From Hyphomicrobiaceae bacterium (GTDB lineage: Bacteria > Pseudomonadota > Alphaproteobacteria > Rhizobiales > Hyphomicrobiaceae), in NCBI GenBank assembly GCA_022844275.1, contig JALHMB010000002.1, forward strand, positions 496,001 to 560,000: 64,000 bases of DNA, written 5' to 3'. Positions 1-64,000 of the stretch are shown in pieces. Positions within the stretch are counted from its first letter, which is position 1; each line of letters starts with the position of its first letter. The translations under genes were made by a program, and so were the position numbers. Under the pieces are notes generated by a model. That model had not been told where the DNA came from, searched no databases, and saw only the letters and a list, made by a program, of their open reading frames with translations.

Positions 1-1
1 C

Positions 2-2245
2 AAAGCCAAGCAGGCGCCCGTAGCTGCGACGCCCGCTCCGGCAGCGCCTGTGCTGCTCGCGGACCCCGCTGATGCAACGCCCAAGCGGCCGGCTAGTCCC
101 TCGAACTCGCTGGATGCGGGCACCGGCATCGGCCGTCTGCCTGGGACGGTCCAGGACCAGCCTCAGACCGTCAGCGTCATCGGGCAGACGCAGATCCGCG
201 AGGAGAATATCACCACCCTTGAGCAGGCCCTGCGCGGCGTGCCCGGTGTGACCGTCGCGATTGGCGAAGGCGGCGGCGGCATGAATGGCGACCAGTTCCG
301 CATTCGCGGCTTCCAGGCCAAGGGCGACATCTACATCGATGGCCTGCGCGACTTCGGCGTCTATGTGCGCGACAGCTTTGCCTACGAGCAGGTGCAAGTC
401 ATCAAGGGGCCGTCCTCTGAAACGTTCGGCATGGGCACCACCGGCGGCGCCATCAACATCCAGCAGAAGACTGCACATCTGGGCGACGAGACTAGTGTTG
501 AGGTCTCCGTCGGTACCGGACCGCTGGTGCGCACGACGATCGACGTCAACAAGCAGATCAACGCGACGACGGCGGCCCGCATCGTCGGCCTGTACCACGA
601 TCAGGATCTAGTGGATCGCGATCACCTCTACTCCGATCGCTCGGGCGTTCTTGCCTCGCTGGCCTTCGGCCTCGGCACGGACGAGAAGCTGACCGTCAAC
701 TACCTGCACCAGTCGGGCAAGCGCAAGCCGGACATGGGCGTGCCGATCTTCGATCCTGATGGCACGGCAGCAGGTTCGCGCCTTGGCAAGCCGGTCACCG
801 AGTTCGGCGTGTCGCGCAAGAATTTCTATGGCAAAGAGACCGACCTCGACGACTCCGACGTCGACATGTTGACGGCGCGTTACACGAAGCGCGTGAATGA
901 GGCACTGACGATCTACAATGACACGCGCCTTGCGATGTACAGCCGGTACTTCGCGCAAACAGTGGTGAGCTGCGCAACAGGCTCGGCGTGCGGTAACAGC
1001 ATTCTGGATGGCACGTTCAACGGCGCCTATGCGTTCGGTGGCCCGGCCGGCTTCGATCAGGAGTCCTGGGGCATCCAGAATGTCACGACGGCACTTGCGA
1101 AGTTTCACACTGGTCAACTACGCCATGAGTTCGTTGCAGGCATTGACGTCTTCTACCAAAATGACCGGCGTACGAATCTCGGCAACTTCAGCACGCTGCA
1201 GCCCGGCGTGACCAATGCGGCGAAGACGCCGGGGACGATTGGGAACCCGCTCTACCAGAATCCGCCTGATTTCTATGTGGCGCACAACCAGCTTGCGCGA
1301 AAGAAAGCGGAAGCCGACAACATCGCCTTCTTCGCGAGCGATCGTGTGTGGCTGACGCCGGAGTTCTCGGTTCTTGGTGGTATCCGCTGGGATAGCTACT
1401 CGGCCACCTACAGGGCCACGAATACGACGACAGGCTCATGGACCGGTGGCACGGCCATCGACACGTCAGCTGACACGGACTTCTGGAGCCCGAAGGCGAG
1501 TGTGATCTGGGAACCGACCAAGCAGCAGACGTATTACGTCTCCTACGCGAAATCGTTCTCGTCGCTCGCCGGACAGTTCATCACGAACGACAATGCGTCC
1601 GTCGGCAATGCAACTCAGGAGCCCGAGGAAAACAAGCTTTGGGAGATCGGTGCAAAGTGGTCGCTCCTGGATGGTCGACTTGGTGCGACGGCGGCACTCT
1701 TCCGTGTCGACAAAACCAACGCGACCGTTGACGACGGAACGGGCTCGCAGGTTCCGACGGGTGAGGAGCAGCGTGTCCAGGGCGTCGAGCTAGGCCTGAC
1801 CGGGCAGCTGACATCCGCTTGGGCCATCCAGGCCGCCTATGCCTACATGGACAGCGAGATCCTCGGCAATGCGGCGACGACCGGAAACAATCCGGTTGCC
1901 AAGGATGCCAACAAGGGCAATCGCGTCTCCTTCGTTCCCGAGCACGCCGTATCGGTATGGTCGACGGTCGAGATTTCGAAGCTCATGCACCTCTGGCCGG
2001 GCAAGACGACGATCGGCGGCGGTGTCCGGTGGACCGACGAGAACTATGCCAACTCGGGTAACACCTCCATCATCCCGGCCAACTTCTCGTTCGATGCGAT
2101 GATCTCCTACGAGAAGGACGGTTGGCGGTTCGCGGCCAACGGCTACAACCTGACGGATGAATTGAACTACGACGCGAGCTTCGGCAACCGCGCTGTCGTC
2201 GCCCCCGGGCGCACGCTGTTGTTCACCGTCGGCAAGAAGTTCTGA
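2..2245 (+). CDS. TonB-dependent siderophore receptor (N-terminus cut by window edge)
   Basis: This is an outer-membrane gated barrel that imports ferric siderophores using TonB energy. The frame is open to the first base, so the true start and signal peptide lie outside the window; the GTG at 50 is probably not the start. The visible product begins with an Ala/Pro-rich linker, followed by a plug domain (DQPQTVSVIG, then FRIRGF, then VQVIKGPSS and GGAINI) and a long beta-barrel. It ends in LLFTVGKKF, the usual terminal aromatic barrel signature. Length and plug motifs resemble Fiu-type catecholate receptors, but the exact ligand cannot be read. It is followed by a hairpin and then by a SEL1/PepSY/DUF2271/DUF4198/ApbE row, a context typical of iron uptake. 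Confidence 0.93.
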   Translation, partial: KAKQAPVAATPAPAAPVLLADPADATPKRPASPSNSLDAGTGIGRLPGTVQDQPQTVSVIGQTQIREENITTLEQALRGVPGVTVAIGEGGGGMNGDQFRIRGFQAKGDIYIDGLRDFGVYVRDSFAYEQVQVIKGPSSETFGMGTTGGAINIQQKTAHLGDETSVEVSVGTGPLVRTTIDVNKQINATTAARIVGLYHDQDLVDRDHLYSDRSGVLASLAFGLGTDEKLTVNYLHQSGKRKPDMGVPIFDPDGTAAGSRLGKPVTEFGVSRKNFYGKETDLDDSDVDMLTARYTKRVNEALTIYNDTRLAMYSRYFAQTVVSCATGSACGNSILDGTFNGAYAFGGPAGFDQESWGIQNVTTALAKFHTGQLRHEFVAGIDVFYQNDRRTNLGNFSTLQPGVTNAAKTPGTIGNPLYQNPPDFYVAHNQLARKKAEADNIAFFASDRVWLTPEFSVLGGIRWDSYSATYRATNTTTGSWTGGTAIDTSADTDFWSPKASVIWEPTKQQTYYVSYAKSFSSLAGQFITNDNASVGNATQEPEENKLWEIGAKWSLLDGRLGATAALFRVDKTNATVDDGTGSQVPTGEEQRVQGVELGLTGQLTSAWAIQAAYAYMDSEILGNAATTGNNPVAKDANKGNRVSFVPEHAVSVWSTVEISKLMHLWPGKTTIGGGVRWTDENYANSGNTSIIPANFSFDAMISYEKDGWRFAANGYNLTDELNYDASFGNRAVVAPGRTLLFTVGKKF

Positions 2246-2267
2246 TTGGCGTCGAGTGCACGGGATC

Positions 2268-2294
2268 GCGGACATGGGCTCTGTCCATGTCCGC
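2268..2294 (+). terminator. Perfect 10-bp hairpin after the receptor gene
   Basis: GCGGACATGG and CCATGTCCGC form a perfect stem around a 7-base loop, 23 bases after the receptor stop. A moderately T-rich stretch (AACTCTATTTA) follows. It may be a terminator or attenuator that lowers expression of the downstream genes relative to the receptor, or an mRNA-stabilising 3' hairpin. Confidence 0.6.
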
Positions 2295-2340
2295 AACTCT
2301 ATTTACTGGGGTCGATCTCAATCCGACCCGAAGGACTGCA

Positions 2341-3225
2341 ATGAACAACAAGGCCATCTTCGTCTGGCAAGGCAAGGTGTCCCGCGAGGCAAGACTTGCC
2401 GAGGATCCCGCATTCGCGGCCGGTGAGGTGTGCAAGGCGGCGATTTCTGGCGATCCCGCAGCGCAGCTTTCCTGGGGCCTGATGCTGCTCGATGGTCATG
2501 GCACGCCGCGCGACCTCGACGCGGCATTCAAGTGGATCCAGCTTTCGGCGCGCGCCGGTGGTCGAGATGCCGCCAACATGCTCGGCCGTTGCCACGAACT
2601 CGGTTGGGGTACGACCGTCAATCTGACGAGTGCGGCACGCTGCTATCGCGCAGCCGCCGAAATGGAGCACGCCTGGGCGCAGTTCAATCTGGCCTGTCTC
2701 ATTCTTCGCGAGGACGGCGTGCCGGGTGAACCGGCGGAGGCGATGGGGATGCTCGTGCGCTCGGCGCATGCGGGCAACGCCAAGGCCATGAACATGCTCG
2801 GCCGCTGCCGCGAAGAGGGCTGGGTCGGCGAGCCCAATCTCGCGTCGGCGCGGCGCTGGTATCTGCGCGCCGCGCGTGGCGGATGTTTCCGTGGCGCCTT
2901 CCACACGGCCCGGCATCTGCTAGCCGCCGGCGATATCGATCGCGCTACCTTCTGGCTGCGCAAGTCCGTGAGCGTTGCTCCTGCGGATTTCTGCGAAGAG
3001 CTCGGTGCGATGTTCGCCAATCACTCCGACGAGCGCCTGTGTGCGATCTCGGCGCTCGCCTTCGAGCAGGCCCCGCGGGCGGCAAAGCAGGCCCCATCCA
3101 ATAGTCAGGTCGATGCGACCGGAGATGCCGCGCCTCGTGCAGCGCGGCCGCGGCATCGCAGAAGGCGCGGTGTGCTTGGAGCAGCGCGTCGCCTCGCGGC
3201 ATCGGCCGGGATTGTCCGGCAATGA
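2341..3225 (+). CDS. SEL1-like tetratricopeptide repeat protein
   Basis: A 294-residue protein of repeated alpha-helical SEL1 units: AAQLSWGLMLLDGHG, AANMLGRCHELGWG, AWAQFNLACLILREDG, AMNMLGRCREEGW. Such proteins act as protein-interaction scaffolds. In many proteobacteria a SEL1 protein sits directly behind a Fiu/PiuA-type receptor, as here, which suggests a role in the same iron-uptake function; the mechanism is unknown. The start ATG at 2341 has a GAAGGA ribosome-binding site just upstream. There is no clear signal peptide. The C-terminal 40 residues are Arg/Ala-rich and probably disordered. It overlaps the next gene by 4 bases (ATGA), so the two are probably translationally coupled. Confidence 0.88.
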   Translation: MNNKAIFVWQGKVSREARLAEDPAFAAGEVCKAAISGDPAAQLSWGLMLLDGHGTPRDLDAAFKWIQLSARAGGRDAANMLGRCHELGWGTTVNLTSAARCYRAAAEMEHAWAQFNLACLILREDGVPGEPAEAMGMLVRSAHAGNAKAMNMLGRCREEGWVGEPNLASARRWYLRAARGGCFRGAFHTARHLLAAGDIDRATFWLRKSVSVAPADFCEELGAMFANHSDERLCAISALAFEQAPRAAKQAPSNSQVDATGDAAPRAARPRHRRRRGVLGAARRLAASAGIVRQ

Positions 3226-3953
3226 CGAGCACACTGTCGGGCAACGCCGACGACAATCGCAAAGCAGATCCAGTCGCGTCTGCGTCTCCTGTCGGAGACA
3301 GGACCAAGCAGCGCGGCCGCCCCGGCCGCCCCCCGAAGAACAAATGGGCGAGCCGCTCTTTTTGGCTGCGCCACATGCAGCAGTGGCATTGGATAAGCGC
3401 CGCGATCTCACTCGTGGGCATGCTTCTGTTCTCCGTGACGGGCATCACGCTCAACCACGCATCACAGATCGACGCGTCGCCGACGACTACCCAGCTCGAA
3501 GCGAAGCTGCCCGCGGGTATGCTGGCGCTCGTCAAGGCTGATCCTTCGGTCGGAAAGGCACCTGTGCCGCAGCCGCTCGCCGACTGGATCAAGGGGCGCA
3601 TCAGCATTGATGTTGGCGGCCGTCCCGCCGAGTGGTCCGCATCGGAAGTGTATGTTGGGCTTGCGCGGCCCGGTGGCGACGCATGGCTCACGATCGATCG
3701 CGCGAGCGGCGACATCTCGTACGAACGAACGGATCGCGGCTGGATCGCCTATCTCAATGATCTCCATAAGGGCCGCAATACCGGGCTCGCGTGGAGCATC
3801 TTCCTCGATATGTTCGCGCTCGCCTGCATCATCTTCTGCGTGACCGGTTTCGTGCTGCTGAAGTTGCACGCTGTCGGGCGCCCTTCGACCTGGCCAATGG
3901 TCGGTCTCGGCGTTGCCGTGCCGATCATCGTGCTCATCATCTTTGTCCACTAG
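3222..3953 (+). CDS. PepSY-domain membrane protein (PepSY_TM / PiuB-like)
   Basis: A 243-residue inner-membrane protein. A basic N-terminal region (RGRPGRPPKNK) precedes a first membrane segment at about residues 55-77. An extracytoplasmic domain of about 100 residues follows, then two more membrane segments at about 185-205 and 220-242. Histidines before the first helix (RHMQQWHW) and in LNDLHKGRN before the second are in positions where PepSY-TM electron-transfer proteins ligate haem. Relatives in iron clusters (PiuB type) are thought to move electrons across the membrane, often for ferric-siderophore reduction. Its placement between the receptor and DUF2271/ApbE fits this. The electron-transfer role is inferred from family and context. 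Confidence 0.85.
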   Translation: MTSTLSGNADDNRKADPVASASPVGDRTKQRGRPGRPPKNKWASRSFWLRHMQQWHWISAAISLVGMLLFSVTGITLNHASQIDASPTTTQLEAKLPAGMLALVKADPSVGKAPVPQPLADWIKGRISIDVGGRPAEWSASEVYVGLARPGGDAWLTIDRASGDISYERTDRGWIAYLNDLHKGRNTGLAWSIFLDMFALACIIFCVTGFVLLKLHAVGRPSTWPMVGLGVAVPIIVLIIFVH

Positions 3954-3965
3954 AACGAGGAACTC

Positions 3966-4478
3966 ATGCGGATTGCGATCACGGTTGGACTGTCGGGCGC
4001 CATGGCGGCGCCGACGCTCGCGGCCGACATCAATCTCAATGTCGAGATCCCGCGCCTGAGCGTGGCCGAGTACCATCGCCCCTATGTCGCCATCTGGCTC
4101 GAGCGCGCGGACAACAGCGTCGCTGCAAATCTCGCCGTCTGGTACGACGTCAATCTGCGCAACAACGAGGGTACCAAGTGGCTCAAGGACCTGCGCCAGT
4201 GGTGGCGTCGTACGGGTCGCGAGCTGACCATGCCCGCTGACGGACTGACCAGCCCCACGCGTGCGCCCGGCAAGCACGATGTGCCCTTCGCAGGCGCCAG
4301 CAAACCGCTCGCCGACTTGGCGCCGGGCCAATACCAGCTCGTCATCGAAGCCGCGCGTGAGGTCGGTGGGCGCGAGCTGCTGCGCATTCCCATGCAATGG
4401 CCTCCCAAGGAGCCAATCAACCTCACGGCGAAGGGCGAGCACGAACTCGGCGCCATCTCCGTGACTCTCAAGCCATGA
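3966..4478 (+). CDS. DUF2271 secreted protein, possible flavinylation target
   Basis: A 170-residue exported protein with a short signal peptide ending near AAPTLAA and a DUF2271 domain (PYVAIWLERADN, then WYDVNL). Start ATG at 3966 follows a GAGGAA ribosome-binding site. At residues 92-99 the sequence DGLTSPTR is followed by APGKH. This sits where DUF2271 proteins carry a [S/T]-x-x-[S/T] motif that resembles sites modified by ApbE, so Thr98 is a candidate FMN acceptor. An apbE gene lies three genes downstream, and PepSY and DUF4198 genes flank this one. A periplasmic flavin or iron redox role is inferred; none is shown directly. Confidence 0.85.
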   Translation: MRIAITVGLSGAMAAPTLAADINLNVEIPRLSVAEYHRPYVAIWLERADNSVAANLAVWYDVNLRNNEGTKWLKDLRQWWRRTGRELTMPADGLTSPTRAPGKHDVPFAGASKPLADLAPGQYQLVIEAAREVGGRELLRIPMQWPPKEPINLTAKGEHELGAISVTLKP

Positions 4479-4524
4479 CTCTGAACCCAAGACACTGGCC
4501 ATGACACCAGCGAGAGGGATGAAC

Positions 4525-5427
4525 ATGAAGACAACTGCCAAGCTTGCCGTCGTCGCGCTCCTCGCGTGCCTGCCTGTCGCTGCCGAGGCACATCGGGCGT
4601 GGATGCTGCCATCGGCGACCGTGCTCTCGGGGGACGACCCCTGGGTGACGGTCGACGCGGCCATCTCCAACGATCTCTTCTACTTCGAGCACTTTCCCAT
4701 GCGGCTCGCCAACATCGGTGCCGATGAGGACGGCGGTCCGGCTGCAGGTGCAAAGGGTCCCAAAGGCAAAGGTGGCCCGCCAGGACGCCGCGGCGGCCGG
4801 CCGGCCGATCTCGTCGTCACGGCGCCGGATGGCTCGGCCGTCGAAGCGCAGAACGGCAGCATGGGCCGCTATCGCGCCACGTTCGATGTCCATCTGAAGC
4901 AGAAGGGGACCTATCGCATTGCGGCCATCAACGAGATGCTGACGGCGTCCTACAAGGCAGGCGGCGAGACGAAGCGCTGGCGCGGTACGGCCGAGGCCCT
5001 GGCGAAGGACATCCCCGCCGGTGCAGAGGACCTCAGGGTGACCGAAGGCCACAATCGCATCGAGGTTTTTGTCACCTCGGGCAAGCCGACGGATACGGCG
5101 CTCAAGCCTACGGGAAAGGGCCTCGAGCTTCTGCCGATGACGCATCCCAATGATCTCATGGTGGGTGAGACGGTGAAGTTCCGCTTTGTTGCTGATGGCA
5201 AACCGGCACCCGACATGGTGGTCAAGGTAATCCCGGGCGGCATTCGCTATCGCGACAAGCTCGGCGAGATGGACTTCAAGACGGATGCAGAAGGTGTCCT
5301 GAGCTTCAAGGTCGAGGCACCCGGTATGTACTGGCTGAACGCTTCGCTGGGCGATCTGCCGAGCACGGTCGACAAGGCAAAGCGCCGGGTTGGTTACGTC
5401 GCCACGCTCGAGTTTCTGCCGCAGTGA
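4525..5427 (+). CDS. DUF4198 periplasmic protein (GH25/NikK-like)
   Basis: A 300-residue secreted protein. Start at the ATG at 4525 is favoured because AGAGGG lies 6-7 bases upstream; ATGs at 4519 and 4501 are alternatives. The signal peptide (KLAVVALLACLPVAAEA) is followed at once by HRAWMLPS, the AH-x-x-W start typical of DUF4198, where the mature N-terminal His may bind metal. Around residues 70-92 is an unusual Gly/Pro/Lys/Arg-rich insert (GPKGKGGPPGRRGGR). The C-terminal half has the Ig-like pattern GETVKFRFVADGKP...VKVIPGG...GMYWLNAS. DUF4198 proteins in TonB-receptor clusters are thought to bind metals. It sits between DUF2271 and ApbE. Confidence 0.87.
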   Translation: MKTTAKLAVVALLACLPVAAEAHRAWMLPSATVLSGDDPWVTVDAAISNDLFYFEHFPMRLANIGADEDGGPAAGAKGPKGKGGPPGRRGGRPADLVVTAPDGSAVEAQNGSMGRYRATFDVHLKQKGTYRIAAINEMLTASYKAGGETKRWRGTAEALAKDIPAGAEDLRVTEGHNRIEVFVTSGKPTDTALKPTGKGLELLPMTHPNDLMVGETVKFRFVADGKPAPDMVVKVIPGGIRYRDKLGEMDFKTDAEGVLSFKVEAPGMYWLNASLGDLPSTVDKAKRRVGYVATLEFLPQ

Positions 5428-5443
5428 CGGCTGGGCCTGCGAC

Positions 5444-6502
5444 ATGAGCGGCGTCGATCCGATGCTGTCGACGCCCGCTCTGCCGCGACGCGTGGTCGTG
5501 CCGGAGATCGCGACTGCTCATGCCCTCTGGCCAATGCCCGGTCGCGACACGCTCGTGGAGATGAGCGGCGAGTCTATGGGGACCACATGGTCCGCGAAGC
5601 TCTGCGCGACCTCCAACTCGTGTGCGCCGCAGGTCTGGCGGACGATCCAGGATACGCTCGATCACGTCGTCGATGAAATGAGCCCTTGGATGGAGGCATC
5701 GGCCCTCTCGAAATTCAATTCGGCGCCAGCAGGCAGTTGGCACACGTTGCCCGTGAACTTCTTCGCTGTGCTCAAGGCGGCGTTGACCGTCTCGCGGGAC
5801 AGCAATGGCGCCTTCGATCCGACGCTCGGGGCCTTGGCCGATGCTTGGGGCTTCGGCCCGTCAACTACGCCATGCTCGCCGCCCGGGGCCCAAGATACGG
5901 AACGCATGCTCGCAAGTGCGGGCTGGCGGCGTCTCGAGATCGACCACGCCCAGCGTCGCGTGCGCCAGCCCGGCGGCCTCCACATCGATCTCTGCGGGAT
6001 CGCGAAGGGTTTCGGCGTCGATCAGGTTGCGCGTGCGCTCAGGCGGCTCGGCATTCGCGATTTCCTGGTCGAGGTCGGCGGCGAGCTACGCGGCGAAGGT
6101 GTCAAGCCAGATGGTACGCCGTGGTGGGTGGCGCTCGAAGACCCTCCAGCCGGGAACAGCACGCAAGCGACCGCGTCGAATATTGTCATCGCCCTGCACG
6201 GCCTCTCGGTTGCGACGTCAGGCGACTATCGGCGCTTCGTGGAGCACGGTGAACGCCGCTACGCGCACACGATCGATCCCGAGAGCGGCCGACCGCTCGC
6301 GAATGGCACCGTCACCGTCACCGTCCTGCACAAAAGCTGCATGTGGGCCGATGCACTGGCGACGGCCATGATGGTGATGGGATCGGACGCTGCCGTGGGC
6401 TTTGCCAGATCGCACGGGATTGCAGCGCGTATCGTGCAACGAACGCCTCACGGATTCTCGGAGATACTCACACCGGCCTTCGACGCGCTCATCGAGGCGT
6501 AA
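5444..6502 (+). CDS. apbE: FAD:protein FMN transferase (ApbE)
   Basis: ApbE enzymes move FMN from FAD onto Ser/Thr of extracytoplasmic redox proteins, using Mg2+. The family landmarks are present: MGTTWSAKL near the start, the DEMSPW / LSKFN region, GAFDPTLGALADAWGFG, HIDLCGIAKGFGVDQVA, FLVEVGGELRG, VATSGDYRRF, and YAHTIDPESGRPL. Length from the ATG at 5444 is 352 residues, normal for the family. There is no obvious signal peptide or lipobox, whereas many ApbE proteins are lipoproteins, so the cellular location is uncertain. It is the last gene of the iron/redox row, with a convergent methyltransferase gene downstream. Likely substrates are the neighbouring DUF2271 or PepSY proteins. Confidence 0.92.
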   Translation: MSGVDPMLSTPALPRRVVVPEIATAHALWPMPGRDTLVEMSGESMGTTWSAKLCATSNSCAPQVWRTIQDTLDHVVDEMSPWMEASALSKFNSAPAGSWHTLPVNFFAVLKAALTVSRDSNGAFDPTLGALADAWGFGPSTTPCSPPGAQDTERMLASAGWRRLEIDHAQRRVRQPGGLHIDLCGIAKGFGVDQVARALRRLGIRDFLVEVGGELRGEGVKPDGTPWWVALEDPPAGNSTQATASNIVIALHGLSVATSGDYRRFVEHGERRYAHTIDPESGRPLANGTVTVTVLHKSCMWADALATAMMVMGSDAAVGFARSHGIAARIVQRTPHGFSEILTPAFDALIEA

Positions 6503-6509
6503 GCGCGAG

Positions 6510-7283
6510 CTACGCTGCCTTGCTGGTCGGCACCGCGCTGGCCGATCGCACGTCATCATGTGATGGTCTTTCAGCGGCGGCCGTTGTTGCTGCGTAGATC
6601 ACATACTGACTCCAGGGCTGCCATTTGGGTCCGCCTTCCGCTATTTTCCGTAGGACGGATGAACTCTCCAGCACATCGTCGTATTGCGGATAAACGTAGA
6701 CAACATAAGCTTCGCGGGGCCTTGCCTTCAGCGATTTCTCCAGGTTGGCAACGACCTCCTGAAGGATCTCGCGCCCAAAGGGATCGAAGAGATACAGCAC
6801 GACGGGCTCGTCACCGTATGCGTACTGGAGAGCATCCATGCACTTGAGATCGAAGCTCGCGCACTGCTGAGATTCTGGCTTGTAGAGCTTGACGTTGTCT
6901 TCGGCGATCCGGTGCAGGTTCTCCGAGAGCTCTACGCCGACTATTTTCTGGAAGGGAAATTCCGAGGCCACGAGCAGAGCGCGGCCTTTACCCGATCCCA
7001 TGTCGACGAACGTGAACTTTTCCGACTTCAGCGGAAGGATGCTGAGGATGCTGTAGATGATCGAAGCGGTCGTCGGCACGTAGAAGTGAACGTCTGTCTG
7101 CTGGTTCCGCTCGAACGTAGGTGCCGACGTATCCGTGCCGAAACGCGCATCGAAGGCCTCTAGCCGCTCCTCGACATATGATCTCACGTACTCGAACACA
7201 TAGAAGATGCGCCCGATAATCGGCCCGTTGAGATCGAGCGGGCCGCGGAATACCTTGGTCAGTAGAGGGTTCAGTGCAGCCAC
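6510..7283 (-). CDS. Class I SAM-dependent methyltransferase, substrate unknown
   Basis: A 257-residue protein with a Rossmann methyltransferase core. The SAM-binding motif I is FVDMGSGKGRALLVAS (about residues 90-105), followed by the acidic strand IVGVELSENLH. LYLFDPFG matches motif IV. The N-terminal 70 residues lack close landmarks I recognise. It is convergent with apbE (8 bases apart) and has a 426-base intergenic region behind it, so it is probably a stand-alone gene. Substrate and pathway cannot be read from the sequence. Confidence 0.75.
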   Translation of the reverse strand: MAALNPLLTKVFRGPLDLNGPIIGRIFYVFEYVRSYVEERLEAFDARFGTDTSAPTFERNQQTDVHFYVPTTASIIYSILSILPLKSEKFTFVDMGSGKGRALLVASEFPFQKIVGVELSENLHRIAEDNVKLYKPESQQCASFDLKCMDALQYAYGDEPVVLYLFDPFGREILQEVVANLEKSLKARPREAYVVYVYPQYDDVLESSSVLRKIAEGGPKWQPWSQYVIYAATTAAAERPSHDDVRSASAVPTSKAA

Positions 7284-7709
7284 AAGCGCCTCCTGAAGTA
7301 CGCGCGCAAAATTGCTCCAGCTCAGCGGCAGGCGTCGTGAACGGAGGGCGGCGCTAGTTGATCAGCGTCGAGGCATTGCCGCTGTGGCCCGAGAGGGCGC
7401 ACGATGGTGTCCGCGACTTCTGCCGGTCGCGCTCGGAGACACTGCACTTGCGGGATTGCCTTGGTTCCGTAGTTCTCGAGGCTCGTCGTTGACATCGACA
7501 TTTTGGCGGGCGGGAGCGCCCGCTTGCCGAATGGACGCAGTCAACCTCGTTGATATGGCAACTTGAGGAAATGCGACATTCGATCCCGGTGGCCGCTGAC
7601 AGGCTGCCATATCACGGCATAACAAGTAGAGCGCGTACTGTAGAATATGCATAAATGACAGCATTTCCGGCCGTCGCCGCACGTTTTGCGCTCACGAGGA
7701 TGGATCGAC
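7284..7709. other. Intergenic region with a GC hairpin
   Basis: This stretch separates two divergent genes and probably holds both promoters. The only structure noted is an inverted repeat near 7505-7526 (GGCGGGCG and CGCCCGCT). No open frame here looks like a gene, and no tRNA or riboswitch was recognised. Confidence 0.5.
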
Positions 7710-8861
7710 ATGCGCACCGATGATCTCGAAGACGTGATCGCCTGGCGGCATCAGTTGCACAGCAAGCCCGAGCTAGCCTTCGAGGAACGTGAGACGGCGG
7801 CGTTCATTGCCCGCCAGCTCAGTGCATGGGGCTTGAGCGTCAAGACGGGCATCGCTGGTACGGGCGTCGTCGGTACGCTCTCGCGTGGCTCGTCAGGGCG
7901 CACGATCGGGATTCGCGCGGATATGGATGCGCTCCCGATCGAGGAAGCGAGCGACATCCCGCATAAGTCGATGCGCCCCGGCAAGATGCACGCCTGCGGC
8001 CACGATGGCCACGTATCTGTGCTGCTTGCGGCGGCGCGCCGCTGCGCCCAGAACGTCGATTTCGACGGCACGGTGCATTTCGTCTTCCAGCCCGCCGAGG
8101 AAAGCGAGGGCGGCGGACGCGAGATGGTCAAAGCCGGCCTGTTCCGCGATTTCCCCATGAGCCGGATCTATGGTCTTCACAACTGGCCGGCGCTTCCCGT
8201 CGGTGAGGTCGTCGCGCGCGACGATGCCATGATGGCCGCTTTCGGAACCTTCGAGATCGAAGTGTGCGGGCGCGGTTCGCATGGCGCTATGCCGCACGAA
8301 GGCGCCGATCCGGTCGTTGCGGCAAGCAACATCGTCGGCGCCCTACAGACGATTGCGAGCCGGAATGTTTCGCCGGTCGAAGCGTCGGTGGTTTCGGTGA
8401 CGCAGATCCACACGGGCGATGTCTGGAATGTCATTCCCGAGGTCGCCATCATCCGAGGCACTACCCGTTGGTTCGACGCCGCAATAGGCGACCTCATCGA
8501 GAGGCGCATGGTACATGTCGCTTCGAGTGTTGCCGCCGCCTACGAGTGTACGGCGACGACGCGTTACGAGCGCCGCTACCCCGCGACCATCAACGACCGC
8601 AATGCCGCGGAGATCGTGCGCGCGACGGTTGCTGCATCCACGCCATCCCTCACGGTCAGCGATGCCCAGCCGAGCATGGCCGCCGAGGACTTCGCCTTCA
8701 TGCTCCAGGAGGTGCCCGGAGCCTATATCTGGCTCGGGGCGCAGAAGGTCGGCGCAAATCCCGGCCTCCATTCGCCTCACTTCGATTTCAACGATGCGGT
8801 GATCCCGTATGGGGTCGAGCTGTGGTCTGCGCTGGTGGCGAGGGAGTTGCGCCCCGCTTGA
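7710..8861 (+). CDS. M20 family amidohydrolase (hippurate hydrolase / HipO-like)
   Basis: A 383-residue metal-dependent amidohydrolase of the M20D group, which cleaves N-acyl amino acids or similar amides. The dinuclear metal motifs are clear: ADMDALPI, MHACGHDGH, QPAEESEGGG, GLHNWP, and HSPHFDFND near the C-terminus. The N-terminal WRHQLHSKPELAFEE is typical of the family. The ATG at 7710 is preferred over an upstream TTG at 7686; GAGG lies about 10 bases before it. It is monocistronic as far as can be seen. Substrate is unknown; hippurate, N-acetyl amino acids and aminobenzoyl-type amides are all possible. Confidence 0.9.
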   Translation: MRTDDLEDVIAWRHQLHSKPELAFEERETAAFIARQLSAWGLSVKTGIAGTGVVGTLSRGSSGRTIGIRADMDALPIEEASDIPHKSMRPGKMHACGHDGHVSVLLAAARRCAQNVDFDGTVHFVFQPAEESEGGGREMVKAGLFRDFPMSRIYGLHNWPALPVGEVVARDDAMMAAFGTFEIEVCGRGSHGAMPHEGADPVVAASNIVGALQTIASRNVSPVEASVVSVTQIHTGDVWNVIPEVAIIRGTTRWFDAAIGDLIERRMVHVASSVAAAYECTATTRYERRYPATINDRNAAEIVRATVAASTPSLTVSDAQPSMAAEDFAFMLQEVPGAYIWLGAQKVGANPGLHSPHFDFNDAVIPYGVELWSALVARELRPA

Positions 8862-8958
8862 GATCCAGCGGCATATTTTCAGAACGATTAAAGAGTGCTA
8901 ACGGTCGTGCGCCTGTTCAGTCGATCGCCGTTCAGCTCCTTTCCGGATCCGCTTGCCC

Positions 8959-9264
8959 ATGATCGCTCGCATCTACCGTCCCGCAAAAACGGCCATGCAA
9001 TCGGGCCAGGCCCGCACGAAGGCGTGGGTTCTGGAGTTCGAGGGTGACGCGCCGCGCGAGGTCGATCCGCTCATGGGATGGACCAGTTCGACGGACATGC
9101 GCGCACAGGTGCGCCTGGAGTTCGAGACCAAGGAAGAAGCGATCGCTTACGCCGAGCGCAATGGCATTCCCTTCCGCCTGAGCGAGCCGAAGCCCCGCCA
9201 GCCCATTCGCAAATCGTACGCCGATAATTTCAAGTTCGGCCGCCGCGAGCCCTGGACACACTAG
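8959..9264 (+). CDS. NDUFS4-like ETC complex I accessory subunit
   Basis: A 101-residue protein of the ETC_C1_NDUFS4 family: ARIYRPAKTAMQSG, KAWVLEFE, PLMGWTSSTDM, VRLEFETKEEAIAYAERNGI, and the C-terminal KSYADNFKFGRREPWTH. In alphaproteobacteria and mitochondria this is an accessory subunit of NADH:ubiquinone oxidoreductase, located at the matrix (cytoplasmic) arm. Start at the ATG at 8959 is favoured over a TTG two codons earlier. Its presence supports an alphaproteobacterial host. The main nuo operon is not in this window. Confidence 0.93.
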   Translation: MIARIYRPAKTAMQSGQARTKAWVLEFEGDAPREVDPLMGWTSSTDMRAQVRLEFETKEEAIAYAERNGIPFRLSEPKPRQPIRKSYADNFKFGRREPWTH

Positions 9265-9687
9265 TTTCCGGCCGTGGACTGCTGAATAGCAGTGAAGCTT
9301 CCCATTCGTGGTTGTGCCTGCCGCGCTAACGGGCGTTCGCGTCTCGCAAACGCACGGTGCTTATAATTCCTTGTGATTTCGCTGGGGGGCCGGCTGTCGT
9401 TGTGCGAAGCGCCGCCGGAATAGGAATTCAGTGCTAAGCGGTGAAACAATTCTGGGGGCCGCCACAATTGATCGGACTACACAAAACGGCGAGATAGGGG
9501 CGAAGGCGAGATAAGTCTTTGAGCATTAATGCGTTAGCTGACGGCGTGACGGAATTGCGACGTGTCCAGCCGGAAGCGATTGTGGCCATTGAGAAACTGC
9601 TTGTACGAAAAATGACAAATTCCTGTCGGAAGATCATGATGCTGAGCAGAGGGTCGGGGGGCCGCACGCACAGCGACGGGGGAATGC
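9265..9687. other. Intergenic region, no gene recognised
   Basis: About 420 bases, A+T-richer than the surroundings, between the NDUFS4-like gene and the NrtR/NadQ-type regulator. A short open frame (9519-9749) overlaps the regulator start and has no recognisable features. The region probably carries the regulator's promoter. Nothing else was seen. Confidence 0.4.
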
Positions 9688-10692
9688 ATGTCCGAGCGGA
9701 TTGCCCCGATGGTCGAACGCCGGCCATCGTACGGGGGATTTGCAGTTGAACTGGCAGCTTGTCTGTTAAGTGTCGAGGGGGACGAGCCAGTAGTTCTTGT
9801 CGACGAAGGTACCACAAACGAGGCCCGCTTTCCGAGCGTGGCCTTCGATCCTGGAGCCCACAAATGTCTCGACCTCGGGGTCAGGGACTGGCTCCATGAA
9901 AACACCGGTATCGAGCTGGGGAGACTCGAGCAGGTGCACACCGCACGCCGCAATGGCGTCGGCAGTGGGATCGGAGATCCATGCTCCGCTCTCTCGATCG
10001 GTTTCCTGGGGCTCATACCGCCCCAGCAACGCTCGACGGTGACGCGCGGCACATGGCGCCGCGCCCTGGACTTCATGCCGTGGGAGGATCGTCGCAGGCG
10101 CGGTGGCCTCGCTGGGCATGAGCGGGTCGGCCAGTACCTCTTAAGCCGTCTCCAGTCGTCGACACTTGCTGGAGAGCAGGCGCTGGAGCGTCAGTCTCGC
10201 CGTATTCGAACGGCGTTCGGTCTCGACAGCACGCCCTGGGACGAGACTGCCACGCTCGAACGCGTCGGCCTCGTGCACAAGCTCCCGCCGTATCTCAACG
10301 AGACGGGCAGTGCCGCCTACGCGGAAGGCATGAGCGTAGAGGCACTAGCGCCCTCACGCATGGTTCCGGATCATCTCCAGATCCTCGCCGCCGCGCTCGG
10401 TCGCCTCAGGGCGCGCCTGCGCGTCCGACCGATCGCCATGGACCTCGTGCCGCCTGTGTTCACGCTGCTCGATCTGCAGCGTTCGGCGGAGGCGATCCTG
10501 GGCCCGAGCCTGCACAAGCAGAACTTCCGCCGTTACGTGGAAGGCGCCGGTGTGATCGAAGCGACCGGTACCATGCGCCAGCAGACGGGGGGCCGCCCGG
10601 CGCAGCTCTTCCGATTTCGCCGGGAAGGTATGAGCGAGCGCCGTCTCGCCTCGCGCCGCCTCGCGGTATCGGGCACGCTTCAGCGCGCTTGA
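9688..10692 (+). CDS. NrtR/NadQ-type NAD-metabolism regulator (Nudix-like plus winged helix)
   Basis: A 334-residue protein with a Nudix-like N-terminal half and a C-terminal winged-helix DNA-binding domain (VFTLLDLQRSAEAILG, then HKQNFRRYVEGAGVIEATG and GGRPAQLFRF), the build of NrtR regulators. The Nudix box is degenerate: around PGAHKCLDLGV-RDWLHENTGIE the REUxEE catalytic core is lost, so it probably senses a nucleotide rather than hydrolysing one. The 334-residue size and alphaproteobacterial setting fit the COG4111/NadQ group proposed to control NAD biosynthesis. A GGGGG ribosome-binding sequence precedes the ATG at 9688. No NAD biosynthesis genes lie nearby, so its target must be elsewhere. 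Confidence 0.72.
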   Translation: MSERIAPMVERRPSYGGFAVELAACLLSVEGDEPVVLVDEGTTNEARFPSVAFDPGAHKCLDLGVRDWLHENTGIELGRLEQVHTARRNGVGSGIGDPCSALSIGFLGLIPPQQRSTVTRGTWRRALDFMPWEDRRRRGGLAGHERVGQYLLSRLQSSTLAGEQALERQSRRIRTAFGLDSTPWDETATLERVGLVHKLPPYLNETGSAAYAEGMSVEALAPSRMVPDHLQILAAALGRLRARLRVRPIAMDLVPPVFTLLDLQRSAEAILGPSLHKQNFRRYVEGAGVIEATGTMRQQTGGRPAQLFRFRREGMSERRLASRRLAVSGTLQRA

Positions 10693-10785
10693 TTTCCCCA
10701 TATTTGGGTGCCACCTCTGGGCGGGTCGCGCTTGCGTCCCGCCCATAGTGTTTCGGGATCCGGGTGCGACGGATCGAGAGGTGAA

Positions 10786-11007
10786 ATGGAAGCGGTTAAG
10801 TGGATCGTCGCCTGGGGTGTTGGCGCGCTTGTGGCGGCCATCGCCGGCGCCATCATCGCAAACTACAAGAACCGTGATCTCTCGTCGTGGGCCGCGTGGT
10901 GCTTCGTCTTTCCGCCACTGCTGATCGTCCTGGCCCTGCTCCAGACAAATCCGGGACCACGGCCGCGCCGTCGTTCAATGGACGAGGACGACGCGACGGC
11001 CGGTTGA
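10786..11007 (+). CDS. Small membrane protein, function unknown
   Basis: A 73-residue protein starting at the ATG at 10786, behind GAGAGGTGAA. It has two hydrophobic segments, about residues 4-22 (WIVAWGVGALVAAIAGAII) and 35-50 (AAWCFVFPPLLIVLALL), separated by NYKNRDLSSW. The polar tail ends RPRRRSMDEDDATAG. The compact two-helix hairpin with an N-x-x-R-D loop resembles small hypothetical inner-membrane proteins common in Hyphomicrobiales. No function is recognised. The gene lies between the regulator and the convergent ppdK. Confidence 0.7.
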   Translation: MEAVKWIVAWGVGALVAAIAGAIIANYKNRDLSSWAAWCFVFPPLLIVLALLQTNPGPRPRRRSMDEDDATAG

Positions 11008-11030
11008 ACCCGCTACGTGCGGGCGTGCTC

Positions 11031-13745
<2,715 letters not shown>

Positions 13746-13950
13746 CGGCTGAATCCCAAGTATGCTGCTAGCGGAAAGAATGCGCATGGCTTATCAGGCC
13801 GGCGCGCAGGGGGGAAGGCGAAGGTTCGTTGGGTGCAACGTCGTGCCTCAGTGTCCGGTTGCGATGCGATGCCCATCCTGCTTGACGCCTTGCGACGGCG
13901 GACCGATAGACTCGCCGTCACGGGTGCGGTGAAAACAAGGACATGATGGT

Positions 13951-15351
13951 ATGGGCGACAAGCTCCGCGATGTACTGAAGACGCTCGACGCCGGCCAGCA
14001 GGCGGCATTGGATCGCCTGTTCGATTTCCTGCGCATTCCGAGCGTCTCGACCGATCCGGCTTATGCGGCGGACTGCAAGAAAGCCGCCGACTGGTGCGCG
14101 AAGGAACTCTCAGACATTGGTTTTGCTACGGCCAAGGTCGTGCCGACCACCGGCCACCCGATGGTCGTCGCACATGATCGCGCGAAAGTGCCTGCGGGAA
14201 TGCCGCACGTGCTTTTCTACGGCCACTACGACGTGCAGCCGCCCGATCCGCTCGAGCTTTGGAAGACGCCGCCTTTCGAGCCGCGCATTGCAACCGAGAA
14301 GGGCAACGGCAAGGTCATCTACGCACGCGGCGCACAGGACAACAAAGGTCAGCTCATGACCTTCTTCGAGGCCGCGCGCGCTTGGAAGTCCGCGGCCGGT
14401 GAATTGCCGGTTGCCGTGACTGTCCTACTCGAAGGCGAGGAGGAATGCGGTTCGCCCTCGCTGCCAGGATTTCTTGCCAAGCATGGCAAGGAAGTGAAGC
14501 GCGACCTTGCGCTCGTCTGCGACACCGGACAATGGGACAAGGATACGCCTTCGATCACGACGCAGCTGCGCGGTATGGCCGCCGGCGAACTCGTCATCAC
14601 GGCCGCAAAAATCGACCTCCATTCGGGTCTCTACGGCGGTGCTGCCGCCAATCCGATCCGCGTCCTCACGCAGATCTGCGGCGCCATGCACAAGAACGGG
14701 AAGGTTCAGACTCCCGGCTTCTACGACGACATCATCAAACCATCAGCCAAGCAGCTCAAGCAGTGGCAGGCCCTTGGCTTCGACGGAGAGGCTTTCCTCG
14801 GCGGCGTCGGTCTCTCGGTGCCGGCGGGTGAGAAGGGCTACTCGGTGATGGAGCAGGTCTGGTCGCGTCCGACGCTCGAGTTCAACGGCATCACGGGTGG
14901 CTACCAGGGTGTTGGCACGAAGACAGTGATCCCGTCGAAGGCCTCGGTGAAGATCACCTGCAGGCTCGTTCCGGGCCAGAGCCCGAAAAAAGTGCTCGCC
15001 GGGATCAAGGCCTTCATCGACGCCCGGCTGCCGGCCGACTGCACGGCGGAGTTCGTTACGCGTCCCGGCAGTCCCGCGATCGCCTTCGACACGAACGCGC
15101 CCTACATCGAGAAGGCAGCCCGGGCGCTCGCCGACGAATGGGGGCGCACGGCGCCGCTCATCGCGCTCGGCGGGTCTATTCCGATCGTCCAGTCATTCCG
15201 CGACGTCCTCGGCATGGACAGCCTTCTGATCGGCTTCGGCCTGGAGGACGACCGCGTCCATTCCCCGAATGAGAAATACAACCTCACGTCCTTCCGCAAG
15301 GGCGCACGGAGCTGGGCGCGCATTCTCTCGGAACTCAGTCAGCCCGGCTGA
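13951..15351 (+). CDS. M20 family dipeptidase (ArgE/DapE/CNDP-like)
   Basis: A 466-residue zinc metallopeptidase. It shows [17 protein letters not shown], the metal-binding Asp in [11 protein letters not shown], catalytic [25 protein letters not shown] in the dimerisation (lid) region, and the C-terminal [16 protein letters not shown] with the last metal-binding His. This architecture matches the cytosolic dipeptidase/carnosinase-like branch rather than DapE proper. Start ATG is at 13951, divergent from ppdK across about 200 bases. Exact peptide substrate is unknown. Confidence 0.92.
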
Positions 15352-15755
15352 GCGACCCAGCGCGGACCGCGGTCGGGCTCGGACAGGCGCAGTTCCTGTG
15401 GAATGCGTGTCGAAAGAAGAACCTGTGGATACGTGTGGATGACTTACGCGCGCCCGAATCACTTGAACGTGATTCGGGTAATAATCCAGCTTACTGAATG
15501 ATCGTGTTGCCCCAAGTTATTTATGAAAATCAATCACATTGCTGTTATGGGCAACACGGGTTGTGTATTGATCACGATCGAGATGAACTCTTTCGAGATC
15601 CGCCGCCATTAAGTTGACGTATACCAACCGCAATCACTATTTGATGGCAATCCACTCGCGTCTTGGTCCGCACGTCCTGCGGACAGGCAGGCGAGTGTCG
15701 GTCGAACCAAGTTACGGGGTGGCGCGTTCTGTCGCTGGTGGCTTGGGAAGTCAGA
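15352..15755. other. Intergenic region with a 10-bp palindrome and two DnaA-box-like repeats
   Basis: CCCGAATCAC and GTGATTCGGG (15453-15478) form a perfect inverted repeat around TTGAAC. No T-tract follows, so it may be an operator as easily as a hairpin. Just upstream, TGTGGATAC (15424) and TGTGGATGA (15434) are direct repeats close to the DnaA box TGTGGATAA. The rest is A+T-rich leader sequence of the porin gene. Confidence 0.5.
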
Positions 15756-16436
15756 ATGGGGGTTACGCGAATGTCTGGTGGTTTTTTCCTGAAGAGCGTC
15801 ATGGCGGCTGCTCTTGCCGTAGTTGTTGCGGCACCGGCTGTACAGGCAGCTGATCTCGGCGGCCGTCCTTCGTATAAGGATGAGCCGGACTATGGCGCAC
15901 CGCGCTATCTGTGGACGGGTTTCTACGCAGGTCTACAGGCTGGTTACGGCTCTGCGGATGCATTTCTGTTCAATGGCGGGGGCGTGTATGCGAGCCCCGA
16001 ACTGGACGGTTTCATCGGTGGTGGCACGCTCGGCTATAATTTCCAGCGTGGCAATATCGTATGGGGCATCGAGACCGACCTCTCGTATGCTGACATCAAC
16101 GGATCGTTTGGCGTGTCATCAGCCGATATTGATTGGCTCTGGACGCTACGCGGTCGCGTAGGCCTGGATATGAACGGCTGGATGCCCTTTATTGCAGGCG
16201 GCCTTGCAATGGCGGACGTGAGTGCGAGTGACAATCTTGGATCTGGCAGCGATACGGTGACCGGTTGGACCATCGGTGGTGGTCTTGAGGTCAAGCTCGA
16301 TCGCAACTGGAGCCTTAAGGGCGAGTATCTCTACGTCGATCTCGATGAATCGTTCAGCCTGAGTGGTCCTGGTTCGGCTCGCGCCACGGTCGAGGACCTT
16401 CACATCGTCCGCGGCGGTATCAACTACAAGTTCTGA
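15756..16436 (+). CDS. Outer membrane beta-barrel protein (Omp25/Omp31-like)
   Basis: A 226-residue protein with a signal peptide (FFLKSVMAAALAVVVAAPAVQA) and mature start ADLGGRPSYK, typical of the Omp25/RopB group in Hyphomicrobiales. The body alternates as an eight-stranded barrel (YLWTGFYAGLQAGYG, GYNFQRGNIVWGIETDLSY, GRVGLDMNGWMPFIAGGLA, WSLKGEYLYVDLDE) and ends HIVRGGINYKF, with the terminal Phe barrel signal. The ATG at 15756 has GGGAAG 5 bases upstream; the ATG at 15771 is the alternative. A strong terminator follows. Such proteins are abundant structural porin-like components of the outer membrane. Confidence 0.92.
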   Translation: MGVTRMSGGFFLKSVMAAALAVVVAAPAVQAADLGGRPSYKDEPDYGAPRYLWTGFYAGLQAGYGSADAFLFNGGGVYASPELDGFIGGGTLGYNFQRGNIVWGIETDLSYADINGSFGVSSADIDWLWTLRGRVGLDMNGWMPFIAGGLAMADVSASDNLGSGSDTVTGWTIGGGLEVKLDRNWSLKGEYLYVDLDESFSLSGPGSARATVEDLHIVRGGINYKF

Positions 16437-16479
16437 TCTGACGCGAGGGCCGGCGCCCAACGGCCTGATATCAGCACAA

Positions 16480-16514
16480 CGCCCGTCGGAGATTCTCCGG
16501 CGGGCGTTTTGTTT
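16480..16514 (+). terminator. Rho-independent terminator of the Omp25-like gene
   Basis: CGCCCGTCGGAG and CTCCGGCGGGCG form a 12-bp stem with a 3-base loop, followed by TTTTGTTT. It ends about 80 bases after the porin stop and lies just before the convergent oxidoreductase gene. Confidence 0.9.
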
Positions 16515-16535
16515 ACGTGCGTCTCGCGAGAACGA

Positions 16536-17618
16536 TCACGCCGAGAGATGCTTCACTTTCGGCAGCACTTCCTTGGCAAGGAGCTCGAGCGAGCGACGCC
16601 AGGCCTCGGGGTGGTCGATGTAGTCGAACCCGAAGACGAGGAGATGCCCGAAGCCGCCGACCTCGTCGTGGATCTTCTGTATCTTCTCCGTCACCGTTGC
16701 TGGCGAGCCGATGATCCAGTTGTGCTTGGCGCAGTATTCCGGCGTCACATCGCTGTCCGGTACGCTCTGGTCGTGCTTGAGGAAGGGCAGGAACTCGAAG
16801 TTCGCGAGCAGCGGCAGGAAGTACTCGCGCATCATGCGGCCCATGTGCAACCCGACAGACAGGCGCTGTGCTTCCGCATCCGTCTCCGCAACGAACACCT
16901 CGCGCACCATGCGCCATTCGCGGCGGTTGGGTTTGCGGCCCGTCTTCGCGGCACCGGCCTCCACCGACTCCCAGTGGCTCGAAACATACGCCGGATTGAG
17001 ATTGAGGCTCATCGGAATGTAGCCGCGCTCGCCGGCGAGCTTCAGCGTATCCGATCCCTTGGAGAGGCCGGCAACGCCGATCGGCGGGAAGGGCTTCTGC
17101 AGCGGTTTGATGTGCGGCTTCAGGAATCCGTACATCAGCTCGGGATTCTTCACGGTCCAGTACTTGCCGACGTGCTCGAAGGGCTCGTTCGTCGACCACA
17201 TCTTGAGGATGATATCGAGGGCTTCCCGCGTCATCTCTCGGTTGACGCCGCTCGTGCCATCGACGTTGAACATTTCCCAATCGCTCGGCAGGCCCGAGGC
17301 CGCGACTCCGAAGTTGAGCCGGCCGCCTGAGATGTGATCGAGCATGGCGACGCGGTTCGCGAGCTCGGCAGGGTGGTGATAGGGCAGGAGGAAGCCGCCG
17401 GGGCCGAGACGGATGTTCTTCGTCTGCATGAGCGCCTGCGCGACCACGAGGTCGGGCGAAGGATGCGGCTCCCAGGGAGCCGTGTGGTGCTCGCCGATCC
17501 AGGCTTCCTTGAAGCCGAGCTCGTCGAGCCAGCGGATCACTTTCAGCTCCCACTCGTGGCCGTCCTTGAGCGGCCTCTCCGGGGGATGCGACGGCATTGT
17601 GAAATAGCCGAGTTCCAT
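16536..17618 (-). CDS. LLM-class flavin-dependent oxidoreductase (luciferase-like monooxygenase)
   Basis: A 360-residue TIM-barrel flavoprotein using reduced FMN and O2, or F420-type chemistry in some relatives. Landmarks are FKEAWIGEHHTAPWEPHPSPDL, IRLGPGGFLLPYHHPAELANRVAMLDHISGGRLNFGVAASG, and the late TPEYCAKHNWIIGSPATVTEKI. The EHH and H-P-A-E-L-A-N-R motifs match the group that includes limonene 1,2-monooxygenase-like and alkanal monooxygenase-like proteins. The substrate is not identifiable. The gene is divergent from the beta-keto-acid cleavage homologue 295 bases away, a pairing that might reflect a shared degradation route. Confidence 0.88.
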   Translation of the reverse strand: MELGYFTMPSHPPERPLKDGHEWELKVIRWLDELGFKEAWIGEHHTAPWEPHPSPDLVVAQALMQTKNIRLGPGGFLLPYHHPAELANRVAMLDHISGGRLNFGVAASGLPSDWEMFNVDGTSGVNREMTREALDIILKMWSTNEPFEHVGKYWTVKNPELMYGFLKPHIKPLQKPFPPIGVAGLSKGSDTLKLAGERGYIPMSLNLNPAYVSSHWESVEAGAAKTGRKPNRREWRMVREVFVAETDAEAQRLSVGLHMGRMMREYFLPLLANFEFLPFLKHDQSVPDSDVTPEYCAKHNWIIGSPATVTEKIQKIHDEVGGFGHLLVFGFDYIDHPEAWRRSLELLAKEVLPKVKHLSA

Positions 17619-17913
17619 GAGCGTCCTCCAATAGGTCTATGGTCGCTGCATCGTTGGCAGCGACCTGTTGGCCCGACGCCGGTCTTCGAGATCTGCGCGG
17701 GCAGGTGCCGGCTCAGCGGCACTCGTCAGTCTGCATCAGATTGGGGCGGATTGACTATCGGGGATCATGCAGGCGCATTGCGCGCGCGTCGGCGGAAGTA
17801 TGCGACAGACGACGGGCTGGCAGCGTCATGCGCACGATCAAATCCATGGACAGGCGCGCGATTACCGGCCTTTCTTAGCTCAACGAAAAAGAGAGCCGGG
17901 GACGTGAAACGCC

Positions 17914-18792
17914 ATGCAGAAGCTAATTATCGAGGCGCGCATCAACGAGTACATGATGCGCGAGGACGGCAATGAAAACGTCCCCTATTCGCCCGACGAG
18001 ATCACAGCGGACGCTGTCGCGGTCCGGGAAGCAGGGGCCTCGATCGTCCACTTCCACGCTCGCAAGCCCGACGGAGCGCCGGAGCACGATCACGAAGTCT
18101 ATGCTCAGACCGTGCGTCAGATCCGACGCGCGTCCGACATTCTCGTCCATCCGACGCTTGGCTTCGTCACGCTCGATGCCTCGGCCGAGACGCGCATCGA
18201 GCATATTCTTCGCATGGCGAAGGACCCCGAAGGGGCGCCTCACTTCGCGCCCATGGATACGGGCTCCGTCAATGTCGATCGCTTCGATCCCGTCGCCAAG
18301 CGCTTCACGAGCAACAATCTCATCTACAAGAACTCGACGGGGACACTGCACCATTTTGCGCGGGAGTTTCGGGCGGCTGGATTAAAGCCGAGCCTCGTGT
18401 GCTGGAACATCGGCTTCACGCGATTTGCCCAAACGCTTCTCGATGCAGGATTGGTCGACAAGCCGGCGTACTTGCTCTTCATCATGACGGATAACGAGTA
18501 CATCGGCGGGCATCCAGCGACGCCCGAGGGGCTGCGGGCGCACCTCGATTTCCTGCCAAAGTCAGGCGTCGAATGGAGTGCTGCCGGCTTCGGCGGAAAT
18601 CTTTTCCGGATCGCAGGGTCGATCATTGGGGCAGGGGGGCACATCTCCATTGGCATCGGCGACTATGCCTACAAGGAGCTTGGCTACCCGACGAATGCCG
18701 CCGTCGTCCGCGAGATCGTGAGCATTGCCCGGCAACTGGGGCGCGAGATCGCGAGTCCGGCAGAGACAAAGCAGATACTCGGGATGAAGTAG
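17914..18792 (+). CDS. BKACE family (DUF849) protein, atypical active site
   Basis: A 292-residue protein of the beta-keto acid cleavage enzyme family, which uses Zn2+ and acetyl-CoA to cleave beta-keto acids. Two zinc ligands of the family are present as His46 and His48 in HFHARKPDG. The third, the Glu of the usual GLEDN motif, is replaced: the sequence reads GIGDY with Gly249 before Asp250. Other barrel motifs are intact (ILVHPTLGF, FAPMDTGSVNV, WSAAGFGGNLF). It may belong to a subgroup with another ligand set or chemistry. It is convergent with glycerate kinase. Confidence 0.85.
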   Translation: MQKLIIEARINEYMMREDGNENVPYSPDEITADAVAVREAGASIVHFHARKPDGAPEHDHEVYAQTVRQIRRASDILVHPTLGFVTLDASAETRIEHILRMAKDPEGAPHFAPMDTGSVNVDRFDPVAKRFTSNNLIYKNSTGTLHHFAREFRAAGLKPSLVCWNIGFTRFAQTLLDAGLVDKPAYLLFIMTDNEYIGGHPATPEGLRAHLDFLPKSGVEWSAAGFGGNLFRIAGSIIGAGGHISIGIGDYAYKELGYPTNAAVVREIVSIARQLGREIASPAETKQILGMK

Positions 18793-18808
18793 CTTCCGCT
18801 GCTGCACG

Positions 18809-20008
18809 CTAGGCGCAGCAGCGAAGCTGCTCGTCCGCGCGTTCTGCCACCCGTTTGGCGACCATGAGGCCGACGCCGACTGTACGTGCGGCGTGCTCTG
18901 CTGCTTCCGCAAGCAAAGTTTCGGCTTCACGCGTGGCCTCGGCGAGCGTGCATGGGCGCATCAGAATGCTGTGGTAGGCCGCGATGCCGTGCGCGAGGTT
19001 CGCGTGCGCATCGCGACCGATGCAGCCGGCCAGCGCAATGACCGGAATGCCGAACGCCTCGGCGCGACGGCCGACCTCGGCGGGGATCTTGCCGTAGGGA
19101 GTCTGGCCGTCGAGGCTGCCTTCGGCGGTGAGCACGAGATCGGCCTCGGCGAGCAGCCGATCGAAGCTTGTGTAGCGCATGACGAGATCGTATCGCGGAT
19201 GGAGCGTGGCGCCGCAGATGGCTGCCAGCCCGGCGCCGATGCCGCCCGAAGCGCCTGCCCCCTCCAGGCCGGCGACATCGACGCCGGTTGCCGCCTCGAG
19301 GTGCACCGCATAGTTCGTGAGCGCCCACTCCAGGCCGGCAATCTGCTCGGGGCGCGCGCCCTTCTGCGGACCATAGATCCCCGTGACGCCTCGTGCGCCG
19401 AGCAGAGCATTGTGCGGGTTCACAGCGGCGTCGATCCGAACGCGAGCGAGGCGCGGATCGAGGCCGCTGAGATCGATGCAGGCAATCTCGGCCAGTGCCG
19501 CACATCCGCGGCCGATCTCACGGCCGTGGCGATCGAGAAGGCGTGCGCCCAGAGCCTGCGCCATGCCGGCGCCACCATCGTTCACGCCGCTGTCGCCGCA
19601 ACCGACGATGATCCGCTCGGCGCCGCGGTCGAGTGCCGCGCGCACCAGTCCGCCAACACCGAAGCTTGTGGTCAGCGCTGGGTCGCGCTGGCCTTCTGGA
19701 ACCAGGCCGAGGCCGGCGGCCGCAGCGATCTCGATCACGGCCGTGCGCACGGGCTCACGCCCGAGAAAGCCGATATGTGCGGTAGTGGGTGCACCCGTCG
19801 GGCCGGTCACCGTCACGCTTTCGAGGCTCCCGTGCGTCGCCTGAACGAGGGCGGCCGTGAAGCCCTCGCCGCCGTCGACAATCGGCGTCTTGAGGATGCG
19901 GGCCGTCGGCCATGCGCAACGCACGCCCGTGGCCATGGCTTCGGCCGCCTCGCGTGCGGAGAGGCATTCTTTCAACCCGCTCGGGGCAATGAGGACGGTG
20001 AGGGACAT
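18809..20008 (-). CDS. Glycerate 2-kinase (GarK/GlxK type)
   Basis: A 399-residue kinase that phosphorylates D-glycerate with ATP, giving 2-phosphoglycerate. Family landmarks are IAPSGLKECLSAREAAEAM, PIVDGGEGF, VIEIAAAAGLGLVP, IIVGCGDSGVNDGGAGMAQALG, FLAEADLVLTAEGSLDGQT (written RLLAEADL here), and VIALAGCIG. Length is normal for the family (about 380-400). It links glycerate or glyoxylate metabolism to lower glycolysis, which could cooperate with the PPDK encoded nearby. Gene is monocistronic; its 5' side faces the anti-sigma gene's 3' end. Confidence 0.93.
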   Translation of the reverse strand: MSLTVLIAPSGLKECLSAREAAEAMATGVRCAWPTARILKTPIVDGGEGFTAALVQATHGSLESVTVTGPTGAPTTAHIGFLGREPVRTAVIEIAAAAGLGLVPEGQRDPALTTSFGVGGLVRAALDRGAERIIVGCGDSGVNDGGAGMAQALGARLLDRHGREIGRGCAALAEIACIDLSGLDPRLARVRIDAAVNPHNALLGARGVTGIYGPQKGARPEQIAGLEWALTNYAVHLEAATGVDVAGLEGAGASGGIGAGLAAICGATLHPRYDLVMRYTSFDRLLAEADLVLTAEGSLDGQTPYGKIPAEVGRRAEAFGIPVIALAGCIGRDAHANLAHGIAAYHSILMRPCTLAEATREAETLLAEAAEHAARTVGVGLMVAKRVAERADEQLRCCA

Positions 20009-20098
20009 CGCGTTCGGGTTCCGCTCTGATGGCGTTGCACCATCAGGGAACGCCCGGTCTTTGGGCCTATTCCCGCCTCTCGAAGAAATTTTGAGCGC

Positions 20099-20878
20099 TT
20101 AGCGCCAGCCCTGGCGCATGAGGTTCTGCTCCTCATCAGCTGAGAGCGTCTGGGTCGCCCCAAGGAGGGCAAGCAGACCGTCGAGTACGTCCTTCTCATC
20201 GCTGCCCGAGGGGACGTAGCCGGGTTTGCTCGGTGCCGCCGAGGCCGCGATCCGAGCCGTACCTTCGACCATCCAATCACCATTCGCAGGATCGCGACAG
20301 GCGACGCCGGCAAGCTGCGGCTGCATGGCCTGATCGAGCGCTTCGACCTCGCGGCAGATGCGCGCCTTGCGATCACGGAAGGTCGCAACGATCATCAGGT
20401 GATCTGCGCCCTCGGTGGCGCGGCGGGCGAGGGTTACTGGCGTTCCGCTAGGCTTCGTCTCGAGCACTTCGGCGAGCGGGCTCGCCTTGGGGACCGGTCC
20501 GAGCGCGATGGCGTGCTCAGTCGGAAGCTGTTGGAGGAATTGCGTCGCCGCTACCCCAAGCACGAGCAGGACGCTTGCTGCCAGCGGCAGCGCGGTGCGC
20601 CATGGCGAAGGTCGCGGCTTCCTGGCCTGTGCGAAGTCTACAACATTCACACCGCGCGTCTCGGCTCCGAGGACCGTCCGCACGAGCTGTTCCGGCACGG
20701 GCTCTGTCATGACGTCAGTGAAAGCTACACGTGAGAGTTCAGCCGTGCGCCGGAACTCGGCGACGATCGCCCGTGCCTCAGCATCATGTTCGAGTGCGGA
20801 AGCAACCTGTGCGGCCTCGGCTTCTGGTAGCGCACCGTCGGCATAGGCCATGAGCGTTTCGTCCGTGAGACGGGTCAT
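20099..20878 (-). CDS. Anti-sigma factor, single membrane span
   Basis: A 259-residue protein starting at the ATG at 20878, which overlaps the sigma gene stop as ATGA, so the pair is coupled. The N-terminal region (LTDETLMAYADGALPEAEAAQVASAL, then EARAIVAEFRRT) is the cytoplasmic anti-sigma fold. It has no His-x3-Cys-x2-Cys zinc motif, so it is not a ZAS-type redox sensor. One membrane segment lies at about residues 92-112 (LPLAASVLLVLGVAATQF), followed by a periplasmic domain of about 140 residues. It should hold the adjacent ECF sigma at the membrane until an envelope signal acts. The divergent secreted protease is one possible effector. Confidence 0.85.
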   Translation of the reverse strand: MTRLTDETLMAYADGALPEAEAAQVASALEHDAEARAIVAEFRRTAELSRVAFTDVMTEPVPEQLVRTVLGAETRGVNVVDFAQARKPRPSPWRTALPLAASVLLVLGVAATQFLQQLPTEHAIALGPVPKASPLAEVLETKPSGTPVTLARRATEGADHLMIVATFRDRKARICREVEALDQAMQPQLAGVACRDPANGDWMVEGTARIAASAAPSKPGYVPSGSDEKDVLDGLLALLGATQTLSADEEQNLMRQGWR

Positions 20879-21417
20879 TGCGGCATTCCTTCTGCGTGTC
20901 CCGGCCCGGCTGATGGCGCATCGAGCGCGCGGGCGAGCTTTTTGCGTGCCCGCGAAAGGCGGCTCATGATCGTACCGATCGGCACGCCGAGCATGTTGGC
21001 GGCGTCCTGGTAGGAGAGGCCCTCGATTGTGATGAGCGCCAGGACCTCGCGCTGCTCGTGGGGGAGCTGCGCGATCTCGGCGCGCACGATGGCGAGGTCC
21101 GCTCGCGCCGCCGTCTGCTCGTGAATGCGCGCATCGCTCGGGAGGCTCTCGGCGAGGTCGGGCGTCAGATCGGCGTGCTGGCGCCGCTGCTGGCGCCGGG
21201 TGTGGTCGATGAAGGTTGTGCGCACGATCTGGAACATCCAACTGTCGAGCCGCGTGCCGGGCGTGAACTGCTCGAGACGGCCGAGCGCTTTCTCGCAGGC
21301 CGTCTGCAGCACGTCGTCGGCGAGATCGCGCGAACCCGCGAGCGCCAGGGCGAAACGCCGCAGGCGCGGCAGCAGCGCCACGATCTCATGACGAATATCG
21401 GTATCCGTGGCGTTCAT
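20875..21417 (-). CDS. ECF-type RNA polymerase sigma factor
   Basis: A 180-residue group IV sigma factor. Region 2 is visible as LPRLRRFALALAGSRDLADDVLQTACEKAL and DSWMFQIVRTTFIDHTRR, and region 4 as LPHEQREVLALITIEGLSYQDAANMLGVPIGTIMSRLSRARKKL. The ATG at 21417 is chosen because the longer frame runs back through its own promoter. Upstream, on this strand, GGAAT (21472-21468) and CGTT (21451-21448) are 16 bases apart, an ECF-type promoter suggesting autoregulation, with a leader of about 24 bases. It forms an operon with the anti-sigma gene. Confidence 0.93.
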   Translation of the reverse strand: MNATDTDIRHEIVALLPRLRRFALALAGSRDLADDVLQTACEKALGRLEQFTPGTRLDSWMFQIVRTTFIDHTRRQQRRQHADLTPDLAESLPSDARIHEQTAARADLAIVRAEIAQLPHEQREVLALITIEGLSYQDAANMLGVPIGTIMSRLSRARKKLARALDAPSAGPGHAEGMPQ

Positions 21418-21437
21418 CCGGTCCCGCGATCGCTGCC

Positions 21438-21475
21438 TCGGGAATAGAACGCTGGTCGCGGCGTTACATTCCCGA
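21438..21475. promoter_or_regulatory. Palindromic, bidirectional ECF-type promoter
   Basis: TCGGGAATAGAACGC (21438-21452) and GCGTTACATTCCCGA (21461-21475) are inverted repeats, 13 of 15 positions matching, around an 8-base centre. Each strand therefore reads GGAAT, 16 bases, CGTT: plus strand 21441-21465 toward the subtilase gene (ATG 21540), minus strand 21472-21448 toward the sigma operon (ATG 21417). The -35/-10 elements match the GGAA(T/C)...CGTT type used by several alphaproteobacterial ECF sigmas. Recognition by this sigma is inferred. Confidence 0.75.
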
Positions 21476-21539
21476 CAAAATTCGAGTTTCAGTCTCGTGG
21501 CGGCGCCTCGGGCAACCGTCAAGGTAAACCTCGGGCACG

Positions 21540-22808
21540 ATGAAGGAGCAAAGCGTGCGCGATCTCACTTGGTTCAAGATGGTGCTTTTGGCCCTGATCC
21601 TTTCGCTCGGGCTGCCCGTGATAGCGCCGAGTCTGCTGCCAAACGGCGTCGCCCATGCTGACGACGACGACGACGACGACGACGATGATGATGATGCCGA
21701 CGACGACGATGACGATGACGACGATCGCCCCAGAGCCCGCCCGGAGTTCGTGATTGCAGGGCTGGATGATGCTGCGCGGGCGCGCTTGCGGGCGCGCGGC
21801 TTTCGCGTTGCCCGGGAGGCGCCGTCAAGTCTGATGCGCGGACAGATCTCGCGCGTCGAAGGCCCGCCCGGTCGCTCTGCCGCTTCGGCACTGCAACTCC
21901 TGCGATCGCTCGCACCGGGCGCACTCGCGGCCCGCAATGATCTTTTTCGCCGCTACGCGCTCTCGCGCTACCGCCCCATGGGTGAGCCCTGTCGTGAGCG
22001 CTGCGAGACCTTCGAGATCACGGCCTGGCGACCGGCGCTGATTTCCTGTGCGATCGCGCCGCGCATCGGCGTGATCGATACGCGCGTCGATACGAGCCAC
22101 CCAAGCCTTGCTGGTGCACAACTCACGACAACGACGGTTCGTCGGAAGGATCGACGCCCCTCGGATGCGGAGCACGGCACGGGTGTCGTGAGCCTTCTCG
22201 TCGGTCAACCCGGCACGACTATCGTCGGCGTACTTCCCCGTGCGCGCGTGCTTGCGGTCGATGCCTTCCACCGCGAAGGTAGTGGCGACTCTGCCGACGT
22301 CTTCGATCTCGTCGCGGCGCTCGATTGGCTCATGAATAATGGTGCGCGCGTCGTCAATCTGAGCTTCAGCGGACCGGCCAATCCAGTCATGGCCGAGGCT
22401 ATTGCGCGCGTGACGGCCCAGGGCGTGAGCGTCGTTGCTGCGGCTGGCCGACCGGATGGAGGCGCCTCGGGTTATCCGGCGCGCTACGATGGCGTACTCG
22501 CTGTTTCGGCAGTGGATGTACGCCTGCGGCCGTCGCGTCTCTCGAGCCGCGGCACGCATATTTCATTTGCGGCCCCGGGTGTCGGCATTGTCGTTGCCGC
22601 GCCGCGCGCGAGCCACAGACAAGTCGACGGCACGTCCTTCGCCGCGCCGTTCGTCACGGCGGCGGTTGCCATGAGCCTTGGTGAGAATGGCAGTGCTGCC
22701 GACGCTTCCGATCGCTTGCGCGCACAAGTGAAGGATCTCGGCGCGCCGGGTCGCGACCCTGTTTTCGGCTGGGGGCTGGTGCAGTTCCAGACGCCGCAAG
22801 GATGTTGA
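21540..22808 (+). CDS. Secreted S8 (subtilisin-like) serine protease with poly-Asp segment
   Basis: A 422-residue protein: a signal peptide (MVLLALILSLGLPVIA, ending near GVAHA), then about 23 residues that are nearly all Asp, encoded by GAC/GAT repeats, then a linker and a peptidase S8 domain. The triad is present: Asp180 in GVIDTRVDTSHP, His212 in EHGTGVVSLL and Ser366 in DGTSFAAPF. The oxyanion-hole Asn of the usual AAAGN motif appears replaced by Arg304 (AAAGRPDGG). The poly-Asp run could bind Ca2+ or act as a propeptide spacer. It is divergent from the ECF sigma/anti-sigma operon across a symmetric promoter, so it is a likely regulon member and perhaps part of signal processing. Confidence 0.92.
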   Translation: MKEQSVRDLTWFKMVLLALILSLGLPVIAPSLLPNGVAHADDDDDDDDDDDDADDDDDDDDDRPRARPEFVIAGLDDAARARLRARGFRVAREAPSSLMRGQISRVEGPPGRSAASALQLLRSLAPGALAARNDLFRRYALSRYRPMGEPCRERCETFEITAWRPALISCAIAPRIGVIDTRVDTSHPSLAGAQLTTTTVRRKDRRPSDAEHGTGVVSLLVGQPGTTIVGVLPRARVLAVDAFHREGSGDSADVFDLVAALDWLMNNGARVVNLSFSGPANPVMAEAIARVTAQGVSVVAAAGRPDGGASGYPARYDGVLAVSAVDVRLRPSRLSSRGTHISFAAPGVGIVVAAPRASHRQVDGTSFAAPFVTAAVAMSLGENGSAADASDRLRAQVKDLGAPGRDPVFGWGLVQFQTPQGC

Positions 22809-23356
22809 TGCGCACTCGAACAGCGAAAAAGTGAAAGCCCCGTCACGCCATGCGTGAAGCGGGGCCCTTCATCACTTCCGATTCTTGCCCAGCGACGCCG
22901 GGCTGATGTACGAGCAGGTACGCTCGTTCGATATCGTCAGATTTTGTATTTGAGTCCGGTTTGGTCTGATCAGTTTGCGCTACCAAAACCGTGCCTTCGC
23001 CCTTCGGCTCCGGCCTGTGTCCGTCTGCGGTGGTTCCATTCGACCTCCACGCGCTATTGGTACACTGCGACGATCTTCGTTGTCCGCGAGCATTCCGAAG
23101 GGAGACCCGGCACATCTGCCGACAGGCTCTCAGCTCCGCAACAACTGCCGTCACCTCTACATCTTGTAGCCTCTGGGGGCCGTGTCAAGGGGAGAGCATC
23201 GCGGCGCAGCAATCTCGAGCCTCTCGATTGTCACGAGCTCATTTTGCTTTCGTTCACGTGCCGCCTGCTAGCCATCTCCAGTGATCGCATCATTCCGGAA
23301 CCGATAATCCGGCTTTTGCGTTCACAGGGGGCTGAATGAATTCAGGAGGAGAAACT
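22809..23356. other. Intergenic region after the subtilase, with a hairpin
   Basis: A stem-loop at 22837-22865 (GCCCCG-TCACGC, loop CAT, GCGTGA-AG-CGGGGC) probably terminates the subtilase transcript, although no good T-tract follows on that strand. The remaining 450 bases are A+T-richer. A minus-strand open frame (22843-23154) runs through the hairpin and shows no family features, so it is not called. The right end holds the promoter of the next gene. Confidence 0.5.
23297..23322 (+). promoter_or_regulatory. GGAAC-N17-CGTT promoter (EcfG-like)
   Basis: GGAAC at 23297-23301 and CGTT at 23319-23322 are 17 bases apart. This matches the sigma-EcfG general-stress promoter consensus of alphaproteobacteria (GGAAC, 16-17 bases, CGTT). 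It lies 34 bases before the ATG of a small secreted protein at 23357. The match is by eye; use by EcfG or by the local ECF sigma is inference. Confidence 0.6.
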
Positions 23357-23635
23357 ATGGGGATTGTTCTAAAGTCACTCGCTATTGCGGGCTTGCTCGC
23401 ATCGGCCACTACGTTGGCGGTTGCGGCGCCGGCCAACATGAGCCCGATACCGGGTGGTTTGCAGACCGACATCATTCAGGTTCATGGCGATCATCGCGAT
23501 TGCCGACGCGACCGATTCGGCTGGCATCGGCACAATCGCTGGGGCGAGCGTCGTCGTTGCCGCGAGTGGGATGGAAGAGGCAGACGTCCCAATGCCTGCG
23601 TGCGCGTCGGGCCAATCTTTTACTGCGACTACTGA
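23357..23635 (+). CDS. Small secreted Arg/His-rich protein
   Basis: A 92-residue protein starting at the ATG at 23357, with AGGAGG 8-9 bases upstream. An N-terminal signal peptide (SLAIAGLLASATTLAVAA) precedes a mature region rich in Arg, His, Trp and Asp: HGDHRDCRRDRFGWHRHNRW, then RRRCREWDGRGRR. It ends PNACVRVGPIFYCDY. Four cysteines in the mature part could form two disulphides. Small basic exported proteins of this sort, ending in a GP-x-x-C motif, are common hypothetical proteins in Hyphomicrobiales. An EcfG-like promoter upstream suggests stress induction. Function is unknown. Confidence 0.8.
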   Translation: MGIVLKSLAIAGLLASATTLAVAAPANMSPIPGGLQTDIIQVHGDHRDCRRDRFGWHRHNRWGERRRCREWDGRGRRPNACVRVGPIFYCDY

Positions 23636-23768
23636 GAACGTCGTCGAGCTTGACTTGATGATCCCCGGTCTCGTGCGAGGCCGGGGATTCCTGTTTTGTG
23701 CGCGGACGGAAACAACACGATTTTCTCGGGCGAGCGGAACCTTCTTATTCCTGTTCGCTTAAGTAGGC

Positions 23769-24182
23769 ATGTTGCAAGCATGTCTGCCATCTATTGTTCG
23801 TGTGACGGTGCATCGAGAACCGTCCGGTATCTTCGTGGCCCAGAGCCCCGATGTGCCGGGGCCTATTGCTGTCGAACTCGATGAACGAAGGCTCGCTCAG
23901 AGCGTTCCGCAGCGAATTCAGGCTTGGTTTCAGGCTGAGGGCTGCGCCGTTCGCGTGCTGAGGGGAGAGGGCCGCGTGGCCGCTCTCTCAGCTTGGAATG
24001 TCGTTCGTCTGGAGGCCGATGGGGGCGACCCCGTGCCGAGGCCAAACCCGCCGCCACCGCTGCCGCCCTCTATCGATCCCTCTCGCCCGGAAGATAATCC
24101 TCCGCCGCCACCACCCATTCCGGTTCCCGACCTGCCGCCACCGGGCAAACCCCCGCCTCGCGATCCTGACCCGACGCGGTGA
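23769..24182 (+). CDS. HicB-like domain protein with polyproline tail, unknown function
   Basis: A 137-residue protein. The first 60 residues (IVRVTVHREPSGIFVAQSPD, then VPGPIAVELDERRLAQSVPQRI) resemble the HicB/RNase-H-like fold found in antitoxins: a beta hairpin ending in S-P-D-x-P-G, then a helix. The catalytic or DNA-binding parts usual for HicB are not evident. The last 50 residues are almost entirely Pro, Asp, Arg and Gly with PPPP blocks. No hicA partner is adjacent. The start is uncertain: the ATG at 23769 has only AGTAGG before it. Base composition and frame are consistent with a real gene. Confidence 0.6.
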   Translation: MLQACLPSIVRVTVHREPSGIFVAQSPDVPGPIAVELDERRLAQSVPQRIQAWFQAEGCAVRVLRGEGRVAALSAWNVVRLEADGGDPVPRPNPPPPLPPSIDPSRPEDNPPPPPPIPVPDLPPPGKPPPRDPDPTR

Positions 24183-24241
24183 GCTACACCAAGCCGATGG
24201 CAAGGTGTTGAAATAAAGCTGTCTTCTGCGGCACAAGAGAA

Positions 24242-24315
24242 TGGCTGGGGGACTAGGATTCGAACCTAGACAGGCAGAGTCAGAGTCTGCAGTCCTACCA
24301 TTAGACGATCCCCCA
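24242..24315 (-). tRNA. tRNA-Gln (anticodon CUG)
   Basis: Read on the minus strand, the gene runs from TGGGGGATCG to TCCCCCAGCCA. It has a 7-bp acceptor stem, a D arm with AATGGTAGGA, and anticodon stem GCAGA / TCTGC around loop CTCTGAC, which gives anticodon CTG. The T arm contains GGTTCGAATCC. The 3' CCA is encoded. It is 74 bases long. Confidence 0.95.
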
Positions 24316-24395
24316 ACAAGCGCGGGGCCGGGCCCGGCGCTGGGAGGCCCCTCTTATCAAGCGTCGCACCCTGGCGCAACCCCGGCCGCAACCCG

Positions 24396-25286
24396 TCAGG
24401 CGCGACCGGGGTGCTCCGCCCGGCGCCGGAGCGTCAGCGTGACCCAACCATTCAGCCAGTCGACCCGCTGACGGGCGAAGCCGGCGGCACCATAGGCCGC
24501 GAGCACGGCCGCCGCCTGCGACTGGAGGATGCCCGAAAGCACGACGACGCCCCGCGGCGGGATCACACCCGCTAGGCGCTGCGCGAGAGCAATCAGCGGT
24601 TCCGCGAGGATGTTGGCGATCACGAGGTCGTAGGGAGCCCGGCGTCGCAGCGCCGGATGATCCAGGCCGAGTGCCGCGACGAGTGCTATCCGGCCGGCGA
24701 GCGCATTCTTGCGCACGTTCTCGCCCGCAACACGGACGGCTTCCGGATCGAAGTCGCTCGCGATGATCGCGGCTTTCGGGAGCACGCGCGCGGCCGCAAT
24801 GGCCAGTACGCCCGAGCCGCACCCGAGATCCAGGACACGCGTGAAGGCGCGCGCCCGCGTTAGCCGGTCGATCGCGGTGAGACAGCCGAGTGTGGTCGCG
24901 TGATGGGCCGTCCCGAAAGCCTCGCCGGCGTCGATCTCAATGGCATCGCGCTTCAACCGTCCGATCGCGCGGTCATGACTGCCGTGGACGAGAAAGCGCC
25001 CGGCCACGACCGGCGGCAGGCCCGCCTGGCTGACCGCGACCCAGTTCTCGTCGGGGACGGCTTCAATCGTGATATTAGCGCTGCGGACAGCAGGCCCGCC
25101 ATCAATGAGGTCCGCGACCTCCGCGACGCCGATCGCGTCCTCGTAGTAAGCATCGATGACCCACCCATCGCCAGGCGCCTCGAAGAGGGTGACCGCCAGA
25201 GGCGGACGGATGACCGACTCCTCGATGAGGCCCGCGATGGAGCGCGCGGCGCCGGTGTCGTCCATCGTGATGCGGACGCGTTGCAT
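24396..25286 (-). CDS. prmA: Ribosomal protein L11 methyltransferase
   Basis: PrmA trimethylates lysines and the N-terminus of ribosomal protein L11 using SAM. The 296-residue product has an N-terminal substrate-binding domain (WVAVSQAGLPPVVAGRFLVHG) and a methyltransferase core. Core motifs are AFGTAHHATTLGCL, VLDLGCGSGVLAIAAARV (motif I), IIASDFDPEAV, DLVIANILAEPLIALA (the NPPY-equivalent, NILAEPL where NILANPL is common) and GVVVLSGIL. Length and motif order match the family. A palindromic repeat and a DUF1801 gene lie upstream. Confidence 0.92.
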   Translation of the reverse strand: MQRVRITMDDTGAARSIAGLIEESVIRPPLAVTLFEAPGDGWVIDAYYEDAIGVAEVADLIDGGPAVRSANITIEAVPDENWVAVSQAGLPPVVAGRFLVHGSHDRAIGRLKRDAIEIDAGEAFGTAHHATTLGCLTAIDRLTRARAFTRVLDLGCGSGVLAIAAARVLPKAAIIASDFDPEAVRVAGENVRKNALAGRIALVAALGLDHPALRRRAPYDLVIANILAEPLIALAQRLAGVIPPRGVVVLSGILQSQAAAVLAAYGAAGFARQRVDWLNGWVTLTLRRRAEHPGRA

Positions 25287-25355
25287 GGGACTTGCCTGTG
25301 TGCGTGGTTTCCGGTGCGCGGTGTAGCCGGGACGCGGTCGTTGTGCACGCGGAAA

Positions 25356-25440
25356 CGACGTCGCGCCTGCGGCGCGAACAGGGCTGCCGCCCTATGACCC
25401 GCCCGGGGGGACACCCCCGGAGCCCCCGTCTTTTATGGAC
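25356..25440. repeat. Dispersed GC-rich palindromic repeat, copy 1
   Basis: On the minus strand the segment reads ATAAAAGACGGGGGCTC followed by CGGGGGTGTCCCCCCGGG and further short GC hairpins, with GCGCCTGCGGCGCGA at its far end. A second copy of both parts lies at 56660-56840, where ATAAAAGACGGGGGTTC is followed by GGGGGGTGCCCCCC. It sits between prmA and the DUF1801 gene. Confidence 0.7.
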
Positions 25441-25471
25441 TTGAGCACACGCGGCGCGCACAGCACCCGCC

Positions 25472-25867
25472 CTACTTGCGCTTCAATTTCTTCGCCGTGT
25501 TCAGGGCTACCGCCGCGCGGATGAGCGTCTTGAAGGCACTCTCATTGAGTTTGTCACCCTCGTGAATGTCGATCGCCCGTCGCGCGTTTCCCTCGAGACT
25601 GGCGTTGAAGAGCCTCGAAGGGTCATCGAGTGAAGCGCCATTCGCGAAGGTGAGCTTCACGGCGGTCTTGTACGTCTCTCCCGTGCAGATGATGCCGTCG
25701 TGCTCCCACACGGGAACGCCGCGCCACTTCCACGTCTCGATCACTTGCGGGTCAGCCTGCTTGATGAGCTTCCGCACGTGCGCAAGCGCCTTGCCGCGCC
25801 AATCGGCGAGTTCCTTGATACGGGCATCGATGAGATCGGAGGCCGAGATTTCTTTTTCACTCTTCAT
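25472..25867 (-). CDS. DUF1801 (YdhG/YjbR-like) protein
   Basis: A 131-residue cytoplasmic protein. Start is the ATG at 25867 (MKSEKEISASDLIDARI), since the longer frame adds only a non-conserved leader overlapping the upstream gene. The DUF1801 signature is seen as DWRGKALAHVRKLIKQADPQVIETWKWRGVPVWEHDGIICTG, then AVKLTFANGASL and IDIHEGDKLNE. The family has no established biochemical role. The next gene upstream encodes a second, divergent DUF1801 protein sharing the HEGDKL-(N/D)E-(S/A) motif, so the two look like an old tandem pair. Confidence 0.82.
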   Translation of the reverse strand: MKSEKEISASDLIDARIKELADWRGKALAHVRKLIKQADPQVIETWKWRGVPVWEHDGIICTGETYKTAVKLTFANGASLDDPSRLFNASLEGNARRAIDIHEGDKLNESAFKTLIRAAVALNTAKKLKRK

Positions 25868-25875
25868 AACCACGC

Positions 25876-26364
25876 TCACATCTTCAGGCCCGGAAGTTTG
25901 CTCGCCTGCGTCACCCACGAAGTGAATTGAGCCTCGTCGAGTTTGTCACCCTCATGAATGTGGAAATAGCGCACCTCTTTTTGCGTCGACGTCACGGGCG
26001 GGACGGGTTTCAGCTCCGCGCCGCGGAGGAACGCGATTTTAATGTACTTCGCGAAGCAGTGAAAGCTCAGGAACCAGTGCTTGTCGTCCATGCCGTAGAA
26101 GGGCGAGTTCCACTTGACGGCCTTGTGCACCTCTGGAACGGCGCGAACGATGAGCGTATCGAGGCGGCGCCCGACATCGCTTTTCCAATCGGGCATGGCG
26201 GCGATATAGGCCTGTATCGGGGCATCGCCGAAGCCCTTGGCGATCTGCGGGTTGCCGCCCGAAAGGAGCTTTGGCGCCGCTGCTGTTGTCGGCTTGGCGG
26301 ACTTCGCTGCAGGCGGCTTCTTCGCCACCTTTGCCGATTTCTTAGGGGCCTTGCCGGCCATCAT
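25876..26364 (-). CDS. DUF1801 protein with Lys/Ala-rich N-terminal tail
   Basis: A 162-residue protein starting at the ATG at 26364, with GGAGTGAA just upstream. The first 35 residues are a histone H1-like tail (KAPKKSAKVAKKPPAAKSAK). The DUF1801 domain follows: QAYIAAMPDWKSDVGRRLDTLIVRAVPEVHKAVKWNSPFYG, HWFLSFHCFAKYIKIAFLRG, VRYFHIHEGDKLDEAQF. It is 8 bases upstream of its paralogue and 10 bases after the PLP-enzyme gene's 3' end in transcription order, so all three are likely co-transcribed. Function is unknown; the tail suggests nucleic-acid or polyanion binding (inference). Confidence 0.82.
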   Translation of the reverse strand: MMAGKAPKKSAKVAKKPPAAKSAKPTTAAAPKLLSGGNPQIAKGFGDAPIQAYIAAMPDWKSDVGRRLDTLIVRAVPEVHKAVKWNSPFYGMDDKHWFLSFHCFAKYIKIAFLRGAELKPVPPVTSTQKEVRYFHIHEGDKLDEAQFTSWVTQASKLPGLKM

Positions 26365-26374
26365 TTCACTCCAC

Positions 26375-27514
26375 TCAAAACACCGCGCCGCGCGCCGCGA
26401 CCGGCCAGACACTTTCGACGACGGGCGTGGGACCATCCATGCCACGAATGCCGACGTACCAGTCGTGCAGGTTCACCGTCGGATCGCAATGGCCGGGAAT
26501 GAGCCGCACCTTGTCGCCGAGACCGGGCCGCGCGTTGCTCTGCGCCAGATTGAGATTGCCGTGCTCGTCGGAAGGACGCTCGTAGATGGCGCCGGCAAAA
26601 CCGACGGGTTCGGGCGGACCGGACTCGAACGTGAAGGTCTTGAGGCCCGCATCGATCACCGCGCGGTCCGCCTGTGTCATGCTCATCACGGTCGCATAGA
26701 CGAAGAGTGCGTGCTCGAAGGTGTCGTAGGGTCCGCCGTCGGCGCGCTTGTTACGGGCATAGTCGGCGTCCATGAAGATGTAGGAGCCGGCCTGCAGCTC
26801 ATTGTAGACCCCGCTCGCGGCTTCGAGCTCGAACGTGCCGGTGCCGGCACCACCGACGATGTCGCACGAAAGCCCCGCGGCCTTCAGCGCCTGCACAGTC
26901 TGCTTGCTGCGCGCGATGGCCTCGTCGATGGCCGTGCGGCGCTCCTCGATCGAGCGGAAGTGCTGTGCGCGACCCTGGTAGGCCTGCAGGCCGGCAAAGC
27001 GCAGATGCTTTTCGCGTGCGATGAGTTGCGCGAGTTCGACAGCAGGTTGGCCCGGATCGACGCCGCAGCGACTTGCGCCGACGTTGATCTCGACGAGCAC
27101 ATCGAGGCGCGTTCCGTGGCGCTGCGCCGCCGCAGCCATTTGGGAGACGCCGAACGGATTATCGACGACGCCGATGACGCGCGCCTGTCGCGACAGCGCG
27201 GCGAGGCGGTCGAGCTTTCGCGCGCCGATGACCTCGTTGGAGACGAGTACATCCTGCACGCCGCCTTCGACCATCACCGCCGCCTCCGACACTTTCTGAC
27301 AGCACAGGCCGACGGCGCCGTGCGCGATCTGCATCTGGCCGATGATCGGCGACTTGTGCGTCTTCGCGTGCGGGCGCAACCGCACACCGGCCTTCGAGAC
27401 CGCATCGGCCATGCGCTTCAGATTGCGTTCGAAGGCATCGAGATCGATGAGCAGGGCCGGCGTGTCCACTTCGGAAAGTGGCATCCCGGGCAGGGCCGGC
27501 GGTAACGTTGGCAT
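26375..27514 (-). CDS. DSD1-family PLP enzyme (D-threonine aldolase / D-serine dehydratase-like)
   Basis: A 379-residue fold-type III PLP enzyme. The alanine-racemase-like barrel has the Schiff-base lysine in LRPHAKTHKSP (about residue 52). Other landmarks are VSNEVIG, VLVEINVGASRCGVDPG, LQAYQGRAQH, VGGAGTGTFELEAASGVYNELQAGSYIFMDADY, and the C-terminal metal-binding pair in IPGHCDPTVNLHDWYVGI (H-x-C). These fit D-threonine aldolase or D-serine dehydratase, both metal-assisted. The ATG at 27514 is preferred; the longer frame overlaps the HAD gene. The HAD gene lies 22 bases upstream on the same strand. Confidence 0.88.
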   Translation of the reverse strand: MPTLPPALPGMPLSEVDTPALLIDLDAFERNLKRMADAVSKAGVRLRPHAKTHKSPIIGQMQIAHGAVGLCCQKVSEAAVMVEGGVQDVLVSNEVIGARKLDRLAALSRQARVIGVVDNPFGVSQMAAAAQRHGTRLDVLVEINVGASRCGVDPGQPAVELAQLIAREKHLRFAGLQAYQGRAQHFRSIEERRTAIDEAIARSKQTVQALKAAGLSCDIVGGAGTGTFELEAASGVYNELQAGSYIFMDADYARNKRADGGPYDTFEHALFVYATVMSMTQADRAVIDAGLKTFTFESGPPEPVGFAGAIYERPSDEHGNLNLAQSNARPGLGDKVRLIPGHCDPTVNLHDWYVGIRGMDGPTPVVESVWPVAARGAVF

Positions 27515-27536
27515 GGGGAGGTGGCTCCGTGAGCGA

Positions 27537-28280
27537 TCAGGCTTGTGGCGCGAGCGTCGCGGCAAGCTCGGCGAAGTTGGCCACGATGAGGTCGGGCTGA
27601 TGGGGTGACTGGCCAAAGGGCCGCTTGCGGCGGTCGACGAAGACCGTACGGAAGCCGTGTGCCTTCGCACCGATGCAGTCGAAGGCGTGATTGGCGACGA
27701 AGATGATGCCCGAGCGCTCGATCGTCGGCCACTCCGCGTTGATGATCTCCTCGGCGGCGTCATAGGTCGCGAAATGCGGCTTGAAGTAGCCGGCTTCCTG
27801 CACGGAGATGAAGCGGTCGAAGGGGAAGCCGATGTGTGGGCGTGCGTTCTCCAGCATGTCGCGATCGCCGTTCGAGAGAATGATGAGCTTGTAGCGCTTG
27901 TGAAGTTGGGTGAGCGCTCTGATCACGTCGGGGAAGGGTTTGAGCTGCTCGATCTGCGAGACGAGCCACGTCACGTCGTCCTGCGAATGCGCGATGCCGC
28001 AGCGGTCCATGACCTGCGAGACGGCGCGATGTCCGATCTGGCGATAAGGCGTGTGGCCGCGGTCGAGGAGGGCATCGATCATGCTATCGTCGAAGTGCGT
28101 GCGCCGCCACCAGGTGACGAAGCTCGAGGGGTTTCCCTCCCAGCCCTTCTTCTTCAGGAACGGCGTTACGGTCGCGGTGAGGCCCGACTGCATGTCGACG
28201 ACCGTGCCATAAAGATCGAAGACGAGGGCCCTGGTCTCGCGCCGCAGGATGTCTTCCGTAGTTGCCATTGTGCTCGCCAT
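27537..28280 (-). CDS. Haloacid dehalogenase type II-like HAD hydrolase
   Basis: A 247-residue HAD hydrolase. Motif I is LVFDLYGTVVDM, with the nucleophile Asp; motif II is IILSNGDRDML; the lysine motif is FKPHFATYDAAE; and the late motif reads IIFVANHAFDCIGAKAHGFRTVFVDR. The cap and SNG motif match type II (L-2-haloacid) dehalogenases, which hydrolyse 2-haloalkanoates, but many such proteins have other substrates. It lies upstream of the D-threonine-aldolase-like gene, probably in one operon. A start at the ATG at 28268 (MATTEDI) is also possible. Confidence 0.87.
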   Translation of the reverse strand: MASTMATTEDILRRETRALVFDLYGTVVDMQSGLTATVTPFLKKKGWEGNPSSFVTWWRRTHFDDSMIDALLDRGHTPYRQIGHRAVSQVMDRCGIAHSQDDVTWLVSQIEQLKPFPDVIRALTQLHKRYKLIILSNGDRDMLENARPHIGFPFDRFISVQEAGYFKPHFATYDAAEEIINAEWPTIERSGIIFVANHAFDCIGAKAHGFRTVFVDRRKRPFGQSPHQPDLIVANFAELAATLAPQA

Positions 28281-28367
28281 GGGCCTTGCTCCAGTCTGCT
28301 TGTTCGTGGTTGTCTCTGGCCGCGCGGATTGTTGCCCTGAGTAGCGACGAGATCAAGGAGACAGATC

Positions 28368-29051
28368 ATGCCCTTCCGCATTGGCCTCCTGCTCTTTCCG
28401 GACATCACCCAGCTCGATATGACGGGGCCATACGAGGTCTTCACGAAGTTTCCCGATGCCGAGGTACGGCTCATCTGGAAGACGCTGGAGCCGATCACGG
28501 CCGGCGGCGGGATGCGCATCGTGCCCGATACGACCTTTGCGGATTGTCCGCAGCTCGATCTCGTCTGCGTGCCCGGTGGTGCCGGCATGAATCCGCTCAT
28601 GGAAGATGCCGAGACGCTGGCCTTCCTCAAGAAACAGGCAGCCGGCGCGCGCTATGTGACGAGCGTCTGCACGGGCGCGCTCGTGCTCGGTGCGGCGGGT
28701 CTGCTCAAGGGACGGCGCGCGGCGACTCATTGGATGAGCCGCGAGATGCTTTCCGCGTTCGGGGCGACACCGGTCGCCGAGCGCGTCGTCGTCGATGGTA
28801 ACGTGATCACTGGCGGCGGGGTGACAGCGGGCATCGATTTCGCGTTGCGTGTCGCCGCCGAGGCCTTCGACGAGGATCTGGCGAAATCCATCCAGCTCGG
28901 CATCGAGTACGACCCACATCCGCCCTTCAACGCGGGCTCCCCTGAAAGCGCCGGACCGGCCATTACCGAGCACGCACGCACGTCAGCCGCAAAGCGTCAG
29001 TCGGAGCGTGCGGCGATCGTCGCGCGGGCCGCGGCGCGGCTCGCGAGCTGA
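28368..29051 (+). CDS. DJ-1/PfpI family protein (isonitrile hydratase-like)
   Basis: A 227-residue protein with the DJ-1/PfpI flavodoxin-like fold. It shows FRIGLLLFPDITQLDMTGPYEVF at the N-terminus, VCVPGGAGMNPLMED, the nucleophile elbow SVCTGALVLGAAGLLKGRRATTHW-like segment (Cys near residue 102, AATHW here), and ITGGGVTAGIDFALRVAAE. The pattern is that of isonitrile hydratase and related single-domain proteins, here without the AraC DNA-binding domain. Its activity cannot be fixed from sequence. It is divergent from the HAD gene. Confidence 0.9.
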   Translation: MPFRIGLLLFPDITQLDMTGPYEVFTKFPDAEVRLIWKTLEPITAGGGMRIVPDTTFADCPQLDLVCVPGGAGMNPLMEDAETLAFLKKQAAGARYVTSVCTGALVLGAAGLLKGRRAATHWMSREMLSAFGATPVAERVVVDGNVITGGGVTAGIDFALRVAAEAFDEDLAKSIQLGIEYDPHPPFNAGSPESAGPAITEHARTSAAKRQSERAAIVARAAARLAS

Positions 29052-29056
29052 ACGGA

Positions 29057-29410
29057 TCAGAAGATGTCCTGCCACGCCTTGTAGGCGGGGTAAGTCAGAA
29101 GCGCAGCGACGGCGAGCCAGATGAGCATCGAGACGATCGAGCTCGTGCGGTGGCGGAGCACGCGCTCGTAAAGCGCGGCCGGAAGTCCTGAGAAGACGAA
29201 TGTCAGCAGCGAGAGCAGGACGGACGTCGTGTAGTAGAAGCCCATCTGCGTGCCGAGCGGCGTTCCCCGCACGAAGGGCGTCAACAGATAGAGCAGGGGA
29301 TCGAAGGCTGGCGAGAAGCCACGGCCGTTGAAGACGGCAATGGCAACGACGCCTGCGAGCAGCACGAGGCGAATGAAAGTGAACTGGGGCTCGTCGCGCG
29401 TGTGAGACAT
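29057..29410 (-). CDS. Small integral membrane protein, function unknown
   Basis: A 117-residue protein with three to four hydrophobic segments: FIRLVLLAGVVAIAVF (about 12-27), the FYYTTSVLLSLLTFVFSGL region (59-77) and VSMLIWLAVAALLTYPA (93-109). A short linker SPAFDPLLYLLTPFVRGTP lies between the first two. It follows the YggT gene by 8 bases on the same strand, so the two are probably co-transcribed. No family is recognised with confidence. Confidence 0.75.
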   Translation of the reverse strand: MSHTRDEPQFTFIRLVLLAGVVAIAVFNGRGFSPAFDPLLYLLTPFVRGTPLGTQMGFYYTTSVLLSLLTFVFSGLPAALYERVLRHRTSSIVSMLIWLAVAALLTYPAYKAWQDIF

Positions 29411-29418
29411 GCTCGGGC

Positions 29419-29730
29419 TCAGATTCTCGGACGGATGCCTGCCAACGAGACGCCCCAGTAGAGAAGCAGGCGCAGCGCTGCGAGCCAGACGACGGACAGC
29501 ACGGGGATGATCCCGTTCGGCACGATCCGCGGTGTGAGGAAGCGCACCGACCGCAGGATCGGATCGACGACGACGTGGAAGACGCGCAGGAATGCGCCTT
29601 GCGCCTGCATGGACCAGCCGAAGGCGAGCATGAGCACGAAATAGGTGGCCATCAGGTACATGAGCGCGGCGAGGATCAGGTTGGGCACATGGAAATACCA
29701 GTGCTGCATGAGCGCGGCGGTCGTCGGCAT
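29419..29730 (-). CDS. YggT family-like membrane protein
   Basis: A 103-residue membrane protein. It has two main hydrophobic segments, about residues 15-37 (LILAALMYLMATYFVLMLAF) and 74-95, flanking VFHVVVDPILRSVRFLTPRIVPNG. This resembles the YggT central motif (D-P-x-L-x-x-x-R). YggT proteins are implicated in cell-division or osmotic functions in some bacteria, without a defined mechanism. It leads a two-gene unit with the downstream small membrane protein and is divergent from mobA across about 180 bases. Confidence 0.8.
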   Translation of the reverse strand: MPTTAALMQHWYFHVPNLILAALMYLMATYFVLMLAFGWSMQAQGAFLRVFHVVVDPILRSVRFLTPRIVPNGIIPVLSVVWLAALRLLLYWGVSLAGIRPRI

Positions 29731-29912
29731 GAAGTGCAGTCCGATGCTGGGAGGCGGGCCGATCCAGGAGGGCGCGTCACTCTCGGCGAAGTGCGCGACT
29801 GGCGCAAGACGACCTGCCCGCTGACCTGTGGCGTAAATGCTTCTTTACCCTGGTTCTGCCATAAGGGGCTCTGTGGGTATGGGCCGGACGCCGGCGCTGG
29901 TAGAATGCGTTC

Positions 29913-30575
29913 ATGAACCGAGTGGTGAGCACAGAGATTGTCGGCGTCGTGCTGGCCGGCGGGCGCTCGCAGCGTATGGGTGGGCGCGAGAAGGCGCTCC
30001 TTGATCTTGCGGGGCGGCCGATGCTGGCCCATGTCATCGCGCGTTTTGCCCACCAGGTTAGCGATATCGCGATCAACGCGAATGGCGATCCGGCGCGGTT
30101 TTCTGCATTCGGACTGCCGGTGATCGCCGATCCGATGCCTGACTATCCGGGGCCACTGGCCGGCGTTCTCGCGGGATTGCGCTGGGCGGCCGCAGGCCCA
30201 GCTCGGGCCACCCACTTGGCAACCGTTTCGAGCGATACGCCGTTCATACCCCTGGACCTCGTGTCACGGCTCGCCGGCGAGGGTGGACGTGGCATCGTGG
30301 TGGCGCAGTCGGGCGGACGGCCGCACCCGGTCGCCGCACTGTGGCCGCTTGGCATCGCTAGCGATCTCGAGCGCGCCCTGGCGACGGGTGAGCGGCGGGT
30401 GCAACGTTGGGTCGAGATACAGGGTATGTCGACCATCGACTTCGCGCCGCTTCAAATCTGGGGACGCGCGGTGGATCCGTTCCTCAATGTGAATACCCCG
30501 GCGGATCTCGCCGAGGCGGAGAAGCTGATGCAACACTTGAAGTGCCCGGAGAAATCCCGCGAGGCGCGCTCATGA
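29913..30575 (+). CDS. mobA: Molybdenum cofactor guanylyltransferase
   Basis: MobA joins GMP from GTP to molybdopterin, making the guanine dinucleotide form of the cofactor. The 220-residue product has the nucleotide-binding signature VVLAGGRSQRMGGREKALL, then RPMLAHVIARF, VIADPMPDYPGPLAGVLAGL and the metal-binding ATVSSDTPFIP. The C-terminal NVNTPADLAEAEKL is typical. Length is normal (about 200). Its stop overlaps the start of the next gene (ATGA), coupling it to a subtilase-like gene, an unusual partner. Confidence 0.94.
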   Translation: MNRVVSTEIVGVVLAGGRSQRMGGREKALLDLAGRPMLAHVIARFAHQVSDIAINANGDPARFSAFGLPVIADPMPDYPGPLAGVLAGLRWAAAGPARATHLATVSSDTPFIPLDLVSRLAGEGGRGIVVAQSGGRPHPVAALWPLGIASDLERALATGERRVQRWVEIQGMSTIDFAPLQIWGRAVDPFLNVNTPADLAEAEKLMQHLKCPEKSREARS

Positions 30576-31492
30576 GCGAGGGCCAGGCTTTCGAGCTGAG
30601 CCGGCGGCGGCGCTTCGCGGGCACGCTCGCGGCCATCGTGCTCGCGTTCGCGCTCTGCGAGACGGCACTTGCTCAAATCGCACGCGATAAGCCGCCAGTG
30701 CCGAAGGGCGTCGATCCCGGCGGGATTGCGATTGCGCTCATCGCGACGGGCATCGACTACACGCATCCGGACATCAAGGACCGTCTCGCGCGTGATGGCG
30801 AGGGAGAGGTGATCGGCTTCGACCTCGTCGACAACGACCACAGGCCTTACGCGGCGACCAACCTTCCCGATAACCACGAAGGTGCCGTCGATACACTCCT
30901 CGCGCGGCGCATTCTCTCGACCTATCGCCACGCGCGGCTCGTGCCGGTGCGCGTCAATCCGAACGACAAGGTCATGCTCGCCCGCGCACTTGCCTTCACG
31001 GCGGCGACGCCGGCGAAGATCGTAGCCGTACCACTCTGGGGTGAGGCCCGCGAGACCTGGGAATTCTTCGAGCAGGCTGCCGAGCAGGTGCCCGACCATC
31101 TGATTATTCTGCCCGCCGGTGACGCGGACGCTGTCGCGCAAGGGCGGCAGCAGTTTCCTGCAGCACTCAATCTCAAGAGCGCGCTGATCGTTGCGGCCGC
31201 GAACGAGACCATGGAGCGCGGCACGCTCGCGCGTCCAGGCGCGCCGCGCATTGATGCATTGATGCTCGGACGGGGCGGCTCGTGGTTCCCGGGCATCGTG
31301 CCGACAGCCGCCGATGCCACGGAGGCGGTGGCACTCGCGGCCGGCCTCGCGGCGTGCGCGCAGCACGGCAAACCGCCGATCGCAGCGCGCGAGCTGAGAG
31401 AGCAGCTGCTGGCGCTCGCCGTTCGCAAGGAAGGGCCGCGGGAGACGCCCGTGCTCGACCCGTTGTGTCTCTACGGCGGCACGCGCTACTGA
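30572..31492 (+). CDS. Degenerate S8/subtilase-like secreted protein (catalytic Ser missing)
   Basis: A 306-residue protein with a signal peptide (LAAIVLAFALCETALAQ) and a subtilase-like fold. Asp62 in IATGIDYTHPDI matches the triad Asp. His102 is kept but in HEG rather than HGT. Where the GTSxAAP serine motif should be (about residues 240-256), the sequence is GIVPTAADATEAVALAAGL, with no Ser. The oxyanion Asn is also not evident (ILPAGDADAV). It is therefore probably a pseudoprotease. It is translationally coupled to mobA and followed by an extensin-like gene. A binding or regulatory role is inference. Confidence 0.8.
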   Translation: MSEGQAFELSRRRRFAGTLAAIVLAFALCETALAQIARDKPPVPKGVDPGGIAIALIATGIDYTHPDIKDRLARDGEGEVIGFDLVDNDHRPYAATNLPDNHEGAVDTLLARRILSTYRHARLVPVRVNPNDKVMLARALAFTAATPAKIVAVPLWGEARETWEFFEQAAEQVPDHLIILPAGDADAVAQGRQQFPAALNLKSALIVAAANETMERGTLARPGAPRIDALMLGRGGSWFPGIVPTAADATEAVALAAGLAACAQHGKPPIAARELREQLLALAVRKEGPRETPVLDPLCLYGGTRY

Positions 31493-31524
31493 TCGCCATC
31501 GGGGATGCGGGGGCGCGCGACAGG

Positions 31525-32259
31525 GTGGATGGCGAGCAGAAATCGGAGCCGCGACCTCGCCGCCCGTCGCGTCGACAATCAATAGCCCTGGTCGTGTTGG
31601 CGATTGCCCTGTTCGTTGTATTCCGCCAGGGCGTGCTGCCCACGTGGCTGAGCCCGCTGCCGGCCCTCGATCTCAGCGTCCCCAATGCCTGGTTCGTCGA
31701 CTGGCGCATTGCCGAAGTCGGACGCAGTCGTGCGCTGTGCCAGCGCGTTCTGCGCCAGCCGATGATCACGGCGACTGCCATTGGCGCAAATCCAGTGAAG
31801 GATGGTTGTGGCTGGGAAAATGCCGTGCGCATCTCGCGCGCCGGCGGCGCGACGCTGAGCATCGGAACGGTCTCGTGCGAGGTCGCGGCCGGCGTTGCCA
31901 TGTGGATGGCACATGACGTGCAGCCGCTCGCGCAGGAGATCTTCGGCTCGCGCGTGACGTCCGTCCAGCATATGGGAACGTACGCGTGCAGGAATTTTAT
32001 CGGCCGCCGATCGTGGCTTCCGGGGCGGAGCCAGCACGCGACGGCGAACGCGCTTGACGTGTCTGGCTTCACGCTCGCCAACGGCCGCCGGATCAGCGTG
32101 TTGCGCAACTGGTCCGGCTCAGGACCCGAGGCGCGTTTCCTCCGCGAGATCCACGCGCGCGCTTGCCGCTATTTCCGCGTCGCCATCGGGCCCGAGTACA
32201 ACACGTACCATCGCGATCATTTCCATTACGACCGCGGCTCATTCTCGCGCTGTAAGTAG
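31525..32259 (+). CDS. Extensin-like family protein (M15-like fold)
   Basis: A membrane-anchored protein of about 244 residues with a C-terminal extensin-like domain: RALCQRVLRQPMI, GCGWENAVRI, LSCEV-type SIGTVSCEVAAG, SQHATANALDVSGFTL and YHRDHFHYDRG. The H-x6-D and H-x-H pattern is that of zinc D-Ala-D-Ala/LAS peptidases, so a peptidoglycan role is likely. One membrane segment (IALVVLAIALFVVF) lies near the N-terminus. The start is uncertain: a GTG at 31525 is in frame, and no ATG precedes the membrane segment after the upstream stop. It follows the degenerate subtilase by about 30 bases. Confidence 0.85.
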   Translation: MDGEQKSEPRPRRPSRRQSIALVVLAIALFVVFRQGVLPTWLSPLPALDLSVPNAWFVDWRIAEVGRSRALCQRVLRQPMITATAIGANPVKDGCGWENAVRISRAGGATLSIGTVSCEVAAGVAMWMAHDVQPLAQEIFGSRVTSVQHMGTYACRNFIGRRSWLPGRSQHATANALDVSGFTLANGRRISVLRNWSGSGPEARFLREIHARACRYFRVAIGPEYNTYHRDHFHYDRGSFSRCK

Positions 32260-32263
32260 CTAA

Positions 32264-32393
32264 CTTTCCCCTCTCCCCGCGCGCGGGGAGAGGGCTAGGG
32301 TGAGGGGCGGCGGCATACTCTAACGTCGCGCAAGTTCCCGCCCCTCATCCCAACCTTCTCCCCGTATAGAACGGGGAGAAGGGGAAGAGGGGC
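32264..32393. repeat. REP-type palindrome pair (REPIN-like)
   Basis: The first unit is a perfect 26-bp palindrome (CCCTCTCCCCGCG / CGCGGGGAGAGGG, 32269-32294) followed by CTAGGGTGAGGGG. The second unit, in opposite orientation, is CCTTCTCCCCGT / ACGGGGAGAAGG (32354-32382), preceded by CCCCTCATCCCAA. Two inverted REP units about 60 bases apart form a REPIN-like element between convergent genes, and may also act as a bidirectional terminator. Similar C/G-rich units occur in many proteobacterial genomes. Confidence 0.8.
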
Positions 32394-34754
32394 TCAGCGC
32401 TTCAAATCCGACACGAGACGCACAGGCGTTGGCTCGCCGAGGCGGGCGCGGTACATCTGCACGTTAGAGAGCACCTTCTTGACGTAGTCGCGTGTCTCCT
32501 CGAATGGGATCATCTCGATCCAGTCGATCGGATCGACATCTTTCGAGCGCGGATCGCCGAAGCGGCGCATCCATTGGCGCGCGCGCCCCGGCCCCGCGTT
32601 GTAGCCCGCCAACGTCAGCACGTAGCTGCCGTCGAACTCCTGCTTGCGATCGCCGATATAGGCACTGCCGATCATGGCATTGTAGCTCGTGTCCGTGACG
32701 AGCCGCGGGATGTCGCACTTGATCTTGTGATCGCGGCAGATGTGGCGCGCCGTGATCGGCATGACCTGGAGAAGACCGCGCGCGCCGGCGTGTGAGATGA
32801 TCTCGGGATTGAACTCGCTTTCCTGTCGCGCAATGGCGAGCAGCAAGGCACGCTCGGGCGATTGGCGGAGCGGCTTATACTCGGGGAAGGGATGCACGGG
32901 GTAGGAGTAGGCATAGAGGTTCATGCCGCGGGAGACGCCCGTCTTGCCGACGCGCACGGCCATCTGATGGTCTCCGATCGCATTGGCAAGATGTGCGAGC
33001 ATCGCAACCTCGGCCTCGCTCTTCAGGCTCGAGCGCAAGTGCGCGACGATGATGCGCGTGAGGCCGCGACCCACTTCGGCATGGTGTGCGAGCATGGCAG
33101 CGCGTACCACCGGATTAGCATTGAAGCTCTCGGCGACAGCTGCCGACGGCATGGCCGGCAGGGGCATGGGTGCATCCTGCGGGCCGGGATTGAGATGCTG
33201 GCGAGCGAGCGCACCGTGGAACGTATCGATCCGCGCGGCAGCCTCCTCGTAGAAGCGGACCGCCTCCTTCTTCTGACCGAGCGTCTCGTGCGCGCGCGCG
33301 AGCCAGTAGTTGCCGCGGGCCGCGCTCAGCGGGCCATCGGCGTTCTGGCGCGACGCATCGAGATGCGGGACAGCGGCCTTCGCATCCTTGAGGTGGCGCA
33401 GCGCGATCCAGCCCGCGAGGAAGGTCGCATCCTTGATCGGATTGATCGTAAGGGGACCGGGTGCGCGCGCGATGTCATAGGCTTCCTTGAAGCGGCCCGC
33501 GCCGAGGTATTCATAGATGACCCAGCGCCGGTGCAGCCACCAGGCATCGGGATCGATCAGCGCGTCGGCTTCGGTCGGTGCGAGTCGGAGAAGGCGCGCG
33601 ACTTCGTCGTCCTTGTCCTGGCTGCGCGCGAGCTGGATGCGCTGGAATAGCAGGCCCCAGTCGGCAGAGACCGGCTCTTTTGCAGCAGCGGGCAAGCTCG
33701 CCATGAGCTTCGCCGCATTGCCGGCTCGGGCGTAGATGGCGATACGCGCTTCGGCCTTCTTGCGCTCGACATCCTGAAACTTTGACAGCAGTCGTCGCGC
33801 GGCCGCGACGCGCGGCGCGCGCTGAGCTGCGAACCGTCCCTCGTCGATCAGGAGCACGTCGAGGCGGCGGCGGTGGTCGGCGGGCGTGAGAAAGCGCTCG
33901 AAGCGCGTGAGGAAGCCCGTCTCTGACGTCGCGGGGATATCGTGCTCGCGCCAGGCCTTCACAGCGAGTGCCTTCGCCTTCGCCTCGTCGCCGAGTGCGA
34001 GGTGCGCGGACGCGAGTGCGATCGTGCCGGCACCGGATAGCGGTGGATTGGTGCCGAAGAAGGCGAGGATCTCCTTCGCGGGTCCGCCCGAGGAGAGAAG
34101 CTGCTGCTCCGAGCGGCGCCTGAGCAACGCCGCATCCGGCCAAGCAGGGTGCTCTGCAAGAAACCTCGTGTAGTCCGCTGGCGCGGCCGCGCCGGTGCGC
34201 AAGGCGTACCACGTGACGAGCGTCCGCACGGCGGGCTCGCCGATCTTGGCGGCATGCGCGCTGGCTTCTCCAGGATCGCTCTTGTCGACGGCGCTGAGGG
34301 CATCCTTGAGACGCTGGACATCCGCGGCGGGTAGCCTGACGTCGCGCGCGGGCGCGATGAGCTTGTCCATGGCGGCAAAATACTCGGCCTCGGGCGAGTT
34401 CGGGACGGCAGCCCGCACGCTGGACGTGGCCTTGGTCGGGGGTACAGGGCCGCCATCCTCGATTGTTTCGGCTGCTGATGGCGCATCGGCGACCCGTTTG
34501 GGGCTCGGATCCGGCAGGGGCGGCGCAGCCTTCGTCTGCGCGTCCTTCTTCTTGGACTGTGCCTCCTTCTTCGGCGCGGTCTTGGACATCGCGCTCTTCT
34601 TGTCGCTCTGGGCGACGGCAACGTCCAAGCCGGCGGTCGGCAAGGCGAGCGGCGCAGCCGCGAGCAGGGCCGCCAGGGCGGTGACCAGTGGCCACGGGCG
34701 CAGCCGTCCATGCACCACGCGAAGGGGCCGTCCAGGCTTCGATGTGTCCGACAT
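32394..34754 (-). CDS. Soluble lytic murein transglycosylase (Slt-like)
   Basis: A 786-residue exported enzyme that cleaves the MurNAc-GlcNAc bond with 1,6-anhydro ring formation. The ATG at 34754 is chosen because GGGGGAAACGGACGGG lies upstream. A membrane or signal segment (LVTALAALLAAAPLALPTAG) is followed by a Lys/Ala/Ser-rich linker (KKEAQSKKKDAQTK). A long alpha-helical superhelical region follows. The C-terminal SLT domain carries LLLAIARQESEFNPEIISHAGARGLLQVMP with the catalytic Glu, then MIGSAYIGD, LTLAGYNAGPGRARQW and ETRDYVKKVLSN. It is probably monocistronic. Confidence 0.94.
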   Translation of the reverse strand: MSDTSKPGRPLRVVHGRLRPWPLVTALAALLAAAPLALPTAGLDVAVAQSDKKSAMSKTAPKKEAQSKKKDAQTKAAPPLPDPSPKRVADAPSAAETIEDGGPVPPTKATSSVRAAVPNSPEAEYFAAMDKLIAPARDVRLPAADVQRLKDALSAVDKSDPGEASAHAAKIGEPAVRTLVTWYALRTGAAAPADYTRFLAEHPAWPDAALLRRRSEQQLLSSGGPAKEILAFFGTNPPLSGAGTIALASAHLALGDEAKAKALAVKAWREHDIPATSETGFLTRFERFLTPADHRRRLDVLLIDEGRFAAQRAPRVAAARRLLSKFQDVERKKAEARIAIYARAGNAAKLMASLPAAAKEPVSADWGLLFQRIQLARSQDKDDEVARLLRLAPTEADALIDPDAWWLHRRWVIYEYLGAGRFKEAYDIARAPGPLTINPIKDATFLAGWIALRHLKDAKAAVPHLDASRQNADGPLSAARGNYWLARAHETLGQKKEAVRFYEEAAARIDTFHGALARQHLNPGPQDAPMPLPAMPSAAVAESFNANPVVRAAMLAHHAEVGRGLTRIIVAHLRSSLKSEAEVAMLAHLANAIGDHQMAVRVGKTGVSRGMNLYAYSYPVHPFPEYKPLRQSPERALLLAIARQESEFNPEIISHAGARGLLQVMPITARHICRDHKIKCDIPRLVTDTSYNAMIGSAYIGDRKQEFDGSYVLTLAGYNAGPGRARQWMRRFGDPRSKDVDPIDWIEMIPFEETRDYVKKVLSNVQMYRARLGEPTPVRLVSDLKR

Positions 34755-34998
34755 CCCGTCCGTTTCCCCCGCAGATCTCATTGATTCGTTATCTCTGGGC
34801 ATTTTCTCAGGATAAGGGCAAAACGTGCAGGCTTTCGGGCAAGGGTGAAATGTGACATACAAGGCCCACGTCGGCGTGTGCTGCGCCTTGTCATCCCGTG
34901 GGGCACCTTACGGGATGAGCGATCAATCGCCTTAGCACTTTTGCTATAGGGGAGCGGTGACGCGGCGTGAAACAGCAGCAGCGAGCGGAGGAAAAACC

Positions 34999-35892
34999 AT
35001 GTTCAAAGGTTCGTTCACAGCGCTGGTCACGCCTTTCAAAAACAACAAAGTCGACGATCAGAGCTTCCAGCGCTTCGTCGACTGGCAGATCACTCAGGGC
35101 TCGCACGGTCTGGTGCCGGTTGGGACCACGGGCGAGACGCCGACGCTCAGCCATGACGAGCACATGCATGTCGTTGACCTGTGCATCAAGACGGCGCGAA
35201 AGCGCGTCCCCGTAATCGCGGGGGCCGGCTCAAACTCCACCGAGGAGGCCATCGAGCTCACCGAGTTCGCCAAGAAGGCCGGTGCCGATGCGGCCCTGCA
35301 CTCGACCGGCTACTACAACAAGCCGACGCAGGAGGGGCTCTTCCTCCACTTCAAAGCGATCAATGACGCGGTGGATCTGCCCTTCATCGTTTACAACGTG
35401 CCGGGGCGGACGGTCGTCGACATATCCGCACAGACCATGGCGCGGATCTCGGAGCTGAAGAACTTCGGCGGCATGAAAGATGCGACGTCGAAGATGGAAC
35501 GTCAGTCGCAGCACCGACTGTTGATCCGCAAGCCCTATGCTGCCTTCACGGGCGAGGACGCGACAGCACTCGGTTTCATGGCGCACGGTGGGACCGGAGC
35601 CATATCGGTGACGTCGAACGTAGCGCCGAAGCTCTGCGCGGAGTTCCAGAACGCTTGCCTCGCGGGTAATTTCAAGCGCGCACTGGAAATCCAGGACGTT
35701 CTTATGCCGCTGCACGACGCGCTCTTCTGCGAGACCAACCCGGCACCCGTGAAATATGCCGCTTGGCGCCTCGGCGTGATCGAGAGCCCGGACTGCCGCC
35801 TGCCGCTTGCGCCGCTCACTGACGCGAGCAAGAAGGCCGTCGATGCGGCGCTGGCCCATGCCGGCCTGCTCGAGATCAAAGCGGCCGAGTAG
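34999..35892 (+). CDS. dapA: 4-hydroxy-tetrahydrodipicolinate synthase
   Basis: DapA condenses pyruvate with aspartate semialdehyde in lysine/diaminopimelate synthesis. The 297-residue product has GSFTALVTPF, LVPVGTTGETPTLS, the YYNKPTQEG motif with catalytic Tyr, VYNVPGRT, and the Schiff-base lysine in FGGMKDATSKM. The usual LVVTPYYNK stretch reads LHSTGYYNK here. GGAGG lies 8 bases before the ATG at 34999. It is followed by smpB about 100 bases on, a common arrangement in this order. The Slt gene lies divergently upstream. Confidence 0.96.
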   Translation: MFKGSFTALVTPFKNNKVDDQSFQRFVDWQITQGSHGLVPVGTTGETPTLSHDEHMHVVDLCIKTARKRVPVIAGAGSNSTEEAIELTEFAKKAGADAALHSTGYYNKPTQEGLFLHFKAINDAVDLPFIVYNVPGRTVVDISAQTMARISELKNFGGMKDATSKMERQSQHRLLIRKPYAAFTGEDATALGFMAHGGTGAISVTSNVAPKLCAEFQNACLAGNFKRALEIQDVLMPLHDALFCETNPAPVKYAAWRLGVIESPDCRLPLAPLTDASKKAVDAALAHAGLLEIKAAE

Positions 35893-35927
35893 GGCCAGGC
35901 CTAGTAACGGACTACTGCCCAATGGAT

Positions 35928-35958
35928 CGGGCTGCCCCTATATAATGTGGGCAGCCCG
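35928..35958. terminator. Hairpin between dapA and smpB with TATAAT in its loop
   Basis: CGGGCTGCCC and GGGCAGCCCG make a perfect 10-bp stem around an 11-base loop that contains TATAAT. No T-tract follows. It may end dapA transcripts, or the TATAAT may be the -10 of the smpB promoter placed inside an inverted repeat, with smpB starting 34 bases later. Confidence 0.5.
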
Positions 35959-35991
35959 AACTCTTTCGGGCCGCCGATGAGAACTTGAACC

Positions 35992-36468
35992 ATGTCGAAG
36001 AAGGATGATGACGACCGCAAAGTGGTCGCCGAGAATCGGCGCGCCCGCTTCGAGTATTTTATCGAGGACACTTACGAGGCCGGTATTTCGCTTACCGGGA
36101 CTGAAGTGAAGTCGCTGCGGCGCGGCCAGGCCAATATCACGGAGAGCTATGCTGCAGCCGAGGACGGTGGCCTCGTGCTCGTCAATGCCCATATCCCCGA
36201 GTACCAGATGGCGGGGAATTTCTTCCAGCACGCCCCGCGGCGGCCGCGCAAGCTCCTTCTGCACAGGCGCGAGATCGACAAACTCTCGCAGGCCGTGCAG
36301 CGCGAAGGCATGACGCTCATTCCGCTCGAGATCTATTTCAATGCGCGCGGACGCGCGAAGCTCAGGCTCGGGCTCGCCAAGGGCAAGAAGGTGCACGACA
36401 AGCGCGAGACATCGGCCAAGCGCGACTGGCAGCGCCAAAAGGCACGGCTCATGCGGGAAAAGGGCTGA
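35992..36468 (+). CDS. smpB: SsrA-binding protein SmpB
   Basis: SmpB binds tmRNA and delivers it to stalled ribosomes for trans-translation. The 158-residue product has the OB-fold signatures [66 protein letters not shown], and the basic C-terminal tail [21 protein letters not shown]. Length is normal. The stop overlaps the next gene's start by one base (TGATG). No tmRNA gene (ssrA) was recognised nearby. Confidence 0.97.
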
Positions 36469-37265
36469 TGGCAGGGGCGGGGGAAAGCGGAACAGGCCTT
36501 TCGGCAGTGCTTTCCAAACGCGCGCGCCTGCTCGCCATCGAGCACGCCGCGGTGCGCGCATGGCCTGCCGGTGAAACGCGCGACGTGGATGGCTGGCTCT
36601 GGCGCTATTCGGGCGGTGGTTCGCAGCGTGCGAATTCCGTTTCGGCCCTCAATTATCGCGGGACGAATGTCGAGCGGACGATTGACGCGATCGAGCAACT
36701 GTACCGCGAGCGTGCGGCACCCGTGCGTTTCCAGGTCGGCTTTCCGCTTTCCGAGCCTGATGATCTCGACGCGCGCCTCGAAGCGCGCGGCTATGTGATC
36801 CACGATCCCGTGACGACGCTGGTGAAGCCCGTGGCCGCGGTCGCCATGCCGGAGAACGTGTCGCTCAGCGCGACGCCCTCACAAGGCTGGCGGACGGTCT
36901 ACCTCAGCAATATCTCGCTCGACCGCCGGCCATTTGCGGAGGCCATCCTCGCGCGCGTGCCGGCGCCCTGCGTGTTTGCCGAGGCCCGGCGCAATGGTGA
37001 GACGATCGCGACAGCTCTCGGGGTGCTGCATGAAAATGCTGTCATCGCCGAGTGCGTCGGCACGGCGGCATCCGCGCGCCGGCAGGGTGCGGCTTCGATG
37101 GTCATGTCCGCACTCGAAGCCTGGGGAGCTGCACAGGGCGCGCGAACGATCGGGCTCCAAGCCGTGACGACGAACATGCCGGCGCAGGGCCTCTATGCGG
37201 CACTCGGCTACACAGCGGCCGGCACCTATCACTATCGCTATCTCGAAGAGGGCAGCGGGCGATGA
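36468..37265 (+). CDS. GNAT family N-acetyltransferase
   Basis: A 265-residue cytoplasmic acyl-CoA-dependent acetyltransferase. The N-terminal part (DGWLWRYSGGGSQRANSVSAL) is the recognisable first half of a double-GNAT-like arrangement, and the C-terminal part has the CoA-binding motif VGTAASARRQGAASMVMSALEAW and the LQAVTTNMPAQGLYAALGYTAAGTYHYR ending. This resembles a group of proteobacterial proteins with a degenerate first and functional second GNAT lobe. The start overlaps the smpB stop, and the end overlaps the next gene as ATGA, so translation is coupled on both sides. Substrate is unknown. Confidence 0.87.
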   Translation: MAGAGESGTGLSAVLSKRARLLAIEHAAVRAWPAGETRDVDGWLWRYSGGGSQRANSVSALNYRGTNVERTIDAIEQLYRERAAPVRFQVGFPLSEPDDLDARLEARGYVIHDPVTTLVKPVAAVAMPENVSLSATPSQGWRTVYLSNISLDRRPFAEAILARVPAPCVFAEARRNGETIATALGVLHENAVIAECVGTAASARRQGAASMVMSALEAWGAAQGARTIGLQAVTTNMPAQGLYAALGYTAAGTYHYRYLEEGSGR

Positions 37266-37819
37266 CATGGCCGTTCCCGGCTCTGAACGATGATGGCGGC
37301 GCGCGACATCTGGTGCGCGGCTTGAGCCTGCCGGACGTCGCATTGCCGACGACAACGGGCGACGAGGTGAATTTCAGTCGCCTCGAAGGCTGGACGATCC
37401 TGTTCGTCTATCCCTGGACGGGGCGGCCAGGCCTCGACAATCCACCTGGTTGGGACGACATGCCCGGCGCGCACGGCTCGACGCCCGAGGCAGAGGGCTT
37501 CCGCAATCTTCATCGCGCGTTCGACGAGATGCAGGTTCGCGTGCTCGGTCTTTCCGGGCAGACAACGGATTGGCAGCGCGAATTCGCCGAGCGCTTGTCC
37601 CTGCCCTATGCGATCGCAAGTGATGCAGAAGGGCGGTTGCGGGAAGCGCTCGGACTGCCAACGTTCGAGGCGGGCAGCACGACCTACCTCGCGCGCCTGA
37701 CGCTCGCGATCCATGACGGCCGCATCGCGCGCACGTTCTATCCCGTGCATCCGCCCGATGCGCATCCGCGCGAAGTGCTCGCGTGGCTGAACGAGCTGAT
37801 CAGCCGGAAGGCGCGCTGA
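37262..37819 (+). CDS. Peroxiredoxin-like (AhpC/TSA fold) protein lacking all cysteines
   Basis: A 185-residue redoxin-fold protein: LSLPDVALPTTTGDEVNFSRLEGWTILFVYPWTGRPG, PPGWDDMPGAHGSTPEAEGF, VLGLSGQTTDWQREFAERLSLPYAIASD. In this subfamily the segment normally reads G-C-T-P-x-x-C-x-F. Here both Cys positions are changed (Ser73 and Glu78), and there is no cysteine anywhere in the protein. It therefore cannot act as a thiol peroxidase by the usual mechanism and may be a structural or binding pseudoenzyme. It is coupled to the GNAT gene by an ATGA overlap. Confidence 0.85.
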   Translation: MTWPFPALNDDGGARHLVRGLSLPDVALPTTTGDEVNFSRLEGWTILFVYPWTGRPGLDNPPGWDDMPGAHGSTPEAEGFRNLHRAFDEMQVRVLGLSGQTTDWQREFAERLSLPYAIASDAEGRLREALGLPTFEAGSTTYLARLTLAIHDGRIARTFYPVHPPDAHPREVLAWLNELISRKAR

Positions 37820-37882
37820 AACGCAAAGCGGCGCCGAGCCAATGCACTCGACGCCGCGGTCGCGTTTCAGTCGAGCGGCCCG

Positions 37883-38518
37883 TCAGTTATCGATCGGGTC
37901 GTCATGGCCGTGATGCGAGCCGACACCCTCGCGCTGCGCACGGAACTGGGCGAGACGCGTCTCCCTGGCCTCGCGTGGAATGCGCTGGCTCGGATCGCGG
38001 CAGATGTCCTTCTCGAGGTCGGCGATGTCGATGAACTGGTCGGCCTGGCGGCGCAGTTCGTCGGCGACCATAGGCGGCTGCGTCTGCAGGGTGGAGACGA
38101 CGCTGACGCGCAGTCCCTTGGCCTGCAGTGCGGCAACGAGGCTCCTGAAGTCGCCGTCACCCGAGAAGAGGACGACGTGATCGAGCTTCGGTGCTAGCTC
38201 CATGGCATCGACAGTCAGCTCGATGTCCATGTTGCCCTTAATCTTGCGCCGGCCGGACGCGTCGGTGAACTCTTTGGTGGGCTTGGTCACCATCGTGTAA
38301 CCATTGTAGTCAAGCCAGTCGATCAGTGGCCGAATTGACGAATATTCCTGGTCCTCGACAAGTGCCGTGTAGTAAAGCGCCCTGACAAGATAACCTTTGC
38401 TCCGGAATACGCCGAGAAGGTTCTTGTAGTCGATATCGAAGCCGAGCGCTTTGGCTGTGGCGTAGAGGTTCGCCCCATCGATAAACAGCGCTATGCGCTC
38501 CGTCGGGTAGAAAAACAT
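37883..38518 (-). CDS. NYN domain (LabA/DUF88) protein, putative ribonuclease
   Basis: A 211-residue PIN-like nuclease-fold protein. Acidic metal-binding residues lie in IALFIDGANLYATA, KGNMDIELTVDAME and VVLFSGDGDFRSLVAALQAKG, which together define LabA-type NYN domains. The family is thought to include RNases. Length and position between dapA/smpB and folK/rpoZ are typical of Hyphomicrobiales. The C-terminal 40 residues are charged and probably disordered. It is on the opposite strand to its neighbours. Confidence 0.92.
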   Translation of the reverse strand: MFFYPTERIALFIDGANLYATAKALGFDIDYKNLLGVFRSKGYLVRALYYTALVEDQEYSSIRPLIDWLDYNGYTMVTKPTKEFTDASGRRKIKGNMDIELTVDAMELAPKLDHVVLFSGDGDFRSLVAALQAKGLRVSVVSTLQTQPPMVADELRRQADQFIDIADLEKDICRDPSQRIPREARETRLAQFRAQREGVGSHHGHDDPIDN

Positions 38519-38709
38519 TGCAGACTTGCCTTTTCATTGTTGGCCCGACCCTAGGATCGGACGTGATAAGACTGGAACGTTACGTAAGACAGGGCGCTAC
38601 GCCGACCATGCGGCTCGGGCTCCTAAGGTTGTCAATCCGTATATAGAGCACGCCGCGCGAAATGAAGTGATACTTCGCCACATCCTAGACCTTTAACAGG
38701 CAGCCGCCA

Positions 38710-39285
38710 ATGCGTGATTCGATTACATCACAGATTGATTCGCATAACGCGATCAAGGCGCTGGCAGGGGTAAACTGCTTGATTTCACTTGGAGCTAATG
38801 CGCCTAGCGCTTGGGGAAAGCCCCCCGCTACACTTTGCAACTCCCTGAGCATACTTGAGCAAAACCAAGTTTATATTATCGAGCGTTCGCTAATTTATCG
38901 CACTCAGCCCCATTTCGGCGCGGGTCTTATGTCGGAATTCTACAATGCTATTGTCGCGGTCCATACTAATCTACCAGTTGGGAGTCTTCTCCGCCTTTTC
39001 AAGTCGATTGAGCGAAAAGCAGGTCGGCGGGTCCGACCGCGTTGGAGTGCCCGCCCTCTCGACCTCGATCTTATCGACTATGGAAGCCGGATCCTGAACT
39101 GGCCCGGACCGAATCGCTCAGGCGGCCCCCTCGTCCTGCCCCATCCGCTCATGCACAGGCGGGGTTTTGTCCTGGTGCCGCTTGTGGAGGTCGCGCCCCA
39201 TTGGCGCCATCCCGTTCTCGGGCTCACGGCGGGGGCGCTGCTCAGGCGCAATCCGGGTCTTCGCCGCGGCATCGCGCCGGCTTGA
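38710..39285 (+). CDS. folK: 2-amino-4-hydroxy-6-hydroxymethyldihydropteridine pyrophosphokinase
   Basis: FolK transfers pyrophosphate from ATP to hydroxymethyl-dihydropterin in folate synthesis. The 191-residue product shows LISLGANAPSAWG, YRTQPHFG, FYNAIVAVHTNLP, LLRLFKSIERKAGRRVRPRWSARPLDLDLIDYG (the catalytic RxxRWxxRxLDLDL segment) and LVLPHPLMHRRGFVLVPLVEVAP. Motifs match HPPK well. The N-terminal 25 residues are less conserved, so a later start is possible. It lies upstream of rpoZ. Codon usage at the 5' end is A+T-richer than in its neighbours. Confidence 0.9.
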   Translation: MRDSITSQIDSHNAIKALAGVNCLISLGANAPSAWGKPPATLCNSLSILEQNQVYIIERSLIYRTQPHFGAGLMSEFYNAIVAVHTNLPVGSLLRLFKSIERKAGRRVRPRWSARPLDLDLIDYGSRILNWPGPNRSGGPLVLPHPLMHRRGFVLVPLVEVAPHWRHPVLGLTAGALLRRNPGLRRGIAPA

Positions 39286-39390
39286 TTCACCGTGATAATC
39301 GTGGCATTAGACGCAGCAAATGGGCAAGAGCCTCCGGTGGCGCCAAGGTCGCGCGCCTACAGACATCTGACAATCGAGGATTGAACGACG

Positions 39391-39837
39391 ATGGCGCGTG
39401 TCACGGTTGAAGATTGCGTGGACAAGGTCCCCAATCGTTTCGAGCTGGTGCTTCTTGCGGCCCATCGCGCGCGCGCGATCGCTTCGGGCTCGCATGTGAC
39501 GGTTGAGCCTGACAATGACAAGGACCCGGTCATCGCGCTCCGGGAAGTGGCCGAGCGGACGGTGCCGGCCGATGATCTACGCGAGAGCCTCATCCACTCC
39601 ATCCAGAAGAACGTCGAGATCGACGAGCCCGAAGCCGGTGCCGCGCCGCTCATCGGCGCCGACCGCAGCCGCCAGCAGCTTGGCCGCGACGACCAGTCGG
39701 CGGACAACGCGATCGACCAGATCTCCATGTCGGAGGAGCAGCTCCTGCGCGCCATGGAGAGCATGGCGCCAATCGAGCCCTCGTCCAACGGCGGCGGCGG
39801 TGGTGGTGGTGGCAGCGGCGGATCGCGCGGCCGCTGA
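39391..39837 (+). CDS. rpoZ: DNA-directed RNA polymerase omega subunit
   Basis: The omega subunit assists assembly of RNA polymerase. The 148-residue product begins [32 protein letters not shown], the hallmark omega N-terminus, then [13 protein letters not shown]. The C-terminal third is unusual: after [16 protein letters not shown] it ends in a Gly-rich tail ([16 protein letters not shown]). Its place right before rsh is the classic rpoZ-spoT order, linking polymerase with ppGpp signalling. Confidence 0.96.
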
Positions 39838-40000
39838 CGGGCGCTCCTCGTCTTCATCCATGATGTTCGGTCTGGCGCCGGGGCACGAAGCTAGCTGCGG
39901 CGAAGACTCATGCTTATGTTCCACTAGGAGATGATGCAGCGCGGTGGCCGGCGCGCGCTCGGCAGGCCTCGGCGGTCTTGGATCAGGGGCTTGAAGCGCC

Positions 40001-42250
40001 ATGATGCGTCAGTACGAGCTGGTCGAGCGCGTTCTCCGCTATGACCCCAAGGCCGACGAGACGCTGCTCAACCGCGCCTACGTTTATGCCATGCGTGCGC
40101 ACGGGCATCAGAAGCGTGCATCCGGCGATCCCTATTTCTCCCATCCCCTCGAAGTCGCGGCGATCCTGACCGATCTCAAGCTCGACGATGCCACCATCGC
40201 GACCGCGTTGTTGCACGACGTGATCGAGGACACCGAGGCGACGCGAGCCGAGATCGATCAGCTCTTCGGCCCCGAGATCGGTGTGCTGGTCGACGGTCTC
40301 ACTAAAATCAAGCGCCTGGATCTCGTCTCCAAGAAAGCCGAGCAGGCCGAGAACTTCAGGAAGTTACTGGTCGCCATCTCGACCGACATCCGCGTCTTGC
40401 TCGTCAAGCTTGCCGACCGCCTCCACAACATGCGCACGCTCGAGCATATGTCGCCCGAGAGCCGCCGCCGCAACAGTGAGGAGACGCTCGAGATCTACGC
40501 GCCGCTCGCCGGCCGCATGGGCATGCAGGCTATGCGCGAGGAGCTCGAGGAGCTTGCTTTCCGCTGGCTCCATCCCGAGGCGTACCGCACCGTGCGCGAG
40601 CGCCTCGACCGCCTGACCGAGAACAACCAGGGGCTCGTCGAGGAGATCCGCCAGAGTCTCGTCGCGAAGCTTGCTGAGGCTAATTTCAGTGCTGAGGTGA
40701 CCGGGCGCGAGAAAAAGCCTTATTCGATCTGGCGGAAGATGCAGAACCGCCAGATCTCGCTCGAGCAGCTCTCCGACCTCTACGGCTTCCGTGTGATCTG
40801 CAACAATCTTGAGGATTGCTACCGCGCGCTCGGTGTGGTGCACACGACATGGCGCGCCGTGCCGGGCCGCTTCAAGGACTATATCTCGACGCCGAAGCAG
40901 AACGGCTATCGCTCGATCCACACGACGATCGTGGGCCCGCGACACCAGCGCGTCGAGCTGCAGCTCCGCACGGAGCCCATGCACGTGACGGCCGAATACG
41001 GCGTTGCCGCGCACACCTTCTACAAGGATCTCTCGCCCTTGAACGGCAAGGCGGCGACGCCCGAGACCATGCGCGAGATGGGGCCGTACATCTGGCTGCG
41101 CCGTCTGGTCGAGACGCTGCTCGAAGGGGACAATTCCGAAGAGTTCCTCGAGCACACCAAGCTCGAGCTCTTCCACGATCAGGTGTTCTGCTTCACGCCG
41201 AAGGGACGGCTCATTGCGCTGCCGCAGGGTGCAACGCCGATTGACTTCGCTTATGCGGTTCACACCGACGTTGGCAACTCCTGCGTCGGCGCCAGTATCA
41301 ACGGCCGCCAGATGCCGCTCTCGACGGCGCTGCGCAACGGCGACGAGGTGCAGATTCTGACCTCGTCCAGCCGCACGCCGCCAGCTGCCTGGGAGCGGAT
41401 CGCGGTCACGGGCAAGGCGCGCAGTGCCATCCGGCGTGCCGCTCGCGACACGCTGCGCCGCCAGTACGCCGAGCTCGGCCGGCGGCTCCTGAGCTCGGCC
41501 TTCGCCAAGATCGGCGTCGACTACTCCGACGACAAACTGCGGCGTGTGCTGTCGCGCCTCACACACAAGACCGTCGACGACGTCCACGCCGCCGTCGGCC
41601 GGAGTGAGCTGCCCATTGCCGATGTCATTCGCGCGATCGCGCCCGAGGCAGCCGAGCAGCTGCCAGCAGGAGGCCGCGCACGGCCGCGCAACCGCTACGA
41701 GAAGGGTGAGGGCGGCGGCGAGGAAGGCTGGTTCAATCTCTCCAAGGTCATCGGCCTGAAGTTTCGCTGGCCGACGAGTAGCGGTGCGGGAGGGAGCGGC
41801 GCCGGCCAGGGCATTGTCATCCGCGGCATCCGCAATGATGTGCCAGTCTCCTTCGAGCCCGGCGGCGCCGTGCCGGGCGACCGGATCGTTGGCGTCTTGA
41901 CGCCTGGGGAGGGAATCCGCATCTTCCAGATCCATTCTCCGCGTCTGAGCGAGTTCGAGCATGAGCGCTGGATCGACGTCACCTGGGATATCAACCAGGA
42001 GGCGCCCGAGCGTTTTCCGGCGCGCATCTCAGTGACAGTGCTGAACGAGCCGGGGACACTCGCGCAGATCGCGCAAGTTATCGGTGAAGACGACGGGAAC
42101 ATCGACAACCTCAAGATGCTGCACCGTAGTGCGGACTTCACGGAGATGCTGATCGAGGTCGAGGTGTTCGACCTGGCCCACCTCAACCGCATCATCAATG
42201 GGTTGAAGGGCAAGTCAGTCGTCAGCAAGGTTGAGCGCGTATTTGTTTGA
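40001..42250 (+). CDS. Bifunctional (p)ppGpp synthetase/hydrolase (RelA/SpoT homologue)
   Basis: Rsh makes and degrades the stringent-response alarmone. The 749-residue product has the HD hydrolase domain (FSHPLEVAAIL, ATALLHDVIEDTE; about residues 40-190), the synthetase domain (FRVICNNLEDCYRALG and GRFKDYISTPKQNGYRSIHTTI; about 240-350), TGS (ALPQGATPIDFAYAVHTDVG; about 395-455) and a C-terminal ACT domain (ISVTVLNEPGTLAQIAQVIGE). The RFKD motif in the synthetase is the one typical of bifunctional Rsh enzymes. It is the only Rsh gene in the window, as expected for this order. Confidence 0.96.
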   Translation: MMRQYELVERVLRYDPKADETLLNRAYVYAMRAHGHQKRASGDPYFSHPLEVAAILTDLKLDDATIATALLHDVIEDTEATRAEIDQLFGPEIGVLVDGLTKIKRLDLVSKKAEQAENFRKLLVAISTDIRVLLVKLADRLHNMRTLEHMSPESRRRNSEETLEIYAPLAGRMGMQAMREELEELAFRWLHPEAYRTVRERLDRLTENNQGLVEEIRQSLVAKLAEANFSAEVTGREKKPYSIWRKMQNRQISLEQLSDLYGFRVICNNLEDCYRALGVVHTTWRAVPGRFKDYISTPKQNGYRSIHTTIVGPRHQRVELQLRTEPMHVTAEYGVAAHTFYKDLSPLNGKAATPETMREMGPYIWLRRLVETLLEGDNSEEFLEHTKLELFHDQVFCFTPKGRLIALPQGATPIDFAYAVHTDVGNSCVGASINGRQMPLSTALRNGDEVQILTSSSRTPPAAWERIAVTGKARSAIRRAARDTLRRQYAELGRRLLSSAFAKIGVDYSDDKLRRVLSRLTHKTVDDVHAAVGRSELPIADVIRAIAPEAAEQLPAGGRARPRNRYEKGEGGGEEGWFNLSKVIGLKFRWPTSSGAGGSGAGQGIVIRGIRNDVPVSFEPGGAVPGDRIVGVLTPGEGIRIFQIHSPRLSEFEHERWIDVTWDINQEAPERFPARISVTVLNEPGTLAQIAQVIGEDDGNIDNLKMLHRSADFTEMLIEVEVFDLAHLNRIINGLKGKSVVSKVERVFV

Positions 42251-42338
42251 GGTGTGTCTTCCGTACATGCGTTGCGTCACAAGGGGGCCGCAAAAGGCGC
42301 CCATGCAACTACTACTTATCCAACGCAGGTACAGTGCC

Positions 42339-42893
42339 ATGAAGTTGCGGATCCCAGAGCGTGGCGGGATGTTTGCCAGCCCGAGCCGTAACAGCTCGAG
42401 GGGCACTGCGGGCCTGCGCGGAGCGTGGGCTTCCGTGCTGCGACTTGATACGACGCCGCACGCCGTTGGGCTCGGCCTTGCAACGGGTGTTTTCGTCGCC
42501 TTTCTGCCTGTCCTCGGCGTTCAGATGGTCGTGGCCATGGCGATTGCCTGGGCGGGGCGTGCGAATGTGGGCGCAGCCGTGCTCGGCACGTGGGCCGGCA
42601 ACCCGCTCACGTGGCCGGCCATGTGGATCGGCTCATACCTTCTCGGCATCATGCTGCTCGGCGAAGCGGGCGCAATGAGCATCGAAGAGCTTGAGCGTAC
42701 GCTGTCGAGGATCGCGGAGACGTCGATGTCCCGCATGGATCCTTTGGGCATGCTGGATACGGTCGGTAAGCTCCTGTGGCCAATCCTTAAACCACTCTTC
42801 GTCGGCAGCTTGGTGCTGGGGTTGATTTCCGGCTCCGCCCTCTATTTCATAGGCCGCCGGGCGGTTGAGGTGTTCAACACCCGCCACCAGTAG
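42339..42893 (+). CDS. DUF2062 membrane protein
   Basis: A 184-residue membrane protein starting at the ATG at 42339 (an in-frame ATG at 42303 is the alternative). The DUF2062 core is [38 protein letters not shown], then [28 protein letters not shown], with three to four membrane segments and a last one near [21 protein letters not shown]. Genes of this family commonly sit between rsh and pdxJ in Hyphomicrobiales. Function is unknown. Confidence 0.88.
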
Positions 42894-42949
42894 CAGGCTC
42901 GACGAGGCCCATACGGCCGCGCCGGCCGTATGAGACGAGCAAGCAAGTC

Positions 42950-43714
42950 ATGCCCAATACGAGACCGTTGCCCGCGGCACTGCGCCTCGGCGTGAATATC
43001 GACCACGTCGCGACGGTCAGAAACGCTCGAGGCGGGCATCATCCTGATCCCGTACGAGCGGCGCACCTCGCGATCGAAGCGGGCGCCGACGGCATCACGG
43101 CGCACTTGCGTGAGGATCGCCGCCATATCCGCGACGAGGATATTGCTCGACTCAAGGCCGAGATCACCCGCCCGCTCAACTTCGAGATGGCGGCGACGCC
43201 GGAGATGCTGGCCATCGCGCTGAAGACCGTGCCGCACGCCTGCTGCCTTGTGCCGGAGAAGCGCGAGGAACGTACGACCGAAGGCGGCCTCGATGTGGTT
43301 GGCGCGGGGAGCTTCCTCGAACGCTGCATCGGTGAGCTCAAGGCCGCCGGCATTCGCGTCTCGCTCTTCATCGAGCCGGATCGCGCGCCGATCGAGGCGG
43401 CGGCGAAGCTCGGTGCCGACATCGTCGAGCTGCACACCGGCACGTACTGCGAGCACGCGCTTGCCAACGACTGGCAACGCGTCGAGCACGAGATCCAGCG
43501 CCTCGCGCAGGGCGCACGCGATGCGCACGCCGCCGGGCTTGAAGTCCATGCCGGGCACGGCCTCACTTACAATACGGTCGCCGAAGTCGCGCGAATGCCC
43601 GAAATGGCCGAGCTCAATATCGGGCATTTTCTCGTCGGCGAGGCGATCATGATTGGCCTCCGGCCTGCGATCGAGCGCATGGCCCGGCTCATGCGTGAGG
43701 CGCGCGCGCCATGA
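42950..43714 (+). CDS. pdxJ: Pyridoxine 5'-phosphate synthase
   Basis: PdxJ condenses 1-deoxyxylulose 5-phosphate with amino-acetone phosphate to form pyridoxine phosphate. The 254-residue TIM barrel shows [96 protein letters not shown] and [12 protein letters not shown]. It overlaps acpS by 4 bases (ATGA), the standard pdxJ-acpS pair. Start is the ATG at 42950. Confidence 0.97.
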
Positions 43715-44124
43715 TCCTCGGTCTCGGCAACGATGTCATCGACATCCGCCGTATCGAGCGCACGATAGAGCTATATGGTGATCGCTTCCTCAATCGCATC
43801 TTCACCGAAACAGAGCGACTGAGGTCCGATCGGCGTCGCCAACGCGCGGCGTCCTATGCCAAACGCTTCGCGGCAAAAGAGGCCTGCTCGAAGGCGCTCG
43901 GCACGGGCCTGCGCAAGGGCGTGTTCTGGCGCGACATGGGCGTCGTCAATCTTCCTTCCGGCCGGCCGACGTTGAAGCTCACAGGCGGCGCTGCGGCTCA
44001 GCTCGCGCGGATCACACCACCTGGATATGAAGCGCGTATCGATCTTACAATTACCGATGATTTTCCGATGGCGCAGGCGATCGTCATCATCTCTGCGATT
44101 CCCACTGGCGAGCCGGCGCGCTGA
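43711..44124 (+). CDS. acpS: Holo-[acyl-carrier-protein] synthase
   Basis: AcpS transfers the 4'-phosphopantetheine arm from CoA to acyl carrier protein. The 137-residue product has the two family signatures: [31 protein letters not shown] near the start and [38 protein letters not shown] in the middle. Start overlaps the pdxJ stop. The usual lepB-rnc-era genes do not follow; instead there is a gap of about 160 bases and then the zapA unit. Confidence 0.96.
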
Positions 44125-44284
44125 CGGCCAACCGCTCCGCGTGCACGAGTGTCACGCACGCGTTGTAGCGTGCGCACTCGACTTTCATCGTGATTGACGC
44201 GCAGGCGGCGTGCCACTTAAGTTTCGAGCGGCGGAAAATTGCGCGGCGCACGGGCGCCACTGTCCGCTGACTGGAAGGTTCGAG

Positions 44285-44662
44285 ATGAACGAGCGTGGCG
44301 CTGCTAAATCGCGCAAGTCACCGGCCTCCAAATCATTGACCTCCAAGTCACCGGCCTCGAAGCCGCTTGCATCGAAGGAACTGGCCGCCAAGACAGCGGC
44401 GCCGAAAAAGGCTGCCGGATCGGGCAGAAAGCCTCGGACCGCCACGCCCGGAAAGAGCAAGGCTCCCGCCAAGCGCGCCGTTGCGGAAGGCGCGCCGCCT
44501 GTTGAGGCGCCCGCACTTCTGGCGCGCGTCGCGCAGCTCGAAAGCGAGCTCGAGAAAGCTCGGAGCCGCATTCGCGAGCTCGAGGAAGGGCGCGATCAGG
44601 TGCTCAATCGCATTGATTGGGTGATCGATTCACTACGCAGCCTCATAGAAACCGAACAATAA
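44285..44662 (+). CDS. Coiled-coil protein upstream of zapA (ZauP/DUF4164-like)
   Basis: A 125-residue protein. Residues 8-70 are a Lys/Ser/Ala/Pro-rich repeat region (SKSLTSKSPASKPLASKE), and residues 80-122 form a predicted coiled coil (ARVAQLESELEKARSRIREL and VLNRIDWVIDSLRSLIETE). In Caulobacter the ZapA partner ZauP is a coiled-coil protein encoded with zapA, and this gene lies 44 bases upstream of zapA. That makes a ZauP-like division role plausible. The extended basic tail is unusual. Start is the ATG at 44285. Confidence 0.72.
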   Translation: MNERGAAKSRKSPASKSLTSKSPASKPLASKELAAKTAAPKKAAGSGRKPRTATPGKSKAPAKRAVAEGAPPVEAPALLARVAQLESELEKARSRIRELEEGRDQVLNRIDWVIDSLRSLIETEQ

Positions 44663-44706
44663 TTGAAGCGGCATCCACTGCAGGCGAGGACGGCGGCGGG
44701 GGCCGT

Positions 44707-44934
44707 ATGGGGCAGGCGACGATCACGATCAACGGTCGGACCTATCGTTTGAAATGCGCTGATGGCGAGGAGGCGCGTTTGCTTGCGCTGTCTGATATCG
44801 TACGTCAGCGCGTCGACAACCTCGCGGGCGAGTTCTCGGCCGCCGGAGATGATCGTCTGCTTCTCATGGCGGCGCTCATGCTGGCCGATGAGTTGCTCGA
44901 TGCCCAGGCGCGCCTCAAGGCACTCGGAGCTTGA
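44707..44934 (+). CDS. zapA: Cell division protein ZapA
   Basis: ZapA binds and bundles FtsZ at the division ring. The 75-residue product fits the ZapA N-terminal globular head plus helix: ATITINGRTYRLKCADGEEARLLALSDIVRQRVDNLA, then DDRLLLMAALMLADELLDAQARL. It is short compared with E. coli ZapA (about 109), as the C-terminal coiled coil is trimmed. The ATG at 44707 is favoured. It follows the coiled-coil partner gene, and its stop is 5 bases from the phosphodiesterase start. Confidence 0.88.
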   Translation: MGQATITINGRTYRLKCADGEEARLLALSDIVRQRVDNLAGEFSAAGDDRLLLMAALMLADELLDAQARLKALGA

Positions 44935-44939
44935 AATCC

Positions 44940-45698
44940 ATGGGTCCCACGCTCGACCGCGCTCAGTTCATCCGCCCGATTGCCCATCGCGGACTGCACG
45001 ACCGCAACGCCGGCGTGCTCGAGAACACCGGCCCGGCCTTCGCAGCGGCCGTCGAAGGTGGCTACGGGATCGAGTGCGACCTGCAGCCGGCATCGGATGG
45101 AACGCCCATGGTCTTTCACGACCGGGCACTGAAGCGCCTCGTCGATTCGGACAAGCTGATAGATGAGTTGAGCCCGGCCGAGCTCGCCAAGCTGCGCTAT
45201 CGCGGTCAGGACACGCCCATCCTGACGTACGCGAATTTCCTCGCGCTGGTCGGTGGAAAGGTGCCGCTCGTCGTCGAGGTCAAGAGCGACTTCGACGCGC
45301 CCAAGGCCGGCTTCCTGGAGGCCATTGCGGCAGCGACGATCGCCTACAAGGGTCCCATTTGTCTGAAATCGTTCGATCCGGCGGTCATGGCGCGCTGCCG
45401 GGCGCTAGCGCCGAATATTCCGCGGGGTATCATCGCGACCGACTATACGGTCCACAACTGGTGGCCGAACAGGATCGACACCGCGCGCGCCATCAGCCTC
45501 ACGTATCTGCTCGAAAGCCGTGAGGCCGAGCCGTCCTTCTTTTCCTATCACGTCCGTGCGCTGCCGACGCCGGTGACCCGTTTCACGCGCGAAGCTCTTG
45601 GCTTGCCGCTCTTCACGTGGACAGTGCGATCCGAGCGCGAGCGCGCCATTGCCGCCAAATGGGCGGATGCCCCGGTCTTCGAGGGTTATCGGCCCTAA
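44940..45698 (+). CDS. Glycerophosphodiester phosphodiesterase family protein
   Basis: A 252-residue TIM-barrel phosphodiesterase. The GDPD motifs are IAHRGLHDRNAGVLENTGPAFAAAVEGGYGIECDLQPASDGTPMVFHD, with the catalytic His pair and metal-binding Glu/Asp, then PLVVEVKSDFD and ICLKSFDP. It hydrolyses glycerophosphodiesters to glycerol 3-phosphate and an alcohol. No signal peptide is seen, so it is cytoplasmic. The ATG at 44940 is chosen; a TTG at 44931 overlapping the zapA stop is also possible. Its TAA stop is the first bases of a palindromic repeat. Confidence 0.9.
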   Translation: MGPTLDRAQFIRPIAHRGLHDRNAGVLENTGPAFAAAVEGGYGIECDLQPASDGTPMVFHDRALKRLVDSDKLIDELSPAELAKLRYRGQDTPILTYANFLALVGGKVPLVVEVKSDFDAPKAGFLEAIAAATIAYKGPICLKSFDPAVMARCRALAPNIPRGIIATDYTVHNWWPNRIDTARAISLTYLLESREAEPSFFSYHVRALPTPVTRFTREALGLPLFTWTVRSERERAIAAKWADAPVFEGYRP

Positions 45699-45857
45699 AG
45701 CGTCGGACCTTAAATGCGACCCACGCCTGGGCCGGTCTCAAAGTCGCATTTAATGTCCAGAGACGCTTTAGGGCATAACGTTCTAAAGCAACCTTGGACT
45801 TGAAATTCACTCCCCGCCCCGCCTCGAAACGAGGTGAATTTCAAGTCCGTTGCTTTA
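45696..45857. repeat. Two related palindromic repeats between convergent genes
   Basis: Unit 1 (45696-45770): TAAAGCGTC plus GGACCTTAAATGCGAC pair with GTCGCATTTAATGTCC plus GACGCTTTA, one mismatch in the inner arm. Unit 2 (45784-45857): TAAAGCAAC and GGACTTGAAATTCAC pair perfectly with GTGAATTTCAAGTCC and GTTGCTTTA. The units share TAAAGC ends and GGAC. The outer TAA of each end is the stop codon of the flanking gene, and together they could terminate both. Confidence 0.8.
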
Positions 45858-46814
45858 GTCAGCGCCTTTGCGCTCGATGCCGCGGCGCAGGCGCCAGGCC
45901 TCTTCCTCGAGGCGGATGTTCGCGAGAATGCGGTCGATGAGCAGCGTCGTGCGGCGGAAGAGCTCGGAGCCGCGCCTGTAGTCGGCCGGCGCGAAGAAAT
46001 CGCAGCGACCGGCCTTGAAGAGATCGACGCATTTCGTGCGCGATTTCCCTGGCGTGTGGACCGCGATAGCATGACCGCCGTTCTTGCGCATGACCGCCAT
46101 GGAGGGGACGTCGGTGTCGCCGTCACCGAAGTAGATCATGTTCGAGAAGGGGATGGGGCGGGCGTCTTCGGGCATGTGCTCGTTGATGGACTGGCCGAGA
46201 CTCTCGATGCCCTTGTTGATGCGGAACAGATATTGGGTCTTGCCCGTGTCGGTGATCACGCGCTTTGGATACGGGAGGTCGTAGGCCTCGAACCAGTATT
46301 CGGATGCGAATACATTGTGGAAGTGGGGGCGAATGCGCGTCCCTTCGATGATCTCGACGAGCCCTGAGGAAATGAGGTAGTGGCGCAGCGCCACGCCCTG
46401 GCTTTCCGCGCGAATGCGGATGTATTCCGCGATCTCGCCGAACCATGCCTCGACGCCGGGAAAGAGCTCGACATCACGGCCGAGCGCGACGAGGTCGGCG
46501 CGGTCGATGCGGACATTCCGCGCCTTGGCCTTCTGGTACATGAGGTGCATGTAGGTGATCAGCGGATCGGCTTCCTGCTCCCGCGCGATCCGGTTGCACT
46601 CGCGCCAGAACGTCTTCGGGTCTTCGCCGATCTTGGGCAGGAACGTGTATTCCTGCATTGGCCGCGGCGAGAGCGTGCCGTCGAAATCATAGACGAGGGC
46701 GATGGTCTTCTTGCCGAAGCTGGACTTGCTCGCGGAGGTGCTGGGCCCCGCGGCCTGCGGCTTCGGACTGGCGCCGCTACCGCGGCTTGATCGCAGGCTC
46801 GTCTGCTCGGCCAT
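45855..46814 (-). CDS. HAD family phosphatase, substrate unknown
   Basis: A 319-residue HAD hydrolase. Motif I is ALVYDFDGTLSPRPMQEYTFLP (nucleophile Asp plus second Asp), motif II is HYLISSGLVEIIEG, and motif IV is IYFGDGDTDVPSM. The cap region contains TFWRECNRIAREQEADPLITYMH. A low-complexity N-terminal stretch of about 35 residues precedes the domain. The ATG at 46814 has GAGG upstream. The pattern resembles phosphoserine-phosphatase-like proteins, but the substrate is not determined. Its stop lies in the palindromic repeat. Confidence 0.86.
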   Translation of the reverse strand: MAEQTSLRSSRGSGASPKPQAAGPSTSASKSSFGKKTIALVYDFDGTLSPRPMQEYTFLPKIGEDPKTFWRECNRIAREQEADPLITYMHLMYQKAKARNVRIDRADLVALGRDVELFPGVEAWFGEIAEYIRIRAESQGVALRHYLISSGLVEIIEGTRIRPHFHNVFASEYWFEAYDLPYPKRVITDTGKTQYLFRINKGIESLGQSINEHMPEDARPIPFSNMIYFGDGDTDVPSMAVMRKNGGHAIAVHTPGKSRTKCVDLFKAGRCDFFAPADYRRGSELFRRTTLLIDRILANIRLEEEAWRLRRGIERKGAD

Positions 46815-46891
46815 GGCAACCCTCATTGTCCGCTCATGCAACTCTCAAGAGAGCAGAGGCACGATTCGGCCGGCAAGACGAGGGCAATAGG

Positions 46892-46924
46892 AAAAAACAA
46901 AGCCGGCACCCGAGGATGCCGGCC
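46892..46924 (-). terminator. Rho-independent terminator of the DUF4167 gene
   Basis: On the minus strand GCCGGCA and TGCCGGC (46902-46923) pair around an 8-base loop and are followed by TTTGTTTTTT. It begins about 25 bases after the stop of the DUF4167 gene and lies before the HAD gene on the same strand. Confidence 0.88.
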
Positions 46925-46949
46925 TTGGAATTTCAGATCTCTGCCGTGC

Positions 46950-47894
46950 TCAGGCGCCCGACTTCTCCTGGGTGCCGCCGGTATCCGGTTCGCTATCTTC
47001 CGACGCCTCTTCGCGGCGCGGGCGGCGAACGGGGCGACGCAGGAACTCGGGCTGGTCCTTCATCATGTCGGGCCGCTCGCGACGACGGGGCGGCGCGTGC
47101 TCACGCGGCGCCGGGGCCGCCTCAACGGCTTCGATGACAGGCTGGGGCTGCTCGACGGGTGCGGCGGCAGGCTCACGGGGTACGCGCGGCTCGTCGCCGG
47201 CATCTCCGCGGTCGGGTCGCTCGATCCGCTCGCTGCGATAATCGGGGCGCTCGAAGCGCCGGTCGCGGAAGCGTGGATTGTCCCCGCGGTCATGACGGCC
47301 TTCACGGCCTTCACGGCCTTCCGGGCGACCTTCATGGCGGCCTTCGGATCGATGTTCCTGCTGACGGCCGTGCGGGCGGCGATCGTCGCGCCGCTCATCG
47401 TGGCGCCCATTCTCATGGCGCTGCTGTAGCTGGGGCTGCGGCTCCTGGCCTGGATGGCGCACAAATGGCGGAATCGCGGGCTGATCGCTCATCCCGGCAT
47501 CGCCGACATCGCCGTCGCCGTCTTCACCTTGATCGCCGAGGTCCGAGCCGTGCATGGGGCGACGCTGGCCGTTGCCGTTGGCCGCATCGCCGCCCTGCTG
47601 AGCCTGCTGCTCGCGGTAGGCGATGATCATGCGGTTGTAGTGTTCGGCGTGCTGGAGATAGCTCTCGGCGAGGACGGGATCGCCCGAGGAATGCGCGTCC
47701 CTGGCCAGTGTAATGTACTTGGCTGCGACGTCGGCTGCCGTGCCCCTGACCTTCACGTCCGGGCCGTTCGACTCGAAGCTGCGCGCGAGCGGGTTTTGCC
47801 CTTTGCTGCGGTGGTGATGACCGTGGTTGTGATTGCCATTGCCACCGCTGCTGCCGCGGCTACGCCCACGGCGATGCTGCTGACCCTGCCTCAT
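46950..47894 (-). CDS. DUF4167 domain protein, RNA-binding-like
   Basis: A 314-residue protein with the alphaproteobacterial DUF4167 domain at residues 30-105 (NPLARSFESNGPDVKVRGTAADVAAKYITLARDAHSSGDPVLAESYLQHAEHYNRMI). The N-terminus is Gly/Arg/Asn/His-rich (RRGRSRGSSGGNGNHNHGHHH). The C-terminal two-thirds are low-complexity and rich in Arg, Glu, Asp, Gly and Pro, with repeated HEGR / EGREGREGR-like blocks. It is probably disordered and RNA-binding by composition. Its position next to prmC-prfA on the same strand is conserved in Hyphomicrobiales. Function is unproven. Confidence 0.9.
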   Translation of the reverse strand: MRQGQQHRRGRSRGSSGGNGNHNHGHHHRSKGQNPLARSFESNGPDVKVRGTAADVAAKYITLARDAHSSGDPVLAESYLQHAEHYNRMIIAYREQQAQQGGDAANGNGQRRPMHGSDLGDQGEDGDGDVGDAGMSDQPAIPPFVRHPGQEPQPQLQQRHENGRHDERRDDRRPHGRQQEHRSEGRHEGRPEGREGREGRHDRGDNPRFRDRRFERPDYRSERIERPDRGDAGDEPRVPREPAAAPVEQPQPVIEAVEAAPAPREHAPPRRRERPDMMKDQPEFLRRPVRRPRREEASEDSEPDTGGTQEKSGA

Positions 47895-48266
47895 AGGCTC
47901 CCGTTCTTTCCTCGAAGGGTTCGTGCGTGTTCATGCACGCCGGAGCCATCCATCTGTGGCTCCAATTCGAGCAGGCTCATCACGGCACCGGACGTATGAC
48001 GTTCCGTCATATCGCCACGACACCAAGCAACGAGGCCCGCACAACACTGACCTACATCAGAGATGTTCCCTGTGATCCTCTACGCACCGCCCCCGACCCA
48101 AGGCCCCAAGGTGCGACACACGTCTCGATCACGGAGTTAAGGTGGACTGGCAGCCTTTGGTGCTAACGCCCCGTGCTCTGCCTCTCACCAGCTGGGCCCG
48201 CCCTTCTGCCTGCGGTTCAAAACCGACTTGGCCTGGACGCGCCACGCGCTTTGCCTGGAACGTAAG
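47895..48266. other. Intergenic region between prmC and the DUF4167 gene
   Basis: About 370 bases on the minus-strand path from prmC to the DUF4167 gene. It probably holds the promoter and leader of the DUF4167 gene. No tRNA, riboswitch or credible open frame was recognised. Confidence 0.4.
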
Positions 48267-49214
48267 CTAGCCTCCTTGCGCGGCGATTCCAAGATTTATT
48301 TTCCAGTTGCGACCAGATGTGGCAGCCGCAACACAGCGGGTGTTGCCACCGAGGTCGCGCAGGAGGGGCCAATCCAAAGGGGCCGGAACGAGGCCGTGGT
48401 TTATGGCGAGTGCGGCGACCCGGGCCGCCTGATCGTGCCCCACCTCGAATACGGCCAATCCATCGGGTTCCAGGGCTCTCCGTGCCTCGGCAAGGATGGC
48501 TCGGTAGGCGTCGAGGCCATCAGGGCCGCCATCCAACGCCCGGCGCGGATCCCACTGGGCCACCTCGGCGGCCAGTCCGGCGATCTCGGCGCTGGGGATA
48601 TAGGGGGGGTTGCTGACTATTAGCTGGTAGCGGCCATCGACGTCGTCAAGCCAGCGCGATTGAACAAAACGGATGCGGCCCGCGAGACCGTGCCGCTCGG
48701 CATTCCGGCGCGCCATGTCGAGCGCCGAGGTGCTGATATCCGTTGCGGTCGCCTCAGCGTCAGGCAGTGCGGCGAGAAGCGCGAGCACAATAGCGCCCGT
48801 GCCGGTGCCGAGGTCGAGGATCTTCAATGGTCCGCTATGCACGTGAATGTCCGCGGCGAGAGCAAGTGCGACATTCACGAGCGTCTCGGTATCCGGGCGC
48901 GGATCGAGCGTATCGGCGTTGAGTGCGAGTGTGAGACCATGGAAGGCACGCTCACCGATGATCCGTGAGACGGGTTCGCGGGCGGCGCGACGGGCAAGCA
49001 GGCCAACGAGCCCGCGTCGTACATCATCGTCGAGCATGTGCTCCGGCGCCCGCAGCAGCGCCGCGCGCTCGACGCCCAGCGCATGTGCCACGAGATAGCG
49101 CGCATCCACAGCCGCGTCGGGGACGCCGGCAGCCTCGAGATGAGCCGTCGCCGCCCGCAGCGCTTCGCGCACTGTTCGGTATGCGCCGTCATCGATGTGG
49201 CGCTCGTCGCTCAA
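48267..49214 (-). CDS. prmC: Release factor glutamine methyltransferase (HemK)
   Basis: PrmC methylates the Gln of the GGQ motif in peptide-chain release factors. The 315-residue product has the N-terminal helical domain (AARYL-type region VDARYLVAHALGVERAALL), SRIIGERAFHGLTLALNADTLDPRPDTETLV, SAM motif LDLGTGTGAIVLALLAALPDAEATATDIS, and the catalytic IVSNPPYIPSAEI (NPPY). It lies 10 bases downstream of prfA on the same strand, its substrate's gene, the usual pairing. Confidence 0.96.
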   Translation of the reverse strand: MSDERHIDDGAYRTVREALRAATAHLEAAGVPDAAVDARYLVAHALGVERAALLRAPEHMLDDDVRRGLVGLLARRAAREPVSRIIGERAFHGLTLALNADTLDPRPDTETLVNVALALAADIHVHSGPLKILDLGTGTGAIVLALLAALPDAEATATDISTSALDMARRNAERHGLAGRIRFVQSRWLDDVDGRYQLIVSNPPYIPSAEIAGLAAEVAQWDPRRALDGGPDGLDAYRAILAEARRALEPDGLAVFEVGHDQAARVAALAINHGLVPAPLDWPLLRDLGGNTRCVAAATSGRNWKINLGIAAQGG

Positions 49215-49224
49215 AACGTCTGCC

Positions 49225-50307
49225 TCAGGTGCTGCCGGCGAGAGCTGCGAGCTGGTTCGCCTGATGATCGGCAGTGAGCGCGTCGATCACCTCGTCGAGG
49301 GCGGGGCCGCCCTCGATCAGCTCGTCGAGCTTGTGCAGCGTCATGTTGATGCGGTGGTCAGTGACGCGCCCCTGCGGGAAATTGTAGGTGCGAATGCGCT
49401 GGGAACGATCGCCTGAGCCGACCTGCCCTTTGCGTTCGGCCGAACGTGCGTCGTCCGCCTGCTGGCGCTGCATCTCGTAGAGGCGCGAGCGGAGAACCTG
49501 CATGGCGAGACGGCGGTTCTGATGCTGCGACTTCTCCGCCGAGACGACGATGATACCCGTCGGGATGTGGAGGATGCGCACGGCCGACTCGGTCTTGTTG
49601 ACGTGCTGGCCTCCGGCGCCGCCTGCCCGCATGGTGTCGATCCGAAGTTCCTCGGGCTTGATCTCGAGGTCGACTTCCTCGGCCTCCGGCAGGACGGCCA
49701 CCGTTGCCGCCGAGGTATGAATGCGGCCGCTTGCTTCGGTTGCCGGCACGCGCTGGACGCGATGCACGCCCGACTCGAATTTGAGGCGCGCGAACACGCC
49801 CTTGCCGGAGATGGAGGCCACCACCTCCTTGTAACCACCGAGGTCGTTCTCCGACATGGAGATGATCTCGATCTTCCAGCGATGATTCTCGGCATAGCGG
49901 CTGTACATGCGGAAGAGGTCGGCGGCGAAAAGGGCAGCCTCGTCGCCGCCCGTGCCTGCGCGAACCTCGAGGATGGCATCGCGCTCGTCAGCGGCGTCCT
50001 TGGGCAGGAGCTGGATCCTGAGGTCGTGCTCCAGCGTCTCAAGGCGGGCCGCGACGGCACGCATCTCGTCCTCGGCGAGCGCGGCCATTTCCCGGTCGGT
50101 ACCGCTCGCCTTGATCATGGCCTGAAGCTCGTCGCGTTCGGCCTCGGCGCGCCGGAGGGCCTCGATGGCCTGCACGACCGGATCGATCTCAGCGAATTCC
50201 TTGGAAAGACGCGCGAAGTCAGCAGCGCTTGGCCCGGCGTTGAGCTGGGCTTGCACGACGTGCCAGCGCTCGACCAGCCGGTCGAGCTTCTGCTGCGGGA
50301 TAGACAT
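49225..50307 (-). CDS. prfA: Peptide chain release factor 1
   Basis: RF1 recognises UAA and UAG stops and triggers peptide release. The 360-residue product has the GGQ motif in [26 protein letters not shown]. The domain 3 segment [18 protein letters not shown] and the stop-codon-recognition region near [26 protein letters not shown] are also present. Start is the ATG at 50307. It forms an operon with prmC. The ptsP gene that often lies upstream in this order is absent; a RodZ-like gene is there instead. Confidence 0.97.
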
Positions 50308-50452
50308 GCGCCCTTCTTACGATCATTCGCTGGGAGCGGGGAACGCGCTTTCTCGACCGTATCGCGCGAGGATGCAACCGGGAACCGCGTCGGCACGGGG
50401 CGTCCGCCCCGTCGAGGTGGCCGTACAGGCCTTAAGTTGCAGTCGGAGGGTG

Positions 50453-51286
50453 CTATTTGGCAGTGACTATGAGCTTGTCGGCCTTGCGGCTGCTCGGATC
50501 CGCGACCTCGATCCACCGCATGCCGTCACGACGCGGGGCAAGGCGGACGGCCAGGCTATCAAGGCCGCTCAGCATGGGCTGCGCGACCGAGGCCGGCAGG
50601 ACGGAGATGGCCTCGCGAAGCGCGCGCGGCTGGGCCTGCACGGTCCACACGGCGGCGGCGATGATGACCATCGGTCCCGCAACTCCCATGAGGGCGCGTC
50701 CACGTCCCCGCCTGCTCGTGCGACGAGGCTTCGAACGCTTCTTCGGCGGCGGCGGAGGCTCCGGTACTCGTTCCGGGGCTCGCTTGGCCACGCGCGGACG
50801 CGCCTTCGGCTCGGGAGGAGGGGTGGCAGCCTTAGGGGGGCCGGCCTTGGTGCTCGGCCGGCCGCCGGTCCGGGCGGGTGACCGTTGCAAGGTGCCCATG
50901 CCGCGCTCAGGTGGCGCGCCGAGATGCGTGGCGTTCGTCTGCTCGTAAATCCGCTGCAGGATCGGGCGAGGATCGACGCGATGGAGCGCGCAAAGTCCGC
51001 CGACGACGCGCTGGATTTCTTCCCAGTGCGGCAGCGCGCGCAGGCGGCCCTGCTCGAGTGTCATGACGACATCGACGGTCGTGCCGAGACGCAGCGCAAG
51101 CTCGCCCGGCGTCATCGCGAGCGCGAGGCGCATGTCGCCGATGAGCGATCCAAGGCTTTCGTCATGGCCGGATGTGCGCTCCGCCATCGCCATGATGTGG
51201 ACAGGAGCTGCATTACCCGCGGGGCTGCGCCTTTGTGCAATCGTTGGCGCATCCGCGTAGTCGGATTTCTTGAATATGGAACGCAC
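50453..51286 (-). CDS. RodZ-like protein (helix-turn-helix plus single membrane span)
   Basis: A protein of about 277 residues with a cytoplasmic HTH_25-type domain (SLGSLIGDMRLALAMTPGELALRLGTTVDVVMTLEQGRL), a long Pro/Lys/Arg-rich linker (PPPEPKARPRVAKRAPERVP), one membrane segment (ALMGVAGPMVIIAAAVWTV, about residue 200) and a short periplasmic tail. This is the RodZ layout; RodZ links MreB to the cell wall machinery. The GTG at 51286 is chosen because GGAAGCGAG precedes it; the frame stays open to 51403. The RodZ assignment is by architecture, and sequence identity is modest. Confidence 0.7.
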   Translation of the reverse strand: MRSIFKKSDYADAPTIAQRRSPAGNAAPVHIMAMAERTSGHDESLGSLIGDMRLALAMTPGELALRLGTTVDVVMTLEQGRLRALPHWEEIQRVVGGLCALHRVDPRPILQRIYEQTNATHLGAPPERGMGTLQRSPARTGGRPSTKAGPPKAATPPPEPKARPRVAKRAPERVPEPPPPPKKRSKPRRTSRRGRGRALMGVAGPMVIIAAAVWTVQAQPRALREAISVLPASVAQPMLSGLDSLAVRLAPRRDGMRWIEVADPSSRKADKLIVTAK

Positions 51287-51592
51287 GTTACTCGCTTCCG
51301 ATACGCTAGTGCCACAAACTCTTCCTCGCGGCAGCGCACGCCGTTCCCCCGAGGTCGAGGCACGTCCTTTAATTCGGAATCCAAAGCGGCGCCTTTGTGG
51401 CACCCGTCAACGTCATCCCCATGACGTTGGACCCCACCTACGAAAAACAGTGTGGCGCGCGAGGGCGGTACTTGTCAAAGGTTTGTCGCAGCGCGAGCAG
51501 AAGTGGGCGGCCAGAAAACCGTGCAGCCAAATCGGTGCAACAAAAGTTGAGGACCTCGCGAGGCCGCGGCCGTGTGGCCCTTTCGCGGCATA

Positions 51593-51982
51593 TCAGCCGC
51601 CGGTGAGCACCTTTTCAACCTCGGCAACGAGGTCTTTCAAGTGGAAGGGCTTGGAGAGAACGCGCGCGTCCTTCGGTGCCGGCTTGTCGCTGTTCAGCGT
51701 CACGGCGGCAAAGCCGGTGATGAACATGATCTTCAGCTCGGGATCGAGATCGCTCGCCCGTCGCGCCAGCTCGATGCCGTCCATGCGCGGCATCACGATA
51801 TCCGTCAGCAGCAGCGAGAAGGGCTCTTCCTTGAGGCGATCATAGGCCTCGGCGCCATTGGCGAACGCGACGACCTCGTAGCCGGCCTTCGTCAGCGCGC
51901 GCGTCAGGAACCCCCGCATAGAATCATCGTCCTCCGCGAGCAGAATGCGCTGCGCGGAAAGTGCCGATACCTTCGCCGTCAT
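51593..51982 (-). CDS. cpdR: Response regulator CpdR
   Basis: A 129-residue single-domain receiver protein. It reads ILLAEDDDSMRGFLTRALTKAGYEVVAF, phosphoacceptor Asp in LLLTDIVMPRMDGIELA, MFITGFAAVTLN and VLSKPFHLKDLVAEV. These motifs match CpdR, which when dephosphorylated directs ClpXP to cell-cycle substrates and to PleD, and is phosphorylated through CckA-ChpT. The start is the ATG at 51982; the longer frame adds only a leader. The neighbouring N-formylglutamate amidohydrolase gene, divergent here, is a common CpdR neighbour in this order. Confidence 0.93.
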   Translation of the reverse strand: MTAKVSALSAQRILLAEDDDSMRGFLTRALTKAGYEVVAFANGAEAYDRLKEEPFSLLLTDIVMPRMDGIELARRASDLDPELKIMFITGFAAVTLNSDKPAPKDARVLSKPFHLKDLVAEVEKVLTGG

Positions 51983-52417
51983 GCCTCGAGCCCCCAATCC
52001 ATCCCGGTCCCAAGATCCGGGGTAGTATGCACCGAGCAAGCTGGTGACGACCGAATCTGACGCCAATTTGGTAAACTGCAAGTGAATGCACAGCAATTCA
52101 TCGTCGATGTACTCATGGTGAGATCACTCGCGAGAACGTGTGGAACACTTAGGGCAAACGTGTGATAGCGATCTAACGATAGCTGTACCGATCGCGTACG
52201 GAGTGCTTAGAATTCTTTGAAACCAAAGATATCTGCGTCACTTCGGCCCAAGTCCATCATAATCTCTGCAAAGCCTCGTGCTAGCAATGGACAGTGACGG
52301 TTAGCCTTGGCAATCTTGATGCAGGCAAGATGGAAGACCGGCGCACGCGAATTCCGCTGACGCGGTGCGATCGATGGTAGAGATCACGCGGTATATGACA
52401 ACGCGGCAGACGACGAC
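51983..52417. other. Divergent intergenic region between cpdR and the amidohydrolase gene
   Basis: About 435 bases, A+T-rich in the middle, holding the promoters of both genes. It contains no credible open frame. No CtrA or other cell-cycle box was confirmed by eye. Confidence 0.4.
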
Positions 52418-53341
52418 GTGACTCGAGCGACCCAAAAGCCCATGCTGGAATCCGAGCGCACCGCTATCGAGCAGCACCTGTCGCCGCCCTATCTGCTGGC
52501 GGTGCCACGTCTTCAGACCGTGCCGTTCGTGTTCTGCTCGCCGCATTCGGGGCGCGTTTATACCGATGCTTTCCTCGCGGCCTCCCGCCTGAGCGCAAAT
52601 TCGCTGCGCAAGTCCGAGGACTGCTACGTCGATGACCTCTTCGCCGGCGTGGCGACACTCGGCGCGCCGCTCCTCGCGGCCCGCTTCCCGCGCGCTTACG
52701 TTGATGTGAACCGCGAGCCCTATGAGCTCGATCCCGAGTTGTTCGAGGAAGCGCTGCCGCCTTTCGCTAACAGCCGCTCTATCCGTGTTGCCGGCGGGCT
52801 CGGCACCATTGCCCGCGTCGTCTCCGATGCGGAGGAGATCTACAAGCAGCGACTGCCGCTCGCCGTGGCGCTCGAGCGCATCGAGCGGCTCTACAAGCCA
52901 TTCCATGGCGCCCTCGCCTCGCTCATCGATTCGACGGCGCGCCGCTTCGGCGCTGCTATGCTCATCGACTGCCACTCCATGCCCTCGTCGTCGACGGGCT
53001 ATGTCGGGCCGCAGCGGCCGGACTTCGTGCTGGGCGACCGCTTCGGCGCATCGTGTGACGGTCGCCTTACGCGCTTCTTGCGCGAGGAGCTGACGGCGCT
53101 CGGTTATACGGTGCATCTCAATCGCCCGTATGCCGGCGGCTACATCACCGAGTACTACGGCCGCCCGCAGCGCGGCCTGCACGCGCTGCAGATCGAGATC
53201 AATCGCGCGCTTTATCTCAATGAGCGCACGTTCGAGAAGAAGCCGGGTTTCGCGGTTGTCGAGCGCCATCTGCGCACGGTCGTCGGCCGTCTTTTCAACG
53301 AGCTGCCGGGAATGCTCGGCGGTCGCGAAGCGGCGGAATAG
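52418..53341 (+). CDS. N-formylglutamate amidohydrolase family protein
   Basis: A 307-residue hydrolase that releases formate from N-formylglutamate or a similar N-formyl amino acid (histidine degradation in the classical case). Landmarks are FVFCSPHSGRVYTDAFL, the metal-binding acid in RFPRAYVDVNREPYELDP, MLIDCHSMPSS, and YITEYYGRPQRGLHALQIEINRALY. Start may be the GTG at 52418 or the ATG at 52442. No other hut genes are near, so a role outside histidine catabolism is possible. It lies opposite cpdR. Confidence 0.9.
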   Translation: MTRATQKPMLESERTAIEQHLSPPYLLAVPRLQTVPFVFCSPHSGRVYTDAFLAASRLSANSLRKSEDCYVDDLFAGVATLGAPLLAARFPRAYVDVNREPYELDPELFEEALPPFANSRSIRVAGGLGTIARVVSDAEEIYKQRLPLAVALERIERLYKPFHGALASLIDSTARRFGAAMLIDCHSMPSSSTGYVGPQRPDFVLGDRFGASCDGRLTRFLREELTALGYTVHLNRPYAGGYITEYYGRPQRGLHALQIEINRALYLNERTFEKKPGFAVVERHLRTVVGRLFNELPGMLGGREAAE

Positions 53342-53418
53342 GCCTCTCTCGCATTCCAGCCATCATCAATTGCCTCGCGCCACGCGTTGCGCGTGATCAT
53401 GTGCGCGCCTATCTTCGC

Positions 53419-53560
53419 TCTGTTCTCAGGGCGGGGCGGAAATCCCCACCGGCGGTATGCAGCGCGAGCTGCGAGCCCGCGAGCGCCTTCCAAAGCGGAA
53501 GGGTCAGCAGATCAGGTGAGAGGCCTGGGCCGACGGTCATAGTCCGGATGAAAGAGAAGG
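53419..53560 (+). promoter_or_regulatory. FMN riboswitch (RFN element)
   Basis: The conserved RFN core is readable in order: CAGGGCGGGGCGGAAATCCC, CACCGGCGGTATGC, AGCCCGCGAGCG, GGGTCAGCAGATCAGGTG, GGCCTGGGCCGACGGTCATA, and AGTCCGGATGAAAGAGAAGG. FMN binding is expected to reduce expression of the downstream riboflavin gene ribH. About 60-80 bases separate it from the likely start, enough for an expression platform. Confidence 0.95.
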
Positions 53561-53638
53561 CGCAGACCCGGCGTGCTTCGGCGCGTGGGTATGCCCGTGA
53601 TCGCCTTGGGTGACGTGTCCAAACCAAGGGGTATCACC

Positions 53639-54073
53639 GTGACACACACCCGCTATGCCTTCATCAAAGCCCGCTGGCACGCCGATATCATCGATCGCGC
53701 GCTCGAAGGGTTCTGCGAGATCATTCCCGCCGATCGTATCGATGTCTTCGATGTGCCAGGCGCCTTCGAGATGCCGCTGCTCGCGCGCGACCTTGCGGCA
53801 AGCGGCCGCTATGCCGCTGTGGCTGCAGCAGCTTTCGTCGTCGATGGCGGCATCTATCGCCACGAGTTCGTCGCGCAGGCAGTCGTTGATGGCCTGATGC
53901 GGGCCGGCCTCGATACGGGCGTGCCCGTGCTCTCTGTCTCGCTGACGCCGCAGCAATATCGTGATGACGAGCATCACAACCACATTTTCCGCGCGCATTT
54001 CGTCGAGAAAGGGCGTGAGGCGGCACGAGCGGCGCTCATGATCACAGAGACACGCGCGTCGCTCGCCGCGTAG
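53639..54073 (+). CDS. ribH2: 6,7-dimethyl-8-ribityllumazine synthase, type II
   Basis: Lumazine synthase forms the riboflavin precursor from ribulose-derived dihydroxybutanone phosphate and ribityl-aminouracil. The 144-residue product reads RYAFIKARWHADIIDRAL, DVFDVPGAFEMPLLARDLA, AAAFVVDGGIYRHEFVAQAVVDGLM, VLSVSLTPQQY. This is closer to the decameric RibH2 of Brucella/Mesorhizobium than to RibH1. The GTG at 53639 is chosen because AAGGGG lies 8 bases upstream; the ATG at 53591 is the alternative and would add 16 residues. It is under the FMN riboswitch and stands alone, not in a rib operon. Confidence 0.9.
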   Translation: MTHTRYAFIKARWHADIIDRALEGFCEIIPADRIDVFDVPGAFEMPLLARDLAASGRYAAVAAAAFVVDGGIYRHEFVAQAVVDGLMRAGLDTGVPVLSVSLTPQQYRDDEHHNHIFRAHFVEKGREAARAALMITETRASLAA

Positions 54074-54083
54074 CGCGATCCCA

Positions 54084-55115
54084 CTACCGCGGTCGTTGCG
54101 GCTTGGCTGCGCTCTTTTCCTCGCCCTGCTGGAATTGGTTTGGATCGAGACCGATGAGCGCGAACGACCGCAGCATGTGCTCAGGCAGCGGCGCCGTCAC
54201 GTCGATCGGCGGCTTGCCGGCGCGTGGATGGGGCAGGACGAGGCGGCGCGCGTGGAGATGGAGCTTCGGTTCGAGAGCCTCCATGATCTGCGTGATGCCG
54301 CCTTCGTATTTGTTGTCGCCGATGATGGGATGGCCGATCATGGCCATATGCGCGCGCAGCTGATGCTGGCGTCCCGTCACCGGCTTGAGGGAAACCCACG
54401 CCGCGCGATTGGCGACACGATCGATGACCGAGTAGTGCGTCGTCGCGTGCATGGCCGCGTCCTGTTCGCCGGCCTCGGCCTTGCGCACGCGGTCGCCATC
54501 CGGCCCCGAGGCTTTCACGAGGGCCGCCTCGATCTTGCCCTGGCGTGGCGTCGGCAGGCCCTTGACGAGTGCCCAGTAGGTCTTGGCCGCCGCGCGTGTC
54601 TGGAAGGTGCGACCGAGCTTGGCGGCAATGTCGCGCTTTTTGGCGATGAGCAGCACGCCGGTCGTGTCGCGATCGAGGCGATGCACGAGGCGCGGACGAT
54701 CGCCGAAGCGATCGATCATACCGGCGAGAATCCCGTCGATGTGCCGACGCGTGCCCGTGCCGCCTTGCACGGCAATGCCGAACGGCTTGTTGATCACGAG
54801 GATGTCGTCATCCTCGAAGATGATGGCGTTCTCGATGAGCTCGCGGTCGGCCCTGTTTGCGGTGGGCGCGGCCTTGGCCTCGCTCGCTGTCGATTTCGGC
54901 GGCTCGCGAACGATGCGCGGGACACGCACCTCGGCACCGGCTTCGAGGCGCGCGTTCGCCTCGACGCGGCGGCTGTCGACGCGCACCTGACCGCTGCGCA
55001 GGAGCTTCTGCAGATAGACGTGGCCAACAGCGGGGAAGTGCACGCGGAACCAGCGGTCGAGGCGCATGCCCGCCTCATCGCGCGCAACCTTGATCGTTTC
55101 GACGGCGCTGCTCAT
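54084..55115 (-). CDS. RluC/RluD-family pseudouridine synthase
   Basis: A 343-residue enzyme that converts uridines to pseudouridine in 23S rRNA. It has an N-terminal S4 domain (MRLDRWFRVHFPAVGHVYLQKLLRSGQVRVDSRRVEANARL) and the catalytic domain with VINKPFGIAVQGG, the RLVHRLDRDTTGVLLIAKK motif with catalytic Asp, KTYWALVKGLPTPRQG and LKPVTGRQHQLRAHMAMIGHPIIGDNKYEG. The ATG at 55115 overlaps the crcB stop as ATGA; the longer frame is a shadow of crcB. RluC is the closest match by layout. Confidence 0.93.
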   Translation of the reverse strand: MSSAVETIKVARDEAGMRLDRWFRVHFPAVGHVYLQKLLRSGQVRVDSRRVEANARLEAGAEVRVPRIVREPPKSTASEAKAAPTANRADRELIENAIIFEDDDILVINKPFGIAVQGGTGTRRHIDGILAGMIDRFGDRPRLVHRLDRDTTGVLLIAKKRDIAAKLGRTFQTRAAAKTYWALVKGLPTPRQGKIEAALVKASGPDGDRVRKAEAGEQDAAMHATTHYSVIDRVANRAAWVSLKPVTGRQHQLRAHMAMIGHPIIGDNKYEGGITQIMEALEPKLHLHARRLVLPHPRAGKPPIDVTAPLPEHMLRSFALIGLDPNQFQQGEEKSAAKPQRPR

Positions 55116-55492
55116 CTGAGACCTCGCACGAGCGCCATGCCGAGAAGGAGCGCGGCAACGGATAGAATGAACGACAGTGCTACGTACAAGAAGAGTGCCG
55201 GGAGTTGACCGCGCTCGTAGAGAACCCAGACATCGAGTGAAAAAGCCGAGAAGGTCGTGAACCCGCCGAGAATGCCCGTCGCCAGGAACGTCCGCCAGGC
55301 GACTGATGAAGCGCCGCTGAAAGGCATGAGTGTTTCGACCACAATGCCCATAAGCAGCGACCCAACCACGTTCACCGTGAACGTCGCCCACGGAAAAGTA
55401 GAGCCGAGCCACGCCAGCATCGAGACATTAACGAGATGGCGGGCGCCGGCGCCGAGCGCGCCACCGACCGCCGCGAGCAGCAGGAGCCGCAT
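55112..55492 (-). CDS. crcB: Fluoride ion exporter CrcB/Fluc
   Basis: Fluc is a dimeric fluoride channel that lowers cytoplasmic F-. The 126-residue product has four membrane segments and the signature GALGAGARHLVNV, FTVNVVGSLLMGIVVE, and GGFTTFSAFSLD with the phenylalanine box. Length is typical. It is coupled by ATGA overlap to the downstream pseudouridine synthase gene. No fluoride riboswitch was recognised in the 60 bases upstream. Confidence 0.96.
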   Translation of the reverse strand: MRLLLLAAVGGALGAGARHLVNVSMLAWLGSTFPWATFTVNVVGSLLMGIVVETLMPFSGASSVAWRTFLATGILGGFTTFSAFSLDVWVLYERGQLPALFLYVALSFILSVAALLLGMALVRGLR

Positions 55493-55700
55493 GGCAGGCA
55501 GAGCCTCATTTTCAGGTGCGTTGGCACCCTCTTAGCGTGTTCGCACGGCTCTGTCGCGCGGCGCCGCGTTCAGCATAAGCCGTTTCCGGCACATTCCTTA
55601 ACTTGACACCGGGTTGGGCCGCAGGGAATGTCCCGCCCAAATCATAGGTGCATGGCTCCAGCGGGGGCCGTGCGGCCCATTGAAGGATGCTCGCCGAGGC

Positions 55701-56654
55701 ATGGCCACATATCTGGACTTCGAGAAGCCTATTGCCGAGCTGGAGACCCGGGTCGCGGAGCTGCGCGCGCTGACCACGGACGACGAGAGCACGGCGATCA
55801 GCGATGAGATCAGCAAGCTCGAGGGGCGCGCCACTCAGCTTCTCGCCGAGACCTACAGCGGGCTCAATCCCTGGCAGAAGACCACTGTCGCGCGCCATCC
55901 CGACCGCCCGCACTGTCTCGACTATATCGAGCAGCTCATCGAGAGCTTCACCCCGCTCGCGGGCGATCGCTACTTTTCCGAAGATGCCGCAATCATGGGG
56001 GGCATCGGCAAATTCCGCGGGCGCTCCGTGATGGTGATCGGCCACGAGAAGGGCCACGACACGGAGACGCGCATCAAGCACAACTTCGGCATGGCGCGCC
56101 CCGAGGGTTACCGCAAGGCCGTGCGCCTCATGGATATGGCGGAGCGCTTCGCGCTTCCCGTCGTCTCACTCGTCGACACGGCGGGCGCCTATCCGGGCGT
56201 CGGCGCCGAGGAGCGTGGGCAGGCCGAGGCGATTGCGCGTTCGACGGACCGCTGCCTCTCGCTTGGCGTGCCCATGATCGCCGTCGTGATCGGCGAAGGC
56301 GGCTCGGGTGGTGCCATCGCGATTGCGAGCGCCAACCGCATTCTCATGCTCGAGCACGCCGTCTACACGGTGGCATCGCCGGAGGCCGCGGCCTCCATCC
56401 TCTGGCGGGATTCGACACGCGCGGTCGATGCGGCGACCAGCATGAAGATTACCGCGCAGGATCTCTACGAGCTCAAAGTCATCGACGAGATCGTGACCGA
56501 GCCGGTTGGGGGTGCGCATCGCGACAAGGAAGGCGCCGTGCGCCGCGCCGGCGATGCTATCGCCAAGTCGCTCGCCGCATTCGACAAGATGTCGCCGGAC
56601 GAACTCCGAAAGCAGCGGCAGGATCGCTTCCTCAATATTGGACGGTCTCTGTAG
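55701..56654 (+). CDS. accA: Acetyl-CoA carboxylase carboxyltransferase subunit alpha
   Basis: AccA with AccD transfers CO2 from biotin to acetyl-CoA, giving malonyl-CoA for fatty acids. The 317-residue product starts at the ATG at 55701 with YLDFEKPIAELETRVAEL, then VARHPDRPHCLDYIE, FGMARPEGYRKAVRLMDMAERF, VSLVDTAGAYPGVGAEERGQAEAIARS, VVIGEGGSGGAIAIASANRILMLEHAVYTVASPEAAASILW. All are family hallmarks. The upstream frame is non-conserved leader. A GC-rich repeat follows. Confidence 0.97.
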   Translation: MATYLDFEKPIAELETRVAELRALTTDDESTAISDEISKLEGRATQLLAETYSGLNPWQKTTVARHPDRPHCLDYIEQLIESFTPLAGDRYFSEDAAIMGGIGKFRGRSVMVIGHEKGHDTETRIKHNFGMARPEGYRKAVRLMDMAERFALPVVSLVDTAGAYPGVGAEERGQAEAIARSTDRCLSLGVPMIAVVIGEGGSGGAIAIASANRILMLEHAVYTVASPEAAASILWRDSTRAVDAATSMKITAQDLYELKVIDEIVTEPVGGAHRDKEGAVRRAGDAIAKSLAAFDKMSPDELRKQRQDRFLNIGRSL

Positions 56655-56659
56655 TTCCC

Positions 56660-56840
56660 GCCTGCGGCGCGACGAGGGCCAGCCCTCCTGGTTTCTCGGG
56701 GCGCGCCTTCGGCGCGACGAGGGACACCCTCCCGGACCCACCAGCCTCTGTGACGAAGTCCCTTTCGGCGAACTCCCAGTCGATAAAAGACGGGGGTTCG
56801 GGGGGTGCCCCCCGATCGGGGCGTGGGGCCGAGGCCCCAC
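56660..56840. repeat. Dispersed GC-rich palindromic repeat, copy 2, with an internal direct repeat
   Basis: GCCTGCGGCGCGACGAGGG (from 56660) recurs as GCCTTCGGCGCGACGAGGG (from 56705). Further on, ATAAAAGACGGGGGTTC and GGGGGGTGCCCCCC (56783-56813), then GGGGCCGAGGCCCC, form hairpins. Both the GGCGCGA part and the AAAAGACGGGGG part match the region at 25356-25440 in reverse orientation. It lies between convergent genes. Confidence 0.7.
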
Positions 56841-56861
56841 TCGCGCTGAAAGCGCGATCCC

Positions 56862-57371
56862 CTAAGCCTCTGGCCGCCCAGCCATCATACGCAGCGGTGT
56901 GTAGACGAGCACGGTCTCGCCGCGCTGATTGACGACGGTGTTCCGCGTGCGGACGAGGCCGCGACCGCCTTTTGATGCCGCGCGCTGTTCGATGACTTCG
57001 ATCTCGCAGTGGATGGTGTCGCCGGCGAAGGTTGGGCCTTTGACGTCGAGTTCCATGTGGAGGAAGGCGAGGCCGGTGCCTTGAATGGTGCCGAGCATCG
57101 TCATGCCTTCGGCAATCGCATAGACCAAGGCGCCCGGCGCGACGCGGCCCTGGATAGCCGAGTGGTGCTTCACGAACTCCATGTCCGTGAAGAGCACTTC
57201 GAGGAAACCGGTGCAGGAGATGAAATTGACGATATCGGTCTCGGTGATCGTGCGGCCGAAGGTTTTGTACTTCGCGCCGACCGGCATTTCCTGCCAGTAG
57301 AGGCCTTGGCCCAGCAGTCTCATAGCGTTCTCCACGTCTACGTCGCCTACGGTACTTGCCGTGTCGGCCAC
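56862..57371 (-). CDS. MaoC-like hotdog-fold dehydratase
   Basis: A 169-residue hotdog-fold protein of the MaoC/enoyl-hydratase type. Segments are PVGAKYKTFGRTITETDIVNFISCTG, RVAPGALVYAIAEGMTMLGT, GLAFLHMELDVKGPTFAGDTIH. The conserved D/H pair of R-hydratases is only partly kept: D in TDIVNF is present, but the FxxxxxxxxPIHxD His is not (FTDMEFVKHHSAIQG here). A later start at 57323 is possible. The substrate is unknown; an acyl-CoA hydratase or binding role is likely. It lies 32 bases downstream of the YifB gene. Confidence 0.82.
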   Translation of the reverse strand: MADTASTVGDVDVENAMRLLGQGLYWQEMPVGAKYKTFGRTITETDIVNFISCTGFLEVLFTDMEFVKHHSAIQGRVAPGALVYAIAEGMTMLGTIQGTGLAFLHMELDVKGPTFAGDTIHCEIEVIEQRAASKGGRGLVRTRNTVVNQRGETVLVYTPLRMMAGRPEA

Positions 57372-57403
57372 GAAATCTCAAGCCGCGCGCTCCGCGCGGT
57401 TTG

Positions 57404-58933
57404 TCACGCGGCGCGCTCCGCGCGCATAGCCTCACCGCGGTAGCTGAGGGCCTCGGCGATGTGGGGGCGCGCAACGCTTTCCGCGCCGTCTAGGTCGGCG
57501 ATTGTGCGCGCGACCTTGAGCGTGCGGTGAAAGCCGCGGGCGGAAAGGCCCATGGCCTCGGCCGCGGAGCGGAGCAATGCGAGACCGCGTTCGTCTGGCG
57601 TGGCGATCTCATCTAGCAGGCGGCCGGAGCAATCGGCGTTCGTGCGCACGCGCTGCGCGCCGAGGCGCATGAAGCGATCGCGTTGGCGCGTGCGTGCCGC
57701 GGCGACCCGCATTCGGACCTCGGCGCTACCCTCGCTCGGTGCCGGCAGGACGAGATCGGCGGCGGAGACCGGTCCCAATTCGATCTGCATGTCGATGCGG
57801 TCGAGAAAAGGACCGGACACGCGGGCCTGGTAGTCGTCCGCGCAACGCGGGCCGCGTTTGCAGGTCGTGCCAGGACCGCCGCCACCGCACTTGCACGGGT
57901 TCATGGCGGCGACGAGCTGGAAACGCGACGGGTAGGTGATGCGGTGGTTGGCGCGTGCGATGACGGTTTCGCCGGTTTCGAGCGGCTGGCGCAGAGCGTC
58001 GAGCACATTGGGCTGGAATTCGGGAAGCTCGTCGAGAAAGAGCACGCCGAGGTGCGCGAGCGAGACCTCTCCCGGACGCGCACGCATACCCCCGCCCACA
58101 AGGGCGGCCATACTCGCGGAGTGGTGCGGTGCGCGGAAAGGCCGCGAGCGCGCGATGCGCCCTTCGCCGAGTTCGCCGGCGAGGCTCTTGATCATCGAGA
58201 CTTCGAGCATCTCTGCTGGTTCGAGGGGCGGCAGGATCGAGGGCAGGCGGGCCGCCAGCATCGACTTTCCCGACCCCGGCGGACCGACCATCAAGAGGTT
58301 GTGTCCGCCGGCGGCAGCCACTTCGAGTGCGCGTCGCGCGCTCTCCTGACCTTTGACGTCGGCGAGGTCGAGCATGGTGTCGGGGCCGGCGGGGCCACCC
58401 GGCTCGGGGCGGGCCATGACCTGCGTGCCCTTGAAGTGATTGACCAGCGAGAGGAGGTGTGGCGCCGCGAGGATGGCCATGTCCTCCGCTGCCCAGGCTG
58501 CCTCGGCACCGCAGGCAGCGGGGCAGATGAGGCCTTTGCCGAGCGCATTGGCACCGATCGCTGCAGGAAGGGCACCCGGCACGGCGCGGATGGATCCGTC
58601 GAGCGCAAGCTCGCCCACGGCCGCATACCCTTCGACGGCATCGGGTGCGATGGCGCCGGTCGCCACCATCAACGCAAGCGCGATGGCGAGATCAAAGTGG
58701 CTGCCTTCCTTGGGCAGGTCGGCAGGCGCGAGATTGACCGTGATGTGCCGGAAGGGGAGCGCGAGCCCGACGGCGTGGAGCGCGTTGCGCACGCGCTCAC
58801 GGCTCTCGGCTACGGCCTTGTCCGGCAGGCCGACGATCGCGAAGACGTGCCGGCCGCCGCTGATCCGGACCTGCACCTCGACGGGACGCGCCTCGATTCC
58901 GACGAACGCGAGCGTAGAGATTTGCCCGTACAT
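57404..58933 (-). CDS. YifB/ComM family Mg-chelatase-like AAA ATPase
   Basis: A 509-residue protein. The N-terminal ChlI-like domain reads FVGIEARPVEVQVRISGGRHVFAIVGLPDKAVAESRERV. The AAA core has Walker A in LLMVGPPGSGKSMLAARLPSILP, Walker B in GVLFLDELPEFQPNVLDALRQPLETG, and VAAMNPCKCG. A zinc-type cysteine cluster (CKCGGGGPGTTCKRGPRC) follows, then the C-terminal helical domain. ComM is a helicase that extends recombination during transformation, so a role in DNA integration is plausible. It is upstream of the MaoC gene. Confidence 0.94.
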   Translation of the reverse strand: MYGQISTLAFVGIEARPVEVQVRISGGRHVFAIVGLPDKAVAESRERVRNALHAVGLALPFRHITVNLAPADLPKEGSHFDLAIALALMVATGAIAPDAVEGYAAVGELALDGSIRAVPGALPAAIGANALGKGLICPAACGAEAAWAAEDMAILAAPHLLSLVNHFKGTQVMARPEPGGPAGPDTMLDLADVKGQESARRALEVAAAGGHNLLMVGPPGSGKSMLAARLPSILPPLEPAEMLEVSMIKSLAGELGEGRIARSRPFRAPHHSASMAALVGGGMRARPGEVSLAHLGVLFLDELPEFQPNVLDALRQPLETGETVIARANHRITYPSRFQLVAAMNPCKCGGGGPGTTCKRGPRCADDYQARVSGPFLDRIDMQIELGPVSAADLVLPAPSEGSAEVRMRVAAARTRQRDRFMRLGAQRVRTNADCSGRLLDEIATPDERGLALLRSAAEAMGLSARGFHRTLKVARTIADLDGAESVARPHIAEALSYRGEAMRAERAA

Positions 58934-59051
58934 GACGCCCCCGAATGCCGCGGCACCTGCCGCGGTATCAATGGCAGCAGGCTATTCGAGGCGACGGCTG
59001 TGCGCAAGAACAATATGAGAACATATCCACCGCGCACGCAGTAGAGTGCCC

Positions 59052-60140
59052 TCAATAGCCTTCCTTGATCAGCGGGAAGGGGCTGTCGAAGCCGCGGCGC
59101 GAAAGAGGCGTGGCAGCGGCGAGGAAGCTGCGGTCGAGCTGCTTGAAGCTCGTGAGGCCGAGAAGTCCGAGCACACGGCGCGTTTCATCCTCGAGAAGTT
59201 CGAGTGCGCTCATCACACCAGCCTCGCCACCTGCCGCGAGCGCCAGGCCCTGCAGCCGGCCGATCCCAACGGCGTCAGCGCCGAGAGCGATGGCCTTCAC
59301 GATGTCCGTGCCGCGATAGAAGCCGCCGTCCACGACGATATGGCACTTGCCTTTCACGGCATCGACGACCTCGGGAAGATCGGCAATGCTGCCGCGACCA
59401 TGATCGAGCTGACGACCGCCGTGGTTCGACACATAGACGACGTCTACGCCGTGATCGACGGCGATGCGGGCGTCCTCGGCCGTAGCAATGCCCTTGATGA
59501 TCATCGGGATCGGGCACTTCTTGCGGATGCGTGCGATGTCGACCCAGGTGAAAGCCTGCTGGAAGGGATCGCCCACGCCTGAGCTGCCCGATGCACGCCG
59601 CGCCGTCGGCTTGTAACGCTTGGCGATATCGCGCTCGCGGCGACCGTAATAGTCGAGGTCGACCGTCAGGCAGAGACCGGCATAGCCGTTTGCGACCGCG
59701 GCGGCGACACGCTCGTCGACCCAGGCGGCATCACCGCGGATATAGAGCTGGAAGAGCTTTGGATAGCCCGGCGCGGCGGCAGCGACTTCTTCGAGGCCCG
59801 GCTTGCAGACCGAGCTCAGCATGTGAAGCACGCCGAAGGCCGCGGCGGCCCTAGTCGGCGCGATGCCACCAGCTGCATGAAGATCCTGAAGCGAGCCGAT
59901 CGGCGCGAGAATCACTGGTAGGCGTAGCTTATGTCCGAGGAATGTGGTCGAGAGATCGACATTCGAGACATCGCGCAGAACGCGCGGGCGGAAGGCGATC
60001 TCCTCCAGAGCCAGGCGATTTCGCTCGAGCGTCGTCTCGGTGTCGGCCCCGCCCATGAGATAGTCCCACGTCTCTTTTGAGAGCGCCTCGCGTGCCGGCT
60101 TGACCAGCTCGTGCAGGACTTCGATGGACGGCGTACTCAT
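59052..60140 (-). CDS. FMN-dependent alpha-hydroxy-acid dehydrogenase (L-lactate dehydrogenase-like)
   Basis: A 362-residue TIM-barrel flavoenzyme that oxidises L-2-hydroxy acids. Motifs are WDYLMGGADTETT, FLGHKLRLPVILAPIGSLQDLHAAGG, LTVDLDYYGRRERD, PMIIKGIATAEDAR, the catalytic VYVSNHGGRQLDHGRG, and VDGGFYRGTDIVKAIALGADAVGIGR. The ATG at 60140 has GGGAGG upstream. It resembles the lactate/mandelate/glycolate oxidase family; the exact acid is unknown, and LldD is one candidate. It is probably monocistronic. Confidence 0.91.
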   Translation of the reverse strand: MSTPSIEVLHELVKPAREALSKETWDYLMGGADTETTLERNRLALEEIAFRPRVLRDVSNVDLSTTFLGHKLRLPVILAPIGSLQDLHAAGGIAPTRAAAAFGVLHMLSSVCKPGLEEVAAAAPGYPKLFQLYIRGDAAWVDERVAAAVANGYAGLCLTVDLDYYGRRERDIAKRYKPTARRASGSSGVGDPFQQAFTWVDIARIRKKCPIPMIIKGIATAEDARIAVDHGVDVVYVSNHGGRQLDHGRGSIADLPEVVDAVKGKCHIVVDGGFYRGTDIVKAIALGADAVGIGRLQGLALAAGGEAGVMSALELLEDETRRVLGLLGLTSFKQLDRSFLAAATPLSRRGFDSPFPLIKEGY

Positions 60141-60261
60141 GGTTCCTCCCGTGGTTTCGTCGTTGTTGAATGCGGCACGCCGCAAGGGCGGCCCTGCTAT
60201 GGGGGTGTAGCGGGTCGAGGCGCTCCGTTCCAGCGGCGCGGGAGCAAGGCAGGGCAACATA

Positions 60262-60296
60262 AAAGCCGCACCGGGAGGTGATCCCGATGCGGCTTT
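60262..60296. terminator. Terminator hairpin between the hydroxy-acid dehydrogenase and the small secreted gene
   Basis: AAAGCCGCA-C-CGGGA and TCCCG-A-TGCGGCTTT pair over 14 positions around GGTGA. Read on the minus strand it follows the small secreted gene (stop at 60347) and ends in GGCTTTTATG, so it most likely terminates that gene. Confidence 0.8.
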
Positions 60297-60346
60297 GAAT
60301 TGAGCCGCGCGTCTCAGCTTTGCGCCGACGCGCCGTCGCCCGGCAA

Positions 60347-60547
60347 TCAGCCCTTCTTCGGCTCAGCCTTCTTGGCCGGAGCCTTCTTCTTTGCGGTCTT
60401 CTTCGCGGGCTTCTTGTCCTGGACCTGCGTCACGTCGGACTGAGAGACGCCGGCGACCGAAGAGAGGACGGGAGCAGACGCAGCCGGCAGCGCCGAAGCG
60501 ATGGCGACAAGACCAGCCGTACCAAGAGCAGCAAGCAGACGAGTCAT
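60347..60547 (-). CDS. Small secreted protein with Lys/Ala-rich tail
   Basis: A 66-residue protein: a signal peptide (LLAALGTAGLVAIASALPAASA) followed by APVLSSVAGVSQSDVTQVQD and a tail KKPAKKTAKKKAPAKKAEPKKG. The tail has the (K-K-x-A/P) repeat of histone-H1-like segments. A terminator lies just downstream. It may bind periplasmic polyanions or the envelope, which is speculative. No family is recognised. Confidence 0.75.
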   Translation of the reverse strand: MTRLLAALGTAGLVAIASALPAASAPVLSSVAGVSQSDVTQVQDKKPAKKTAKKKAPAKKAEPKKG

Positions 60548-60827
60548 GGAGTCCTACAGAGACAGTTCCAAGTTTGTGCGCGCATCCCCATGCGTGACAT
60601 CAACCGCTCTACATGCGCTTACGCGTGACCTGCAAGCACAAATCGCCGTTAATACTTATATAGAATGCCGCAATCAATAGAAATTCATGTAAGACATGCA
60701 CTAGACAAGTAAAAACCCTGAGCTTTGTTGTCGAATATTCATTCCGGGCGCCCGACTCGGGAGCGATCTGGCGCCGCAGATGAATATCTATTTAGTTCTG
60801 GAAGTAGTCGGACACGTTCGGCTGCGA

Positions 60828-62657
60828 CTACATGTCCGCCGTCATCGGGCGCTTGGGATCATAGGTCTGCGGTGGGTCGCCGAGGACCGTGCCGCCTGCT
60901 CGCCTTTCGAGGGCGAGCGCACGGCCGGCACCAGGAAGCAGGCGGGGTGACTGCCCGACATTGAGGATCGCGGCTTCCGGCATCGTCTCGCGCAGCGCTG
61001 CCAGAAGGTCCGCGCGCGCGCTCTCGTCGAGTGCGGTCATGGCATCGTCGAGAATGATGACGTCGGGACGGTGCAGCAGCAGGCGCGCGAAGGCGACGCG
61101 CTGGCGCTCACCCGCCGAAAGGTGCTGATCCCATCGGCCGGTGTCGTCCAGCATTTCAGTAAGATGGGCGAGGCCGGCGCCGTCCAGCGCCGCAGTAATC
61201 TCGGCACTTGAGGGTGGCGCGCCGTCGGCCGGATAGATCAGCGCCTCGCGCAGCGTGGCGAGCGGCAGATAGCCCTGCTGCGGCGCGATCATGATCCGCG
61301 CCTTCTCGCCGAGACGGACAGTGCCGTGACCTCCGCGCCAGAGGCCGGCGATGGCGCGCACGATGGCCGTCTTGCCGGAGCTCGTGTCGCCCGAGATCGA
61401 AAGCGATGTTGCCGGCGGCACCATCAGATCGGCGCGGGCCACGAGCGGCCGGCCACCGGGATCATGCACGGCGAGCCCATCGAGTGCGAGGCCCTCGCTC
61501 GGTGAGGGCGAGATCGCGATGCCGCGCGGTCCCTCGGCGTGCCGGCGGTCTATATCCTCGCAGGCATCGACCATGTCCATGACGCGGCGCGCGGAGGCGT
61601 ACCACTCGGCAATGCGGTTGAAGTTGTCGACCACCCAGGAGATGGCCATCTGCACCTGCGAGAAAGCGGCCGCAAGCTGCGTCACCTCGCCGAGCGTCAG
61701 TTCGCCCTGGAGATACTTGGGCGCCGCGAAGAGCAGGGGCACGACCGGCGTCATAGGTCCGATGGAGTTCGTGATCCAGGTGAGCCTGCCGTGCTGCTGG
61801 ACGATGCGTAGCCAGCGCTGGACGACCGTCTCGTAGATGCGCGCGAGTATTCGCCGCTCGCTCTGCTCACCGCCCATCATGGCGATGCTCTCGGCATTGT
61901 CGCGGAGGCGCATGAGCGCGAAGCGAAAGTCGCCTTCCGCCTCGTTCTTGCGCCCGACCGAGCCGACGAGACGGCGGCCGACCCACATGGTGAGCAGCGA
62001 GCCGATGACACCATAGGCGACCGCCAGCAGAACCATGTAGGCTGGTATGTAGAACTGATTGTTGCCGATGGTCAGAGTGTACGCGCCGCCGACGGACCAG
62101 AGAATGGAGATGAACGCGGCCGCCGAGATGATGGCCGTGACGAGGCCGATGCCGAGATCAACGAGGGGTTCGCTCGCCCAGCGCGAGTCGTCGGCAATGC
62201 GGTACTCGGGGTTGGCTGGCTGCGTGCCGGATTGGGCGAGATGATAGAAACGCCGACGGCCGAGCCAGCGCGAGACGACCTCGCCGACGATCCAGGCGCG
62301 CCAATGCACCTGCAGGCGCTCCCGCGTCAGTACGATGCCGACGCCAATGGCAGCCATCGACGCGATGATGGCGAAAAAGACGAGCACCGACTCCCAGAGC
62401 GCGAGCGCGTCGCGGGCATCGAGCGCGTCGAAGAACCACCGCGTCCAATGATTGAGCGCGACCGTGGCCGTGGTGCTGAGCAGGAGGCAGATACCGAGCG
62501 CGGCGGTCAGGCCCCAGGCGCGGCGCGCGCCCTCGCCCTGCCAGAAGCCGGTCGCAAAGCGACCGAAGGCGCGGATGACGCGCCAGTTCAGGTCGAGGTT
62601 CGGCGCGGCCGGCGCGGAACTGGATGCGTCGGGAGTGTCGCCGCTGGACGCCGTCAT
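60828..62657 (-). CDS. ABC transporter, fused permease-ATPase (SbmA/YddA type)
   Basis: A 609-residue fusion. The N-terminal ABC_membrane_2-type domain has about six membrane segments (LTAALGICLLLSTTATVAL, VLVFFAIIASMAAIGVGIVL, and others) with WRAWIVGEVVSRWLGRRRFYHLAQSG, typical of the SbmA/YddA and peroxisomal-type group. The ATPase has Walker A SGDTSSGKT, signature LSAGERQRVAFARLLL and Walker B VIILDDAMTALD. The Walker B Glu is Asp, and the H-loop reads NVGQSP where SVGHR is usual, so hydrolysis may be altered. Substrate is unknown; B12 or peptide import is one possibility for relatives. Confidence 0.88.
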   Translation of the reverse strand: MTASSGDTPDASSSAPAAPNLDLNWRVIRAFGRFATGFWQGEGARRAWGLTAALGICLLLSTTATVALNHWTRWFFDALDARDALALWESVLVFFAIIASMAAIGVGIVLTRERLQVHWRAWIVGEVVSRWLGRRRFYHLAQSGTQPANPEYRIADDSRWASEPLVDLGIGLVTAIISAAAFISILWSVGGAYTLTIGNNQFYIPAYMVLLAVAYGVIGSLLTMWVGRRLVGSVGRKNEAEGDFRFALMRLRDNAESIAMMGGEQSERRILARIYETVVQRWLRIVQQHGRLTWITNSIGPMTPVVPLLFAAPKYLQGELTLGEVTQLAAAFSQVQMAISWVVDNFNRIAEWYASARRVMDMVDACEDIDRRHAEGPRGIAISPSPSEGLALDGLAVHDPGGRPLVARADLMVPPATSLSISGDTSSGKTAIVRAIAGLWRGGHGTVRLGEKARIMIAPQQGYLPLATLREALIYPADGAPPSSAEITAALDGAGLAHLTEMLDDTGRWDQHLSAGERQRVAFARLLLHRPDVIILDDAMTALDESARADLLAALRETMPEAAILNVGQSPRLLPGAGRALALERRAGGTVLGDPPQTYDPKRPMTADM

Positions 62658-62927
62658 TTGGGGATGCCCGTTCGTCCCTTGTGTGCCCTGCCGGGCGCCT
62701 CTAATGCGGAACTGGGAGACGATGCGGCAGTGATGCTGCGTCCCAGCCTATTGGATCGTCGTTCAACCCAGGTGTCACGCGCCCGGCGTTCGGCGTGACG
62801 TCGGCTGGTGCTCGTTGGAAGTTCAGGGTGCCGCCTTCACGAGCCCGTGAAGTGTAATGGCCGACCGTGGCAAAAGCGAGGGCGCTGCTTTCGCAGCGCA
62901 GCATAGGTTGCCGCGCCAGCGCGCGGG

Positions 62928-64000
62928 TCATTGAAAGCGGATGGGGGCGATGTAGGCGCGCTGGTCAGCGGTAAGGCCTGGTGGCGGTGGTGGGAAAGCG
63001 GCCAGCCGAATGAGAAGGAGGGCAGCGTCGTCGAGCTGCGGACGGCCGCTCGACTTCACGATCTCTGCTTTGACGAGCGCGCCACGGTCGTCGAGCGTGA
63101 GCCTGACAACGACGGTGCCTTTGGCCTGGAGGGCGGAGGCGCGCGCTTTGGCATCACGCTGATCGACAGCGAGCAAGGCGGATTGGACGGCGACGCCATA
63201 GGCGTGGATGTCCCCGGGGCTTGCGGCTGCGCCAGCCGCCCGTACCGCCTGATCCGGCGCCGTCCCATGAGAAGCGTCACCGCCAGCAGCGACGGCGGCG
63301 GGCGACGGGGGCGTCGGAACTACCTCCTCTGGCTTGTCCTCAATCGTTTTCTCGGGAGGCGCAGGAGCAGGGGGCGGCTCGACGACGGCGAGCTTGGTTT
63401 CCTCCGGCGGCTTTGGTGGGCTCGTGATCCGGGGAGCCTCTTCCGGCGCTGCTACGGGCGCCCCTTCCAAGGGTGCCGCAAGCTTCGGACCGAGTTCAGC
63501 CTCGTCGGGGCGTGGCTGCTCATTCGGGGTCTCCTGATACGCGGCCTTTTCCGGGGCTGGTGCGCTCGGTGTGCTGTCCTCGCCGGGGTTGGGAGCAATG
63601 TTTGATGGGGCTGCCTGTGCGGCTTCGTCCGCGGGCTGGCGCGTGGCGATGGCGCTTGCGGGGACGATCGACACGCTGATCGCGTCTAATTCCGTGCCAC
63701 CATAGCCGAACTCGACGGGGGGCGTCGAGACGAGTGCCAGCAGCACGGCAACGTGTGCGCCACACGCCGCGATGACGGAAGCCGTGTGGCGGATGGGATG
63801 GCGCACCACGATGGCGGGTGCGCGCGCGGGATCGCCAGGTGGCAGCGTCAGCGGAATTTCCGCGCGGTCGGCCGATGCAGCAACGCCAGACGCCGGCTGG
63901 CGGTCGGGATCCAGAAGCAGGGGCGTCGTCGCGCCAGCGACTTCCGCGAGCACATCTTCAGAGCGCGTCGGACGGGTGTCGCCGAGCGGTGGCAGCGGCG
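62928..64000 (-). CDS. TonB family protein (N-terminus cut by window edge)
   Basis: The frame is open to the last base, so the true start may lie outside the window; a GTG at 63953 would give 341 residues. A membrane segment (SVIAACGAHVAVLLALVS) is followed by a long Pro/Glu/Ala-rich periplasmic linker (PPPAPAPPEKTIEDKPEEVV). The C-terminal TonB domain reads KGTVVVRLTLDDRGALVKAEIVKSSGRPQLDDAALLLIRLAAFPPPP. It should transmit proton-motive force to TonB-dependent receptors, perhaps including the receptor at the other end of this window. ExbB/ExbD are not in view. Confidence 0.87.
   Translation of the reverse strand, partial: PLPPLGDTRPTRSEDVLAEVAGATTPLLLDPDRQPASGVAASADRAEIPLTLPPGDPARAPAIVVRHPIRHTASVIAACGAHVAVLLALVSTPPVEFGYGGTELDAISVSIVPASAIATRQPADEAAQAAPSNIAPNPGEDSTPSAPAPEKAAYQETPNEQPRPDEAELGPKLAAPLEGAPVAAPEEAPRITSPPKPPEETKLAVVEPPPAPAPPEKTIEDKPEEVVPTPPSPAAVAAGGDASHGTAPDQAVRAAGAAASPGDIHAYGVAVQSALLAVDQRDAKARASALQAKGTVVVRLTLDDRGALVKAEIVKSSGRPQLDDAALLLIRLAAFPPPPPGLTADQRAYIAPIRFQ

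What the first reader, a model, noticed from the sequence alone, without database searches (positions are those of the whole stretch)
21438..21475. Palindromic promoter drives an ECF sigma operon and a subtilase in opposite directions
Two 15-base arms (TCGGGAATAGAACGC and GCGTTACATTCCCGA) match at 13 positions, so each strand reads GGAAT, 16 bases, CGTT. One copy faces the sigma/anti-sigma operon with a leader of about 24 bases, the other the secreted poly-Asp subtilase with a leader of about 70. Sequence shows the symmetry. That both are used by this ECF sigma is inferred from the GGAAT/C...CGTT type of ECF promoter. A symmetric shared promoter would force competition or strict co-regulation, and the protease could act back on the anti-sigma factor.
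Basis: partly seen in the sequence, partly recalled or inferred. Interest (0 to 1): 0.75.

Follow-up and report, generated by a model that had tools for sequence, protein, structure and literature searches.

The report
Interlocked two-way ECF sigma promoter
A short symmetric stretch of DNA appears to hold two copies of the same stress-type promoter locked into each other on opposite strands, so that one regulator would switch on either its own genes or a secreted protease at any one moment; relatives show the same two promoters at other distances, which makes it an unusual variant of a known arrangement.

Summary
At 21441-21472 two GGAAT-N16-CGTT sites lie on opposite strands, fully interlocked (offset 7 bases). 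As a bare inverted repeat it is not rare; its weight comes from conservation. The three best subtilase matches in 60 relatives (G003, G002, and G014 of another genus) carry it too, with all 18 motif bases kept; between window and G014 the surrounding bases are not kept (7/14, 6/20, 5/20). The exact pattern is in 4 of 103 family genomes, always at this locus, and in none of 376 order genomes outside the family. The three genes match the ECF26 module of Sinorhizobium meliloti (RpoE6, EcfR6, serine protease SMa0142), where the protease is a measured RpoE6 target. In relatives the two promoters occur separated, abutting, sharing a -35, or crossed. Best reading: a bidirectional ECF26-type promoter driving sigma/anti-sigma one way and the subtilase the other, with mutually exclusive occupancy. 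Use of both promoters and any competition are inferred; no transcript data exist here. Protease feedback on the anti-sigma has no support, and this protease clade has lost the oxyanion-hole Asn. New variant of a known kind.

The parts
21441..21465 (+). Protease-facing ECF26-type promoter GGAATAGAACGCTGGTCGCGGCGTT (-35 21441-21445, -10 21462-21465), predicted start about 21474
   Evidence: start scaled from S. meliloti SMa0142
21448..21472 (-). Sigma-facing ECF26-type promoter GGAATGTAACGCCGCGACCAGCGTT (-35 21472-21468, -10 21451-21448), predicted start about 21439
21438..21475 (.). Imperfect palindrome (13/15 arms, 8-base centre) made by the two interlocked promoters
20875..21417 (-). ECF sigma factor, ECF26-like (180 aa)
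   Evidence: Pfam Sigma70_r2 and r4; 46% identity over 125 aa to the S. meliloti rpoE6 region
20099..20878 (-). Anti-sigma factor (259 aa), overlaps the sigma stop codon; one hydrophobic segment, no HxxxCxxC motif
   Evidence: sub-cutoff anti-sigma matches; hydropathy
21555..22808 (+). Secreted subtilase (peptidase S8) with a poly-Asp run after the likely signal peptide; GTG start preferred over ATG 21540
   Evidence: PF00082 5.4e-31; PDB subtilisin 7.4e-28; start from relatives; signal peptide judged by eye
20049..20073 (-). Third site of the same type, GGAATAGGCCCAAAGACCGGGCGTT, after the anti-sigma gene and about 40 bases before the glycerate kinase start
   Evidence: a site also lies before glycerate kinase in L094 and L095 (17-base spacer in L095)
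18809..20008 (-). Glycerate kinase, possible third target
   Evidence: PF02595 2.1e-126

Best explanation
The element is a bidirectional promoter for one ECF26-type sigma factor. Two complete promoters occupy the same 32 bases on opposite strands: each arm of the palindrome carries the -35 of one and the -10 of the other. The holoenzyme carrying this sigma can bind either way round but not both ways at once. One orientation transcribes the sigma and its anti-sigma (autoregulation), the other the secreted subtilase. Shown: sequence, geometry, conservation, and the same two promoters in other layouts in relatives. Inferred from S. meliloti: that this sigma uses them. Inferred from sigma-70 bidirectional promoters and from hrpL/hrpJ: that at high sigma activity the two directions compete, which would cap self-amplification and couple sigma and protease output; at low activity they would hardly interfere.
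For: Interlocked sites on both strands. The three best subtilase matches in 60 relatives, found by protein search, all carry them, and all 18 motif bases are kept; window versus L102 (G014): motif 18/18, other bases inside the palindrome 7/14, 20-base flanks 6 and 5. The exact interlocked pattern occurs at no other place in 103 family genomes and in none of 376 order genomes outside the family. In relatives each gene has its own GGAATA-type site: of 59 divergent loci 30 have both, 10 the sigma side only, 14 the protease side only, 5 neither; motif chance rate 0.027 per shuffled region. The four interlocked loci form one group in the subtilase tree (92/79) and in the reduced sigma tree (60/81). 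S. meliloti pSymA has relatives of the three genes in the same layout; its protease promoter is RpoE6-dependent (PMC6180224, passages and section 7).
Against: No transcription data for this organism. The sigma-facing -35 reads GGAATG, not the consensus GGAATA, in 3 of 4 loci, so that side may be weak. In S. meliloti the rpoE6 promoter has RpoD/RpoH-like motifs according to the authors, so self-activation through an ECF26 promoter is not universal in this module; 14 of 59 divergent loci have a scored protease-facing site but no scored sigma-facing one, and 5 have neither. Single origin is weakly supported in the sigma tree (60/81), and the tree of all 53 rows needed two changes. The pattern searches cover only the offset of 7, not other overlaps.
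Confidence: 0.78

Rival explanations
1. Only the protease-facing promoter belongs to this sigma; the sigma operon is read by a housekeeping or other promoter, and ECF26 holoenzyme bound at the protease promoter blocks it (negative autoregulation as in hrpL/hrpJ).
For: The protease side has the better score in the window genus (19.6 against 15.2-17.5). 14 of 59 divergent loci have only a protease-facing site, 24 to 47 bases before the sigma start. The mapped S. meliloti rpoE6 start overlaps the protease promoter and carries RpoD/RpoH-like motifs. HrpL holoenzyme at hrpJ represses hrpL (PMC5263251, abstract and passages).
Against: The sigma-facing GGAAT and CGTT are kept in all four loci while spacer and flanks drift, and 105 of 138 loci (40 of 59 divergent, 65 of 79 others) have a scored sigma-facing site. 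In G014 the sigma side scores better (19.6 against 15.9).
Confidence: 0.13
2. The palindrome is the operator of a dimeric DNA-binding regulator rather than two promoters.
For: Near-perfect dyad, 13/15 arms; divergent genes often share a regulator site (general knowledge).
Against: The bases kept from window to L102 are mainly the two promoters; among six neighbouring proteins scanned no DNA-binding regulator other than the sigma was found; in relatives the same elements stand apart as two promoters, which an operator would not predict.
Confidence: 0.05
3. The sites serve the general stress sigma EcfG (GGAAC-N16/17-CGTT, recalled) rather than the neighbouring ECF26 sigma.
For: Similar motif; 27 of 40 S. 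meliloti RpoE6 targets are shared with RpoE2 (section 7 read).
Against: All four loci have GGAAT, not GGAAC, on both strands; the S. meliloti table row for the protease lists RpoE6 (4.7 log2) and RpoE4 (0.7) only.
Confidence: 0.04

Closest known systems
ECF26 module of Sinorhizobium meliloti: rpoE6 - ecfR6 / SMa0142 (PMC6180224; passages, section 7 and part of Table 1 seen)
   Same: Sigma, downstream anti-sigma, divergent serine protease with a poly-Asp run; protease promoter GGAATA-N16-CGTT
   Different: There the mapped starts lie 9 bases apart with transcripts overlapping by 10 bases, and the rpoE6 promoter is not ECF26-like; here both promoters are ECF26-like and exactly interlocked
Sigma-70 bidirectional promoters of Warman, Grainger and colleagues (PMC12825309; abstract, introduction, discussion read)
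   Same: Pseudo-symmetric DNA that lets RNA polymerase bind in two orientations, one excluding the other
   Different: Those share one -10 element, starts most often 18, also 10 or 23 bases apart; here -35 and -10 are reciprocally nested, predicted starts about 35 apart, and an ECF sigma is the likely reader
hrpL/hrpJ of Pseudomonas syringae (PMC5263251; abstract and passages seen)
   Same: An ECF holoenzyme on a divergent target promoter affects expression of its own sigma gene
   Different: hrpL is sigma-54-dependent and repressed; here the sigma gene has its own ECF-type site

Membership tests
ECF26 sigma group | Sequence kinship to a named ECF26 member | tested here: met
   46% over 125 aa to the S. 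meliloti rpoE6 region; search with the S. medicae homologue finds the window sigma at 7.2e-46, 50% identity
ECF26 sigma group | Downstream anti-sigma with N-terminal domain, membrane segment, periplasmic C-terminus | tested here: met
   Overlapping gene with one strongly hydrophobic stretch (best 19-residue mean 2.02, near residue 97 of 259). Topology itself not tested; family matches are below cutoff
ECF26 sigma group | Divergent serine protease (context widely conserved in the group) | tested here: met
   S8 gene at 21555-22808; 59 of 138 loci with a related sigma have a divergent S8 gene
ECF26 sigma group | Promoter -35 GGAATA, -10 GT | tested here: met
   Protease side GGAATA/CGTT in 4 of 4; sigma side GGAATG/CGTT in 3 of 4, GGAATA in G014
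ECF26 sigma group | Assignment by the published ECF group profiles | not testable with these tools
   No ECF group models on hand; NCBIfam equivalog matches all lie below cutoff among the 25 shown
Bidirectional promoter (sigma-70 type) | Shared -10 with starts about 10, 18 or 23 bases apart | tested here: not met
   -10 elements are separate, 21448-21451 and 21462-21465; predicted starts about 35 apart
Bidirectional promoter (sigma-70 type) | Overlap that excludes two polymerases at once | tested here: inconclusive
   Geometry implies it; no occupancy data
Subtilase S8 | Asp, His, Ser catalytic residues | tested here: met
   Present in the window protein; D and H in 40 of 40 and S in 39 of 39 readable rows; oxyanion Asn is Arg

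The most novel reading that the evidence does not exclude
The spacing of the divergent sigma/protease promoter pair in the ECF26 module is itself the regulatory setting. Lineages step between separate, abutting (+9/+10), shared -35 (-10), fully interlocked (-31) and crossed layouts, turning plain co-activation into self-competition or self-occlusion of the sigma gene; the exact palindrome is the state in which one bound holoenzyme decides between amplifying the sigma and making the protease. Close pairs may also keep the same face of the helix (8 lineages from -31 to +30, resultant 0.83, simulated p 0.0016; the range was chosen after seeing the data, and all 22 lineages give p 0.60).
Probability: 0.3. 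Interest if true: 0.65.

Novelty: new variant of a known kind. Interest (0 to 1): 0.5.

Why it matters
Mutual exclusion at symmetric promoters has been studied for sigma-70 promoters. Here the likely reader of the symmetric promoter is the product of one of its own genes, so the choice of orientation links positive feedback to output. The natural series of spacings in relatives gives ready-made constructs to measure how promoter overlap changes an autoregulated switch.

Tried and rejected
Genome-wide regulon: 28 GGAAT-N16-CGTT places in the own genome against 5 for the reversed control. Three lie in the window; of the other 25 I fetched 20 and left 5 unseen. 18 of the 20 lie inside an open frame of at least 120 codons on one strand or the other (in such GC-rich DNA an open frame is no proof of a gene). 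No wider regulon is claimed.

Relic idea: that other lineages keep half of the interlocked pair (AACG at +7 in L147, L233, L234). Over 105 distinct sites outside the four loci, AACG is equally frequent at offsets 5, 6 and 7 (3 each), and no ATTCC follows any site. Rejected.

By hand I expect about 4 chance matches in 257 Gb; I did not look at those four loci.

Sigma tree with all 53 rows gave two changes for the interlocked group; it held four distant rows (L138, L142, L144, L145) and partial or long rows. Nine rows were dropped for (those four and L104, L125, L132, L134, L137). The subtilase tree used 37 of 38 rows (L104 left out).

Census: 139 loci read, L146 without a sigma. L163 and L164 were replaced by longer copies L209 and L208. 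L096 (contig end), L100 (S8 gene too far) and L170 (divergent by the tblastn rule) did not pass the S8 rule and are not among the 59. G107 could not be judged: its contigs end between sigma and subtilase (L104, L146). Several genomes give two loci. The loci come from searches at family, order and class level with different E-value limits and two queries plus 5 plasmid records, so the proportions are not a census of nature. The scoring matrix was trained on 34 sites, rebuilt the same way. One search used one value per lineage, collapsed by hand.

Literature: searches gave no paper whose title or shown abstract describes an interlocked or palindromic promoter pair read by an ECF sigma. Only this open-access library was searched. 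In PMC12825309 a term search for ECF, extracytoplasmic and alternative sigma gave nothing. PMC3511301 was seen as passages only.

Full report
What is there. The window comes from a relative of Hyphomicrobium: the named carriers of the same palindrome are Hyphomicrobiaceae and Hyphomicrobium records. At 21441-21465 on the plus strand and 21472-21448 on the minus strand lie two GGAAT-N16-CGTT sites. They overlap so that each arm of the palindrome holds the -35 of one promoter and the -10 of the other. To the left the minus-strand site faces an ECF sigma gene (20875-21417) and an overlapping anti-sigma gene (20099-20878). To the right the plus-strand site faces a secreted subtilase. As a mere inverted repeat it is unremarkable: 37 repeats of this quality occur in the window. 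The promoter pattern is not: one place in the genome, 4 of 103 family genomes, none of 376 order genomes outside the family, and no reversed-control match.

Conservation. A protein search with the subtilase over 60 relatives brought in the loci; the interlocked pair was then found in the three best matches, G003, G002 and G014. The next best (G023, G016, G031) lack it. G001 and G004, of the same genus, have no sigma match at 1e-30 and no subtilase match at 1e-40, only weaker S8 matches. From window to G014 the 18 motif bases are identical, while inner bases match 7 of 14 and the 20-base flanks 6 and 5. Within the genus the motif is 18/18 in all three comparisons, with inner bases 13, 9 and 9 of 14. 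So the two promoters are what is kept.

Relatives show the two promoters apart. A matrix made from 34 sigma-facing sites, interlocked loci left out, finds 0.027 sites per shuffled region and 1.59 per real region in 41 divergent loci. In the final set of 138 loci with a related sigma, 59 have a divergent S8 gene: 30 with both sites, 10 with the sigma-facing site only, 14 with the protease-facing site only, 5 with neither. Let d be the distance between the first bases of the two -35s, positive when they stand back to back. The 30 pairs are: 17 at +29 to +119, 4 at +9 or +10, 2 at -10 (L166, L168, sharing the palindromic -35 GGAATAATTCC), 4 at -31 (the interlocked ones), 1 at -63 and 2 at -118. 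No pair lies between +11 and +28. The four interlocked loci group together in both trees, with modest support (subtilase 92/79; sigma 60/81; two changes in the tree of all 53 rows). In the subtilase tree their sister pair is G016 and G031. G016 has separate sites at +34; G031 has only a scored sigma-facing site. This fits a move from separate to interlocked promoters, though the direction is inference.

Link to a studied system. PMC6180224 (passages, part of Table 1, section 7) places S. meliloti RpoE6 in ECF26, says its divergence from a serine protease gene is widely conserved in the group, reports the protease SMa0142 as a prominent RpoE6 target, and gives its start after GGAATA-N16-CGTT. 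I found both published promoter sequences on pSymA beside relatives of all three genes. There the two starts, printed in lower case and so found by both of the paper's methods, lie 9 bases apart on opposite strands. The promoters therefore overlap there too, but the authors describe the rpoE6 promoter as RpoD/RpoH-like. The parts I read do not discuss the overlap.

How it probably works. The sigma, released from its membrane anti-sigma, forms holoenzyme that reads the element in either orientation. Because the sites cover each other, one polymerase at a time can be there. PMC12825309 (abstract, introduction, discussion; [quoted passage not shown] PMC5263251 (abstract, passages) reports an ECF holoenzyme on a divergent target promoter lowering expression of its own sigma gene. 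By analogy the element should behave as two independent weak promoters at low sigma activity and as a competition between self-amplification and output at high activity. This step is inference. The protease side scores better in the window genus, the sigma side in G014, so the bias may differ between species.

Protease. It has the Asp, His and Ser of subtilases, but the oxyanion-hole Asn is Arg. The same position is R, K, P or T in all 8 readable members of its subtilase clade (window, L094, L095, L100, L101, L102, L105, L146; L098 is cut short) and N in the other 30 proteins compared, S. meliloti SMa0142 among them, and in subtilisin. Its catalytic power is therefore open, which weakens the idea that it cuts the anti-sigma.

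Verdict. It is a new variant of a known module and works like, without being a member of, the sigma-70 bidirectional promoters.

Noticed in passing
window 21555-22808; relatives L094, L095, L100, L101, L102, L105, L146: This subtilase clade keeps Asp, His and Ser but has lost the oxyanion-hole Asn (R, K, P or T instead), whereas the 30 other proteins compared keep it.
   Followed up: partly
L166, L168: In another family the two divergent promoters share one palindromic -35, GGAATAATTCC (d -10): a second symmetric solution at the same gene pair.
   Followed up: partly
window 20049-20073 (-): A third site of the same type before glycerate kinase; sites lie there also in L094 and L095.
   Followed up: partly
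window 21540-21557: The subtilase start is probably GTG 21555, not ATG 21540.
   Followed up: yes
L230 3530-3539: The published S. meliloti rpoE6 and SMa0142 start sites imply transcripts that overlap by 10 bases, so the promoters overlap there too.
   Followed up: partly
L104, L146 (G107): Assembly contigs end on either side of the sigma/subtilase gap, so its promoter layout is unknown.
   Followed up: no
window 21660-21730; L094, L095, L102, L230: A poly-Asp run follows the likely signal peptide of the subtilase; an acidic run of 5 or more is seen in 5 of 38 family sequences in the first 110 residues, and in S. meliloti SMa0142; function unknown.
   Followed up: no
L152, L153, L155: Crossed promoter pairs (d -118, -63), where the two predicted transcripts would overlap antisense.
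   Followed up: no
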